Below, piece after piece: positions 1 to 64,000 of a DNA stretch of 64,000 nucleotides; within the stretch, counting starts at the first letter, position 1; each line of letters starts with the position of its first letter. This DNA is from Nemania diffusa (taxonomy: Eukaryota; Ascomycota; Sordariomycetes; Xylariales; Xylariaceae): positions 248,001 through 312,000 of the forward strand of contig JBBPUQ010000003.1 of the NCBI GenBank assembly GCA_038501195.1. Reading direction: 5' to 3'. Below the pieces are notes generated by a model. It searched no databases. It had not been told where the DNA came from and worked only from the letters and a program-made list of their open reading frames with translations. The position numbers and the translations under genes were made by a program.

Positions 1-2400
1 ATATACTGTGCTAGTGTAAGGATAGCTATATGCGTAGATATGAGAGATATATTGGATGTTCTTATGACTATTTGGTACATAGCAAACTTGGCCGCTGACG
101 CCGTGCCGGGAAATATTATATCTACGTACCTACTAGAATATTGTACCTAGGTCTGGGTAGGTAATCGGTAGCAGGCATTAAGAATCGCAAATTTGCTATG
201 TACTGTACTTATAATTGGAAGGTAGTAAAAGCTAACGCTTACTTGTAGATTCCTGGTAACATAACACCGATCCCGATATCCCGTTCTAGGAACTCCTGTG
301 ACGACTGTAGACCCTGTATGGTGCTGCATATGCGTACATTGTACGAACCTGCGGTGACGACTGGCAGTACGACTCAAGATCTGCCAACGAGCCTCTCCTG
401 ACTGGCTAGTCGACGCCGAACGACACATATGAGCCCACAATCGAAAGCTCACGGCCCATTGTTTCCACTGCCTGGTGGATGTGTTTACTGGTGTTTTACT
501 GCGTCTAGCTCGCTGCGCTAGGGGAGAATTTTGGGCTTGGCCTGCCCGGTTTCCGCTGCCTAGCGTGGTGATCTTTTGGCGAGTGGAGCCTGAAAATGGA
601 AATATTTCTCACCCCCCGCATGTCGACAGCGGCGGCGCGTGTAAGTGGTAGGATTACCTACAGAATACCTCTTACCTGCCTACCAACCTGCCTACATACA
701 CTAGGTACGCATACTTCTTGCCTGAAGATGCCTATATACTACCTAGGAACGCTCTAGTAGGTAGGCAGGTGGCGCTTTAAAAAACCACTTATACGCACAC
801 AATACACCTTCTTTTCCCCGAACATGCACCTTCGTTTACTATTGCCTACGACGGTTACACAAGACCAAGGCCGCCTCCAGGTAGGCTAGCTATATATACT
901 ATTGAATTCTAGAAGACAGACCGAAACAGCACAGTGGGAGAACAAACGGTGTGCAGCCAGGATCCGGGAGTTTATGTAGAAGAACAGTACATACGTACAG
1001 CGTAGAAGGACGACGACAGACAGGGTCGAGTAGGTAGTTAAAACCAAACGATCCGACAAGATCTGGCATCGCCTTTCAACCGGCCTTCATTAGCGGCGAA
1101 TTGCGTGCCTCGTTTCTCTCATTAATGAGGGGCAACATTGAGCAAGGTTGTGTGTGTAAGTACGCATACATAGGAAAAGTACTTCGGCGGTACAGCGAAC
1201 GAAAACGGAGCGAGGAGGGGAGTCGACCGCCGAGTACCGTAGTACGTAATGAACTGTATGTCGGCTACCTTGGCCCTGGCGGCTTCTTGCTGCTGAACAT
1301 ACTTGTACGTATTCTGTATAGTGCCTACCTACCGTACAGATGCCGTACAGATGTAGGTATTTTGTACTTGCATGCCTCTCATTCTGCACACTAGTAGATT
1401 CTACCTACTGCGCACATACCTGCTACCTACTGTACCTACTCAAACGGCAAGCCACCTGGGCGGGCACGGAGGAGACGAGACGAGCTAACGAGCTACCTAA
1501 TGAGCATCGACGCAACGGGCAAAGGTCGCCTTGTCCACGTCCACATCCACATCACATCCACCTATGCGTACCCATCCACATATACATCCACACATACCAT
1601 CCACGTCCACGACCGGCTGGCGGGCTGGCTCTCTGTCTGGCTGGTGGTATATTTCAATTACATAAAACCTTGCTGCGCATTTCCTCTGCTCTCCTTCACC
1701 CAAACTTGACATTGCCAGTCCCCCCCTCTCTTATCACTTGTCTCTCGACACCGTCCTGCCCATTGAAGTTTGGAGAGATACCTACGGCACTATACGCTGG
1801 ATCGCCCTTATCTCTGCCACCCCTCCGAGAGCACTTGTGTTTCCCTCTGTGCTTGCGAGCCTCTTACATAACATAGCCCACGCTACTGGATCCCGGTTCC
1901 CCAGATTATGTAGTGTGTTAGCGTTGTTGCTGATGCACCCGCGCGCTTCACCTACCGCTACCAAACGACTGTTTGCTGCCATCTGCTGCCTACCTACGTA
2001 CATACATACATGCCACATACCTTTGCCTACAGCTCACTTGGCCTGTTTCCCCTAAACCCCGATATTGAAGCCCACTATTGCCCGCATCCTTATATCTTGT
2101 CCTTAGTCTTGTATGTGTGGACGTCACAACTGCCCAGATAGCTACACACATACGTACACATACGTATATACAACGCTTGTATATACGCATTTGGGGGGCA
2201 GGTGGACGAACTATACCACGTCAGGATCCGCCGTACCACCGGCACTTGTTACCTGTTTCAAGAGAGGCCAGGCAGCAGGTGTCCGCCTAGCTTGCTGCGT
2301 TGGTTGCTACATCGACTCGAGTGTCGACGCAGCTGTATAACTCTTCCCCACTGAGAGGCGTTTGCTGCTAAATCGGCAATCGTCTCCTACCGCCATTGCA
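1..2400. other. Intergenic region, no supported gene
   Basis: Short overlapping open frames on both strands lack codon bias, splice structure or recognisable motifs. The DNA is scattered with TACCTA/TAGGTA words. The last few hundred bases before position 2401 are probably promoter and 5' untranslated region of the bZIP gene, and include a C/T-rich stretch near 1680-1860. Nothing else can be supported. Confidence 0.6.
1538..1612. repeat. CCACAT/CCATCC microsatellite-like tract
   Basis: An imperfect short tandem array of CCACAT, CCACGT and CCATCC words runs through this stretch. It explains the spurious open frames here on both strands. No function is inferred. Confidence 0.6.
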
Positions 2401-3887
2401 ATGTCAGACAAGATGTCCATTGACAAGGAAGAACACTGTCAAGAAAATTCGGAAGAGTCCGTGGCTTCAAGTCCCGAGAATGGCGCAGAGCCTACACCCG
2501 CTCCGCAAGACGCCCAACCTGTGAAGCGGAAGGGTGGTCGAAAGCCTGTAGGTGAATTTCTATTAAATCACGAAAAGAGCGAAGGCCTAACTTATGCCAA
2601 TTATTTTTGTATGATTGCGCGGGTGACAAAGTAGTTTGGGCAGATACATATTCGGAACAAAACATATGGGACTAGTTTGTGATATCGCTAACACAAGGGG
2701 AAAGATATATGCCACCTCTGAAGAACGCAAGCAAAGGAACCGTCAAGCTCAAGCCGCCTTTAGGGAGAGGCGCACCGAATATATCAAGCAGCTTGAAGAT
2801 ACTATTAGGGTTCATGAATCGAACCTGACGAACTTACAAACGGCCCACCGCAACGCTGCAGAAGAGTGTTTGATGCTGAGATACAAGAATTCTCTCCTAG
2901 AACGCATCCTTCTCGAGAAGGGTACGGCACTGCACTCGCTAAGCTAACCTTGAGCCACTGACTAACAATTGGAACAGGCATTGATGTCCAAGCTGAGCTT
3001 CAGGCTAAAACTGGGAGCCCCAATCTCGGTCCAACCCACATGCCTCAGAACATGATGCAACCCCCGCCTATTCAGCGGGCCATTCTCAATAGACACCATA
3101 ACTCACGTAGGCCAGCATCGAGCATAGCGCCGAAGCTTGAGCCTGGAGTCACCTCGGTGCCAGCTCAGCTTAACATACAACCATCGGTAGCTTCACCAAA
3201 GACGCGGCCAACACCTCCCTCCCACGCCGCTTCACCAACTAACCCAACACCACCATACAGTGGCCACATGGCAACAGCTTCGCCAACCGCTGCAACTTCA
3301 GACCAGGGGAATATTCGGGCAGTAATGCCTCCACCCATGAAGCAGCCCATGCCACCAATAGCTGGCATATTACCTGGTCCTCGTCAACAACTAATGCAGC
3401 AGCAGCAGCAACAGCAACAGCAACATATTCACCACCAACATCACCAGGCTACATCTGGACCTCGACCACCATCCATTTATCCGACTTCGTCGTTCCAAAG
3501 CCATTTCCAGCAGCTCGGCAAGTTGGCCCGTTTTTTTGTTAGCATGGAACTTTGTCGTCCTAGGGTTAACTCGTGAGTACAGAACAGGAGTACGACGCCA
3601 CAACCGATATAATGGACGAAGCCGATACAGAGACGCCGCCTCAAAATCCATACGCCTCTGGTTATTCGGCTCTACCTCCACCCAACATTCCTATGCACCA
3701 ACCGACGGGTGCCCCATCTGGACAGCCGCCAACGAACTCTCAAGATCATGCCGGGCAGACCCAGGGTCAGAACTATCCGAGCATGACTCAACTCCTCGAC
3801 CCTGCGTTGGACTGGGACCCGTTTGGCCTAAGCGCATCTATGGCCTTTCCGACCCAGTTTTCTTTCGATACGAGCAACATGAGGTGA
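2401..3887 (+). CDS. kapC: bZIP transcription factor, KapC-like
   Basis: Model: exons 2401-2547, 2705-2921, 2978-3529 and 3583-3887; 406 aa. A lysine/arginine stretch (KRKGGRKP) at the end of exon 1 joins a bZIP basic region (NRQAQAAFRERR) and leucine zipper in exon 2. This arrangement, followed by GIDVQAEL after the second intron, matches the KapC family of fungal bZIP factors. Such proteins bind DNA as dimers in the nucleus. The rest is proline/serine-rich with a glutamine/histidine run (about 3397-3455), followed by a short conserved-looking C-terminus (QEYDATTDIMDEAD). The ATG at 2401 was chosen because it is the first in frame after the presumed leader; a second ATG at 2413 is possible. 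The last intron has a weak donor (GTTTTT) but restores frame and has a TTAAC branch site, so that junction is the least certain part. Target genes are not evident. Confidence 0.88.
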
Positions 3888-5010
3888 TACAGCCTAGATA
3901 GCTGCAAATAAATCGAACGTTAAGCGATAGGAGTATGGTTGGAATTCGGTTCCGATTCGGCGCGAGGAGACGAGTGCTCCCTAGTTTACGCCAAGACTAT
4001 GATTGATTGGGTGGCTAGTGGGGAATTATTCGAGTGCGAAGCAGGAAAGAATATAGAAACAGGTAGGGGAACGACACCAATTTTTCGAAACTCACCATGG
4101 GAAGGCAAGTGGTGAGATATTGATACCCACGGTGGGCGGTCAGGCTAGATCGTCCACCTCTATTATCTACGTTTTAAGCTCAGGCAGCAGCATCGGGGCG
4201 TTCCGGATAGGGTATACCAGAGAACAGGTTTCACTATTCGATATGATGACGCGACCCATCGACCGGTTAACTAACCCGACCTTTCACTTCGTTTCGCGGG
4301 CTAGGTCGGGTAGAGTTCTATGATACAATTTATCTCTAGACTGGACGAATTGTGAACGGCATCGATGCGAAATTTTATGGCTAGGAACAAGCAGGAAGGG
4401 AAAAAAGAATTAGCCATCACATAAAAGGAGTTTTTGGACGAATCCGAAAAGTTTACGATTTATTTATTTTCCCCCATGTTGCACCAACAAGCAACGGGGC
4501 ACAAGCGCCAGCAAGAGCAAGAGCAAAGCTGTTTGCGTACTATTCACGCTATCTACCAACGATACGACAGCGTTCGGCTGTGTGTTTGTTCATTCCTGTT
4601 CATATTGTCGATTTACTTATTTACGAAGAAAAGAATACCTACATATTGTTTTGGGGGCAGGCATATCTCTCTATTTGTTTCTCGTATTGTAGGTGTTGGT
4701 CTGAATACTATTATGTCAGAAAGAAATTTGGATGGGTGTGATTTTGCTGGTATGGTCTGTCTTCTCGTTTTTATTTTACTCTGCTGGTGGGCTTTCTTCC
4801 CACATTTTCTCTTTCCTCTTTTCTTTCTTTCTTTTCTTATGTTCCCCCCCCTGTGCTGCTGGGTTGTTGATTGCTATAGCACGGCGTATTTTCTTGTCTC
4901 TACTGTTATACTTGAGGTAGGGCTGTGACTGTTATGGTTATGAAATGAGATCGGGCGGGTGTCTAATGGGGGGGGAATAGGGTTCAGGTTTCTAGATGAC
5001 GCCTAGAGGG
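3888..5010. other. Intergenic, no supported gene
   Basis: This holds 3' untranslated sequence of the bZIP gene followed by noncoding DNA, with pyrimidine-rich stretches around 4790-4860. The open frames here are hydrophobic by base composition and have no family features. Confidence 0.55.
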
Positions 5011-5864
5011 TAAGATAACCACCCCCCTCACGGGCCACCCCCTCGCGGGCCACTTTGGGTTAGGCTTAGCGTATAAAATCGAATAAAATAGTAAAAAAGA
5101 TGGGACTAGCGCTACAATAAGTAACAGTAATTTATATTTAAAAAAGAAAATAAGAAAAAATAAAATATGTAATATAATTATTTATTATAATATATTTAAA
5201 AAGTAGTATAGTTTTTTCAAAAAACGCTAGTTTTAAAAACTAGTTCAAAAACGGCTATTTACAGTATTTTAGCCCCACATTTAAAATATAAGCTTATAAA
5301 TAGCTATTATATTTTATTTAATTTTTGTTTTATTTATTATAGTTTTATTATAGTTATTATTTAAATATAAGCTGTAAATCCATTGATATTTTTAGTACTT
5401 TCAGTATTTATTTTATGTGTAAAAATTTGAAATTTTTGTCTCACCTGTTTTTACTATATTTTTACATATAAAATAAATACCGAAAAAAACGGTAAATTTA
5501 TAGCATATATTTAAATAATAACTATAATAAAAATATAATAAATAAAACAAAAATTAAATAAAATATAATAGCTATTTATAAGCTTATATTTTAAATGTGG
5601 GGCTAAAATACTGTAAATAGCCGTTTTTGAACTAGTTTTTAAAACTAGCGTTTTTTGAAAAAACTATACTACTTTTTAAATATATTATAATAAATAATTA
5701 TATTACATATTTTATTTTTTCTTATTTTCTTCTTTAAATATAAATTACTGTTACTTATTGTAGCGCTAGTCCCATCTTTTTTACTATTTTATTCGATTTT
5801 ATACGCTAAGCCTAACCCAAAGTGGCCCGCGAGGGGGTGGCCCGTGAGGGGGGTGGTTATCTTA
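5011..5864. mobile_element. Foldback / MITE-like element, near-perfect 850-bp palindrome
   Basis: The left arm begins TAAGATAACCACCCCCCTCA and the right arm ends with its reverse complement. Arms of about 410 bp can be followed inward with only a few mismatches (for example near 5145 versus 5730), to a loop of about 30 bp around 5430-5455. The interior is extremely AT-rich while the outer ~50 bp of each arm are GC-rich. No open frame for a transposase is present, so it would be non-autonomous. The outermost TA dinucleotides fit a TA target-site duplication as in Tc1/mariner-type elements, but they are part of the palindrome and so cannot prove it. Confidence 0.85.
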
Positions 5865-8800
5865 TTTGTTACCTATAGGCTATTACACTGTATATAAGGA
5901 GTGGTATGATGATGGAGGGAAGGGACTAGCTGGTGTGATATTGTTACATACCGTACCTTACCTATCTAGCTTACCTACTTACTTTACATATAGTACGAAT
6001 AGTAGAATTAGTTTCGATCACGTGGAGTGTGCCAATGACCTATACCAACTCATTCTCGTACATGATATAAAGCTTGAGATTGCCTAGCTACTCAGAGGCG
6101 GCCATCCTTTTGTTTAATACTGTAGATAGTGAAATAAGTACGAGAACGGACGTTGTGCCATTAGACTACCTCCTTAGCGTATAGTATGTAAATTAAGGTA
6201 CCTAAACTACCTACCGCTTCATCTACCTAACTCAGACACTAGGCCAATATCGTGAATGGATATGGAATACGCCAAGGCAACTTGCGGCTATCCATGGCCT
6301 CGCGAGACAAACTACGCTCCATCCAGTGGGAGACGGGGCAATACGTGCATGAGTTAGCGCACACCTACACTAGCCTGCCCAGTCTCCCTAGTACTAAAAC
6401 TACTGTAGATAGATACACGAGGTGGATGGGTTTGGACCGAAAACGACCTAGCCTCGAGGAAAGCCCTCAGATCCCGCCCAGAGCCCGAGTACCGGGGTCG
6501 TTGGCGCGGTTCGTTTCTGCGTTCGCCCTGCTTAGGCGCTGGGCTAGCTGCGGTAGCCTTTCTGGCGTCGTTCTAGCGTGGGCGTTGGACCTCGTTCGCG
6601 GTCCGAAGTCGGGGGGTTGTTTGAGGTTGGTGGGAAAGGTCGGCATGGGGGTTTGGTTTGGGGGTGGTGGTATGTTGTGTGGCGTTTGTTTGTTTGTTTG
6701 TTTGGGTTGGTTTTGTTATTGTTGTTCAATAAGGATTGTGACAGCCATGGCTATGTTGATAATATTGATGATATTGATATATAGTAGTAAGTATTGAAGT
6801 ATATAAATGTAGCTGTGACTCCTCCAATGCATACAAGGCTCTCGTGGCTGTCGTAAACGCAGATGTAAGGATGGAAAACAGGGGGGTTATTTACACTGGA
6901 GTCGAGATAGATACTACCTAGGTAGATGGGGGTAACGGTATACAAAAGTCTGTTGCACTCACCTTTGCATTGGAGGATAATCATAATGTTTATGGTGGTA
7001 TTCTGTATGCGCCATCTATCCATCATTGATCTTGCCTAAACTCACCTGCCTACCTTGATTCTCCATGGTGCTGTTGGATGCTGGGTGCTGGGTGCTGGGC
7101 AATAGGTGGTATGTAGTAAGTCTGCCGTGATCCGGTAGGCAGCCGCCAACCTTCAACCGGCGTAGCTTATGATTTATAGCTTACGGCTGACCTACCTGGA
7201 CAGACCTACCGACTTACGCATACGCATGCCTATTGTACGTGCGTATGTAGTGCAGTCCCTGGATTCGCTTCGCTTCGGTCTGGTATAGTTACCCTGAGGA
7301 TATGTTGTAATACTGTGTACCCCTCACCCCTCCTCCTCGCTACCTGGAGCTATACGTTTCCTTAGTTTCGGATACCGTTACTCGCTGCTCACCTTAGTGT
7401 TAGGTAGGTAGGGGCGAGCCAAAGGTGTAGTAGATGTAGATAGATGGTCACGCGCTCTGCTTTTTTTCTCGCCTCCGTCGTCCAATCTTATGCTGGGTAG
7501 AAAAGAAAAATGATAGGTATGCGACGTAATGCGGTAATGTGATCTGATGTGCGAGAGGTGTTCTGCGTTGTCCTTGGTGGTCTGTCTCGTGATGCACTCT
7601 CCTCGTTGACGTGGTTTCGTCGTAGCTGGTGATCCGAATCTGCGCGTTTAATTATGGGCGCGCGTTGTCCCGTCCTCGAATTGGCCCTCCGCGGTTCTTC
7701 TCCTCCTCCCCCCTCTTTCTGTTTCTCATTTCCCAATTGAGTGCGAGCTCCCGATTCACGATTCTCGTGGGTCCGTCCAATAAATGCGCGCGGCGGGAGA
7801 CGTAGAAAAAAAAGAGGAAATTAGGTGAGTGTTAGAGGCGCGTGGAATGACTAGCTAGCGCAGCGCATGCGAATTGCCTCCACTAACTGCCACACGTACC
7901 CGGCGTACAGTGAGTACAGTGAGCAATGGCTAATGCCTGTGGCCGTAGCGTATAGCGTAGCGTGGTGTAGTGCTGTAGGGTCAGTGTTTGTAAGTTGGTA
8001 GTCAGACGGGGAAAAAAGGTGGACTCGGTTACGGTGCCAGTGGGAAAAGGGGAGTTACTCGTCTATTCTTCGGTCCTGTTGGAATAATAATAGGCGACCT
8101 TTTTGATGCCGGTTACAGTTCCGAGGAAGGGGTAGACAGTAGGTAGACTAGGGGCGTGAACCAATCTATTTTCTCGCATCTCCTCGGGGCGAATGTTTTT
8201 AAAAAAGTAAAAAACCGTTTGCATGGGGTTAAAACGAAAACACCGTTTTCTCCACCATGTCGCCGGGTTTCATGTCACCTTATTTCGTGCCTCCTCCTTT
8301 TTCCCTTTCTCTCTCTCTCGCTTCTCATTCCCCGTTGGTACCCCGTCCCCTATCCTTGGTCCTTGGTCCTGCAGTCGTGGTTGGTAGTTACCTGCTCAAT
8401 CGAGATGGTCCGCATTCGGGGAGAGCATGACGAGATCGGGCTGGACTGGAGAACGCGGGTGGATGCGGGATCCCTTTTGACCAAGGCCACACCACATCAG
8501 ATCGGCGTCGGATCAGACCAGGCCAGACCAGACCAGACCAGATTGAACCAGAAAGACCATACAGGAAAGATCAGATCTACTGATTGGAGATCGATGAGCT
8601 TAGCTGGCTTCAGTGTTGAGACTTGTTTAATTGGTTGGTGAGTTCGAGTACCATCGTATAACCATCAATAAGTGTTTCCGACTTCCTAGATAAATAACCG
8701 TTATTCCCATAGTCCTTGCCGATACCCATGACACCGAGAAGCCAGTTGAAGGTCCGTGGATCGTAGGGGTTGTGTGCATGTAGGTAAGCTGATGTTAGAA

Positions 8801-11800
8801 GCTCTAACGTGCGTTACCTACATGCGTACTCAGTATGTATCTACTGTAAGTGCAGTGCGCGGGGTCCATTTCGGTGGTGTTGACCAGCGGGGTTCATGTA
8901 GTGTACATCTCATCGTACAGCGTACAAGGGTGTGCAGTACGGTCATGCTGTATTAGGTACCGTAAAGCAAAATCTTGGACAACGCTTGGAAGCTCTCAGG
9001 TGTTGTTGCGTATGATTCCATCCCACTAAGCATGGTGGTCCTGTGGCCTGGGATGCATTCTAGACCGACATCGTCAGGTGTCCGTCCATTTGGTCTTCTC
9101 GGTCTCATATGCACTCCACACCGTATTAACCTTTTCGTCTGTCGAAGTGGAAGTGCAAGTGGGAGTCTGATCACATGAGCCATCTTAACACGAGAGTTGG
9201 CCTCAGTTGTTTGGTTTGGCGCTGTTTAGGTGTGCTGGTGGACAGACGATGGTCATGTCTCCTTTGCTAGCGCTCCGGTCCTTTCACCGCCTGTTTGATT
9301 GATTGAAACTGCAAAACATGGACATGCCAAGCCTTGGTCTGCTACGTAGGTATCGTACAGCTGGAAAGGGTAGGTAGCGTTTGCTTGAATAGGTAGCGTT
9401 GACATGCCGCCTAAGAGGTATACCGTTTAGAGTCGACTATCATAGATGTGGAGGATAATTGAGTCTTGGGACCATCTCACTTGGGACTGGACAAGGCTCC
9501 CTCACTCCAGGATAGTAGGAGAGCATAGAGAGATATACTGATAGAAAGAATAAGTACGTCTCATCCCATAGCCAAGCACTAGCTTCTAGCTCGCAGGATA
9601 GGGCGTATGTGGTAAGAAAAATAAAAGATGTTCCTGGACTGTTTTTTTCGACAGGTCAACTCTTTCATTCATTCGTTCCTGGGACAAGGAGAGTCGCAAC
9701 TGGCCAGGGAAATAGTCAGACTTTTGGGAGATGGTGTAGATATTTCCGGATCGAAGAAAGATTTGTTATCTTCGCAAGACGGCCAGAGAATCGAGACTGC
9801 AGGCTGGCTAGTATTTGTACCCGGGCGTCCTTATCTCTGGCTCCTCCATGGTGGCATGGTCCCCCGACTGCCTGCTAACATTGCTCATTAGGTGATCAGA
9901 GATAAGCCAATACTCATTATCAACAAAAATCAAATCGAAATGCCTCGGTGCCAGCAGGACGTCACACCACCCCACGGTTTTGGGCAATCGATTACCTACT
10001 CTGTATGTGGCAGGTATCCGTACTCTTCTTTTTTTCTTGTCTCCTGCGTCTCTCTAGTGGTGTTTTATGTGGCATGGGAGCTATGTAAGTCTATGCGTAC
10101 TTACATAATGTGTGATAAGAACCTAGCTAATGCCCCTTGTCTATATAGGTACACCCATATATACTCAGTTACTCAGCGTATAAGTATATTCCAAGATACG
10201 TCACCGCCGTGATGGATATCACCTTGTGTACAGAGTACAGGGAGATAATGTTCATGACGGACGAATCGTGTCATCCCTGTGCTGGTGCTATCCCGCCGCT
10301 TGCATGGGATGATGCTATGCAAGTCATCAATGGTTCCTGCATGTCGGCCAGGAGCCGGATAAGAGATCCCCCCACAGAGTTTGAATGCCTCTGTCTACAT
10401 ACTCTGTATAAGTATTTGTACGTGAAGGTAATTAATCTATGGGGGAAATCTCCCAGACGTCTTCAGTGCCTACCGAAAACAATAATCTAGATACACGGTA
10501 GCTTCTCTACATATATTCTCTTGATTGCAGCAGACCTTTTTGGACGACTAACGCATACACCTGCCTATTTCGTGCTTATCGTGGCTAGTGTAAGAGGTAT
10601 ACTCGACGACTACCTAGCGAGCCTATCTTCGTGCATCTCCTCATCGGCATGTCCAATTTCACCTAATTCGAGTGTCATAGAAATATGTCAATATTGTTTC
10701 AATGTTGATCAGGGAATATCCTTCCATCTTTTACCATCTCATAGGGTGTTTGGGATAACAACCTACGTTACATGCATTGACCTGGATGCTATGGTATAGC
10801 CGTATAAGTGGGTAGCTGATGAGCTCTGTTCTCATCGAGTTGGTATAAATACTATGTGTCTGTCTCTTCGATTCAAGTAGGTAATAAGAATGAAATGGGG
10901 AAACCAGCTGTCATCGGATAGCTAGCTGTATGACTCAGCATACTTATATGTAGCTAGGTTAACATGGTGAGCTTGACATGACATCATGACTGAAAGGTAC
11001 CGCTACACAGTTAGCTGGCTCCGTGGCAGGCCTGTGACGGTTGGTTTGGTTAAGAATAAAACTGTTATCTAGGACCTTCGTAACTTAATTCCATCTCAAG
11101 GTTATTGGTGAGTGTCAAGCAGAGTGCCGAGAAGGTGCTGACTCGATGGAGCTACATTTTGAGTGCAGCTCAGGCATCACAGATTGCATAGTTCTATAAT
11201 CTGTAGGTATGATCTAACATGTATGCATATATTCGATGTATATCATCATTGAACTTTGTCATAGCAGCTGGAGATATCAGCTTATAAACTAAACGAAGAG
11301 GTGAATAGTGGATTATAGATGAGCCGATACGGCCTAGGTAGATAAAGATAAGGTGGCAGTAAAAGCTATATGTAGGCGAGCTCTGGTTTATATAGAATAG
11401 GTACATATAAGTATAAGTAAGTGGACTAGGTAGATTAAGTGATATTAGAATTTCCGAGGTGCGAGCCCTATGTGACCCTATCTCCAGAGCTTATCAAGTA
11501 CTGCCCCACCAGAGGTTGATGAGTCAGCAGCGCACTAACTATCAAGCTCTGAAAAATTGCCAGTGGGCAAATCAAAACCCCACCAAGCTTGGCCTTCGCG
11601 TAACACAGCTACCTCCTCCTCTACCACCTAAATAGCCTATAGGTGCCTTAGTAGGTAGGGTTAGGTAGACAGGTAGGCACCTAATTCTGTAGCGTAGGTA
11701 GGGTGACAGCAGATCTCGGCACTGCTAAAACATTTTCCGATTCCGCCTAAGCGACTTCTGCAGGTGGTGCGGGCTTGCTAGCACTGAGCACTGAGCACTG

Positions 11801-12183
11801 GAGGGAAGCAAGCAGAAGGTTCGTGCGCAAAACTGGCGAAACTAGCAAAAAAAAAGGTGGGAAGCTAGAGCAAACTCTCACACAGGCGCACCGCACACAA
11901 CCTGCCTACGCATTACACTTTCTGTACCCACGAGCCCACCCACGCACTTCCTTGCCTTGAACAACAACACACGTACGTACCAGTCCAGTCCACCACCCGA
12001 GGCGCAGGACGAACACCTCCCCTCCTTAACGCCTATCTCTTTTTTTGTTTTTTTTTTCTTCCTGTGGGATATGACCGAGTAGGCCGTATCCTCTCCTCAT
12101 CCCAACTCTGCATCGCCCAACGCCAGCTCGATTGAGGTCCATACAGCTACGCCTTGCTGAAAGGCGAATAAATTGGCGACATC
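5865..12183. other. 6.3-kb stretch without a supported gene
   Basis: Open frames are short, overlap on opposite strands and show no domain, signal peptide or splice-joined continuity. TACCTA-type words are frequent, and a short CCAGA tandem repeat occurs near 8515-8545. The terminal part (about 11,900-12,183) is pyrimidine-rich and looks like the promoter and leader of the Stm1-like gene, with CACACGTACGTACCAGTCCA near 11,970. An unrecognised noncoding transcript is possible but not shown. Confidence 0.5.
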
Positions 12184-13770
12184 ATGTCGGTCGCCTCAAA
12201 GGTGCGTGTCTTCCTTGTGTCGTATTTGTTTCATTTGTTTCGATTTCTATCGCTTTGTCTACGCCTATCCTCTTTTTTTTGTGTGTGTGACTTGTCTGTT
12301 GTTCGGTCTCTGGCCTAGCTTCCAGATGAGCAAGGACACGACGATGCGAGCATCGCCATGGCGATTACCACCATGTTCTATCACATAGTGGTTAGGCCGT
12401 TGTCTTCTACATTCAATTGACTTCTTGATCTACGTCGGCCCGAGCTAACATGATGTCGGTAGAACCTCTTCGCCCTTCTCGGTATGTCGATCCATCTCAC
12501 AGTTGCGACTGCATGAACTTTATTTTTCTATCGCAACATCTTGTTGCCTGCCCGCTCGCCTGACTGCCGTTCCGTTTACTTGACATCCCAACGCCCACTA
12601 ACCCGAATATTTCCACCCAATTAGGCAATGACGAGGAGGATGACCAACCGTCCGGCCCTGTGAAGACGGTCGACAAGAACCTGCCGCGCACCACCAAGCG
12701 CAACGTTGAGCCTCAGGCCCCTATCAAGCCTGCTGGCACCACTGGCACCCGCCGTCCTGGACCCGGTGGCAACGAGGGAGGTAAGTCGTCCCCAACACCC
12801 CAGCTAGAAGTCCTAATACACTAGTGACATGCCCTTACTAATACTGTCTTCGCTCTTTAGCTTTCCGCGATCGCAACGCCGGTAGCAACGCCAACCAGCG
12901 CAGGACTACCGACGAGGTTCCCCGGGGCAGCCGAGGTGGTGGCCGTGGAGCCCGTGAGCGAGGAGGTAGGGCACATGTATAATGTCCTCATGATACATAA
13001 GTCATCTAACCGTCTAAATCTAGGTCGCGGTGGCCGTTTCCCGCGAGAACGCGATGATAGGCATTCTAAGGGTATCGCCACGTAAGACAGACATCCTCCA
13101 ACTCCTCAAAGTACTACGGTTCTAACTCGTAACTAGTGGCGGATCGGATAAACAGGCCGCTCAATCCTGGGGTGCTGCCGAAGGCGGTGCCGAGGCCAAG
13201 GATGAGCAAGTAGGAGAGGAGATTGCCCAGACTGAGCTGAAGGAAGCTACCGCTGAGGATGCCGAAGACGTCGCTACTCCCGCTGAACCCGAGGACAAGC
13301 ACGTCTCTTACTCGGACTACCTCGCCCAGCAGGCTGAGAAGAAACTTGCTCTTGGTGACAACCTCGAGATCCGCAAGCCCAACGAGGGCAGCAAGGCCGA
13401 CAAGAAGTGGGCCAACGCCAAGGCTCTAAGCAAGGACGAGGGAGATGACTTCATCTCTGCCACCGGTGGCAAGACCAAGCGCGAGCGTGAGCGCAAGGCC
13501 AAGCAGGTCGTCGAGATCGACAACCGTTTCGTCGAGCCTGACCGTCCCCGTGGCGGACGCGGCGGCGGCGGTGGTGGCCGGGGCAGTGGCCGGGGCGATG
13601 GTCGTGGACGTGGCGAGGGCCGTGGACGCGGTGAGGGCCGTGGTCGTGGCGGTGGCCGAGGCGACTTCCGTGGTGACTTCCGCGGTGGCCGTCCCGCCGG
13701 TCGCGAGACAGCCGCGGCCGCCTCGATCAACACCAGCGACGAGAGCGCGTTCCCTAGCCTGGGCGCGTAG
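12184..13770 (+). CDS. stm1: Stm1/HABP4-like ribosome-associated RNA-binding protein
   Basis: Model: exons 12184-12201, 12463-12481, 12625-12780, 12861-12965, 13024-13081 and 13137-13770; 329 aa. The first two tiny exons give MSVASK-NLFALLG, followed by NDEEDD, the usual fungal Stm1 N-terminus. The middle is rich in Arg/Gly and Lys; the HABP4/SERBP1-type core (around YSDYLAQQ...LEIRKPNEG...NRFVEPDR) is in the last exon. An RGG/RGDFRGG tail and a final FPSLGA end the protein. In yeast, Stm1 binds 80S ribosomes, preserves idle ribosomes and also interacts with nucleic acid structures; a similar cytoplasmic role is inferred. The 261-bp first intron after six codons is typical of highly expressed fungal translation genes. 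The RGG tail produces an Arg/Pro-rich shadow frame on the other strand. Confidence 0.9.
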
Positions 13771-14511
13771 ACAGTGATCGATGAGAGGTTTTATTGGAGT
13801 CTGTGTAGTGCATGACGACGTTTATGTTCTTTCGGCACAACCTTCCCAACCCTCCTTTTTCGTCAACGGCGCACCAGTCTGGTCATTAGGACCGTTAGCC
13901 CAGATTATTCTGGGCGTGAGCTCTGAGAACCCCCTTCTCTCGGAAGCCACCCTTTTCCGAATCATAAAAAAAAGTTACTTTCATATCCAAGCATAAAATG
14001 ATTGGTTGCTTTGCTTGGACGTGAGGTAAATGACGGCAGCCATTTTCATTGACATTGTACTGGTAGAAATTTCGGCCTGCCTCAACTGCTAATTCTCGTT
14101 CTACCTGGCTGTCCTTGTGCCAATCGTGACATGGGCGTATTTTTGTCATAGCTGCCTTCAACTAATTGTGACAAGGTAACTCAATCTAGTGATCTTTGTC
14201 TCTAATAAGGGGATTGTTTCTTGTGTATTCCTAAACACGGGCTTTGTCTTAATCTTCAATGCACATTGTCATATCAAAGAATTCCCAGTAGAGTGTAACC
14301 CTTCATTCACAATAATAATACCCTCGCCATGGAGTTAAATACGAGGATTCGCCAGTCTCTTCGGTCTAGTCCACTCTCACATCTCATCCTCGAGGCAATC
14401 TATCAAGATAACTCAATTGAATAATCATCGCGTAACGCTGTTCCAGTCTCTTTTCTATATCATTATAAGTGCCGTCTCTCGCTCCCAACACAAACTACAG
14501 AAGCCGGCACA
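13771..14511. other. Intergenic, Stm1 3' region and promoter of next gene
   Basis: This holds the 3' untranslated region of the Stm1-like gene and the upstream region of the hypothetical gene at 14512. A pyrimidine-rich leader (about 14,440-14,500) precedes that ATG. No other gene is seen. Confidence 0.5.
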
Positions 14512-15732
14512 ATGTCCTCATCGTCAAATGAGCCCCTTCTGCCGGCGGAAGCTCCTCTTTACGCGACCAATAGCTGGGTCATAAGTCGTTCGCGCGCTCT
14601 CATAAACTACGATAAATACGATGCCGTTTCGCAGTGGCTCGATGAGGTGACGGACGAGGAGGGTGAGAAAATTGACGCCGGTAAGGCTCTTAATCGCTCT
14701 GAAAGGGGTCCTGAAAAGGTGCGTGTGCTGTGCGGCCACGCAGCTGGCGAACTGGAAGACTATGACTCGGACTGTTGTATTCTCTCACCAAACACGATTG
14801 TCGAAAGACTCGAGGCAGTGGCAGCGGAGATGGAAGCCAGACATCATGACGATGACGATGACGACTCCCATGAGTATAGAGATGATGATAGCTCGTCGTC
14901 GTCGTCCTTGTTGTCTTACTACTACTCCCTGGCGTCAGGCTCGCTCGAGACGGAATCTATATTGATCGGATACAAAGATCCGAACTTCATAAAAGAAGCC
15001 AATTCGGGGACAATGACAAACGGCAACTTAGACCAGTCTACAACCAATACGCTTCTAGGCCATAACCGTCCAGCCTCTGCTCTCCCGTCGACTTTAGACT
15101 CAGGAGCGATGCCAGGAAATGGCATGAAAGCAAACCCATCGCGCCCAACAAATGAATCCCTTGATAGAGTAAGTCCCACGCAAAATGGTGTACATTCTAA
15201 CGTGACGTCGAAACCACCCAAGCGATCTAAATTATCCACGCTGCTCAAGGCATCCAACACCAAAACCCCCTTCCTCACAGTCCCCCAGCCTCAGCACGGT
15301 AAGTCAAGCCGAGAGGCGAAGCCCTCCGGCGCCTTCGTGTACCCGTTCACGTACGGTTACCCGGCCGCCTACCCCGAGATCGAGCGCGGGCCCTCGCCGC
15401 TGCCCCGCGTCCGCACGCCGCGCGCCACCGCGCCGCGGCCTGGGACGCCATTTCGGCCGTCTAGTTCCGTAGCACAGAAGATGGATGCGAGCTCATCCGG
15501 CGCAAGCCCCTCGAGCACCAAGCTGAGCGGCGGCACCTCCCCAGCCCGGCCCTCGACCCCGCCCACACAGGATCCCGTGAGCGGACACATGCAGCCGGCG
15601 GCGGCCCCGGAGACGGAGATGGAGATCCTCGCGCCCGTGCCCCGCCGCGTTGGGCGTCTGTTTGCGCCACGGCCGTCGTGGGCGCGGTTTTGGGCTTCGT
15701 CGTTTGGGCGTGGGCGGGGAGGGGGTAAGTAG
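14512..15732 (+). CDS. Hypothetical serine/proline-rich protein
   Basis: An uninterrupted frame of 406 aa opens with MSSSSNEPLLPAEAP and has an ATG in good context (GCACAATGTCC). I do not recognise a family. The N-terminal third is acidic and includes an Asp-rich tract (about residues 117-128) followed by a serine run. The remainder is rich in Ser, Pro, Thr and Ala with basic patches, and it ends with a Gly/Arg-rich tail. No transmembrane segment or signal peptide is visible, and the protein looks largely disordered. The final codons overlap a perfect splice-donor string (GTAAGT at 15725), so the true C-terminus could continue into a spliced exon; no convincing one was found. The length of the frame and its even coding character support a real gene. 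Confidence 0.65.
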   Translation: MSSSSNEPLLPAEAPLYATNSWVISRSRALINYDKYDAVSQWLDEVTDEEGEKIDAGKALNRSERGPEKVRVLCGHAAGELEDYDSDCCILSPNTIVERLEAVAAEMEARHHDDDDDDSHEYRDDDSSSSSSLLSYYYSLASGSLETESILIGYKDPNFIKEANSGTMTNGNLDQSTTNTLLGHNRPASALPSTLDSGAMPGNGMKANPSRPTNESLDRVSPTQNGVHSNVTSKPPKRSKLSTLLKASNTKTPFLTVPQPQHGKSSREAKPSGAFVYPFTYGYPAAYPEIERGPSPLPRVRTPRATAPRPGTPFRPSSSVAQKMDASSSGASPSSTKLSGGTSPARPSTPPTQDPVSGHMQPAAAPETEMEILAPVPRRVGRLFAPRPSWARFWASSFGRGRGGGK

Positions 15733-17704
15733 GAGCCCGGTGGCGCAGGGTGAGGATGAGAGTAGGTGAGTTAGGAGTAAAGAGAGGGAGGCGGGCTGAT
15801 TTTTAGACAACTAGATTGATAGATTGATAGAAGACAGAGTGATAGTGGTAGTTCCTTTAGATGGGGCAATAAAAGCGTATTTGTTTTATATCTAAGATGA
15901 CTGTTGTCTGTCAGCTGTTTTGCGTTTGCTGGTGAAAGCGGAATATTATGATTTTGTAGGTATACCACATCAGCGTTGAAGTTCGGGCTCGGGCTGCGTT
16001 GGGCTAAGCTAATTTTTTTCCCTTCCAGTCCAGCGACATGAGAGTAGCTAAATATCTTTTAACAAAAGCGAGGTTTGAAGGCTGCTGTGGAAGGGTCCGA
16101 TTAAACTTATATTTACATCAATTAAGATACCAGATTTCGCCCTCCGGGCTACCTGATAACTGCCCTCTGGAATATGAGCTAGATCTTTCTAGTTTACTTT
16201 CTATACCTAAACTGTATGCGAACTATTACTACGTACCATGCTTCGTATTGAATCTTCTCATAGCCCCATACTTTTCTAGGTAGTGTTCTCACACAACTTT
16301 GAGTTGCCTAGGTTGCAAACCTGTAAATGTTAAATGGGGTTGTTACAGAGTGAGTTAGGTAGGTACCTACCTAGGTATCGGGGAAGCATTTTATTGGTAT
16401 ATCTAATATATGCAAGAAGACCTGCTACTCCACTTTTAAGTCACCTAGCCGTCAAAGGGATAGGTATATATACCTAATAGGTCCTCTGCCGCCCTAAGGA
16501 CCTAGAGAGCCACGAATCAAATGATAATTCTGTCATGCCCTATACACCCTTTATCATCTGGTAGAAGTAGATGGGAAATTGATGAGGATAGAACGGTGAC
16601 AATATGCGTAGCGTGATGATGGCCACTGGTCGCCGCACAGAGATACCCAGACATAAGTGCAAAACCCTTTTTCCATGTACAAAGGTCTTGTAAACAGCGA
16701 TGAAAAGGATTTTGGCTCTACCAATGATAGCGGGTAGTGATTTTTAGATTTTTTTGCCTTTCTAGTATGGACTATTCCAGCCTACTTAGTCTACGAAGCC
16801 TTATCGCCGGGCAAAACGCGATTAGTGGCCTGTATGCCCTGCTTTCGACTCGCTTTTGACTCACAGACTAGCTTACTACGGCTCACGGCCCCCAATATAC
16901 GTTCTATCTACTGCGATCGAAATGCCCTGAAGTATAGGTATACTGTAGAGAAATTATTTCCCGACAAATACACGGTGTGGGACGCTTCACATGTCGGGTG
17001 GAAATATATCTAGATCACTCTTAGTAATGATACTGGCAGTAGAGTCGTCATCTTTGCTAATTAGGTACTTGGGTAGTGACATGTTGTAGATGCATCTTTC
17101 TGCGAGAAATTATAGCTTAGGATGATAGCCCTTTTAACCCTCACGTCTGTTTCTGCTTCTTAAGAGAGCTATTATAGAGTGTCGCGGAAAAACGACGCCG
17201 TTAATTCGGGATTGAATTAACGGCATGAATGGATAGGTAAGTACCTGCCGCTTGCTCTAAAGTGAGCTAGCGGACGTCGGGTGATCCCGCGGCGGGGTAG
17301 GTGCAAAACAGTGCCTTTTTCTATTCTTCAGGACCGCTATATTTATAAAGTACCGAGTTATACGCTACTTAAGTAGAGATTACTACTATTACATTTTGAA
17401 AGTTTGGTACAGTTGGAAGGTCTAATCAGAGGCTCTGATAAAAAGTTTAATATAGCCAGGAGGTAAAGTCTACTAGACCCTCTAGCCAAACCTGACAATA
17501 GTGTGTAACTATGTGCCTTATCTATAGCGATCTTAAGGGGTCTTAGGGATACAAAAGGGCAATTAAAAAGCAAATTATGAAAAAAAGTGCATATGTTCAA
17601 TTGATTGGCGGATTGGCGGAAAACCCCTCAGTCAATAGTGGTCAGGCTCTAGAACAACTTAATCACAAACATAACATTGACACCGCCAACGCCTATGGTA
17701 GAAA
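15733..17704. other. Intergenic with TAGGTA-rich palindromic words; possible coding relic
   Basis: No supported gene. A self-complementary run of TAGGTAGGTACCTACCTAGG lies near 16359. On the minus strand about 17,360-17,600 reads as an 80-aa frame with protein-like composition but no start context, partner exon or recognisable family; it could be a relic of a larger coding sequence. The last part is the promoter of the gasdermin-like gene. Confidence 0.45.
17197..17224. repeat. Perfect 11-bp hairpin
   Basis: GCCGTTAATTC and its exact reverse complement GAATTAACGGC are separated by six bases (GGGATT). The hairpin is about 480 bp upstream of the gasdermin-like start. It could be a transposon end remnant or a regulatory palindrome, and the sequence does not decide between them. 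Confidence 0.6.
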
Positions 17705-18550
17705 ATGGTCAAGACATACGTTCTCGCCCCGAACTGGACTACGGCGCCCCCGCCAGACGGTCCAATAAAGCTTGGCCACGTCCTGGATGACCTCACCGAG
17801 TTTGTCCCCCTTAACCGTAAAGATTTCGTCAAGATAGAGCCCGAGTACCTAAACAAGACCGACACTAAAGATGGATTCACAACGTCGCGCGCCGATCTCC
17901 TGTCGGGCGCGCTCGGCGTCTTTGCTCGCGTCATAGGACTAGTGGGCTTCGGCGCTGGCGCTGAAATGTATTATCGGAAGGATAAGAACGACGTCCTAGC
18001 ATGTACGACGCTGGACACTATGACCTTCGATCCGACTGTCGAGTACATCACGGAAACAATGGCGTTGGGCGAGATTAAGGCGTTCATGGAGGGGTGCAAA
18101 TTCAAGGCGCCAGTGTACATGATCACAGGACTGAAGATAGGTCGAGGGGTTTCCCTACAGAGCAGTGGGAGCATCGAGTATGGCGTGAGGTTGGACGGCG
18201 GCCTTAACCCCCCCGGGAGTGCTGCGCAGATCGGAGGTACGGGCGGCGTAGCCGTAAAGAAGGGCAATAGTGAGAACTGGACTGGCTCGACGGATTTTAT
18301 TGTTGCATTCCGGGCGAGAAAGATCTGGTATCACCACGGAGATTTTAAGAATAAGACTAACAAGGACAAGGTTGTTATGCAGGATGGTACACCGGTTCAT
18401 ATAGGCCCAGATATGACGCTACATGTAGACGACGAGATCCCACTTGAAGATATTTTCACAGATACACCTCTGACAACTACTCAAGATGATGAGGATGGAG
18501 AAGCGGTGAAGTGGGTTATTCCCGAAGTCATAGGGGAACTGACTTTGTAA
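17705..18550 (+). CDS. Fungal gasdermin-like protein (HET-Q1/RCD-1 class)
   Basis: An intronless frame of 281 aa, close to the usual fungal gasdermin length (about 250-280 aa). Family features seen: an N-terminal YVLAPNWTT segment followed by GPIKLGHVL; the central SRADLLSGALGVFARV stretch with a small glycine-rich hydrophobic region; FDPTVEYI; the strongly conserved PVYMITGLKIGRG block near residues 139-151; and a FIVAFRARKIW strand near residue 200. The ~70-residue tail is acidic (DDEDGE). Fungal gasdermins are kept inactive by a short C-terminal tail; proteolytic removal lets the N-terminal part assemble in and permeabilise the plasma membrane, killing the cell. The gene converges on a subtilisin-like protease gene (18669-21572), their stops 118 bp apart, the association known for het-Q1/het-Q2 of Podospora anserina. 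The assignment rests on motif recall, not a search. No frameshift or break is seen. Confidence 0.87.
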   Translation: MVKTYVLAPNWTTAPPPDGPIKLGHVLDDLTEFVPLNRKDFVKIEPEYLNKTDTKDGFTTSRADLLSGALGVFARVIGLVGFGAGAEMYYRKDKNDVLACTTLDTMTFDPTVEYITETMALGEIKAFMEGCKFKAPVYMITGLKIGRGVSLQSSGSIEYGVRLDGGLNPPGSAAQIGGTGGVAVKKGNSENWTGSTDFIVAFRARKIWYHHGDFKNKTNKDKVVMQDGTPVHIGPDMTLHVDDEIPLEDIFTDTPLTTTQDDEDGEAVKWVIPEVIGELTL

Positions 18551-18668
18551 GGGAATGCTTGGAGCGAAGAATTCAACAGGTCTTCGAGTTGTTCTAGGAT
18601 TTGCTGTGGCGAAAGAGTATATACATGAGTCCATTGACCAAACCCCATCCCCCCATTCAATGAAAATC

Positions 18669-21572
18669 CTACCTCAATGCTTCCTTGATTATCATAGCGA
18701 CACGATCTGGCATAGACAATTTCCACCAGGGCGCAAGGTATTCATAACCATCTCGGGGGTTTGACATAGCTATCAAGATGCTTTTCATCCCAGCACGGCT
18801 AGATGCCTCTTTAAAATGCTCCTCCGTCAACTCCTTGGTTTCTGTCAAATGTTGCACGAAACGGAGCACGTTGGCTGCAATACCGGCAGCCACGGGTGTC
18901 GAGTAGGATGTGCCTGACAGGTAGATGTCTTTTTCTGTTATCGACGGGATTGCAACTCCTAGGGTGCTAAAGTTCTCGCGTCCTATACTGGGTGACGGAT
19001 CCATGCCGCTCTTGTTTCCGTATCCGTCTGAGGCATGGATACAGAGGACTTTCTCTAGTGTCGCCGGGAATGACCTCTCCGCATTTCCTCCGTAGTTTGA
19101 GGCCGCTGCAAATATGATGACCCCATCATATTCTGCCTTCTCGATGGCAGCCTTTATGGCAACGTTTTTTTCCGTCAACGCAAATGACATTGTAATGATA
19201 TGGACGTTCTTTGTCTGTGCCCACAGAATCGCCTGCGTAGATGGGACTTGTCAGTCGTAAAAGCCGTCGCTTCTTGTGGACGGTCATGGACTCACTTCGA
19301 CGATTTGACTTGCCTGATCTCCCTGCTGAGAATGAGATATTTTGGCAACATAAAGGTCTGCGTTGGGGGCAATCTTTAAAACTAATGCAGCCACATTCGT
19401 GCCGTGCCCGAAAGTATCGGCCCTCGGTTCTCCAACAAAGGACTTTGTCTCTTGAAATGGACTTGACCTTCTCGATCTACGCACACCCCGAAAGAATGCA
19501 TTGTTCTCATCGACACCCGTATCTAATATGGCAATACGAACTCTTAAATCTCCTTGTAGATTTCCGTGAAACTCATCTGCACGCTTGAAGAATCCGTCTG
19601 CGAATGCGATTTTACTATAAAGCAGTTAGTCTTCTACTAACCAGCCACTCCTCGCTCTCAGTAGTACCCACTCAGAATCTACTGCGTTACTATGGTGCCT
19701 CCTGTCATCAAACAGGTCATTCAGTAACCCATGGTTAGGTCGGATAGGTGCATGGAGGGAGATGGGCTGCTGGCTGCCGAGATTTTTCGATGAATAAGGC
19801 TGGACGAGTGGTAATGGAGTGCTATGACTTTGAGTGATTTTCGGGACCGATAGTTCATAGGCGTAGTTGGGATCCCGTCTTGGGTCCCTTTTAGCATTTC
19901 GACGGGGTAGAAGGTCTGTTCGCGCAGATTCGAGGAGGGAAACGACCTCGAAAATAACATTTTTACATCGCCAACAGGCGTCGGTCTTCGAACCGCCTTG
20001 TGCGCCCTTATCATTGTCATCATCATCATCATCATCTTCATCTTCATTTTCCAAATTTGCTTCCAGACATGTTGTAACGGCTTCCACGTATTTTGGTCCC
20101 ACATTCTCGGACAGCCCTAGCACATCCTCGTCTACTACTTCAAGTAGAGCCACATCGAGACGGCGGTTGAAAGGCCCTAACGGCCTATCTAAGGCGATTT
20201 CGAGAAGTATCTTGGCAAAATAAACAAGGATGGTGAATTTGATTGAATTGGCCAGTTCGGTATCCTTAGGAGCCTCCGCCTCCATCAGCGAATGTGCTAG
20301 GTAAGGGTTGTACGCTTCATACATCTTTCCCTTTGAAGGGTCAAAGAGGAAGAAAATATCTCGGGCCGTCCACTGCCTATTTTGTATTCCGGCGTGGTAC
20401 ATGCGAAGAAGCGTATAGGATAGGTTCAATGCTAGGACAGCTTTGTGATATGGTTTGAAACCCTGCCCGCTAACAAGCATGGCTTCCAACGATAAAGTTG
20501 GCCAGATAGGAGGCATTTTAACAATTCGGGGTGGCCCTGGGTGTCGTAGAATACGAGATGCATACACCCATACGTCTAGGGTAGTCTCCTTGTTGAGAGT
20601 GTTGCGGATAGTTTCGCAGACGTTCCGAACGTTCCTGAACTTGAGATTAGAAGGCGGCCTAGCAGTCAATCTTCTATTAGGACATATCGATCTTTAACAT
20701 CTAGTGATAGTCTTTACTTACAACTGAGAGACGATTGTGCATGCTGTTTCTTGCCACTTTTCTTCGGCTGAGCAGCAAGATAAGAAAATCTTGTGCTGGA
20801 TGCCATTGGCGGACTCAGTGGTACTATTGGGATGTTGGATCTGGAGCTTGGTAATGTGTTTCAAGTTACACGCTTGAGCATCGATGTTCTCCTTCAATGC
20901 GCTCAGCAATGTTAGTAGAGATTGACAAAAATCATCCATGCTCGTAAATATAGGGTTGGATGTCGTCTTGTTATGATATGCGCTCTGATAATTGATATCC
21001 CAAGCTTCATGGCGCGTGATCGTGTTAAACCGAGCGATGTTGCTAGCATTGAAATCAGTTATCGTTTTCTCTACCTCCTTGGACCTGTCGATCGTGTCTG
21101 GAAGACGTAGAAATGTAGAAAGATCCGAAGACGTCGATTCGCTCGACACTCGCTTCATTAGAGCTTCGAGCTTTGGATATAATATCGGTATCTTGGAAGG
21201 CTCTTTGCTAGGTGCATTTGAGGGCGTGGTAGCAATGTTCGCTACGTGATATTCTATCTCTTCTATAGCATCAGGCGGGCCGTTCTGTGGGTAGAGGACT
21301 CGTTCGTCAGTAAGGTCCTCAAGCAACTGAAAAACATGGTGTAGGCCATCGAGGAAGGCTTTATGTTCATCTGACGACAAATCCTGGCCTCTTGCAGTGT
21401 AAAGAAAGACTTGGTCAATCTCGTATTTAAAAAGCCTTCTGGAGTTTAACATGGCGAGGCTCGATATCCTTTGAGTGTCGTCCCTGATTCGCTTTTCAAT
21501 AAGCGGTGCTATCTGTTGATGCACCGTGCTGAAAGCTTGCAGCTCAGGGCCTGCAAATTTATCTCGAGGCAT
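18669..21572 (-). CDS. Subtilisin-like serine protease with N-terminal DUF7580-like region (HET-Q2-like)
   Basis: Model on the minus strand: exons 21572-20722, 20673-19672, 19614-19296 and 19232-18669; 911 aa. Splice junctions restore one frame throughout; introns are 48, 57 and 63 bp, and the second has a perfect GACTAAC branch site. The C-terminal third is a peptidase S8 domain with all catalytic residues visible: Asp649 in AILDTGVD, His688 in FGHGTNVAAL, oxyanion Asn770 in AASNYGG and Ser833 in SGTSYSTPVAAG. The N-terminal ~530 residues resemble the fungal DUF7580 module that precedes effector domains in incompatibility proteins (TARDIFFLF motif), with an acidic Asp run near residue 490. 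No signal peptide is seen, so a cytosolic protease is inferred. Its natural substrate is probably the neighbouring gasdermin, as HET-Q2 cuts HET-Q1. It is divergently transcribed from the NLR gene at 22082. Confidence 0.88.
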
Positions 21573-22081
21573 ATTTGGCGTAGAGGTGATATCAATCCTA
21601 ACTATGAATGAGAAACGACGTCGATTATGGGATGCTTAATGTCATATATGAGTACTTGACCATTAGCAACCTAAGTAGTGCGCCTATATGCGTATAGCGC
21701 CGTAGTTCTATTGCGTGACACTCAATTTCAGCTGCTATCGATTTTGGGTCTCGGACCAACAAAGGACAGAACCCAGCTAAATAAGTGACGGGAACCTGCA
21801 ACCTACGTCCTGGTCGGATTGCCATTTTGGTACAGCATGTCAGCATATGCTCATTGGGCCAAAGTAATGTGAATTGCGAAAATGACTGCATGAGGAGACT
21901 GCACGAGGATGCTTTGGAAACCTGTGTTAGTACTAATATGTACACTGTATAACCGAAGAAATTTGAATGCCACCACTGCTTCCCCATTCCACTTCATTCA
22001 GCTGCTAATCTCTACGACTCTCCATTGTAGTGCTCACGGCAATAGGAAAAGACCATAACTAGGGCTCAACGTTTACCCATT
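21573..22081. promoter_or_regulatory. Shared divergent promoter region between protease and NLR genes
   Basis: Only 509 bp separate the start codons of the subtilisin-like protease (minus strand) and the NLR gene (plus strand). No gene fits inside. Co-regulation is inferred from spacing alone; no specific factor-binding site was identified. Confidence 0.5.
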
Positions 22082-25000
22082 ATGGCGTCTGCGGCTTTTC
22101 TTGAGCAGCACCCGAAACGAGATATCTTTCAACTGGCTCAGACCTGTGAGAGTTTGTTCCTGCAATACACTGATCTGCAGTTTGAACCGACAGAAAATCG
22201 TACTAAAGCCGACCTCCAACTGCAGCGCTTCTATGTCTGGGCTTCTTATCTTGGAGTGTTTGCCAGCTATGATGCTTCCCTCGATAAGCGATTAGAGTAC
22301 AGCGATCAAGTCCAGGACCTTGTACTACAATTGCTATCATTAGTGCGAATAAACCTCGAGTTCCGTAAGTCTTGTAGATCAAAAACAGTCGGTATAGGTG
22401 TCGCTAAGTGCCCTTTTCAGTAAATTCCGAGGACCTCAACGACAAGCCGATGCAAATTGCAGTGGAAACCGAAAGCGATATCTTAAAAACAGAAGGAAAA
22501 TCCAAACTTCAGGGAACCGCCACCGAAGCCTTAGACGCCGTGGAAGCTACAATCAACCGACTGAACAGCCTAGGCATAACAGTTCGGAGACATTCAGCCT
22601 CTAGCCTTGATGATCGGGTGAAGGCTTTTACGAATAGGCATGGGGATGACAATTACCCTTACACAGAGTTCGCAAAACAGATTGTTTATCACAAATATCG
22701 AGCTGCGCCACCTTCCCTACAGATGCAACTCGCCCTATCAATGTCGGCGAGACGCCAAAGATTAGAATATATTAAACAGCATCAGCGGAAACTCGCCATT
22801 CGCTCGCCGCACGACGCAAGAAATGAACCGGCAAATTGGCTGCAGACGAAACAGTCCGGCTTACGTTCAAATAACGCGCCAACCACCGGGTCAGAAGTAG
22901 ATCAGAGAAAGCTAGCATTCGGCCCATCTAACAACAATCTGCTAGTCGGAGCACTCGCCCCCCCTTCTGTGCACACGAACGCTTCAAACTTTAAACAAAC
23001 ACCATCGCTGATGCTCAAGTTACGAGTGCCCGACGGAGCTTCTGTAGTGTCTTCATCGAAGCAGAGCACAACGCTCATAGCTGAGAATCTAGAAGAATAT
23101 CCTGAGCCACCCAAAAAGGAGGCCGGGAAGCCGGACCCAACATGTCCCTATTGTTACCAACCATTCCAAGATTCTGACTTAAAGATTCAGAACTGGAAGT
23201 AAGACAACCATCGCGCCAAGGCCTGAGCCAATGCTAACAGCCAGCAGAAAACACGTAGACCAGGATCTTCGGCCATTTGTCTGCATTTCAGACAAATGCA
23301 ACCAACAATCGCCTCTAGTGTCCCAAGATTGGCGGATCTGGGCTAACCACATGAGACAATCCCATTCAAATAGGTGGACACAGTTAGTTCACAAACCAAC
23401 TGTCTGGCGCTGTGACCTTGGCCACCAAAGTAATGTATTTACTGACAAAGAGAGCTTTGAGGAACATCTTAATAGCATGCACGGAGACTGTAGTGAGGCG
23501 ACACGAAGGGCCATCTCCCAATCCTGCAAAGTTTATCGAAGAAGGGGGCCAAATATTTGCCCTCTATGTGGCTACGATGTCTGCAAGCCTCGTTCCTCAG
23601 ACGCTTCGCCAGATCAAACGAAGCTCGACGACGCCGAAGGCCTCACCAGGCTAACGAAGCACATCGCCGGCCACCTTCGCGGGCTAGCGTTCCACAGTGT
23701 GAATAATTTAGGTGCTGAGGCAGACGGAGACAGTCTTCCCGGGAGTATAGAGACGTCGAGCAGGAACAAGCTGGACGGATCCAAAACGCGCCCACCAAGC
23801 GGGCTAAAGGATCTTTCACGTGTTTCTTTAAGCTTTCCTAACACTCCAACTCTGGAGTTTAGGACCGATGCCGCCGAGTTTGATGCAGATTGGAGTCATG
23901 CTGAGTTGACACTTTTAGGGGCGATCCCGGAGGAGCTCTCCTTGGCCGATGCTGTCGACTGGGACGCTGTAAAGGCGAACCTGAAGAGGCACATAAAACC
24001 AGAATTCCTTGCAGAGCTGGAACATGACCAAGAGCCAGAATCTTCTGACCCGATTCTTCAACACCTACTTCAACAGAAATTGTTACGAGAGCCATTCGAT
24101 GATGACATCGGGCCGCTTGATTTGCAAGATGACTGTGGAGGGCCTACAAGCGGATTCGACCTGGTATTCGTCCATGGCCTTCGCGGGTCACGATTGAAGA
24201 CTTGGTCTCGTGATGGTATCTTTTGGCCGCACGATCTACTCAAGGACGATCTGAAAAATACCAGGGTAATCACATGGGGTTACGATGCTAATATCGCCAA
24301 CGCCTTTCAGTATTTTAGTAATGAGAGCCTCTTTGGACATGCCACTAGATTGCTAAACGACCTCGCCAGACTCAGGCGGGGAATAGTATGCCCTCCTCTT
24401 CCCACCACCTAAAAGATTATATTTTGCTTACCAGACTGAGCTAACAATGTCTGAACAGATCAGACCCATCATATTCATATGCCATAGCCTCGGTGGCCTC
24501 GTTGTGAAGCAAGCCCTGATCACCTCGGACAGCTACAACATTCATGGATGGCCACCCGCCAACATCGTCGCCGATATCTATAAGAGTACCGCTGGAGTTA
24601 TTTTCATGGGAACGCCACACCGAGGGAGCCTCAAAGAAACATACGGCGAAATTGTGGTAAAGGTTGCCAAGCTGTCTCTTCGCCGACCAGATGACCAGCT
24701 TCTCCAGACATTAAAACCCGACTCCCATATCCTCGAGAAGCAACGCGATGACTTCATAACAATCTCAAAGGATATGACCATTGTCTGTATCAGGGAAGAG
24801 CTTCCTACTGGAGCTGGTCTGGTACGAATATTTTTCTCGTTAATATCACATTGCTCGTCGCAACACCCTACTAAAAGTTTTCATTACTAGATTGTTCCGG
24901 AAGCATCTGCGACGTATGATGGGTTTAATGTTGTCCGCGGCGCAATCCATGCGAACCACATAGACATGGTCAAGTTCGCTACGAGGGTTGAAGGCTACGA

Positions 25001-27624
25001 AAGAACGCTCGGCCACATCCGAGACATTATAAACGACAAATTGTCTGAGGTGCAAAAAGGTATTCAGCTGAATTCTTTTCCTAACCCTATTAATAATACA
25101 CATAAAGTCCCGGGATCTACTACAAAGCCCCTTAAATCTTGATCTATGACAGTGGGGTTTCTATTTTGATCCTGGTCCCATAATTTCCCGCAATATCCGA
25201 TCCCTTTCGTAATAGACAGAAGCTGACATTCCCCTAGATCAGAAGAAAGTCGAAGCTTGGAATAAAAGTGAGTCATTCTATGCCATGCTGGACCTTATCA
25301 AATCGTGTACTTAAGATTTTGTAGAAATCCTTAATGCTTTGAGGTTCCCAGGAATCTTTGAAAGAGAAGAGATGGTAGAGCAGGCATATGCCGAAACTTG
25401 TTCCTGGGTTTGGGGTCGTATACCAACAAGTGGTAGGACGATATTAGCGGAACCATGTGAGTTTATCTCATGGCTTCGGAGTACCGAGCCGCTCCTTTGG
25501 ATTAGCGGCAAGGCCGGGTGCGGGAAGTCCACCCTCATGAAGCATATTTACCGCCACCCAAGAACGAAACTTGAGCTTGAGAATTCATCGTGGGCCGCCG
25601 GGAAAGACTTGATCTTCATCGGGCATTTCTTTCACGACCGCGGTACGAATGACCAGAAGTCAAGGGAAGGAATGCTCAGGAGTATTTTGTCTCAGGTGCT
25701 TGATATGCAGCCCCATCTTATCCCCATAGCTTTCTCTGAAAGCCGATTTGCCCACAGCGATCACTCAGGGAACCCAGAATATAAGCTGGAGATGACGACA
25801 GAGTTGCTTACCTGGGAAACCCTCAGCAAGGCTTTTCTTTCCATGCTGCAACATATGGGTAATTTTAAGATCTGCCTCTTCCTGGATGGTTTGGACGAAT
25901 ATCGAATGGCTGGAAGGGAAGACCAGTATACGGAACAGGAGCTGAACCTAATTTACGATGGCACTAACGAAGATGAGGCCTGGGGCCGAAGTAGGTGGAT
26001 AACCGAAGGACACAAAGAGGTTGCGAAGTTCCTTTTCAAGTTCAGCACTCACAAGAACGTGAAAGTCTGTATATCCAGCAGAGAACTAGTTGTGTTCGAG
26101 CATGAATTCCGAAGTCTACCGAGAATTATGGTCGATACTCATACAGCTGAAGCTATTGCCCAGTACTGCACAGGCCGCTTAACGAAAGAGACACCTGATC
26201 TCGTGGAGATGCAAAGGTTTATAGCTGAGATTACGCATAAGTCACTCGGCGTATTTCTCTGGGCCCAACTTGTTGTCGACTTGTTGGTTGATGGACATAC
26301 CAACGGCGACTATGATAGAGAACTCTGGGACAGACTGGGCAAAGTTCCTGTAAGACTTGGGGGGAGAGACGGCTTGTACATGCATATGATGCGGAATATC
26401 GAGCGAAAATATCTCCCGGAGTCGAAGAGACTGTTTCAACTTGTTATGGGTCCGTTCCAACTTGCTATGAGATTCAGCGAGAATGATATAGACATTATAA
26501 CTTTGTTCCTAGCGGAAGAAGGGCATCTCCAAGATGGTACCACGGAAGACCTAAGAGCTATTAGTGATGACTATGAGCTCAACACATGGGATGAATGGGC
26601 AATTAGACGGGATAGGCTACAAAAGCGCCTCAAGAGTCGTTGTGGCGGTCTTCTTGAAAGAACAAAACCAGTGCAATTCATGCACCAGACGGCAAAACAG
26701 TTCATTTCGAGGAAGTATCTGTGGGATGAAATTTTTCTCAACGTCGACGGGTTCACTTCTGAAGTGAATGTGACCCTTGCGATGGCAAGTGGATTGATTC
26801 GACGCCTGAAGTGCTGCGCTGAGGCTGTTGTCATTCATGATTACGATAGCAGTCGCGATGCCGATAATTTGCACTCAACATACAACTTCCCCGCCTTTAT
26901 CTTTACAATTGTGGAACTTCTAAAGCGTGTGGAATTACCTCATCAGATGAACGACAGCCCTGATGGCTCTGAGAACCACGCCCAGAGGCTCTTCGAAGAG
27001 CTAGATCACGTTGGGCAACGACTTACACGTACCTTCAGGTCCTCTTACAAACATTTCGAATCTTGTTGGCCTGCAGCTTATTATGATATCGTGCATGCCA
27101 CATCTAAGCAATTAACCAGTTTTTTGGACTTAATGGTCGTGTTGAAATCTGAGCACTATGTAGAGATAAAACTGGGAGCTCAAATTTCTTCTAGTGACGA
27201 ATTAGCGCGCCTCTTATCGATTGCCGTGTTTACTACGCAGTTGCATTTCAAGAGTGGCCGTGCCGGCATAGTCGTGAATCGATCCGCCAAGATTATAGAG
27301 AGCCTCCTCAAACGAGGCGCCAATCCAAACGCACAAGTTGATTCAGAAGATGGCCTAAGGCCAAGGATAACTGTGTGGGTATGCTTTCTCCAAAACATAA
27401 ATTGGAATCCAGCGTTTATGAATCGTCTTGAAGCGGAAATTGCGACTGCGAAAGTATTTATAAAATATGGGGCTGATCCTACAGCACGTTGGGATACCGG
27501 CACACCGGAATCGGTCTTAATGCAAGGGTTAGACCGTGCGCCGGAGGCCAAGAAGGATATCGACGAGCTCTTAGAGCTTTTACGCCAGGCCAGGGAAAAG
27601 AGCGTGGGTCAGGAGATAAAGTAA
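22082..27624 (+). CDS. NLR/STAND protein: zinc fingers, alpha/beta hydrolase, NACHT, short ankyrin-like tail
   Basis: Model: exons 22082-22364, 22421-23198, 23245-24385, 24459-24821, 24891-25059, 25238-25267 and 25325-27624; 1,687 aa, frame preserved at every junction. Order of parts: an N-terminal helical region; Cys/His pairs resembling degenerate C2H2 fingers (CPYC near 335, CISDKC near 365, CPLCGYDVC near 447, HIAGH near 480); a SesB-like alpha/beta hydrolase (FVHGLRG near 660, nucleophile Ser744 in ICHSLGGL, then MGTPHRGS and a candidate His in AIHANHIDMVKF); a NACHT NTPase with Walker A GKAGCGKST (Lys989) and Walker B FLDGLDEY (Asp1109). The end has only two weak ankyrin-like units (LLKRGANPN, KYGADPT), not the long repeat array of many fungal NLRs. 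These proteins are intracellular non-self sensors whose hydrolase or other N-terminal domain is the effector. The 30-nt exon 6 and its flanking 178-bp intron are the least certain part. Confidence 0.85.
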
Positions 27625-27952
27625 CTAGATCCTATAGGGTGGTTATGCCTATGGTTTTCGCTATATATATAGGACCTCTGGTCTGAGTCTTATACTACAC
27701 TCCTTTACATTGTTCTTTCTAGCTTTTTACAGGCCTTCTATTTACTCTGTGGCCAACCCCTGACAATAGTACCCCTGGAGTCGTTTTCATGGGAACGCCA
27801 CCCTAGAGACTAACACATTGAGAACATTTATACATCTCCTGTAATATGGCCTATGTGTCTTACATTTCGTACCCTACATATGACACCTTAAGTGATTAGT
27901 ATATAGAACCATTGAATAAACCAACCTCTCCCAGGTTGTTTTCTTATTGGTT
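27625..27952. other. Short gap with a hydrolase-gene relic
   Basis: This separates the convergent ends of the NLR and the SesB-like gene. Positions 27774-27805 read CCTGGAGTCGTTTTCATGGG and onward, nearly the same as the NLR coding sequence at about 24593-24622 that encodes the AGVIFMGTPHRG block. In this copy it runs into a stop codon at once, so it appears to be a fragment of a decayed duplicate. Confidence 0.5.
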
Positions 27953-29969
27953 TCACTTCAATAATAGTAATGGTTTTACAGATATCAGATCCTTTGACTC
28001 TGGGTCGAGCAACTGATAATCATCCAAGCATGTTTCAAACATGATGTAACGATGCTGTAGCAGCTGGCTATCATCCAGGTCACGATCTTGTGATTTAAGC
28101 GCAACAGTAAAATCAACCATGCGTTTGACTATGTTAACCGGCAGCGTCATGAGGCGGACCCTCATCGTCATGCACCTCTTAGACCAACATTTGGGCGATA
28201 CGCTCTCGAGCACGACATCTTCGTAGCGATTTAGACCTTCTACCTACGATACGTATTAGCTGATGCCACATGAAACATGGAACGACTCAAGAGAGAAGGG
28301 TCCTTACTTGAGCTAGCTGCGACGGATCGATCCTGGAAAGCTGGGTTTCGTAAAAAGCGTCTATGGTGTCCTGTTTATCCATTGAAACAAGGGGAAGGAT
28401 AATATCCTCATCGAAGTCTTTGCTGGAAGACCTGAGAGAACTAAATACCGGCGCTAAGAAAGTCCATTGCGCTTCATAGAACCTGGCAAGATCTATGAAG
28501 CTCCAATTCCGGAAGAGACGAGTTTCAGGGGAGAACTTTCTGAGAGGAAGCAGGTTGTCATCAAATCCGTCGCGCTGTACCTTCTGAAGTAGTAACATGA
28601 TAGACCGGAGGTCAAGCTCACAATATACCATTATTATAAAGAGCCTCCTCGCGCGTTCCACAATAAAGTCTACCACGCTAGCATCCACAGCCAGCCCTAT
28701 ATTAGAGTTTTGGATCACCCTCTCAATAGTCTCTTTGGTCACTAAGATCTGCTGGAAACCATCTGGGAGGAACTTTCGGTTTGGCATGACGGCACTTTCC
28801 AACAGGTTATCAGCGATCCTCTTAGCCAAGCCGTCATTGGCAGAGTATTGCCTGACCAGCCATTCGGCGGGCTCTCTTCTAGCCGGACCTTTGGTAAGGT
28901 TTCTAGTTAGTTTCGGCCCTGTCCTGGATAGTTGTCGCACTACAGACTGCAGGAGTTCATTAATAACCTTGAACTCAGTATCCTCGGGGTAGAGCCTCGT
29001 CATAGACGAATGACTTCTATTAATGGCAATAGGCATAAACTCGGGTAGTACGGCCCATTCTGGAGATATTATCTGTGGCAGAGTTAGCTGGACGCACAGT
29101 CCGGCAAGTTTGTAGCTCATAACGAACATACCAATTGTTTGATAGGATCTCGTAAACTGGAGAAGCAACCAGTCATGATCGCCGCAGAACCAAAATCCTT
29201 CAGTCTATCCCTAAATTGCCGCTGCATTGATGCAGTCTCCATTATCTTATTCTCAACTAGCGACCAGTCTTGAGCCTGGGCCGTCTTAGCACATTTAATA
29301 CCATATGATTTAGCAACTATGATCGCCCATTGAGCGATTCCAGCTCCGAAATGCGGGGTGCCAAACAGAAAAGCAGCATGTCTTCGATTACAGAGCACCG
29401 AACCATCGCTATCAGGATCCAACACGGACCAGACGAACGCCTAAGTGAACTGAAATTAGACAGCTTGTCTGTAAGAGTATAAGCTACGTACCTGTTCGTA
29501 CATGATCCCACCAAGCCCGTGAGCAAAGACAAGAAGAGGCACGTTTGATTTGTGATTATTGCTCCCTAGAAACTGGAGTAGCTCTCTGGAAAGGCTGCGT
29601 ATGCGCTTTGGGCATACAATGTCTTCGATGGTCCTGACCCAATCGCGTTTGTATTGATATATGAAGACTCGAGCCGAGGGGAAGTGTGTGAGACGGGTCA
29701 GCCAGAGTTCCTCACTATCAGGTTGTTTCCACGCATTATCATGGTCCGGAACAGCATCGTGGATGAAAATGAAGCTACATAGAGGTAGATTTAGAGCTAA
29801 CCCTGCAGAAACACACGGGATTCGTAACTTACTCGATTGTATGATTTTCAATATCTGGATTAAGAATACGGCACTCAGTCTCACTGAGTAGAGTATTGAC
29901 GCCATGACCTTCACCAGTGGCGTTGTTTGAAGAGACCAGCCATCTAAAGGGGTGGAGAAAGGAAGTCAT
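27953..29969 (-). CDS. SesB-like alpha/beta hydrolase-fold protein lacking the nucleophile serine
   Basis: Model on the minus strand: exons 29969-29833, 29774-29492, 29440-29132, 29072-28308 and 28243-27953; 594 aa, introns 51-64 bp, frame kept. The N-terminal half follows the SesB/DUF676 hydrolase layout found in fungal NLRs: a first block FIFIHDAVPDHDNAW (usually an HG pair, here HD), then LLVFAHGLGGIM where GHSLGG is expected, then FLFGTPHFGAG. The nucleophile serine is glycine and the oxyanion motif is altered, so hydrolysis is unlikely. The C-terminal half resembles the region preceding kinase-like domains in some fungal incompatibility proteins (YEAQWTFLAPVF, DEDIILPLV), but no kinase follows. 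It sits head-on to the NLR gene and may act as a regulatory or decoy partner; that role is inference. The start was chosen because MTSFLHPF leads in frame into the hydrolase. Confidence 0.75.
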
Positions 29970-31604
29970 TGGGTGGAGGTTAATTTTCGATGGTGTAATC
30001 TGTTCACTTTCGTAGGAAATAACACAACTGGGTCTGAATACTAGAATATTTTCGCATCGTAATAGGCGCAGACTGAATGGGCGTATTTCTTGAAGGTTGA
30101 ACTAGGTATGAGTCTAGGTTGAGTAGGTGTATGGCGAGTTTCAAGAAAGAATATGAATGCAAAGTTATTATTCAAGATAAAACACGGGGGGAACGGCGTA
30201 GAAACCACTCTATTCCAACCTACTTTAAGGCGTGGAATATATGGATCGAGCGAGTCTGCCTTGTGCAGACGTCATTGAAAGTCCTAATATATTACCAGTA
30301 CGAATGCCTGGCTTACCAGCCAAGTGAATTATTACCGCCCAATGGGTGCTCAGATGGATGATTCGAGTTACAGCGCCAGGCTAGACCGTTGACCATCGGG
30401 AACACAGGGGGGAAAAGGTATCATAAGATGATGAATGTAAGGATGAATGCTACAAGGGAACGAATACAGTAAAGAATAGAAGCGTATCTAGGGGAGCAGC
30501 TAACCTGCGCGATCGCATAGGCCTACCACAATTACCAACTTTTAAACGATATTGACGTTAACATTGAATATGACTTGTCCGCCGTTAATGGTTTTTGGAA
30601 CGACTTCAAAGCAGCAATCTACTCAACCATTGGAGGGTTTCTATTATCAAAGCTAGTGCGTCCCTTTTTTTAACACGTGAACCAGTCTCGCCATCATATA
30701 TCATATTACGAAGTATTTCGAGAACGTCTAACGAACCTATCAACAACATAACATAAATTTTTCTCGAGAAGTCATATATGACAGAAGCTTCAAGATTAAC
30801 TACAGGATGAAACACATCACTATTAGTCCCCTAGATATCAGTTATCTGCTAATAATCATTTATATATCGACGATCTAAAAATAGTAGTGGTTATTGGCTG
30901 GAAATAATAACCTGACAAGACTGCTGTAGACGGATGTAGATATGCAGGTAAGGCTGAGACACATACACCGGAGATTCCTCCAGAATGCTGGGATGCTGGA
31001 TTTTTACGTGGATAATGATGAAATATCAATAAAATTATAACTTGTCGCTCACCTAGACAACTTTCGTCATAGGGCTAGGCGAGCAGATCCTACAAAACAC
31101 ATACTGCGCGCCTTAAAGACTTAGGTCACGACCAGACAGTCACTTAATAAATGCTGAGAAACATCATTCATAGGTGTATAGAGGAAAATTAACGAAAAAG
31201 CAAGGATCTACCAAACCCAAATCGAAAGACTTCCCATGTGCCCGGATCAACGTACAGTATTAATGTATCCTACACCGGTGATAAAACTGTGGATTGTAGT
31301 AGTATAGTAATTAGCAGCAATTATTTCCTCCCATCGTGTAGTGTAGGTATAGGTAGAGAGTTGTTAAGAAATCCTCTCTCATCCGATCTCACACTCCCAG
31401 GAAGAGATAAAACGAACCATTAGTACGATCAAAAAGGTTCAGGTTCCATCGTCTTCAACGCCATGCACATAATTACTGATATCAAGAAGCATAGGATAGT
31501 GTATAATAGATGGCCATTTGTTTGTCTATTTTCCTCCCGCCTTCATATTCATCGTCTCAAAGCAAAGGGTATCACGAACTTTTTAGCATAGGTAGTCGTA
31601 CATC
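29970..31604. other. Intergenic with a possible coding relic
   Basis: No intact gene. On the minus strand about 30,606-30,815 reads as a 69-aa frame with protein-like composition but no partner exon or recognised family; it may be a decayed gene piece. The remainder is AT-rich and featureless. Confidence 0.45.
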
Positions 31605-33289
31605 TCATAGTGGCAAGGACCCCAATGACGGGTCAATCAGACCATTGAGTTCATCCGACCCAATCAGTCTTCTCATCTCGGCTTCGTCCTTAAGCCATTC
31701 TTCATCGACACCCATGTTGTCCGCGTTGAACGTCTCCATGCCCGCATCAGCCCCAACCCAGAAATCCTCCCCGGTATAATTCCATTCAGGTACATCTTGT
31801 GCGACATCTTGGAGGGCCGGCAATGGCTCTAGGGCGGCGTCGGGATCTACAACACTATCGAGAAGAGCTTGCTCTATTTGGTGTTCGCTTTGAACATGGG
31901 CCTCTAACTCGCCACTGTAGGTGAACTTCATAAAGCAGCCAGGGAATGTACATGGCATTGTCCTTCGTGATTTCTCGCTAAAGCCTGTCAGCTGTTCCAG
32001 CATGGTAAGATTAGTTTGATGTTGCAGCGAAGACAGCGGACCCGTTGAATGGTTAGGTTCTGGTCTCTCCTGCATCAAGTGTACGTAGCGCACGTGATTC
32101 TCTAGTGTAAGCTTGAGATTGAAGGCTTGCCCACAACCTTGGCTGTTTGACCAAGTCGCCAGATCTTCCGTCTTGCTCAAGTCAAACTCACCACACACGA
32201 AACGCACGCCTTTATGAGCGCTGCGAATGTGTACATTCAAGTTTGACGTCCTCGTAAAGGATTTGTTGCATCCGGGCCACGTGCAAACAACCGTCTTGCG
32301 CTCTTCCGCCGACCTGCGGTTTGCGTGGTCGGACTCGAGATGTCTCTCAAGTTCTTCCCTTCCCTCACAGGACTCCCCACAGAACATACAGTTGATATGA
32401 GAATTCTTCATATGTGCCTGCAGAAGAGTAAGTGTGGGGAATCCCACTTTCTTTGGGTTGCCCTGGTCGTCCTTCTGGGTGGCACATTCATCACACCAGA
32501 AGCGGTTCTCTCCATGATCCCGTTCCTGGTGTCGTCGTAAAGCACCGGCCGTGTCAAACCCCTGCCCGCAGACGTTACTCGATTCGCCTACTTTATGGGT
32601 GCACGGGAATGCCGGTTCGTGTTGATGCTCGGTTCGGATATGGCGCTGGAGCGTCTGGTGCTTGCGAAAACTCTGATTGCAGGGAGGGAAATCGCGGCAT
32701 CTGAATCGCTCCTGGCCTTCGTGGACTAACTGGTGTCTTCGGAGGCGGGTGGCCGTCATGAACGACTTCCCGCAGCCCTCATAGGTGCAGACGTGATCTC
32801 TCTCGGCTGTGTGAGACCCTTTGACGTGTTGTTTGAGATGCTTCTCCTCTATGTAGTCCTTGCCGCAGCCGGGGTATGGGCAGCTGAAGGGGCGCTCATT
32901 ATTATGAGATCGGAGGTGGGCAGCAAGACGGGCTGGGCGGTTGAAGGTCTTGTTACAGTCTGGATATGTGCACTTGATGGTTTTCAGGTCCGAAGGCCAC
33001 TTTCGAGCTGGGCTCAGGGGTGTAAGCGGCGTGCCTGCTAGAAACGTGGATGTGATTTCGGTATATCGAGACTCGGTGTCAGAGACATCGCAATTCGGGT
33101 CGAATTCAAAGTCGGGGCCCTCTGAGAAAACAAGAGAGCCTAGTTAGCTATAGCTGGCCTACGACGAATCGAGATGGTACCCTCCCCAGAATACGAGTAT
33201 AGCGTACCAGTGAGAATGGGAGGAACATCGGTTCGGCCTCGCTTTGACAGAGGAGAACCCCCTGGCGCTTCAATGGCTGTTCTCTTCAT
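31605..33289 (-). CDS. Transcription factor IIIA-like C2H2 zinc-finger protein
   Basis: Model on the minus strand: exons 33289-33208 and 33121-31605; 532 aa, one 86-bp intron. Ten C2H2 units are visible in sequence, the first three of the regular form CxxxxCxxxF...HxxxH (for example CTYPDCNKTF, CPYPGCGKDY, CTYEGCGKSF). Later fingers have long inserts between cysteines (GESSNVC and the SKTEDLATWSNSQGC insert). The C-terminal ~110 residues are acidic. This finger number and spacing match fungal TFIIIA, which binds the internal control region of 5S rRNA genes and recruits TFIIIC/TFIIIB for RNA polymerase III. The start MKRTAIEAP was chosen because it is in frame with a spliced acidic linker; an upstream ATG adds about 20 unconserved residues. 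Divergent neighbour: RPB6. Confidence 0.88.
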
Positions 33290-33845
33290 TACGAGGAACG
33301 TGTGAGCTGCATCATCTCTACAGCTAATTGCTGGGTGAAGAGTGTGCAAATAGGTAGCTGTTTGGTGTTTGGATGTTGAATAAATTGAGCTGTCGGTCGA
33401 AAAATTTAGTGGGGCGCAGCTGAGATACCAGATAGTTTTAGTCCTCGTTTAGATATCGATATGTGTGTACCTGAGCTAGGTGTTTAAATCGCTAAGTATC
33501 TAAGCAAAACCTGGGCTCTGATAAGTGCATATCGAGATGCTAAGCTGGATGCATACGGGAGCCCCACACAGCTTCTAGAGCTGAAGGGATGGATGACCAA
33601 TTAAATCCGTTGTAGCGTAGACTTTGGTAGACTGCTAAACTTAATTTCTTTCAGCCTTCTTTCGGGCCTGAAATTTTCAGATCGCATTCAGTCAAGCTGC
33701 CCACCAGGTGACTCTTGCGCCCGCGCTTCGCCCACAACCAATTTGCCAGCATCTTCGCAACTACACTCACCATCCATTATCTAGACATCCAACTACACGC
33801 TACACATCTAATAGACCACATTCGCTCATTGCCATTCGATATACA
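33290..33845. promoter_or_regulatory. Divergent promoter between TFIIIA and RPB6 genes
   Basis: A 556-bp region separates two start codons on opposite strands, both for general transcription machinery. The RPB6 leader is C/A-rich (about 33,720-33,845). No individual factor site could be assigned. Confidence 0.5.
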
Positions 33846-34529
33846 ATGTCTGATTACGGAGACGACAACGATCTCGGAGGTGGCGATGGCGGCATGTGAG
33901 TTTGCCCTGTTTTGACGCGCGTCGCCTAGCAATCGATGCGGCTCTACTAACAGGCTCTTGCTCTAGCGATGAGCCCCTGTACGAAGAAGATGAGGAGGTC
34001 TTTGAGGACGAGCTAGACCCCGAAGTCCCTGACGACGTAGACGATGACTTCAACCGACGCGGCAATGAGGAGGAGGAGAATGTTGTCATCTCGGGCGATC
34101 CATCGGCCAACGCCAACAACACACAAAAGGGCCCCTCTGCCAACAGATCCATAAAAGACAAGAGAATCCCTAACGAGGAACGAACAACCACCCCCTACAT
34201 GACCAAATACGAGAAGGCCCGTATTCTTGGCACCAGAGCCCTACAGATCAGGCAAGGAGACCCGATATCTGGATAACTGCACGAGCATGACGTGGCTGAC
34301 TTGGGTTGTGAATAGCATGAACGCGCCTGTTCTTGTTGACTTGGAAGGCGAATCCGACCCGTTACAGATTGCCATCAAAGAGATGAATGAGAAGAAGATC
34401 CCTCTCATTGTCCGCCGGTACATGCCAGATGGCTAGTATGTGCAGCCCTCTTAACCTCCCTCTTCGACGCAAAGATTCTAATAACAGCCCAGTTACGAAG
34501 ATTGGACGTGTGAAGAACTGCTCCAGTAG
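33846..34529 (+). CDS. rpb6: RNA polymerases I, II and III common subunit RPB6
   Basis: Model: exons 33846-33895, 33967-34251, 34316-34435 and 34493-34529; 163 aa. An acidic N-terminus ([17 protein letters not shown]) leads to the conserved core: [20 protein letters not shown], then [33 protein letters not shown] and the ending [15 protein letters not shown]6 (ABC23 in yeast) is a shared subunit that contacts the clamp and helps assemble all three nuclear polymerases. The second intron begins GCAAGG instead of GT: the conserved join LQI-S-MNAPV is only obtained with a GC-AG intron (34252-34315). The last exon has only 12 codons. Length is close to the usual 150-160 aa. Confidence 0.93.
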
Positions 34530-36742
34530 ACCTGCTCTGTTGTTGCGTATTCTGATCTCCCACCTAAGTATGGAGGCAGCTTGCCGAGGAGAGTTATCCA
34601 CTCTATCTCCTGTACCATATCTCTATTGAAGGAAAGGGGTGCTGCCATAGCTGCGGCAGCTACAGAGGCAAAGAAGAGTGCATAAGCGAGGCGTTTTGGT
34701 TTGTTTTAATAGCACACGCCAAGTTTAGCTCTTAGCCATCAATGGTAAAGGCCTCTTGGTAAGAATGTTTGTTCATTGTGTTCTCTTCGGGGCGGGGCTC
34801 TATAACTGCAGCTATGAACCACACGAAGAGAATGTCATCTAGGCTGTGTACTAGACTCAATATTGCCAGGCATGGGTTTGTACACTAGAGGCCAATAACA
34901 CTCCCTGCTTCTGACAGTCTACACTTGTGCCTCATGAGACATTGATGACTAGGAAGCATATATAAATAGGCTCGTCATCCTACTTTTATCACTGCGACGT
35001 CGATCTGCCGATGGCGCGGTACGGAAGAGGGAAAAGCCCAGCGCTGGCTGTGTTAAAAGATGGTGCTTGCCAAAAAGCAAATGCGCAAATGTTAGGCTGA
35101 AGAATTGGTAGTGGCTTTTGTTCAAAGCTTGAGGAACCAGTCCTATTATACCTATTTAAATACTATAAACTGTTCTTGTGGTTTATTTTCGGGCTTTATG
35201 ATTTGTCCACTCTCCGGTTTCATGCCTTGTGGTACTTTGACTAGAGTCTACCATTAATAGATGGAGTGACACAGCTTAACGTAAAGGGCATAACACTGAT
35301 CTAAACCAGGCTAAACATAAGTGCGTAGGATGCGCTGTCACAAAATTGTCACTTCGATCTACAGTGTACTACAGTAAATACGTATGTACAGTACATATCT
35401 AGCTCCTTTTTCTCCCCTAGTAAAGTAAACATCGCCATGAAATGCCCAAGTACCGAAGCCGTCCCGCCTTAGCCTGGGGTAGCAGCCAGGGGTCTAGCAG
35501 TATGACGTAGGGCACCGACAGGGGAGCACTAAGGGACCTAGACCAATCAAAGGTGGCATTTCTCTTGGAGATTACCCGTATTGGTTCATCCACACGACCG
35601 CTAGCTGAGCATAATACGAGATGACACCTCACGATGCTACACTGCAGATACTGTGCCGTCGTTTGCCAGAAGATGCTGTTTTGAAAACTCTCCTCGTGAT
35701 GGCCTAGAATATGTATTTCGTATAAGCTAGGGTTGTCTAGACCCTTCTGTATCTCCCATATCTGTCATATGTCAACATCTATATAGACTCTAGAGGGGGC
35801 TATCATGTAGGGAGCACAGCACAGCCCAGCAAAATTAGAACGAGGCACAGCTAGGACTAGATCGTACGAGCACAGCCGAAGTCCCGTCCGTATCCCTGGG
35901 TTAGGTAGATGATGTCTAAGTGGTAGTTTACGCATACCTACAGTAGGGCAACACGAGATTCGCCAATGAAGTCGTTCGAAAAGGAGGTCCCCTGGCGACG
36001 ATCTTTTCTTGACTCTGCCCAATTGTGAGCTACCATGCCATTTACGATATTTTAAGCTGCCCTAAGAACTGCCTCGGGTTACAGACAAAGACAACGACAC
36101 AGCGACGATCAGATAAGGCACCTGGATAGGTATGGTGTCTTCCATAAATGGCATATTGTGTAACCAATAAAGAAGAATACGGGTACTCCGGCATGCACGC
36201 CATGGACGGGACAGCATATGATTCAGCAGAGAGAAAGGATGAGCGGTCTGCATGCATGTGCAGTAGGTAGGACACCACTGCCCGTTTTTTGTCTTTCATC
36301 GTCATTGCTTCGGTTGGTAGGTACCTACGGTACATATATTTATTGATTGCTTAGAGCAGATCTAGAAGTTAGGTGGGTAGGTGAATTGCATACCCCTGCT
36401 CTTATTGAACAAAATTAAAATATCCCACTACTCGGACAGCTCATTTATTATCATCCCTACCATTGATAAAATCGAGCTATTACAATATTCACTTCCCAGA
36501 CCTGCTGTTGTACACTAACAAACAGCAACTTCATCTCCTAGGTGAAGTGACATTTATCACCAAACAAAGAAATACATAAAAGGCCGCCAACATCTGTTCA
36601 CTTCAACAGTACCTACCCTTATCTTCATCCCCCCACGATCAACCACACCGACCACCTATAGAGCTTCCGCCGTGACAGACGATATCATCATTCCCAAGTC
36701 ATATCCCACAGCAACATATACACGTCTAGCTCATATTCGAAG
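34530..36742. other. Intergenic, no supported gene
   Basis: Open frames on the minus strand (35.4-36.3 kb) have no start context or motifs and overlap each other. The region from about 36,530 to 36,742 is the leader of the secreted-protein gene, with a TATA-like ACATAAAAGG near 36,572. Confidence 0.5.
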
Positions 36743-37369
36743 ATGCAATTGTCTGGGGTCATTACTACAATCATCGCAGCTGCGACCTGCGTGTCAGCTC
36801 TACCTAGTCCACCGATACCCAAGCGAGCTCTCGGTGGTGTAAGTGGTCTCCCATGAAATCACGATTCCTCTTTCCATGTTATGAGTTAAGGCAACATCTA
36901 GAGTCGCCAACTAAAACCTAGCACACTATACACACTAGCTAACCTGTGTTGCTCTTTTGACACATAGGTCCGTCTATGCACTGGTGCCAATGCCACGGGT
37001 GTCTGCCACTACGAGGTCTACTCCCTGAACGCATGCCACGACGTGCCCAAAGCTCTCTACCAGAACACGCGAACATTTGCTCCGGACAATGACGATTTCT
37101 TTTGTTGGCCTAGGGTGTAAGTACTAAGTAGCTCCTCAGCTCCGCCTCAACAATCCATCCTATTGAAACAAAGCACGTGCGCTGAGCTGACGTACAACAA
37201 CAGAAATACATGCGAGGAGATTTGCATGTCGCCCACTGGCTGCACGTTCGGTGGCGCGTTTTACTATGCCAACCCGAATAAGTACGACCTAGCCAAGATA
37301 TCATGGGACAAGAGCCTCGGGTCCTTTGACTGCCACCTGAACACAACTACAACTACTACCGCTGTTTAA
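36743..37369 (+). CDS. Small secreted cysteine-rich protein
   Basis: Model: exons 36743-36838, 36968-37116 and 37174-37369; 146 aa. Residues 1-20 form a clear signal peptide (MQLSGVITTIIAAATCVSAL) followed by a Lys-Arg pair in PIPKRALGG, a likely Kex2-type processing site. The mature part has about eight cysteines (LCTGANATGVCHYEVYSL, ACHDV, FFCWPR, TCAEL, TCEEICMS, GCTF, FDCHL) and two Asn-x-Thr/Ser glycosylation sites, and ends in a threonine run. This pattern is a recurrent small secreted fungal family of unknown function, found in both saprotrophs and plant-associated species. The acceptor at 37173 was selected because it restores frame and keeps the cysteine pattern. Calling it an effector would be speculation. 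Confidence 0.75.
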
Positions 37370-38497
37370 GTGAGGCTCTGTTCAACCGATTTGAGCATTA
37401 ATCCTGTCCTATCAACAAACATTCTATCAGCCAATCGATTAAAGATGCAGGTTGCAAGGGTATATCTTTACCGCTTTGCTTAAACACATGCTCTTGCTAC
37501 ACCAAGTTTAATTACTTAATAACACGCAATAACAAGGAGCCGTGGGCCAGGAAATAATGGTGGATTGGTGGACACCATACATACGTACGTGTGCTCTGCT
37601 CGTGCACTGCGCTAAACATTGGCTCACTGGCGGGTTGATTTGGGATGGCATTGCAATACACAGCGCCAGGCGTTTTAGAGGGGGGAGAGAAATAGACGAT
37701 ACCTTAGAATCGCAATATTCTAAAACCAAAAACACTACCTAGGTATGTTGCGTTGCTATTTACTTAGATAGTTCTTAATTCTACACACCTACATATACAA
37801 ACCACCTACATGAATGGAGATGCAATCAGTAGATAGATATTTCACGTAATCTCGGGATTCGGAGTTTGGCTGGGATCCAGCCCCTGCAACCTCTCTGGCT
37901 ATGACGCACCCGATCCGCTTGGCTTTGTGGGGTCGTCTTCCGGCGGCGGGGTAAAGTAAGATAAATGGATAGGTAGCCGTAGATAGAGACTGTGAACCCT
38001 CACGGTTTATTTATACAGGCTGGGACCAAAACTGCCGAATCGGAGACTAACTACTACATGCCCATCCAACAAGAAGAGAGGGGTGAAGAGGTCTAAGAAA
38101 CATCCCGATCTACGCCGCCAGCAGTCCTAGACTATATCATTGGACCCTTTCTTGAGCTAGGTACAATGCTATCATGGGGATGGAAGAGCAATTGGATATA
38201 TAGATGAGGTGGTGGGACGACATCTAGATATATGTATCTGCATGTTTAGTTCTTGGTTTTATATACTACATTCTACAAAATTGGCTCTGTATATGTTAGT
38301 ACCAAGCTATTTATTACTACCACTTCTTCCATCATCACGTACCCCTCTCCATCACCGTGTCTCGATTAAAGCTCCCAAGCAGTCTATCCAGCTCCCCTCT
38401 CCGAGCCACCAACCCCAACCATCAACTATATCGCAGATTCAACTATCCTCGCAATAATCAGAACCTAAAATCAAGTACGCATCATAAACCCGCCAAA
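37370..38497. other. Intergenic, no supported gene
   Basis: 3' region of the secreted-protein gene and 5' region of the S-formylglutathione hydrolase gene, the latter with a C-rich leader (about 38,330-38,497). Nothing else is seen. Confidence 0.5.
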
Positions 38498-39565
38498 ATG
38501 GCCTTCGAAACCAAAGCCACAATCGCCACCTTCGGCGGCCAACTCCTCAAGCTCACGCACCAATCCACCAGCACCCAAACCCCCATGAACGTCTCCGTGT
38601 TCCTGCCTCCCGCCTCCAAAACCGCAAAGGTGCCCATCCTCCTCTACCTCTCGGGCCTGACCTGCACGCCCGACAACTGCACGGACAAGGGCTTCCTGCA
38701 CGCCGCGGCCTCGAGGCACGGCCTCGCCGTCGTGTACCCCGACACGTCGCCCCGCGGCGCCGGCGTCGCCGGCGAGGACGACGCCTACGACTTCGGCAGC
38801 GGCGCCGGCTTCTACGTGGACGCTACGACGGCGCCGTGGGAGGCGAACTACAGGATGTACAGCTACGTGCAGACCGAGCTTCTCCCCTCCCTCCTCGCCT
38901 TCGCGCCGCGCCTGGACGGCTCCCGCGTGAGCATCACGGGCCACAGCATGGGCGGGCACGGCGCGCTCACGCTCTACCTGAAGAACCCTGGCTTCTACAA
39001 GAGCGTGTCGGCCTTCGCGCCCATCTGCAACCCGTCAAAGTGTCCCTGGGGCGAGAAGGCGTTTGCGGGGTATCTAGGCAGTGACAAGGCGGAGTGGGCG
39101 AAGCACGACGCGACGGCGCTGGTGGCGGGGGAGGGGTGGAAGGGGAAGGACCTGAGGGCGCTGATCGATGTGGGCACGGGGGACAACTTCTACAAGCAGG
39201 GCCAGCTGCTGCCGGAGAACTTCGAGGCGGCGGTTAAGGGGAATGGGGTTGAGGGGGTGGAGGTGCGGTATCAGGAGGTGAGAGTTTTTCTTTTTTTCTT
39301 GCTTTTTAATTGCTGTTCCTTCCTGCATTGCATGCCTTTCTTGGATGATAGGTGGTCATTTTTCATTTCATTTAGTTCGAGTCTTTTTCTTTTTCTTGCT
39401 TTTTGCTATGCGTGTTCATGCCTTTCGTACATCGTCCACCACGATATCCCTGACCAAGTCGCTAACCACAGCTGCTGAAACTCACAGAACTACGATCATT
39501 CATACTACTTCATCTCGACCTTTGCGCAAGACCACGTCGAGCACGCCGCCAAGTACCTGCTCTAG
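38498..39565 (+). CDS. S-formylglutathione hydrolase (esterase D family)
   Basis: Model: exons 38498-39277 and 39488-39565; 285 aa, the normal family length. The enzyme hydrolyses S-formylglutathione to formate and glutathione, the last step of glutathione-dependent formaldehyde detoxification in the cytosol. Seen: the N-terminal NVSVFLPP segment, ILLYLSGLTCTPDNCT, the SPRGAG loop, the nucleophile motif GHSMGGHGAL, the acid residue region (DVGTGDNFY) and the catalytic His in NYDHSYYF, which lies in exon 2. The 210-bp intron is long for this genome and T-rich. The GC content of exon 1 and its strong third-position C/G bias suggest high expression. The region also yields a long glycine/valine-rich shadow frame on the minus strand. 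Confidence 0.94.
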
Positions 39566-40052
39566 TTACAGACCAGGATTCTGTACTTGATGGCAACGGT
39601 ATACAACCAGGGAACTTGGGGTGTAATAACGTCACTACATTAACTTGAGTAACTCAAGTAGCATACTAAAATTAATAAACAAACTTTCACATAACCTTTC
39701 ACTGTTCATAAAGCATATCAACTGTCATAGAAGCAAGCATCGTGATCTTCAGATTTCTCATTCCCAGTCAGGATATGCCCCCCCGGCATACCATTCCTGC
39801 TTCCATCCATCCGTCCTTGCTCCTCTTTGCCTCGTGAGGAGCCTTGAAAAGCAGAAAATAAACACCATTACTATGTACGAGCTGTGTGGGATATCAACAC
39901 GCCAAGAACAAGACAAGATCCTTAGACGTAGACGAAAAAAACAACAAACATGTGGCTTGCTAGTCGTGTGAATGCAAGAACAACAACATCAATATGAACG
40001 CGAAATGGACAACAACAAATGATCATCGCCGTCATCATCGTCGTCGTCGTCA
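39566..40052. other. Convergent 3' regions, no gene
   Basis: This lies between the ends of the S-formylglutathione hydrolase and Afi1-like genes. It contains a GTCATCATCGTCGTCGTC microsatellite near 40,030-40,055. No gene is seen. Confidence 0.55.
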
Positions 40053-42694
40053 TTAACTAATCCTTTTTCCAGCTTCGGGAGTGATCCCCTCCTTCTCTAA
40101 CTGCATCTTCATATCTATCTCGGCCTCCCGTCGTATGCGGTGGAAGGCGAGCTTCTGATACCGGCTGAGGCCCTTCCACCAGTGCTGCCCGGCTTCGTGA
40201 TCGGCAATGCGCTCCAAGAGCTCCGACGTCTTGATTCGGACGTCCTTGTCTTTGTGGAAGAGGCCGAGGGCCAGGTAAAACAGACCCGCGTGTGATTCCG
40301 GCGCCACCGTCAGTAGGAGACAAATCTCATCATATGACCAAACCGACTTGGCAAAAGCGAGGTAAATGTCCCGACTCTGCACAGCCGTAAGCCGTTGCGT
40401 GCGCAAACGATCATGCATGTGGTGCAGGTCGAGGCCCTTGAGGGGTCGGATGGTATATATCTGGGCAAGGTCCTATGCAAGGGGTTAATTACAAGCTGAT
40501 GTGGCGTAAAGGGCAAATTTCCAAGCGTACCTGAATAAAGCTGTAGTAGCTTCTTGTGTTTCTCCAGCCCTCAATTCTGTAGACATTACCGGCTAATTCT
40601 TTCTGTCTGGCAGTGTCATCCGCCCAGACGAAGCCGTGTCCACCCGTGATTTGCTCATGCTCGTCCCCTCCAATATACAGCGCGCTAGCCCCGTACACGC
40701 CCTCCTCGAAAGCTGCAGCTATGCGAGTAAACCTAAGAACCCAGTCTCGCCACTTGGCTCGGACAACTCGTTCACCACGCCTCGCTGCTATGCTCTTCAG
40801 GATGTCGTTCATAAACACCACGTCCCCGGTCAGGTCCGTAGAGGTATTAGAAGAGCCGCCAAGCTGATTGGCAAAGGCTGGGTTCTGTTGCTGGAAGTAA
40901 ACCAGGCCTTCTGTGACCGGCGCTTGCTCTATCTTACTGCTAATCTTCATTCGCCCGCTGGGGAGGTCACACAACAGATCCCACCACTCCGGATGCAGCT
41001 CAAAAGTAGGGTTGGTTACACCTGCAATGAAACCGGGCACTTTTAAGAGATCATCAATTTTGGTGAGATCGGTATAGGGAAATGCGAATCGAGTAAAACC
41101 CCTCAGCAAGCCACCGGATGCGAGAGCACAAGCTGCCAGCACCGCTTCTGCCACCTCGCCCGACGGTAAATTGTGGCCCAGGAAGATGATCCTCTTCTGT
41201 GTCAGCAGAGCATTGGCCAGGACCATGATGGGATGGGTACCAGGGCCATTTGTTGTTAGATGGGGATGCGATGTAAAAGGTTGCATGGACTTGGCATGTG
41301 GCTCGGAGAAATTCTGTATTAGCTTCACTAGAGAGAAATCCCCGACGGTCTCAGGCATGGTAGCTGTTGGGATCTTGACAGGGATGGGAATGCCCTTGTA
41401 CATAACCTTGCTCTCGAATTCGTGGGTATCTCGTGGTACAGAGTAGGTAGTTTGACCTTCCAGATACGCTTTTGTGCCGGCCCGAGAGATGCCTTGTGGC
41501 TTAGGCGGGCTCTTACTGGCGTCGAAGGGCTCGCCAACTTGATCGGCCCTGTCCTCTGCAATGCGCTTTTGCACCATGCGCTCAAATTTTTCGACAAAAA
41601 GATCCTTATTATCGCTAGACTGCAGGAGATACTTCTCCAGCAGGCTGAGTCGTGGCATCAGAGAGAGATCCATGTCATTGACTGCGTCGTAAAGCATAGA
41701 TAAGGTTTCTGGGACGGGTGACTTAAAGTACTCCTCGAGGGCCAGTAAGAGAAGAGGCTAAGGAAGGTTAGCAATGACCGACGCGATAATCTCCTGCACA
41801 ATGGCGCCACTGACGAACCTTATAGATATGCAGGAACGGATGTCGGGTACATATAGCCATGGCCTTGACCACGGCCCCTCTTTTCACAGTCTTGTCATGT
41901 TTTGTATATACCAAGTTCAAGACATAGATTAAAGGTGGCCCCTCCCCTCCCTCTGGTTCCGAATCGGTTGAATCGTCGTCGCCCCAATCATCGTCGTCGT
42001 CGTCGTCGTCGTTCTCGTTATCTCCGGGGCCATCGTTTCCCTCGTCGGTCACATTATCCCCACCGTTCAAGGCTCCGGCTTCCCTATCCCTCCTCTTCTT
42101 TCTCCTCCGCCGGCGAGCCTCTTTCCGTTTCTGCTCCTGCTCCTCTTCTTCCTGATTAGAGTCTTTATGTAGGAAGAATATGGTCCAATCTTGATTGCGT
42201 GCATGGGCCTGGTCTGGCAACATCAACTCGGCCAACATATGTTCGTCACCAGTAATGGCAACTGGGAACTGATGCTCCATGACGGGGCCACGATCGATAT
42301 CAAAGGACGCGACTAGGATATACTCAACATGGTTCTCGGCGGATTCTCTTGGGTATTGGGAACGTAGTTTTCGTGGTGACCGTGACATAGGGTGGCTCCT
42401 TGCCAGGATGGACACGGATGAGTCTTCGGAGGCGACAGTTTGGCTCGCAAAGGACGAGGTCTTCGAGTTGGTGCTCGGGTGGGATGTGCGGTCCGTCTCT
42501 GCTCGTAGAGGCCGTGAAGGAGGTGAGATACCAGAAGCCGAGTTCGAACGCGACGAGGGAAAGGATGAAAGTGATGTGCGCTGGTTCCCGCCAGCGCCAG
42601 CGCCAGCTCCAGGGCCAGGGCCATTGGCGAAGGATTGGTTGGTAGTAGTTCGCGTCAGATACGCCATAGCAGACTGTGCTGAGGCCATGGCCAT
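40053..42694 (-). CDS. Afi1-like DENN-domain protein (Arf3 docking, polarity axis)
   Basis: Model on the minus strand: exons 42694-41819, 41757-40531 and 40472-40053; 840 aa. The N-terminal ~115 residues are Ser/Pro/Gly-rich. They are followed by the Afi1 docking block ([20 protein letters not shown], then [12 protein letters not shown] and WTIFFLHKD), a charged insert with Arg/Lys and Asp runs, and then the rest of the DENN core ([68 protein letters not shown]). The C-terminal part ([17 protein letters not shown] onward) matches the SPA domain. Yeast Afi1 binds the GTPase Arf3 and keeps polarity determinants at the cortex; a role in polarised growth is inferred. Both introns (61 and 58 bp) keep phase 0. 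The Asp run (near residue 255) is encoded by a GTC/CGT-type repeat. Confidence 0.87.
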
Positions 42695-45600
42695 GCTTGC
42701 TAGTCAATCAACTCTGTTACCTGCTGAGTATTTCTCTACCTATGCCGTACAGTCCTCGATAAAGCAGAAGTTGAACAAGGGTATTTTCCTCCTCCCGATA
42801 CTTGTCGGGCCGCGCGAGCTTCGCAGCCAGCCCCTATCATCCAATGCAGTACACAATTCTCGTGGGTTGATATTTTGACTCGGATCTGTAAGACAATTGG
42901 TTTGAGGCGACACAAGCCGGTGGCCGAATGGCGTAGCAGAATATCGAGAACCGCACGAGCGTAGCACTCTTTTCGATGGGCCTGATACAGTACCACGCAG
43001 GCCGGGAGCATGCGAGATTGAATGGAGATTATTGTGCAACCAACGCAGACAAGGAAGAAAGAGGAAGGGAGTTGGTGTGCAATCGAAACACGATTTGCTA
43101 TATGGCCATGATGACTGATCTTCGCTCAAGAGCCGGCGATGTTTCAAGGTCGGTAGGTATTGTGTCGTAGTAAGGGGGCGTCTTCGCTTTCTAGACAAGG
43201 GGTAAGTAAATGGGGGCTCGACTTTGCAGGGTTGCACCATAACGCTGAGGTACCTAGGTACCTACGTATATACCTATAAATACGTAGCGTGCCGCCTGTC
43301 TACAGCAGAGTCCTTCTTTCTTCAGGTCTCCTTTTACCCCTCAAACCCCTCTAAAAGTACCCCTGGTTTTAGTTCAAGTACCTAGGTACAGTTCTATGTA
43401 TCTGCCTACTACAACAGAGCATTAGCGTGCCTTCCTACGTACATAGTAGGCATAGTCACAGGTAGGGAGTGCTATGCCCCCACTGTTAATAACCGCCAAT
43501 TGATTTTTCTCCCACGTTTTAGTGCTGGACGTCTGTAACTTCAATAAGTCTAATATCCTATAACGGGTAAGTCCCGTCCCCTTGGGTACCTACATATAAG
43601 CTTAGGTGCCTTAAACTTGCATTGTTATTGGAGAACGCCGAAACAATAAAGAGAAAAAAATATATTTAATCCCTGTCTTGCCATATGGATCATGGCTGAC
43701 AGGCGACAAGCTTAATCCGGTGCGGGAGAACGCCCCTGACACTGCTGAAACCAAACTCGACCAACAGCCTTATCCCATTTGCTGGCACAAAGCCAAAGTT
43801 AGAAGCACAAGCCATATGATTGCGCCCACTTTACGCCCATTTCACGCCAGCCAAGCTTGCCAAGAACCATTTCATCCTATCTAGATGGATCCTGTCCAGA
43901 TTGGGCAGTTTCCAATATTTATTTCCAACACTGACTTTGGAACGAAATTTTACCCAATGCATACATGTAAAAGCTCGGTAAATCACAACAGTTATACTAG
44001 ATGGTATTGGAGTTTAAGTACATGGTACTTTACAGCTTTATTTGTACTGGTCTGTTAAGCTCTTAACAACAGCAAATTTTAAATGGCCATTACAGTGAAT
44101 TTTTTTACTACTCATATTTATTTGTATTGCACAGAGTATATAGCAGTGATAGCTTTTACATTATGTTATACTTAGTTGAGATGCAAATTTTTAAAAGCCT
44201 AAGTGTGAATCCTTGTGCTTTAATTTACTAACGCTTGTTGTTAACATCGCAAGATTTATATAGCAATTGAAGACCACAAAAGTTACAGTTGGAGAAGATT
44301 ATGAATTTCTTCAATTTCTCATTTGGGCTATTATTGACCAGAGTCTGCTAACACCATCCTTAATATTCATCTAAGGAGTAAATCAAAATCAGGTTTGTAA
44401 GATTGTAGATAAATTAAAACTTATAGAAAAAGGAGAACCACATTATATTTTCACTTATATTAAATCTCTACTGCCCTTTTTGTAGGTATGCACTTACCAT
44501 TTTCTATCTGTTTCATAGATCAGTTCAACAAACTACCCAACTTAGCCTGATTGTTGTTCACATCAACCTAACTAGTCGCACTTGCAAATCATCAGCACAC
44601 CCATACCTACATTTATTTTTACTACCTAGACCATGATAAAATTTGTATACAGCTGTGCTAATACTAAAAAGACGCTCTACTTAGCAAAATTCCTTTGTGG
44701 TTCTATCTAACGGAATTGATTGTCCTCATGCATCAGGGGTAGTTGAACAGGGTGTAGAGGGAAGCCATATTTTTACTCTTGCTTGCTTCTTGTTAATGGC
44801 ATAAAGTGTGTTATGTATAACTATAACAGATAACTATACAAGATATAAATAGGATCATTTTCTATATGCTCTACAACATATCACTATCGGTCTGTTCAAC
44901 ACCCTTATTCTACCACTCTGCTGCAATTTTCATACATTACGTTGAAGGGATCATAAAGGGAGAAATTCAAACATAGACTTCGCTATGCCCTAGGACAATT
45001 TATCTCTTGGAGCATCTAGCAGGTGCTGCCCACCCTCGGAGGTTCGTATTTTAAGAAATGTCATTCTAGGTTCATTGGCGCTTTTTTAACGGGCTATTAG
45101 CACCCGTGCGCTCATTGTTTAACTACACCCTACCCCCTAATTACAGCTATGTTATGGATTACAGATAATAAAAATGTGGCTTTAAACTGACATGTGACCA
45201 GTAGTTACCTCCCTTGCTTTATTCCCCTTAATTAGGACTAGTGGGTGGATATATCAAGTCTGATAAAGAGACGCCTTTTATTCTCTTGACGAAAAAAAAT
45301 GATAAACCATCGCAATGTTGAGTATCTGTCTTTAGTTCGCAGCATGACGAGTATCGTGGCTGGCCACGGCACATATGGAGGTAGTACAGGCATCTCTCGA
45401 CCAGTTAGACCCTTTTTCGCACGCTATCACTTAGATTCGTTAAAAAGCCCTCTGAGCTCTGTCATTTCTTCTCCATGTCCCAATGTTTCTCTTAGGGGCC
45501 GAGGGCAGAGACTGATTTGACCGGGAGCTTTGGCTTCCTACACGTGTGTTACCTACTTACCCCCTTACGGCTGCTCGTGGTCCATAGCATGTATCACAGG

Positions 45601-45725
45601 CGGCTCTAATATTGTATCTGAAACATGGCGGCCGTTAACCTAAACTATAAAATAAAACACCTACTGCATCTCTCCATACCTCCGCTTTTCTCTACATACC
45701 CAACTAATCCTAGTACTAGTGAACG
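42695..45725. other. 3-kb intergenic region with an AT-rich block
   Basis: The first part is the Afi1-like promoter. TACCTAGGTACC-type palindromes cluster near 43,245-43,290 and 43,380-43,450. From about 43,900 to 45,000 the DNA is strongly AT-rich and has no open frame of note; this could be a decayed, RIP-mutated element, but no terminal repeats or transposase remnants were identified. No gene is supported. Confidence 0.5.
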
Positions 45726-46662
45726 ATGGCAAGCACCGTGAAAGCCAACAAGAGACTTCTGGACTCCAACCTGCTTCCCCCTTGCAAAGGCCCAAAACTA
45801 CACGCCTTTGCGGATTCCGGGGCCCCGATAACTTTTCTTGAGCTACTAGAGCGACGCGAACCATATGGCTTTCAAGCCTATGTATTTAAGGTCCTTATTA
45901 AATCTCGAGTTTATGCCTTGAAAGTTGTAAGATACGCGAACGCACTGTTAGCGAAATCTCAGTATTAACGACAAGTATCAGTTCAAGTTCTACAAGCCGT
46001 CTGATGGAAAGGCACTTCTGAGCAAGATGCGAGAGGAAATGGTAACAGATGAACTGGCAGCTTTTCATTGCGACCCATTTTACGCCGAATGCCGTGCCTA
46101 TGGAAGGATAGAAGAGCTGAAAAAGCAAGGGATCATCAAGAGAAAAGTTGCAGCAAAATGCTATGGATTCTTGGGTTTAAGATCCAGTGAAGAAGAGGAG
46201 ATTAATCGCATGGGGGCCAAACTATGGGACCTCCCTAAAGAGGATGACTATCGTAAAAGAGCAGAAGGGAGCCCGCCTCGAGCGATTGTGAAGGAATTTA
46301 TTGAAGGAACGACGCGCCTTGGACTACGAACTTCTAGGCACATGCTTCAAAGCTTGCGCCTACTGAACGAGCATGGAATATTTCTGCGAGATGTCAAAAG
46401 AGAAAATTACAAAGCCGGGGTTTTATTGGATTTCGGATCGTCCTGGACGACACCACATTCGATTATGGATTCAGTACCCGATGAGGTCGCGGAAGTTTGG
46501 AAAAGCGCGGATATGCAGATGTTCGATGATATGCTTGAAGAGTGTAACTTGCATTTCCGCTTACGAGCGGAACCAAATACGCGGTATCAAATGAAGCTCC
46601 GATCATGGGCGTCACGGAATAGAACTACCAAACGTGGAACGTTGTCAAGGCGGGAACCTTGA
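45726..46662 (+). CDS. Degenerate protein-kinase-like protein
   Basis: Model: exons 45726-45926 and 45976-46662; 295 aa, one 49-bp intron with phase-0 junction KV-YQFKFY. Kinase-fold traces: VYALKV (a beta-3 lysine), a central EFIEG hinge-like region, LRDVKRENY where HRDxKxxN is expected, and LLDFGSSW in the DFG position. No glycine-rich loop is visible and the catalytic-loop histidine is leucine, so it may be a weak or inactive kinase. Similar small kinase-like genes are expanded in filamentous ascomycetes and often sit in accessory regions. The C-terminal residues are basic and run antisense to the end of another open frame at 46587-46964. Function unknown. Confidence 0.65.
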
Positions 46663-46964
46663 CCGTTTGCAGGCATTATATATGGGACTGTGGCAGCGCT
46701 GTAACGTAAGCTGCCATTGTCAGATGGAGTTGATGCGGCGGTGGTAGCGCCAACAAGGTTATTGGAGTTTTGTGATGAGACAACTATCTGCGGATTAGTG
46801 AACAAGGGCGTATGTATGTTGTTATGAGATATGTGCTGGTTCTGTACTATATCCCTAACGAGCTTTTCCAATTGGACTAAGCGGTCTTGAACACTCGGAC
46901 TGGCGGTATGAGGAGGTACTGCCATAATGTGGTTATTATGAGCATACGAATATGATAGCGACAA
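46587..46964 (-). pseudogene. Possible fragment of a Zn2Cys6-type regulator
   Basis: A 125-aa frame contains SVQDRLVQLEKLVRDIV, which resembles the coiled linker after the Zn(II)2Cys6 domain in fungal transcription factors, followed by Ser/Asn/Thr-rich sequence. No six-cysteine motif is found in the upstream 200 bp and no downstream fungal-specific domain follows. Its 3' end overlaps the kinase-like gene on the other strand. It could be a relic or a chance frame. Confidence 0.3.
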
Positions 46965-47964
46965 TCCCCGTGAAGGACATGTCTGACATAGCTGCTAACG
47001 ATCGCAGCGCAATCTAACTGTATGTTAGCGAGGGCGGCAGCAAGGGTAGCCACGATATGGCAATGTACTCGGCTGGGAGGCGGTCTACTTTAGCGTATCT
47101 CGGTTTTCAACTCACTTTCAACGGCGATAAAGGCTAAAAGCCCGCGTAGACTTGGCTCACTGACTACTGCTTCCTTGTTTCGGTAGAGGGGGCGGAAGCG
47201 AAGAGACTATACTTTCTATTCTGGACTAACAACTTACAAGCTCGATTCTGTTTTATCTAATGTGTTACTAACGATATGAAGAAACAAACTTTGCCACATT
47301 TGCTTCATGAAAGGGCAATCCACGTAACTAATAATCGAACCGTTGAACAATTTATGTTAGGTCATGAAGCTCTGACAGATCCACCTTATCATGTGAGACA
47401 AGACCCAACAACAAAATAGGAAGAACTTAGATAGGACTACAACAAGTAGAATTGCAGCTAAGAATATATGTTATTCCGACTTATGTAATCTGACATCGTT
47501 AATCCGATACGCGGAGCGGAGTCCTACGTACCATACAGGTGGAACCATCTCCGTCGTCCACGGAGCAGGTCGCCGATGACACGGAGACCTACGTTAGCGT
47601 AAAGTATATTACTGTACATTATCTGAGCGCTCATAGGCTATGCGATATGTCTAACTCTCAGTATATAATTATCTACTTGCTATTGCGCTCATGCCTCCTT
47701 TACATACACCGCCTCAGGTTATAATAGCAAGATTGCATTCACGAACGGAACCCTTCTGCAGGTCATCAATCTATAATGGCCGACTTAAATATCGTGAGGG
47801 GCCCTCAGGATCTTCGCTGAGGTAATATCAGCAGAAGACCAATAGCTATCTCAAACCAAAGAAGAGGAAAAGGAGTGACTGCGCCACATCTTGTTCAAGC
47901 CACACTTGACAATTCCCAAACCCCTAAAAGTAGATTCACTTTTAGGCATTCAAAATTCAAATCG
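46965..47964. other. Intergenic, no supported gene
   Basis: Only short frames without features occur here. The end carries the 3' region of the HET-domain gene. Confidence 0.5.
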
Positions 47965-49909
47965 TTATTCAATCCGCACAATAGCTTTTGTGCCACGATA
48001 GAAGATATCGCTTTGTTCAAACAGTCCCAAGCCTAGCCGTTCATAGACACCTTCTTTTCCAGAATCACCTAGAAGTAATGCATGAAAACTAGGACCTTCG
48101 GTTTGCTCAGGGTTAATATCCATCCCAAGGAGAATACAGAGAACGGTAATGTCGGAGTACGGTTCAAACCGGGCACCAGGTCTCCCCCGTCGGAGTGTAG
48201 ATCCGCTCCTCACCAACAGGCAATCCTCCATAAACTGGGTTAATAAATCTGGGGAGTTTCCAAGCTGGAATCCTGGAGTTAGAACTGGTCGTGAAAGGTG
48301 TTGCTGAGACAACGAAATTTCGAAAACAATGCCGCGGAGTACTAGTTGCCCACTAGCAACTCTACCTAAAGCATTCAGGCCGGCAGGCTTGCAATGAACC
48401 TCTTCGACGGTCATAAATCGTTCAGAATTGTAATAATCAAGAATGCCCGGAAAATATATTGATTGCCCAACCGAAGCCCAGGACCAGGATGGCGCAATGT
48501 ATTCACTATGCATAGTTCTTAGGGGAGTCGGGTCGTCTTTACGTCTTGACACTGCCCAGGTAAGACTCAAAGGCAAGTCCTCCTTCCACAGACCCGCAAT
48601 GTACTCCCAATTGAGTTGTCTTTCGAATTTAGTAGCCACTCCACTCAAGGCAGGAAGACAGTCAGTCGGGTATGTCAAGTCACGACTCGAGAACTGACTT
48701 ATGAGACTCCTCCAAAGTTTGTTGGCATCCTTACCCAAACTTGAGAGCTCGCGACTGCAAAGTTGATCGGCAGAGTTAATAGAAGGTTGTCTCTTATCCT
48801 CTTCCATCTTGCTCGAGCGGCACGCCCAAAATAGTTTGGCGCCGGTATAATATAAGACTCTCTTCGATAGGAGACCCTCCTGAAACGTCCATGCTCTTGT
48901 AGCGAGAACATCTCCATCTTCTATGGCTTGCCTAGTCGTTGAAAGATAGCCGCCTGTAAGAGCAATCCGCTGTGATATGACGTTGATTGGTCGTCCCGAC
49001 GACTCTATGTACTGAAAATATTGAGGTCTCCAAACCTCGGAACGTTGGCGTAAGAATGGTACTGATCCATCTCTCGACGAGGAAGCGGAAATGGTAAAAA
49101 TTGCATTTTCGTAGTAATCGCACATCTTAGCCGACTCTTTCTCCCAGTCCTTTTCGTCATTTTGGATAATGCACAAACTGTCTATCCAAAGATAGTCGAT
49201 CCTCATGTGCAAGCAAACTTGTATTGCGTCTTGGAAAACTGCAGATAGCTGAGAGAAAGGGATGCCTTCCTTCAGAGACTGGCGGTTTGAAAGAAGAGCT
49301 CGCAAGGGTTGATAGTTGCCCCAACAATGGCTGAGAGCCACGTAGTGAGCTCTATCAACTTCATCTTCGCAAAGTCTAAGAACTTTTTCGTGACTCGGAG
49401 GAGGCCATGTGCCCCCATTTTGGATTTTTAGGACTCTTTTAGGAAGATTAGGAGGAGAGGACAACGGAGTACAAGACTGATGCGACGAGAGACATTCTTC
49501 CAGACACACACGAAGAAATTCAAAGCATTCATCCGAGTCGGATCTAGAATATGGAGATGTAGGGCAAAAAGGAACTAATTCGAATTCCTCGGACTACATA
49601 GGTAGTTAGCACTTTGATTGATGGGGATCTTAAAATAAAAGGATAAGTATTACACACCTCATGATCTAGGTAAATATCCAGCAGTGTATGAAGATTTCCG
49701 TTAGCTCGCAGTTGGATCAGTGGCCGGCGACCCGGGGATGACATCATCGTCAGACTGAATTTGCCATCCGAGATATGGGGAGATACTATCGCGGCTAGTA
49801 TTTCACAGTATTTGCAATTTCCGTCTCGTTGGCTGTCAAGCCACCGCTGATCGAGATCTAACCACCATGAGGACCAATTATGACAGAGTCGACAGGTACC
49901 AGTCACCAT
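47965..49909 (-). CDS. HET-domain heterokaryon incompatibility protein
   Basis: Model on the minus strand: exons 49909-49658 and 49593-47965; 626 aa, one 64-bp intron. The HET domain is clear: YVALSHCWG, RIDYLWIDSLCIIQND with the following KDWEKESAKM, then YYENAIFTISASSS and the third block TRAWTFQEGLLSKRVLYY. The N-terminal ~85 residues have CRLCHNW and CKYCEIL pairs, common before HET domains. The C-terminal region (SWSWASVGQ and onward) is the usual HET-protein tail. HET domains act in cell death triggered when genetically different strains fuse; they resemble TIR domains in fold. No frameshift is seen, so the gene looks functional. It stands alone, without an adjacent NLR or partner gene. 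Confidence 0.9.
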
Positions 49910-50752
49910 GTCCGCGATAACAACTATTGAAGATATGAAATGTCGAAAGTTTTGGAGCTAAAGATACCTCCTTAGCATGCGGGCTTTTATATCGAAAGTC
50001 GTAAGCAGAACACCATCGGGAGATTTAACCGCAGTACAACCAAAATAAGTTAGCTGGTACCTGTCACGTGATATTGTAGATCGTCAGGATCGCCCCGACA
50101 GTAAGAGAATGAACTAAGAATTACTAAAAGCCTTTTAATATATTGAAATTTATAACATGGTGTAGCTTCGAAATAGAGAGAGAGCGGGGGGAGGAACTAA
50201 TGATGACGCGGAACTAGTTAAACTTATAAGTTACGTCAGTTGCTAAGATTCTTCTTTTATGTCACCACTGAGTCTAATACGATACCGCCTGAAATAGTAG
50301 GATTAATAGATATGGCAATATTTCTTTTACGAAAAGGGTGGATGATCGCACACGACGGCAACTGGGAGAGATTATTGACACGAAGGGTCTAAGAGGAAGG
50401 GCTGGGCGTGGTGATGATTGCAGCATTGGAGAAAACAATTTGATTTGTTATTCTATAAGTATATGGAGACGGGACAGGCTCATGGGCCATATAAATGCGG
50501 GTTGTCTATAGATAGTACCTACAAAAGTAATATTCTAAAGAAATATTTTCACATCATCAGGTGCGGGGGGGGAAAAAGGGGTAGGGGGAGGTGAAGATAA
50601 TAGAGGGATATAAAATGATTACTACTCTATATATTGTATTGCAAACATCATCAGGATAACTGGGTCGTGTGAAAATAATCAATAGACAGAAACGTACTCA
50701 AAAATCGATTGTTAGTTTACCCCTTGCTTGCTTCGGGGATCTGAAAAGTACG
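49910..50752. other. Intergenic, no supported gene
   Basis: AT-rich DNA upstream of the HET-domain gene and downstream of the next minus-strand gene. A G-run (about 50,564-50,592) is the only compositional oddity. Confidence 0.5.
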
Positions 50753-51753
50753 TCAAGCTGAAGATTTACCTTTTCCTTCTATCTTTTCCGCCATAGCAAC
50801 TAGCCCACGATTGGTTTTCCCCTGAGCGTGTAACCACCATAACCCGAGCGAGGTGATGAGTACCATTAAAAGGCAGCGATCTCCCAGCTTGATGAATTGC
50901 GCATCTCCCGTAATTGTAAGATCGAACGGGTGTTTGGGATGTTCGAGGAATCTACGCCACGAGAATATAGCAACTACTTCGTTCTCATTGCTCTCTTTCG
51001 CAGCGCTCTGGCTGCTACTACCACCCTCGGGACCGCCAAGCCCCGAATTAGGAGATAGCCACAGGAGCTTGAAGCCACCGTTCTGTGTGCTGTCGTCTCT
51101 CTCGTTCTTCTTCACCTTCTTCCACTCGAACGTCTCGCGGCGTATATGTTTCCCGCGCCCGACCGCGAGACCGAAACGAAACGCGACGTTGTTGTCGGGC
51201 TTAGGTGTAGTGTGCGAGCGCATGGTCTCCGATGTCCACCCGTACGGTTGGCTTCCGCGCAAAAACACAACATTTTTGTTGCTGATCGAGAACCCGGGCA
51301 ACGCGGATCGCTGACCAAATGCGGCAAGCAGGTCGTCTTTAGTGCTGGGTCCGTTATAAAGATGTAGACCTCGGTGGAGTCCGAGAGGCCCTGACACGCT
51401 GTAGCCACTGTGCCCCTGAACGGCGAAAAGACGATCGCGCTCGTCATTTCCGCAGACACTGGTGATAATAGTGTTAGTATAAACTGTAGTTTAGCTGGGA
51501 ATCTTGGATCTCGAATCTCTTACTGAAATGTTTTGAGCCCCGCTAGGTTCCACTGGTAGTAGATTTTCATAACTGGAGGAAAGTAGCCATACAACAGTAG
51601 TCTCGGTGCTTTAATTAGGAATGAGGTTTCATCTGAATCCTGATGTCTATTTGCAGCTTTGAAGTGATCTAGAGATCCCTCCTCCTCTGCCTCTGCCTTC
51701 TGGTCCTGTTGCTCGACCGGGACTTCAGCTCCTGACATATCCCTCTGCTCCAT
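50753..51753 (-). CDS. Uncharacterised fungal protein
   Basis: Model on the minus strand: exons 51753-51524 and 51458-50753; 311 aa, one 65-bp intron (phase 2). The N-terminus is acidic (EVPVEQQDQKAEAEEEG). The conserved-looking core includes LKTFHVCGNDERDRLFAVQ, SGPLGLHRGLHLYNGPSTKD and HIRRETFEWKKVKK. I recognise this pattern from many unannotated ascomycete proteins but cannot name a domain; a tubby/LURP-like beta fold is one guess. A hydrophobic segment near the C-terminus (CLLMVLITSLGLWWL) could be a buried helix or a membrane anchor. No catalytic motif is visible. Intact splice frame and composition support a real gene. Confidence 0.7.
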
Positions 51754-52718
51754 AATGACGGTAGTTTAAGTAATAAACTAATTCTTAGATATTGGTAAAG
51801 ATGATATCAGAAGGTGCTAGGTATATCATATTAACGAGAGCTTGGTTGTTGCGAGCTGATGTTGTCAAAGGACAGGCTACTTGTAGAGGACAGGTAATGA
51901 TTATACCCCATGAGCCTCGGACGAGAATGCCCCTTGCGTCGGTATTCTGTACAACCAACAACAACAAAACAGCAACCCCTGCCATACCTACCACCTCGGC
52001 TATTTATTCCTCCACAGGATCACTCCAAACAGCGACCACGTTCTACAAACTCTGGTTCAAATGAGTTCAGCTTTGTTTCGTATAAAGGACTACTTGAATT
52101 TGCTTGTTTGCTAGTATATGAGCCGTTGATGAGTTTGCGCAGTGAAGGCTCCGGTGATTCATACAGGTTGCTAAAATTAGTTCGTACGTACAGATGCTCG
52201 AGTGGCGTGTGGTTCGAGTTGTTTGTTCGGTGCGAATAGCTAACGAAGTCCTTGTATGTATAATTCGTTATATTTGCACGTAATACTTGTACCGCAAGAA
52301 ATTTACATCCGTGCGTAAATATAACATTATAAACTTTAATTCGCGCGTAAAATATCGTGACTAACAACGAGCGTTCGGGTTTAAGTATTCTAATACACAC
52401 CCAAATGAAAAGGGACGTAAAGTGGTGTCAGGTAAGATCCATGTGTAACTGCATTTGTGGATACGGCTAATACTACTTGCAAGAGTCTAGTAATCCATTG
52501 CAATGCAGTTTGAAGGTTGAACAACAAACTATCCTTTAGTTTACATGTTTAGATCCCAAAACAGACACAAGTTACACTATTATTTAATATTATTAAACTA
52601 TTGCTCAGGATTTAGGACTATTACACTCTTAAAGTATTTAATCATTCAACCAATTATTCCAACGTATTTGGGAACAGTAGATTTGGCATAATAACCCAAG
52701 CCACGATTGGGTACTCGT
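51754..52718. other. Intergenic, no supported gene
   Basis: Open frames on both strands overlap and lack features. The region near 52,240-52,400 holds several CGTAAA/CGCGTAA-type words. No gene or element is supported. Confidence 0.45.
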
Positions 52719-53888
52719 CTACTGAAGAAGCTGGGCAAGGATTAAGGGATACCTCCAGCTAGGTACTAGGCAGAAGAAGACAGTAACAACCCAAATATAA
52801 CCCAGAAATTTCAAGTAGGTAGTCGTGGGTTTCCTCGGTAACCTTGTAGCAACCAACTTCTCCATAAGACAAATAGAAAAATTGGAGAGAAAAAACCGAA
52901 GCTCAGGGACTACGCCGCCTTGGCCAAGAATAATCCAGTTCACCATCACGTGGAAAAGCCCAGAAAGCATGAAAATCCAAAGTGCCCGGAGTGCTTTTCC
53001 ACCAGTCCCAGAAAGTTTTCTCCGCCGCCCTGGTGCTTGTTGAAGAGAACTGGCCAAGAATTGCGGCATAAAAAGCTCGAAAGGAGCTAGGTGAAGTCGC
53101 TGCCAGAAAATACCCCAAAAGCGCAGTAGTGAGTATGCTTCAGCCACGGACCCAAACAATGGGGCCCACTCATCAGGCAGGTCCCATCGTAAGATGGCAA
53201 CGAATATCAGAGCAAGGAAGTGGTGACATGTGTTGAGAACGAAGTAGGTATCCCATATCCAGTTTAATGATAACACTGCTCTGAGACAGAGGTCTGTTTT
53301 ATCAAAAGGTGGGATGATGCCTTGTTTGACCGATTCAAAATCTGAGAAGTGGATACCCAAATTGATGAAAGCATGAAAAGAAAGAAACGAGATAATCTTC
53401 TGCGTGATAAGCAACAAAAATATCTGTTTAGATTTCTCCAAGATGAAAGCGAGGGTGTTATAGGAGACAGTGCCAATCTCTTCTCTCAGTGGTGCTCTGC
53501 GAATGTTGACCCATGTTCTGATGACGATCTTTAGACGTTGAATAGGCGGTATATGTCTTAGAACAAGGAGTCGTTGTTCAAGAATAAGCACAGATAAGGT
53601 ATGCAGTGTGGCCCATAGAACAAATTGCACCCACACACGCGGCGGTATGGGCAGAGACCGAAGAGCTTCTGCCCGTAAACAGGCCAACAGGCTCAGAGAA
53701 TGGCCAATAATTAGAAGGTGTCGCATATAGCCCCTCTGCCGCTGGATCGCAAAGTAGAAGATCCCGAAGGAGAGGAGAAATGAGGCGAAAGGGTTCATCG
53801 AAACAATCAGTAGTTCTAAGTCTTGCCGTCCTAGCATCGGGAAGTGTTCGTTGATGAGTGAAACAATGGAGAACAGAGAAAAGGCCAT
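52719..53888 (-). CDS. Wax-synthase-like membrane-bound O-acyltransferase
   Basis: An intronless frame of 389 aa from MAFSLF (an upstream ATG at 53945 would add 19 unconserved residues). It has about eight hydrophobic segments. Family motifs: SLLRFWGIFWQRLH, the substrate-proximal FWG block of wax synthase-like acyltransferases, and SGLFHVMVNW, whose histidine is the likely catalytic residue of MBOAT-type enzymes. Such fungal proteins transfer acyl groups from acyl-CoA to hydroxyls, often acetylating terpenoid or polyketide products at the endoplasmic reticulum. No other biosynthetic-cluster genes are next to it, so the substrate cannot be inferred. In many homologues the motif reads FWxxxWHQ; here it is FWGIFWQRLH. 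Confidence 0.8.
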   Translation of the reverse strand: MAFSLFSIVSLINEHFPMLGRQDLELLIVSMNPFASFLLSFGIFYFAIQRQRGYMRHLLIIGHSLSLLACLRAEALRSLPIPPRVWVQFVLWATLHTLSVLILEQRLLVLRHIPPIQRLKIVIRTWVNIRRAPLREEIGTVSYNTLAFILEKSKQIFLLLITQKIISFLSFHAFINLGIHFSDFESVKQGIIPPFDKTDLCLRAVLSLNWIWDTYFVLNTCHHFLALIFVAILRWDLPDEWAPLFGSVAEAYSLLRFWGIFWQRLHLAPFELFMPQFLASSLQQAPGRRRKLSGTGGKALRALWIFMLSGLFHVMVNWIILGQGGVVPELRFFLSNFSICLMEKLVATRLPRKPTTTYLKFLGYIWVVTVFFCLVPSWRYPLILAQLLQ

Positions 53889-54203
53889 TTTTGACTTGGT
53901 AATTATACTTGACGAAGCAGACCTGCAAGGGCCAGGGGCCCCCATTGGTAAATATCATCTCCGACAACAGCCGATTAACAAACGAACATAGAGCTAGCCA
54001 CTTCACAAACTGTCCCCACTGTCATTTCCAGCACGATAACCTCGAAGGTTGAGTGAGTATAAGACTAGAGGCATTGCCCTAAGTATATCGGTTCAGATCA
54101 GTCCCTCATCACAACAGCTTATTCACTATTACTCGAACTCTCAGTCTCTCATCTACCACCACGTCCAACAGACCTCAAGAACAATTCTTCCACATCGCCC
54201 ACT
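53889..54203. promoter_or_regulatory. Divergent promoter between acyltransferase and small-protein genes
   Basis: About 315 bp separate two oppositely oriented start codons. It includes a C/A-rich leader for the plus-strand gene (54,110-54,203). No specific site is assigned. Confidence 0.4.
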
Positions 54204-54713
54204 ATGCCTCTTGAACTCATCGTAGAGATCGCAGAAGCTGTTAAATTTGCCATCCTTGGTGGTGCGATTGCCGGAGCTATAGGCGAGTACTGCAAACACC
54301 ACAAAAATGTCGCTGGCTGCATTAAGAGCCGCTCAATCATCGACACCGAGAACGTTCCTCGGATGCGAATCGGGCGCGGGGCCGCGGCCGGACCCTGCGG
54401 CGTACCGCAGCAACATTTCGATGATTGTCACGCCCAGCTTGCTGGCACTCATGTCAAAAGCTCAATCCCTTCTCCCGGTGGTCAGTTTATGTGCTCTTTT
54501 GTACAATAACCAACATATTCTAACGAGGTTGATGTAGTGGCTCAATTCGACGGGGTACCTCAAGCATGCATGGACCTCGCCTCGTCTCTAACCGGGGCCT
54601 GCGGCGACAAAGGCCCGGCAGTCAATACATGCGGCTCGGCCTGCCTTCACTATTCCAACTTGAGTGACGAGCAGTTCGCGACGCTATCTAACGCACTCAC
54701 CGGCAAGAAATAG
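54204..54713 (+). CDS. Small cysteine-containing protein of unknown function
   Basis: Model: exons 54204-54480 and 54538-54713; 150 aa, one 57-bp intron joined as SPG-VAQF. An N-terminal amphipathic or hydrophobic stretch (VKFAILGGAIAGAIGEY) is followed by KHHKNVAGC and a pattern of about eight cysteines (GPCGVPQQHFDDCH, QACMDL, GACGDKG, NTCGSACLHYS). The layout recurs in small ascomycete proteins without an assigned function. It lacks a classical signal peptide, but the glycine-rich segment could insert in a membrane. It is divergently arranged with the wax-synthase-like gene. Confidence 0.65.
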
Positions 54714-55766
54714 AAAGGGGGACACTTTCATTTGAGTTGGATTGAACGTGGATTGTTAATTACCTCGTTCAACTGTTTTGATCTTAAGACTAGGATAGAG
54801 ACTTCTTGCTCTTGTTTTCACTTCATTTTTGGCATATTCATAGGTATTGCACTGGTGTATATTAAGCATTAAATCTAGACAATTGGGCTCATTCACCATC
54901 ATATTATCCAGTGCTATATTACAGTCTCCATGGTTCTTGAGTGCCAGTTTGAATTCTAGACCTTGTGAGCTTGCAATGGTAGAGGTAAGCTTGGCTAGAA
55001 TGTAATATTCGAAAAGATCTCACATTCTCCGAGTAATAAAACATAGCAAGAAAGACTGTCAATGTACTGCCGCTAGCCTAGTAGTGATTTGCAGCTTGTG
55101 TGAATACATCTAAGAAACAGCTGCCCCATTTTAAAGCTGGACCAGACCCCTCCCGTGTAGCTGTATGAGTCGTTTTAGCTTTAAGATACCTGGTTCGTAA
55201 AATTCGCGAAATGTAAACAGGATACTATTATATACAATCAGCCTTGATATATCTTTCTTTATTTCTGACATTCAACGATATTGTCGAAGTTAACCGCCCC
55301 ACCAAATCCTGCGAAGCGAAAAGGGAATGAAAGATTGTCTTAACGTTTCGGGAGCTCTTGTTCTCCTACATGCAGGGGAGTTGAAGGAAAAGGGGGTGAC
55401 TCAGGTCCAGGTGTCCTTGGGAGGAGTAGGAGAAGTTGCCTTTTTCCGGGAATTTAATGGTTCCTTTTTTTGTTCAGACGGCATTTGAGTGGAGATCAAG
55501 CACCGATAAAAAACGGAATATAGGCCGACTAAGGTTCACCAACAGTCCGGGGTAGCAGAGCCGCCGGATGAGTCAGCAGGCGCCTCCATAGGTGTTCACC
55601 ACTCCATACCTATTACTTCTGCTCTCTCATCTTGGTAGAGTTGGCAGACATGAGAGATTACATGATAATTCATCCTAATTCCTTACTAGCTAAAAAAATT
55701 CATTCACACACTCCGTCGCACGTGAGACATTTTGAGAAAAAACTATTCAATCATAATCCTTAACAT
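54714..55766. other. Intergenic, no supported gene
   Basis: AT-rich DNA with only short featureless frames. Nothing is supported. Confidence 0.5.
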
Positions 55767-56830
55767 CTATATACTTTCAATCAATTTTAAGGCATCAGTC
55801 AACCGTTGAGCTATGGAGGCTAAGCTGAGCTCCTCATTGGGCTGCTCGCCCTCGCCCTCGCCCTCGCTGTCATTGCTGTCATCGCCATTTATGTCGGTTC
55901 TACGCTGGGAGGTTTTCTTATGGTTTATTGTCACATCTTTCCCTTTAAGCATAGTTTTAGGTATGGACCTAACTTGATCGTTTTGACAGGATTCGAGATA
56001 GAACAGCAGCGCTCGTTCCTTCTCTGCTAATTCACCGCCGAAATAGTCGTAGTCCTTCCTCCCGACCTTCAACGGCTTCACCCGGAGTTCGACCTCTTGA
56101 AGTGCAATGGAGGCACGTACAGCCAGCCAACTGTAGCTGTCGAATGTCGAGTCTACAAGGCGATCATCTAAGAGCTTTCGGACGTCGTCCTGGGCTACGA
56201 AGTCGCGCGTCGTGCGATGGAGATAATGTACTGTCGAACGGACGAAATGATGCTGCGCCGAGAAAGGCAGTTTGTCATGCTTGATATTACAGTCAGGATT
56301 CTCTTCTATTGTCGAGACAGGAGACCCAGCTCCGTCTACCCGTAGCTCTAGCAAGCTCGCATTAGCTCATCAAGCTTAAGTGCACTTAATAACACCTCGC
56401 AATCTTGGTCGGTATGCTCATACCGAGTTCCAAAGCATCATACCCACGTTCCCCAACATACCAGAGCTGCAACGCGCTCGGGGGAGCAATCGAACTCTGC
56501 ATGACGCTGAGCAAGCAGGTAGACGCGCGCCAATAGCGTTGGGGTATGCGCTGAAGCATGAGGCGGTAAAGGTCGTTCAGATCTCCAGGTAGCTCTTCGA
56601 TGCGTTGCCCCAAAACGGATAGTTCGTCTCCATTCCGAAGGCCGTCGATCACCGGCTTGATCACCAAATGTACCCAGAGAAACACGCCTTTGACCTTAGA
56701 AAGAATAGTCGAACAGAAATCAGGAATAGTTCCCGGGTTGGCCGCTTCCAAGATCCTCATGAATGGCTGAGCATGAAAGGAATTAGCTGTGAGTTGATCG
56801 ACATATAAAGTGGGATAAATTCAGTGTTTT
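55767..56830 (-). pseudogene. Truncated, frameshifted NACHT/NLR remnant
   Basis: Minus-strand sequence reads like the C-terminal part of a fungal NACHT domain and its downstream helical region: YVDQLTANSFHAQPFM, SKVKGVFLWVHLVIKPVIDG, LPGDLNDLYRLMLQRIP, then LLELRVDG, VHYLHRTTRDFV and an acidic end. No Walker A or B lies upstream; the match stops near 56,830. Between IPTKIAR (about 56,393) and LLELRVDG (about 56,353) the homologous reading passes through all three frames (VLLSALKLDEL is in a second frame and LLELRVDG in a third), with stops in each. So at least two frameshifting indels and a 5' truncation have occurred. It is probably a dead NLR allele or paralogue. Confidence 0.75.
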
Positions 56831-57010
56831 TGGTGTTTTATTTTTATTTTAGTTTTGTCGGTATTAGTATACCTAGCCTACCGTCTCGGTACCTGCCTAA
56901 ATCCCCGCCCGATCCTCTCCATTTTCATCCACAAACTGGGACAATCCGTAGAACCCTACCATTTCATCGAAATCTATATTTATCGCATTTCCAGCTTAGA
57001 CCTAGAAGTC

Positions 57011-57666
57011 TTAGACATCAAGGCTACTATCAGCGAACAGAGAAGATATATCCATGCCTTGAGGTAGGCTCTGGAACTGGCTATCTAGCTTTGCGAATTC
57101 CGTAAGTGCAAATTCATTGCTATACGACTCCAATCCGGGGAAGGCTGTTCCAAAGAGTAATTGTGATAAGCTAGTGCGTACTTCCATCGTAATGGGGCCG
57201 TCACGGGAAGCCGGGGCATCTCGCGACATATCATCTTCGCGGTCAGAGTCATTCTCTGAAACTACATCTTCCTTCACTATTAATCTCAGTTCTTCCCTCG
57301 CTTTATTGTGCTCATTCCATAGTGGCTCCCTTAGGCGGTCTTTCCGGACAGTGCTGCGAATGTGTCTATTACGATGGCTTTTCGTGCGGAAAGATTTAAA
57401 GCAACCTTGGGCTGGGCAAGGAATCCGAATTGAGTTGTTCTAATTTATATTGCTAATTAGCAAATGAGTAGCAAAACCATGACCCCAGCACTCACGATTT
57501 CTGTTTGTTGACCCTCGATCGCTTTTGCATGATCCTTGATAGCCTTTCCGTGCTCATCGCTGGAGTCTCTTAGTTTCTGAATCTCGGACTCTAGATGTAT
57601 GACTTTAGTGAATAGGAGCTGAAGGATCTTCTCCAGGGGGGAGGACTGCATAGGTCTGTTGTTCAT
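57011..57666 (-). CDS. Small coiled-coil protein with a single C2H2 zinc finger
   Basis: Model on the minus strand: exons 57666-57496 and 57439-57011; 199 aa, one 56-bp intron (phase 0). Residues about 15-57 are a heptad-like coiled coil (LEKILQLLFTKVIHLESEIQ). Exon 2 starts with one C2H2 unit, PCPAQGCFKSFRTKSHRNRH, followed by a basic helix and an acidic Asp/Glu segment (SENDSDREDD). I do not recognise a named family. The ATG at 57666 is used because the five codons before it start at a non-ATG codon. It lies just upstream of the NLR remnant on the same strand and may be a chance survivor or a C2H2 piece of the former NLR locus. Confidence 0.55.
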
Positions 57667-57811
57667 ACTACTAGATTCCAAAGCTGTTGAGCAAAAAGAG
57701 TATTTTCTCTTCTAGTAATCTCGACGCTGTGCTTTATTGACCTAGGTTAACGCAACATGACAGGCACTTTGATGGGCGGGGCAATACAATCTTTTTATAT
57801 CATATTATCTC

Positions 57812-57886
57812 GTGTTGGCATATGGTGTTGTTATACCAGTATTACCCGACAGTTGAACATCTGGTGCGCATTTGGTTTGTTCCCAC
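57812..57886 (+). repeat. Direct repeat, copy 1 (~75 bp)
   Basis: Starts GTGTTGGCATATGGTGTTG and recurs at 58965 with a handful of mismatches, in the same orientation 1,153 bp away. Shared blocks include TTATACCAGTATTA and CGACAGTTGAACATC. Shortly after this copy the sequence reads CCCAACA, which could pair with the opening TGTTGG as in short LTR ends. Confidence 0.8.
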
Positions 57887-58372
57887 CCAACAGGTCGGCT
57901 TAGTGTTGGATTGGTGACGTTTATACTAAAAAATAATATGTTGCATAACAAATGACATTTTGGCGCAGTGGTAAAATCCAACATAAGCCTCCAAACCACT
58001 AGGACATGTCCTGTCAAAAGGGTACAAGATACCAAGATGTCGGAACTTGGTACTCGGCAAGCTTATATTAGTAGGTTGGTCGTTGTGACAGCGTCACAGC
58101 TAATAGTTGACTTCGTACGCGGCAAAAACTACATTACTGTCCCGCCTGTCAGGTCGGACGTAGATCGACCTACGTACAATCGCCCAGATTAGACTGCGAG
58201 CCACGTCGCACCCCCCTGTTTGGACAATTTTATAGGGCAGAGTCGAGCTTTGGGCAGTTGCAATCCGCCCGGCAGACTGCAACTGACCGAACAAGACTGT
58301 CGTTTACCGACAACCACTTTGTACACCTACCCCTTCGGCCCGTCCCAGCCTTAGACTAGCGTACAAAGAAGA

Positions 58373-58540
58373 AGTCAAGACTTACACGTATTCCGCCTGT
58401 CAGACTACGGTGTATTTGGCCTATGTAGGTTAAGCATTTACACCCGTTATTCCGCCCGCCAGAGTACGTTGCAGTCGGCCTACGTATGTCAAGCATTTAC
58501 ACCCGTTGTTCTGCCCGACTGACTACGCTGTAAATCGACC
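58373..58540 (+). repeat. Three tandem units of about 56-60 bp
   Basis: Units begin near 58373, 58429 and 58488 with GTCAAGACTTACAC, GTTAAGCATTTACAC and GTCAAGCATTTACAC, each followed by CCGYTATTCCGCC-like and GACTACG-like words. A diverged relative occurs near 58,137-58,190. They lie between the two 75-bp direct repeats. Confidence 0.7.
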
Positions 58541-58964
58541 GTCGAAAGGCCGAGAAAAACAGGACTTAGTTGACGTACTACCTAGACCAACGTTGATACC
58601 CTTAACCCCTTTTCCTACTCCTTTCCTGTTAGACAAAGCGCTACTATGGCGTGGACCAGTGACCCGACCATGGTTAAAATTGTTATATTTTTAAGCTATA
58701 TTAACTTTTTTAATATTATAAAAATTATAATATATTATTATTGTATATAAAAGTTTTTTATTTAAATTAAGCTAAAGCTTATACTATAGTTTTACTTTAA
58801 TTAAAGCTTAATATTGTAACAATAACGAACCTCATAAACCACTACATTGCTTAAGAACGCTCTAGGCAAGTTCACAGGTTTGATTTGCCAAGAAAGCAAT
58901 AGTTTTTGCTTATATAGCAATTAATAAACAATAGCGTTTCGCTTGCTTGCTAAAGCGAGGAAGG

Positions 58965-59037
58965 GTGTTGGCATGTGGTGTGGTTATACCAGTATTATTC
59001 GACAGTTGAACATCCGGTCCGTATTCGGGTTGTTCAC
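58965..59037 (+). repeat. Direct repeat, copy 2 (~75 bp)
   Basis: Second copy of the repeat at 57812. Starts GTGTTGGCATGTGGTGTGG and retains TTATACCAGTATTA and GACAGTTGAACATCCGGT. Together the copies bracket about 1.15 kb with no coding capacity. Confidence 0.8.
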
Positions 59038-59532
59038 ATCTCCCTTCAGAATTTTAGACGATTACCTACCCCTGTCACTTCATCATTTAAGCTCCTGTCC
59101 CCCCTACTACTTGCGGAACCCATCCGGTAGTACCGTCTCTACAATCCCGCTTGCAGTCCATCTATGGCGTCCATCTATGCAGTCCATCCGTGCACTCCAT
59201 CTTTCCTCCCTTATTGTAGCCTTACTGTGGCGATATCAACTTTTCTGGACTCCTTTTTTGGCATCCAAAGATGGCGGTCTAATCCAAGCACAAATTGTAA
59301 CATTATTACGTGGCGACAGATGTTTCCACCATCTCTACGCCCTTTGGACTTCATAGCCTAGTACTAACTACAATTACCTGCGTAATATGTTTAGCCATCG
59401 TAGTTTACTAATCGTCTTCGCGCTCGAGCATAAAATAGGCATTAGTCGTCTCCCTAAGAATAAGTTCACATAACATCAGCATAGTAAACCGCAATTGCCA
59501 CCAATATAGAACGCTTTACCACACATTACAAC

Positions 59533-59844
59533 ATGTCTGCGCCAGGAACCGTCAGTCGTCTCTCAGCCAATCGGCTAGTCTTTGTATTTGTCATTGATGG
59601 CCTCCAATACACTTTCGAAGGGAATGTCAGCCCATCGCTTCAGCCTTTTACATCTAACAACCTAATTCTCAAATACGAGAATGTCGATCAGCTGACTTCG
59701 ACACACTCGTACAAAGGTCGTATTGGAATCAATAACCTCGATCTCGAGTGGGACAATGGACCTACAGTGACTGGCGAGCTCAACAAGCCCGGCATGTCCC
59801 CAGCTGCCTCCGTCGATGGCTCAGGCTCGTGGGAACAGAACTAA
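59533..59844 (+). CDS. Small beta-rich protein of unknown function next to a CHAT protease
   Basis: An intronless frame of 103 aa with a clean start (ACAACATGTCT) and stop. The sequence alternates hydrophobic and polar residues in strand-like fashion (LVFVFVIDGLQYTFEG, NNLILKYENVDQLTST, IGINNLDLEWDNGPTVTG) and ends in SVDGSGSWEQN, suggesting a small beta-sandwich. There are no cysteines, signal peptide or membrane segment. I recall look-alikes in other ascomycetes but no assigned function. It lies 950 bp upstream of, and on the same strand as, the TPR-CHAT gene, the kind of neighbour a CHAT protease could act on; that link is inference. Confidence 0.65.
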   Translation: MSAPGTVSRLSANRLVFVFVIDGLQYTFEGNVSPSLQPFTSNNLILKYENVDQLTSTHSYKGRIGINNLDLEWDNGPTVTGELNKPGMSPAASVDGSGSWEQN

Positions 59845-60793
59845 GGTCCGTAAACCTACCTCATCTACCCACTCCAGTCACTAGAATTTATGAGGACCAA
59901 ACAGAATGCATTTGAAGAGGCTAATAGAAGTGAAGATTGCATTGCACACGGCTTGCGAGTATAGCCGTGAGGCCACGAGCTCGAGGTTGGGATTGGAATG
60001 ACAGAGATCCACAGAATACACTCATTACTGTCTCCTTCGCCATGTTGCAGCATAACAACTAGCCTGTTGGCAGGCTACGTAATACGGGATATTGATTGAA
60101 GTAGGAAAGACACTTGTTTCGAGTTTCATTTGAGAAGGTGGCGAAAACTCATAGTGACAACTTTGTGCATAAAGCAAATTTTACGCGCGAAGGAACGAAC
60201 GGATATGCTCACATGGGTTTTAGAATGCGCCTACACAGTCCTTACCTTAAGAATTCTATAGTACGCTAATACAATTGGTTAGCTGTCGAATGCATGTCGA
60301 AGTGCTTGTAACCAACGTAGTCTGCTTGTTGATTCACATCTAAGGCAATCAAACTTGATGGAAAGCGGGTGGTGTCGTGAAGAATAGGCTCGGGGATTGA
60401 ATCAGTGAAAAGCCGGGATGTGACTCAAAAAGGGGTGGATCGCCCTATGTGCGAGACAAAGAGCACTAGTGTAGGAGATAAGCTGAGAACTTGTCTCATC
60501 TGTCGGAACAGGCCTCTAGATCTTATGCTTAAGTAGAATCGGTATGTACGGGGTATGGAATACATAATGGGTTTACGCAGTGTGGGCATCCCAAATCGTC
60601 ACATCTTTATTGGCCGTCCGAAATGGGGGGCCATCATTTTGATCACACCTTTTCTGGCGGCCATTTGTTGGCCTATGCAAATAGTGAATTTAAATAGTTT
60701 CACATGCAATCAATCATTTATTCGGGCTTCCAATAAAGGGTTCACTATCTGCTACCTGCAACTGGAAGTTACTGAAGCATAACAATATTGACG
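59845..60793. other. Intergenic, promoter of CHAT gene
   Basis: No supported gene. A short frame at 60,555-60,782 is featureless. Undetected 5' exons of the CHAT gene could lie here, but no convincing ATG and donor pair leading into its frame was found. Confidence 0.45.
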
Positions 60794-63271
60794 ATGCGTT
60801 GCCCAACTTCACAGGATGCTAAATCGGACCAATCGGCGGGTTTACTCGGGCAGCCAACTAGAAGGTATGTCAAATATGCTTCCTTGCAGACGTGTAGTAA
60901 ATTAATTGAAAGGAGATCATGTCTGGATTCCAAGAACTCGAAGTGGATCAGTACTAGCATAATGCATCCTCTGCCCTGCGAATACCAATGCACGGATGAG
61001 ATACTCCGCCTGCAGCCAGAACTCTCTCCAACTGAAGAGGCGCTATGTACGATGCCTTGCAAACGCCTACGCCACACAGGCGGGTTAATCAACCAGGGTA
61101 GCCGGCTAAGCACAAGATACGATGAAGGGCTGAATGGGAAACTAACGCCAACTTATCATTCATGTCAAGGAAGGCGTTTAAACAGTCTCGGAATGTGGGT
61201 CGTGAGAGAGTATAAGAGAACCAGGAACTTCACCGACTTAGAAGACACACTTCGGCGAACCGACGAAGCCTTGGCCATCACCCCCTGCCACCATGCCGAC
61301 CGAGCATCTTACTTCAACAGCCTCGGAATTATGTTAGCAGGCAAATACTCGGCAGCCGGATTGCTAACTATGTTATCGATCAAAGGGACACTCGGATTAA
61401 GTCCTACCTGCGCTCCTGAGACAACGAATCGCTCGAATGGTTTGGCGGCGATAACCTACCAGAAATATCATCACACGGGATTCCAGGGTGACCTAGATTA
61501 TGCCATCCGTCGGGCTGAGGAAGCCCTTGTGGCTATGCCCACCGACCATCCATATCAAGCGCTCGGTTTAACTAGCTATGGGGATCTACTATATTGTAGA
61601 TATGGCCAGCCAGGCGCAACGGAGGCCCAAAAACGGCGCGACTGCACTGATTGCGTGTCACACTACCAACAAGCCTGGAATAGCCCCAAGAGCCCACCCG
61701 CTGTACGGATACGAGCAGCTCAGAAAGCCGCGAAAATTCTTCTGAGGTTAGGGAACTATGAGGGGTCCAATATTCTTCTCCATAATGCCGTTTCACTACT
61801 CCCAAGTATAAGTCATCTCGACTCAAATCAGCAACGCCGGCAATATATCCTAGAAGAATTCACAGGCCTTACTACCTTAGCTGCTTCTATGGCCCTCGAA
61901 GTATGGAAAGAGCCGATACGCTCTCTACAACTTCTCGAAGAAGGTCGAACAGTTAATGTAAGACGACAGCTTAACATTCAGACAGCCTCATCAGCCTTCG
62001 AATTGCAACAGCTAGATATATCTCAGAAATTGAAATGTGCTGATACTATTTCCACATCACGAAATTACTTTGTTGCTGCTACACAGGCAGATATAGCTAC
62101 CGAAGCTATAAGCAAAATGCCTCATCTTGAAACAGTTTTGTTGTCCCCCATTGCGGCGGAATTTCAAGTTGCGGCGTCAGGCGGCCCGGTCATCGTTATA
62201 AACGTCAGTCCTTTCCGTTGTGACGCGATTTTGATACAGAACTGTTCAATTCGCTCTCTGCCCCTTCCTAGCCTTAATTACAAGGTTCTGAGACAAATGG
62301 TTGATCTCTTTACGGGAGCTCGTGGCTCAATGAAATTTTTCTGTCACCAAGGGGAGGTTAATAAGATGTTAGAATGGCTTTGGGATGTGGTAGCATCTCC
62401 GATTCTTAATGAGCTTGGTTTTCGGGAGCCACCACGTGAAGGCGATCCGTGGCCGCACGTTTGGTGGATACCAACCGGCTTGCTGAGTATGTTGCCAATC
62501 CATGCAGCCGGCCGTCATAATTCCGTATTATCAGAAACAGTTGTTGACAGGGTCATATCGTCATACTGTCCGTCTATAAAAGTTTTGCTTTATCAACGAA
62601 AGCAGACCGCTGAGTACAGTCATGCCTGGGGGGAGGCCTGCGTCGTCTCAATGTTGACAACACCGGGGTGCTCACCTCTGCCTACCGTCGGCGAAGAGAT
62701 CGAGTCGGTTAAAGCCCTATTGCCGGCGCTACAAATTAAGTCCAGCCGACTACTCTATAATCCACGAAAGGAGGACGTCATTGAGGGACTCAAAAGCTGC
62801 GACTTCTTTCATTTTGCAGGCCACGCCGTTTCAAACCCTCTGTATCCGTCAAAAAGCTACCTCGTTCTAGATGACTGGAAGGAGAACCCGCTAACGGTTG
62901 AAAGCATATTAGAATCAAATTTAGAAGGTAAAACCCCCTTCTTAGCTTATTTATCAGCATGTTCCACGGGCGCTGGGCCAACGGAGTGTCTAAACGATGA
63001 ATCAATCAATCTTATGACAGCTTGCCATCTAATTGGTGTTCGGCACGCCGTGGGATCACTATGGAACTTGTTCGAAGAATATCCTTCTATTGCTGCAACC
63101 CAATTCTATAAGACACTTGGAAATAACGACATCGTTGATGACCATGCTGTTGCATTAGCAGTACATACCACAGTAAGGCGAATCCGCGAGATCACCCGGA
63201 ACCCCGAAGACTCTGGCCGTGGCGCCGGTGACGTTTTCGCTTGGGCTGCATATATTCATATTGGCCCCTAG
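60794..63271 (+). CDS. TPR-CHAT protein (caspase-like cysteine protease)
   Basis: An intronless 825-aa frame. The N-terminal ~330 residues contain degenerate tetratricopeptide-type repeats (LNSLGMWVVREYKRTRNFTDLEDTL, YFNSLGIMLAGKYS, GDLDYAIRRAEEALVAMP, LTSYGDLLYCRYG). The C-terminal ~350 residues are a CHAT domain, a clan CD peptidase: WWIPTGLLSMLPIHAAG, the catalytic histidine in FFHFAGHA (His677), SYLVLDDW, and the catalytic cysteine in LAYLSACSTGAG (Cys723), followed by LIGVRHAVGSLWN. Both catalytic residues are intact. CHAT proteases activate death effectors, including gasdermins, in bacteria and are a second protease class clustered with fungal gasdermins. No gasdermin adjoins this one; the nearest candidate partner is the small protein at 59533. 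TPR units are irregular and the very N-terminus is unconvincing, so the real start may differ. Confidence 0.85.
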   Translation: MRCPTSQDAKSDQSAGLLGQPTRRYVKYASLQTCSKLIERRSCLDSKNSKWISTSIMHPLPCEYQCTDEILRLQPELSPTEEALCTMPCKRLRHTGGLINQGSRLSTRYDEGLNGKLTPTYHSCQGRRLNSLGMWVVREYKRTRNFTDLEDTLRRTDEALAITPCHHADRASYFNSLGIMLAGKYSAAGLLTMLSIKGTLGLSPTCAPETTNRSNGLAAITYQKYHHTGFQGDLDYAIRRAEEALVAMPTDHPYQALGLTSYGDLLYCRYGQPGATEAQKRRDCTDCVSHYQQAWNSPKSPPAVRIRAAQKAAKILLRLGNYEGSNILLHNAVSLLPSISHLDSNQQRRQYILEEFTGLTTLAASMALEVWKEPIRSLQLLEEGRTVNVRRQLNIQTASSAFELQQLDISQKLKCADTISTSRNYFVAATQADIATEAISKMPHLETVLLSPIAAEFQVAASGGPVIVINVSPFRCDAILIQNCSIRSLPLPSLNYKVLRQMVDLFTGARGSMKFFCHQGEVNKMLEWLWDVVASPILNELGFREPPREGDPWPHVWWIPTGLLSMLPIHAAGRHNSVLSETVVDRVISSYCPSIKVLLYQRKQTAEYSHAWGEACVVSMLTTPGCSPLPTVGEEIESVKALLPALQIKSSRLLYNPRKEDVIEGLKSCDFFHFAGHAVSNPLYPSKSYLVLDDWKENPLTVESILESNLEGKTPFLAYLSACSTGAGPTECLNDESINLMTACHLIGVRHAVGSLWNLFEEYPSIAATQFYKTLGNNDIVDDHAVALAVHTTVRRIREITRNPEDSGRGAGDVFAWAAYIHIGP

Positions 63272-63847
63272 GCTGTTCATTTATGTTCGCTTAATTAACT
63301 TCAGCAGACTGACAGTTTACGGATAATCTATGATTACAACTGTTGTTTTGTTCTTCATATAGAGGTCAAGATCCTATTGTGAAAAATATGAAAAAATCCG
63401 ATTTTAATTGCTGAATAGAATGTGTTTGGATACTTCGTTAATGTACAGTAAGTTTCAAACGGTATATACCCCTTTGAATGCCCCTTCGGCACTAGTACTT
63501 AAAAAGTGGAAAATCGGGTCTATGTGTATAGCCAGATACACCAATCGAGCGTTTATTTAAGTATTATATCCTAATCTGATTAGATATAGCTGTTATACAT
63601 AGACCTGATTTTCGATTTCTTAAGTACTGGTGCCGAAAGGGCTTTTAATTAGATAATAAAATATAAATATTATTTAATTATATAGTATTAATAATAAATT
63701 TCCTAAAAATTTCTTTGGGGGGGGGAGGCCTGGGGGAAGAGCATCTCTTCGGGCCGTGCCAGCTGGCGATATTTTCCCATACCAAGATATATGACCTGTT
63801 AACGCGGCTCCTATCATGCAACGATGAGCAATTCACAATGGTTCATT
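63272..63847. other. Intergenic between CHAT gene and tRNA
   Basis: Holds the MITE-like element listed separately, an AT-rich run (63,643-63,705) and a G-run (63,717-63,726). No gene is seen. Confidence 0.55.
63480..63642. mobile_element. MITE-like element with ~54-bp terminal inverted repeats
   Basis: The left end GCCCCTTCGGCACTAGTACT is the near-perfect inverted counterpart of the right end, which finishes GGTGCCGAAAGGGC at 63642. The arms stay alignable for about 54 bp, through TCTATGTGTATAGC on the left and TATACATAGACC on the right. The core is about 55 bp with no coding capacity. Target-site duplications are not clear because both flanks are AT-rich. It lies 205 bp upstream of the tRNA gene. 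Confidence 0.7.
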
Positions 63848-63939
63848 GGCCTCGTGGCCTAATGGCTAGGGCGCTAGATTTCGGTGATACAAAGTATCTG
63901 ATTCTCTAGAGATTGTCGGTTCGAGTCCGGCCGAGGTCG
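63848..63939 (+). tRNA. tRNA-Arg (anticodon TCG) with intron
   Basis: Cloverleaf folded by eye: acceptor stem GGCCTCG with CGAGGTC and discriminator G; D arm GGCCTAATGGCTAGGGC; anticodon stem CTAGA/TCTAG; T arm GTCGG-TTCGAGT-CCGGC. The anticodon loop reads TTTCGG before an intron of about 19 nt (TGATACAAAGTATCTGATT) inserted one base after the anticodon, the canonical position for nuclear tRNA introns. Anticodon TCG decodes CGA arginine codons. A TTTTT terminator follows eight bases downstream. Confidence 0.9.
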
Positions 63940-63946
63940 AATTATC

Positions 63947-63951
63947 TTTTT
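63947..63951 (+). terminator. RNA polymerase III terminator (T5)
   Basis: A run of five T residues lies directly downstream of the tRNA-Arg gene, as expected for polymerase III termination. Confidence 0.75.
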
Positions 63952-64000
63952 CTAAATCCAATCATGAAATTTTCCACTACGCGAGATTTCAACACAGCCT

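Follow-up and report, generated by a model that had tools for sequence, protein, structure and literature searches.

A probable three-gene, pyroptosis-like cell-death cassette in the fungus Nemania diffusa

The window, a 64,000-nucleotide stretch of contig JBBPUQ010000003.1 of Nemania diffusa, contains a gasdermin gene, a convergent protease gene and, divergent from the latter, a large third gene. The features of the locus are as follows, in window coordinates.

17705..18550, + strand: fungal gasdermin, 281 aa, single exon, putative executioner (open reading frame, sequence, fold and 59 homologues)
18335..18547, + strand: C-terminal extension of the gasdermin, residues 211-281, beyond the RCD-1 match; candidate removable inhibitory tail
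18551..18668, no strand: gap between the convergent stop codons of gasdermin and protease, 118 bp (coordinates)
18669..19232, - strand: protease exon 4, holding Ser828 (codon 18906-18908; junction matches homologues)
18837..19541, - strand: Peptidase S8 (subtilase) domain, spanning intron 3 (PF00082, E 2e-20, spliced protein)
19296..19614, - strand: protease exon 3, holding Asp644 and His683 (model and homologue junctions)
19672..20658, - strand: protease exon 2 (model and homologue junctions)
20016..20933, - strand: DUF7580 domain, protein residues 214-498, spanning intron 1 (PF24476, E 2.9e-33)
20722..21572, - strand: protease exon 1, with the start codon (spliced gene model)
21573..22081, no strand: 509 bp separating the divergently transcribed protease and third genes, putative two-way promoter (coordinates)
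22082..27624, + strand: third gene, about 1701 aa, with a helical/C2H2 N-terminal half, a DUF676 hydrolase-like part and a NACHT-type NTPase (NPHP3_N) (Pfam, homologues)
22082-22364, 22421-23198, 23245-24385, 24435-24821, 24891-25059, 25220-25267 and 25325-27624, + strand: the seven modelled exons of the third gene
23243..23707, + strand: C2H2-like zinc-finger block of the third gene (exon 3 from 23245; own-genome search match)

The gasdermin gene is one uninterrupted frame from ATG to TAA, and its translation contains both blocks, PVYMITGLKIGRG and SGALGVFARV, from which a sequence-only reading of this DNA had recognised a 281-aa gasdermin; the distance of 118 bp that it gave between the two genes was reproduced on recalculation. 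In a phmmer search against PDB sequences the top match was RCD-1-2 (8jyz; E 1.1e-4, residues 12-207). An AlphaFold2 model of modest confidence (mean pLDDT 71.4) matched RCD-1 chains in rows 1-14 of the Foldseek list (best E 6.3e-8), with low query-normalised TM-scores of 0.30-0.41 over these 14 rows, and rows 15-20 were bacterial gasdermins, at E values of 3e-3 to 3e-2; GSDMD appeared at E 0.38 only. No Pfam family matched the protein (best E 0.17). The profile search suggested in the sequence-only reading came out divided, the S8 profile matching the protease and the curated Pfam gasdermin profile giving no match, while the structure prediction it called for recovered the gasdermin fold, RCD-1 first and bacterial gasdermins next. 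The outcome that it had named as fatal, a missing gasdermin fold, did not occur, the Pfam profile apart. A protein search returned 59 homologues, and our alignment A1 has 53 rows, made up of the window protein and 52 of these (P0034, P0037, P0039, P0041, P0043, P0044 and P0046, short or partial, are left out). Judged by its sequence and predicted fold, the 281-aa protein is a genuine fungal gasdermin with an RCD-1-related pore-forming fold.

The sequence alignment to RCD-1-2 stops at residue 207. Beyond it, the AlphaFold2 model has a poorly modelled linker (residues ~211-236) and predicted strands at 237-242, 256-263 and 266-273, and conservation across 37 rows including the window protein is 0.49-0.56 for residues 211-263 as against 0.69 for residues 264-274. 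With its predicted strands and conserved end, this extension is a candidate inhibitory tail. RCD-1-1/RCD-1-2 of Neurospora crassa, which provide the closest solved fold, differ in this respect: they are not controlled by cleavage according to excerpts of PMC12881547, and the match to them ends where the extension begins. HET-Q1 is described in the available part of PMC10989679 as a gasdermin of 278 aa from which cleavage removes about 40 C-terminal residues.

The protease gene encodes 906 aa in four exons with no internal stop; its introns of 63, 57 and 63 bp are all GT-AG, the least certain boundary being the donor of intron 2 (GTGGGT), where the protein is one residue longer than its homologues. 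Whole-genome profile searches also matched S8 and DUF7580 at this position, and about 630 residues lie N-terminal to the S8 domain. The complete subtilase claimed earlier stands, its triad being intact, and only the numbering changes, from 649/688/833 to 644/683/828; this constant offset of 5 probably arose because a different upstream exon boundary had been chosen. Among 7992 candidates scored we found at least 22 homologues, of which 7 cover at least 98% of the protein, 3 cover 64-70% and 12 cover 20-34%. In alignment A4, which holds 20 of the 22 (P0078 and P0080 are left out), His and Ser do not vary and Asp is kept in 19. By sequence, the protease thus has the S8 domain and catalytic triad that mark a HET-Q2-like (Q2L) protease. 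As for DUF7580, the predicted order of strands and helices and some motifs of the DUF7580 protein P0061 look kinase-like by eye. The DUF7580 profile gave 0 matches to PDB sequences, and fold searches returned lists filled by subtilases, viral kinases appearing in one whole-protein search at E 0.47 or worse only.

The third gene model has uncertain borders at exons 5 and 6, where six variants remained. Pfam searches of its frames gave NPHP3_N above the cut-off (E 3.3e-21) and the NACHT model below it (E 0.0015); a search with residues 1-1100 gave NPHP3_N again (E 4.3e-16) and also DUF676, whose 20.8 bits narrowly exceed the cut-off of 20.3. An ankyrin match (E 0.061) and a HeLo match at the N-terminus (E 0.016) fell below threshold. 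On this sequence evidence the third gene carries the NACHT/NB-ARC-type NTPase expected of an NLR. No Pfam zinc-finger model passed its cut-off on the 23243..23707 stretch, nor in six scanned frames of this genome; the homologue in N. mangrovei does have C2H2 fingers above cut-off, at its C-terminal end. At least 7 homologues were found among 7993 candidates scored, 6 of which form alignment A5 (P0087 is left out). Across the family, the C2H2 N-terminal half is joined in frame to different C-terminal halves: NACHT, TPR-CHAT, TPR, kinase-like or Hsp70-like. The same window also holds a CHAT gene, 33 kb from the cassette.

Gene order at this locus is kept in other species. Gasdermin and protease homologues have adjacent locus tags in four other species, and in three of these four the third-gene homologue bears the next tag; all three genes are tag-consecutive in three species and near-consecutive in a fourth. 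In D. australafricana no third-gene homologue was among the matches listed, a weak absence because only 7993 candidates were scored. The distant gasdermin of F. floridanum (33% identity) and the protease homologue there are not neighbours by tag, and in Cadophora the third-gene homologue and a gasdermin fragment show different longest contigs. From these sequence comparisons, the pairing of gasdermin and protease appears to be more than chance. Protease and third-gene distances over four taxa correlate at r 0.97, a value equalled by 4 of 24 permutations, and any linked genes that are inherited together should show such a correlation. The gasdermin-protease distance set comprises eight hand-picked taxa: the window and four others, in which the genes are shown to be linked, plus C. 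destructivum, F. graminearum and F. falciforme, in which they are not; the gasdermin-third gene set comprises six hand-picked taxa, including Cadophora, whose gasdermin is a fragment without shown linkage.

Within this genome, a divergent C2H2-family gene is found at 13 of 17 DUF7580 loci and the C2H2-like zinc-finger block recurs at about 20 loci; these totals are lower bounds because only the best candidates were scored, and the C2H2 and gasdermin counts are also biased upward, since the C2H2 queries were taken from the neighbourhood of DUF7580 genes and 3 of 8 gasdermins turned up in a search around DUF7580-S8 genes. Of the 17 DUF7580 loci, 15 came from a first genome search and two were added singly, the last of them having a TAG codon in frame within its match; three genome searches pooled gave the 20 C2H2 loci, and 32 genome matches, merged by hand into genes, gave the 25 S8 loci. 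Gasdermin-like frames occur in all eight regions examined, which had been pre-chosen for gasdermins or DUF7580-S8 genes. The C2H2-DUF7580 pairing is also present where no S8 match is near, and neither DUF7580 nor C2H2 was matched within 6 kb of one gasdermin-S8 pair (L024). The earlier description of a two-gene system is not supported, since the divergent zinc-finger/NACHT gene tracks the pair both by gene order and through the C2H2/DUF7580 pairing.

We propose to read the locus as a pyroptosis-like cassette for cell death with three genes, encoding a sensor, a DUF7580-subtilase and a gasdermin (probability roughly 0.68). That it contains a gasdermin together with its activating protease is very probable; that the third gene belongs to the same unit is likely as well, and its action upstream as the sensor is the reading we lean towards. 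The gasdermin would be made as an inactive precursor restrained by its short C-terminal tail, and the DUF7580-subtilase would be its dedicated activator, silent at rest and probably restrained by its own N-terminal/DUF7580 part; with the two genes present together in the same assembly, the protease is presumably inactive by default. The zinc-finger/NACHT protein would act as receptor, coupled to the DUF7580 protease through its constant N-terminal half and sensing with its variable C-terminal one. Once triggered, it would release the subtilase, which would cut the gasdermin in the linker ahead of the tail, and the freed gasdermin domain would form plasma-membrane pores and kill the hyphal compartment.

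The convergent gasdermin-subtilase pair is of a known fungal kind, and to this extent the intact cell-death module of the sequence-only reading holds. The excerpts of PMC10989679 and PMC10197012 put the share of fungal gasdermin genes with a protease gene nearby at about 80%, and the gasdermin/Q2L clusters of Clave et al. 2022, as reported in parts of PMC10197012, PMC10989679 and PMC12881547, likewise have a gasdermin adjoining a multidomain S8 protease; unlike them, the pair in the window is accompanied by the divergent C2H2/NACHT gene. The available parts of the literature searched, where Clave et al. 2022 is represented by reviews, mention no C2H2 gene in gasdermin clusters and do not describe a C2H2/NACHT third partner; the three-gene cluster of Chaetomium globosum in those reviews belongs to amyloid signalling rather than to the gasdermin clusters. 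The term "DUF7580" was absent from the literature searched. Equivalence to HET-Q1/HET-Q2 of Podospora anserina, which had also been suggested, does not hold: the gasdermins are similar in size (278 aa and 281 aa) and both systems have an S8 protease, but HET-Q1 and the 388-aa HET-Q2 are idiomorphs at one locus (PMC12881547 and PMC10989679, in part), whereas here the genes lie side by side and the protease is a long, multidomain protein of 906 aa with DUF7580. Bacterial gasdermins share the fold and also cluster with a protease (excerpts of PMC12881547), with a weaker structural match to the window protein.

It is possible, though unlikely, that the locus is an ordinary two-gene Q2L cluster in which the DUF7580 part is the sensor and the C2H2-NACHT gene an unrelated neighbour in an immunity-gene-rich region. 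Two-gene clusters are the norm in the accessible parts of PMC10989679 and PMC10197012, no third-gene homologue stands beside the Diaporthe pair among the matches listed, and the CHAT gene of the window would fit such a region; the consecutive tags in other species and the 13 of 17 DUF7580 loci with a divergent C2H2-family gene argue against it. Less probable is a regulatory role for the C2H2 gene, whose product would then control the divergent protease gene, as a transcription factor or local regulator, and would not be a sensor of the pathway. Its C2H2-like fingers, the 509-bp divergent region and the persistence of the C2H2-DUF7580 pairing without a nearby S8 match would suit a regulator. 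However, in-frame fusion of the C2H2 half to NACHT, TPR, TPR-CHAT and kinase-like parts would be unusual for one, and zinc-finger models passed in 0 of 6 own-genome frames, although the N. mangrovei protein does have passing fingers.

A het-Q-type heterokaryon-incompatibility (allorecognition) locus with alternative alleles among strains seems slightly less probable again. HET-Q1 and HET-Q2 do employ a gasdermin and an S8 protease (excerpts of PMC12881547 and PMC10989679), but both genes are found together here and, judging by locus tags, in four further species, and the protease is more than twice as long as HET-Q2. That these are decayed or silent relics of a formerly active module is very improbable: gasdermin and protease have open frames and conserved domains, the introns are GT-AG, the triad is intact, and the same partners adjoin in other species.

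The three-gene cassette is comparable to the mammalian pathway in which the inflammasome activates caspase-1 and this in turn gasdermin D: by analogy, a putative receptor, a protease and a gasdermin would be separate proteins in both, with a subtilase in place of the caspase and with DUF7580 and C2H2 parts in the window. Some fungal gasdermin clusters are "contracted", the protease lying within the receptor, and are contrasted with the mammalian layout in the available text of PMC10197012. The stimuli that activate putative sensors of fungal death pathways are a major open question according to excerpts of PMC12881547, and a separate receptor-like partner beside the protease offers a testable gene for this trigger question. 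Its constant N-terminal and swapped C-terminal halves suggest which parts may signal and which may sense, and because the C2H2/DUF7580 pairing is repeated, a single genome supplies several natural variants on which specificity could be tested. More tentatively, these genes may represent a fungal plug-in chassis for death signalling, in which a C2H2 adaptor half with interchangeable sensor ends (NACHT, TPR-CHAT, TPR, kinase-like, Hsp70-like) is wired to a divergent DUF7580 hub with interchangeable output, either a subtilase that activates the gasdermin beside it or effector parts of another kind at the N-terminus. On that view the cassette would encode a fungal pathway of three steps, inflammasome-like and not contracted, and each diverged copy in this genome would serve as an insulated circuit running in parallel.

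CHAT proteases were considered as partners of two gasdermins without S8 (on contigs C11 and C6) and rejected, as 0 of 6 CHAT matches lay on those contigs. Three S8-less DUF7580 proteins (L018, L021 and L022) may have HeLo-like N-termini; a Pfam search of these N-termini found no HeLo-like family. Own-genome searches with the diverged gasdermins of C5 and of C1 at 6.23 Mb returned the queries themselves and, for the latter, one weak further match.

We find that the gasdermin and subtilase genes probably form a cassette with a third gene, which lies divergently from the protease gene and is separated from it by 509 bp. The 281-aa frame and the minus-strand gene put forward in the sequence-only reading were both confirmed, and the three genes are placed as follows:

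17705-18550, + strand: gasdermin, a 281-aa open frame
ending at 18669, - strand: DUF7580-subtilase, convergent with the gasdermin
22082-27624, + strand: third gene, seven-exon model of about 1701 aa, with uncertain exon 5/6 borders

The protease model has four exons, separated by introns of 63, 57 and 63 bp, and yields a 906-aa product with DUF7580 (E 2.9e-33) and Peptidase_S8 (E 2e-20) domains by Pfam; in this numbering the catalytic triad is Asp644, His683 and Ser828. At the junctions of introns 1 and 3 the model agrees with its homologues, and at intron 2 it has one residue more than they do. The third protein is composed of a helical/C2H2 N-terminal half, a DUF676-like part (20.8 bits versus a cut-off of 20.3) and a NACHT-type NTPase (NPHP3_N, E 3.3e-21). 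The window also holds a 512-aa open frame with a C2H2 zinc-finger array (31608-33143, - strand; Pfam E 5.3e-30), a multi-finger protein that does not resemble the C2H2 N-terminal half encoded by the third gene.

The gasdermin protein had no significant Pfam match; Neurospora RCD-1-2 matches its residues 12-207 (phmmer, E 1.1e-4). In a fold comparison, a structure model built from 53 sequences (mean pLDDT 71.4) had RCD-1 chains as its first 14 matches, followed by six matches to bacterial gasdermins. The closest named gasdermin is from Neocosmospora mangrovei (73% identity), and searching the window with a gasdermin profile gave no further gasdermin. Past the RCD-1 match the protein extends through a poorly modelled linker and predicted strands to a conserved end. 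By analogy with HET-Q1, which cleavage shortens by about 40 residues according to the review PMC10989679, this extension is probably an inhibitory tail.

Taken alone, the gasdermin-protease pair is a well-known type of cluster; about 80% of fungal gasdermin genes lie in such clusters, according to the reviews PMC10989679 and PMC10197012. Locus tags of both genes were shown for five species. They are neighbours in four of these, namely Conoideocrella luteorostrata, Fusarium nematophilum, F. lateritium and Diaporthe australafricana. F. floridanum is the exception: its gasdermin match is distant (33% identity) and not next to the protease. Colletotrichum destructivum and F. falciforme may each carry both homologues on one contig, since the longest contig has an equal length for the two proteins, and a second gasdermin of C. 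luteorostrata is located elsewhere by tag. Pairwise distances of the gasdermin correlate with those of the protease (r 0.89, eight taxa) and of the third gene (r 0.90, six taxa), while the protease-third gene value (r 0.97, four taxa) was matched by 4 of 24 permutations and is indistinguishable from chance. These correlations fit inheritance as a unit and are no proof of interaction.

In the window's own 55.6-Mb assembly, searches that scored the best candidates alone, so that all totals are lower bounds, found at least four further gasdermin loci by homology, five including the window. An S8 match adjoins three of these: the window, C1:5.257 Mb, where the gasdermin is convergent with S8 and DUF7580 is present, and C1:0.53 Mb (L024:3359-6631), a divergent S8-gasdermin pair representing another layout, with no DUF7580 match within 6 kb and one at a distance of about 11 kb from its gasdermin gene. 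Three other DUF7580-S8 genes proved, when their flanks were read, to have a convergent gasdermin-like frame each (E 1.4e-12, 2.3e-10 and 1.5e-5 against the window-family profile); all five DUF7580-S8 genes found thus have a convergent gasdermin, three of these gasdermins having been found by looking there. A larger cluster, L029/L042 (G000:C5, 1.464-1.475 Mb), has a C2H2 gene, a divergent DUF7580 gene with no S8 found, and next a convergent pair made up of a gasdermin-like frame and a DUF7580-S8 gene. On contig G000:C11 (L025:2544-6009) a gasdermin gene is convergent with a C2H2-half gene, followed by a 742-aa fungal protein kinase frame; S8 and CHAT matches are both missing from that contig. 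For the gasdermin gene on G000:C6 (L026:4805-5914), S8 and C2H2-family matches are both absent within 6 kb, and its contig carries no CHAT match.

The most likely order of action is that the third protein would sense a trigger, upon which the DUF7580-subtilase would be released and would cut the gasdermin tail, and the cut gasdermin would form pores. That the protease acts on the gasdermin is likewise most likely, by analogy with published relatives. We place the third protein upstream because of the NACHT, TPR and CHAT ends in its family, its kept position, and its division into one constant and one variable half. At least seven homologues were found with its first 650 residues (7993 candidates scored). 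Much of the N-terminal half is common to the six aligned, that of N. mangrovei being without stretches of it, and the remainder is not common to them. The homologues of F. lateritium, F. nematophilum and N. mangrovei end NACHT-type, that of C. luteorostrata in TPR plus CHAT, that of F. decemcellulare in CHAT, and that of Cadophora in an Hsp70-like part scoring just over the cut-off.

As rivals to this order, the third gene might be a chance neighbour of the pair or a local regulator, or the locus might be an allorecognition locus. The position of the third gene in other species bears on the first of these: three of the seven homologues have a protease-adjacent tag (QQS21_002505, ACHAPT_009171, ACJ41O_015088), and Neosp_010019 stands two tags away from a gasdermin, Neosp_010021, the intervening tag not being seen. 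No linkage was seen for Cadophora, F. decemcellulare and one further homologue, and none of the seven is from Diaporthe. Within the own assembly, the C2H2 family has at least 20 loci at the thresholds used, and one lies within 6 kb of 13 of the 17 DUF7580 loci, divergently in all 13; random placement gave at most 3 such neighbours in 20,000 trials. The C2H2 queries were taken from loci beside DUF7580, which biases the pairing count and leaves the uniform divergent order unaffected.

An S8 match within 6 kb is missing at 12 of the 17 DUF7580 loci, and all four such genes at L017, L018, L021 and L022 are divergent from C2H2-family genes; the three of these proteins that were read (L018, L021, L022) have a different, hydrophobic N-terminus resembling IAGLVLGA or LAGLVLGA. 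Across short introns of 55 or 51 bp the C2H2 frame continues in frame into TPR repeats at L027/L039 and into a kinase-like region at L028/L041 (kinase match under the Pfam cut-off); the L023 C2H2 frame had no Pfam match. We class the cassette as a whole as a variant of known gasdermin-protease clusters, its apparently new part being the C2H2 third gene and the DUF7580 pairing: neither a third gene of the C2H2 family whose C-terminal half is swapped nor the C2H2/DUF7580 pairing is described in the review passages and paper listings covered. About 33 kb from the cassette, the window also contains an 831-aa open frame (60776-63268, + strand) whose C-terminal part is a caspase-related CHAT domain (E 7.4e-33).
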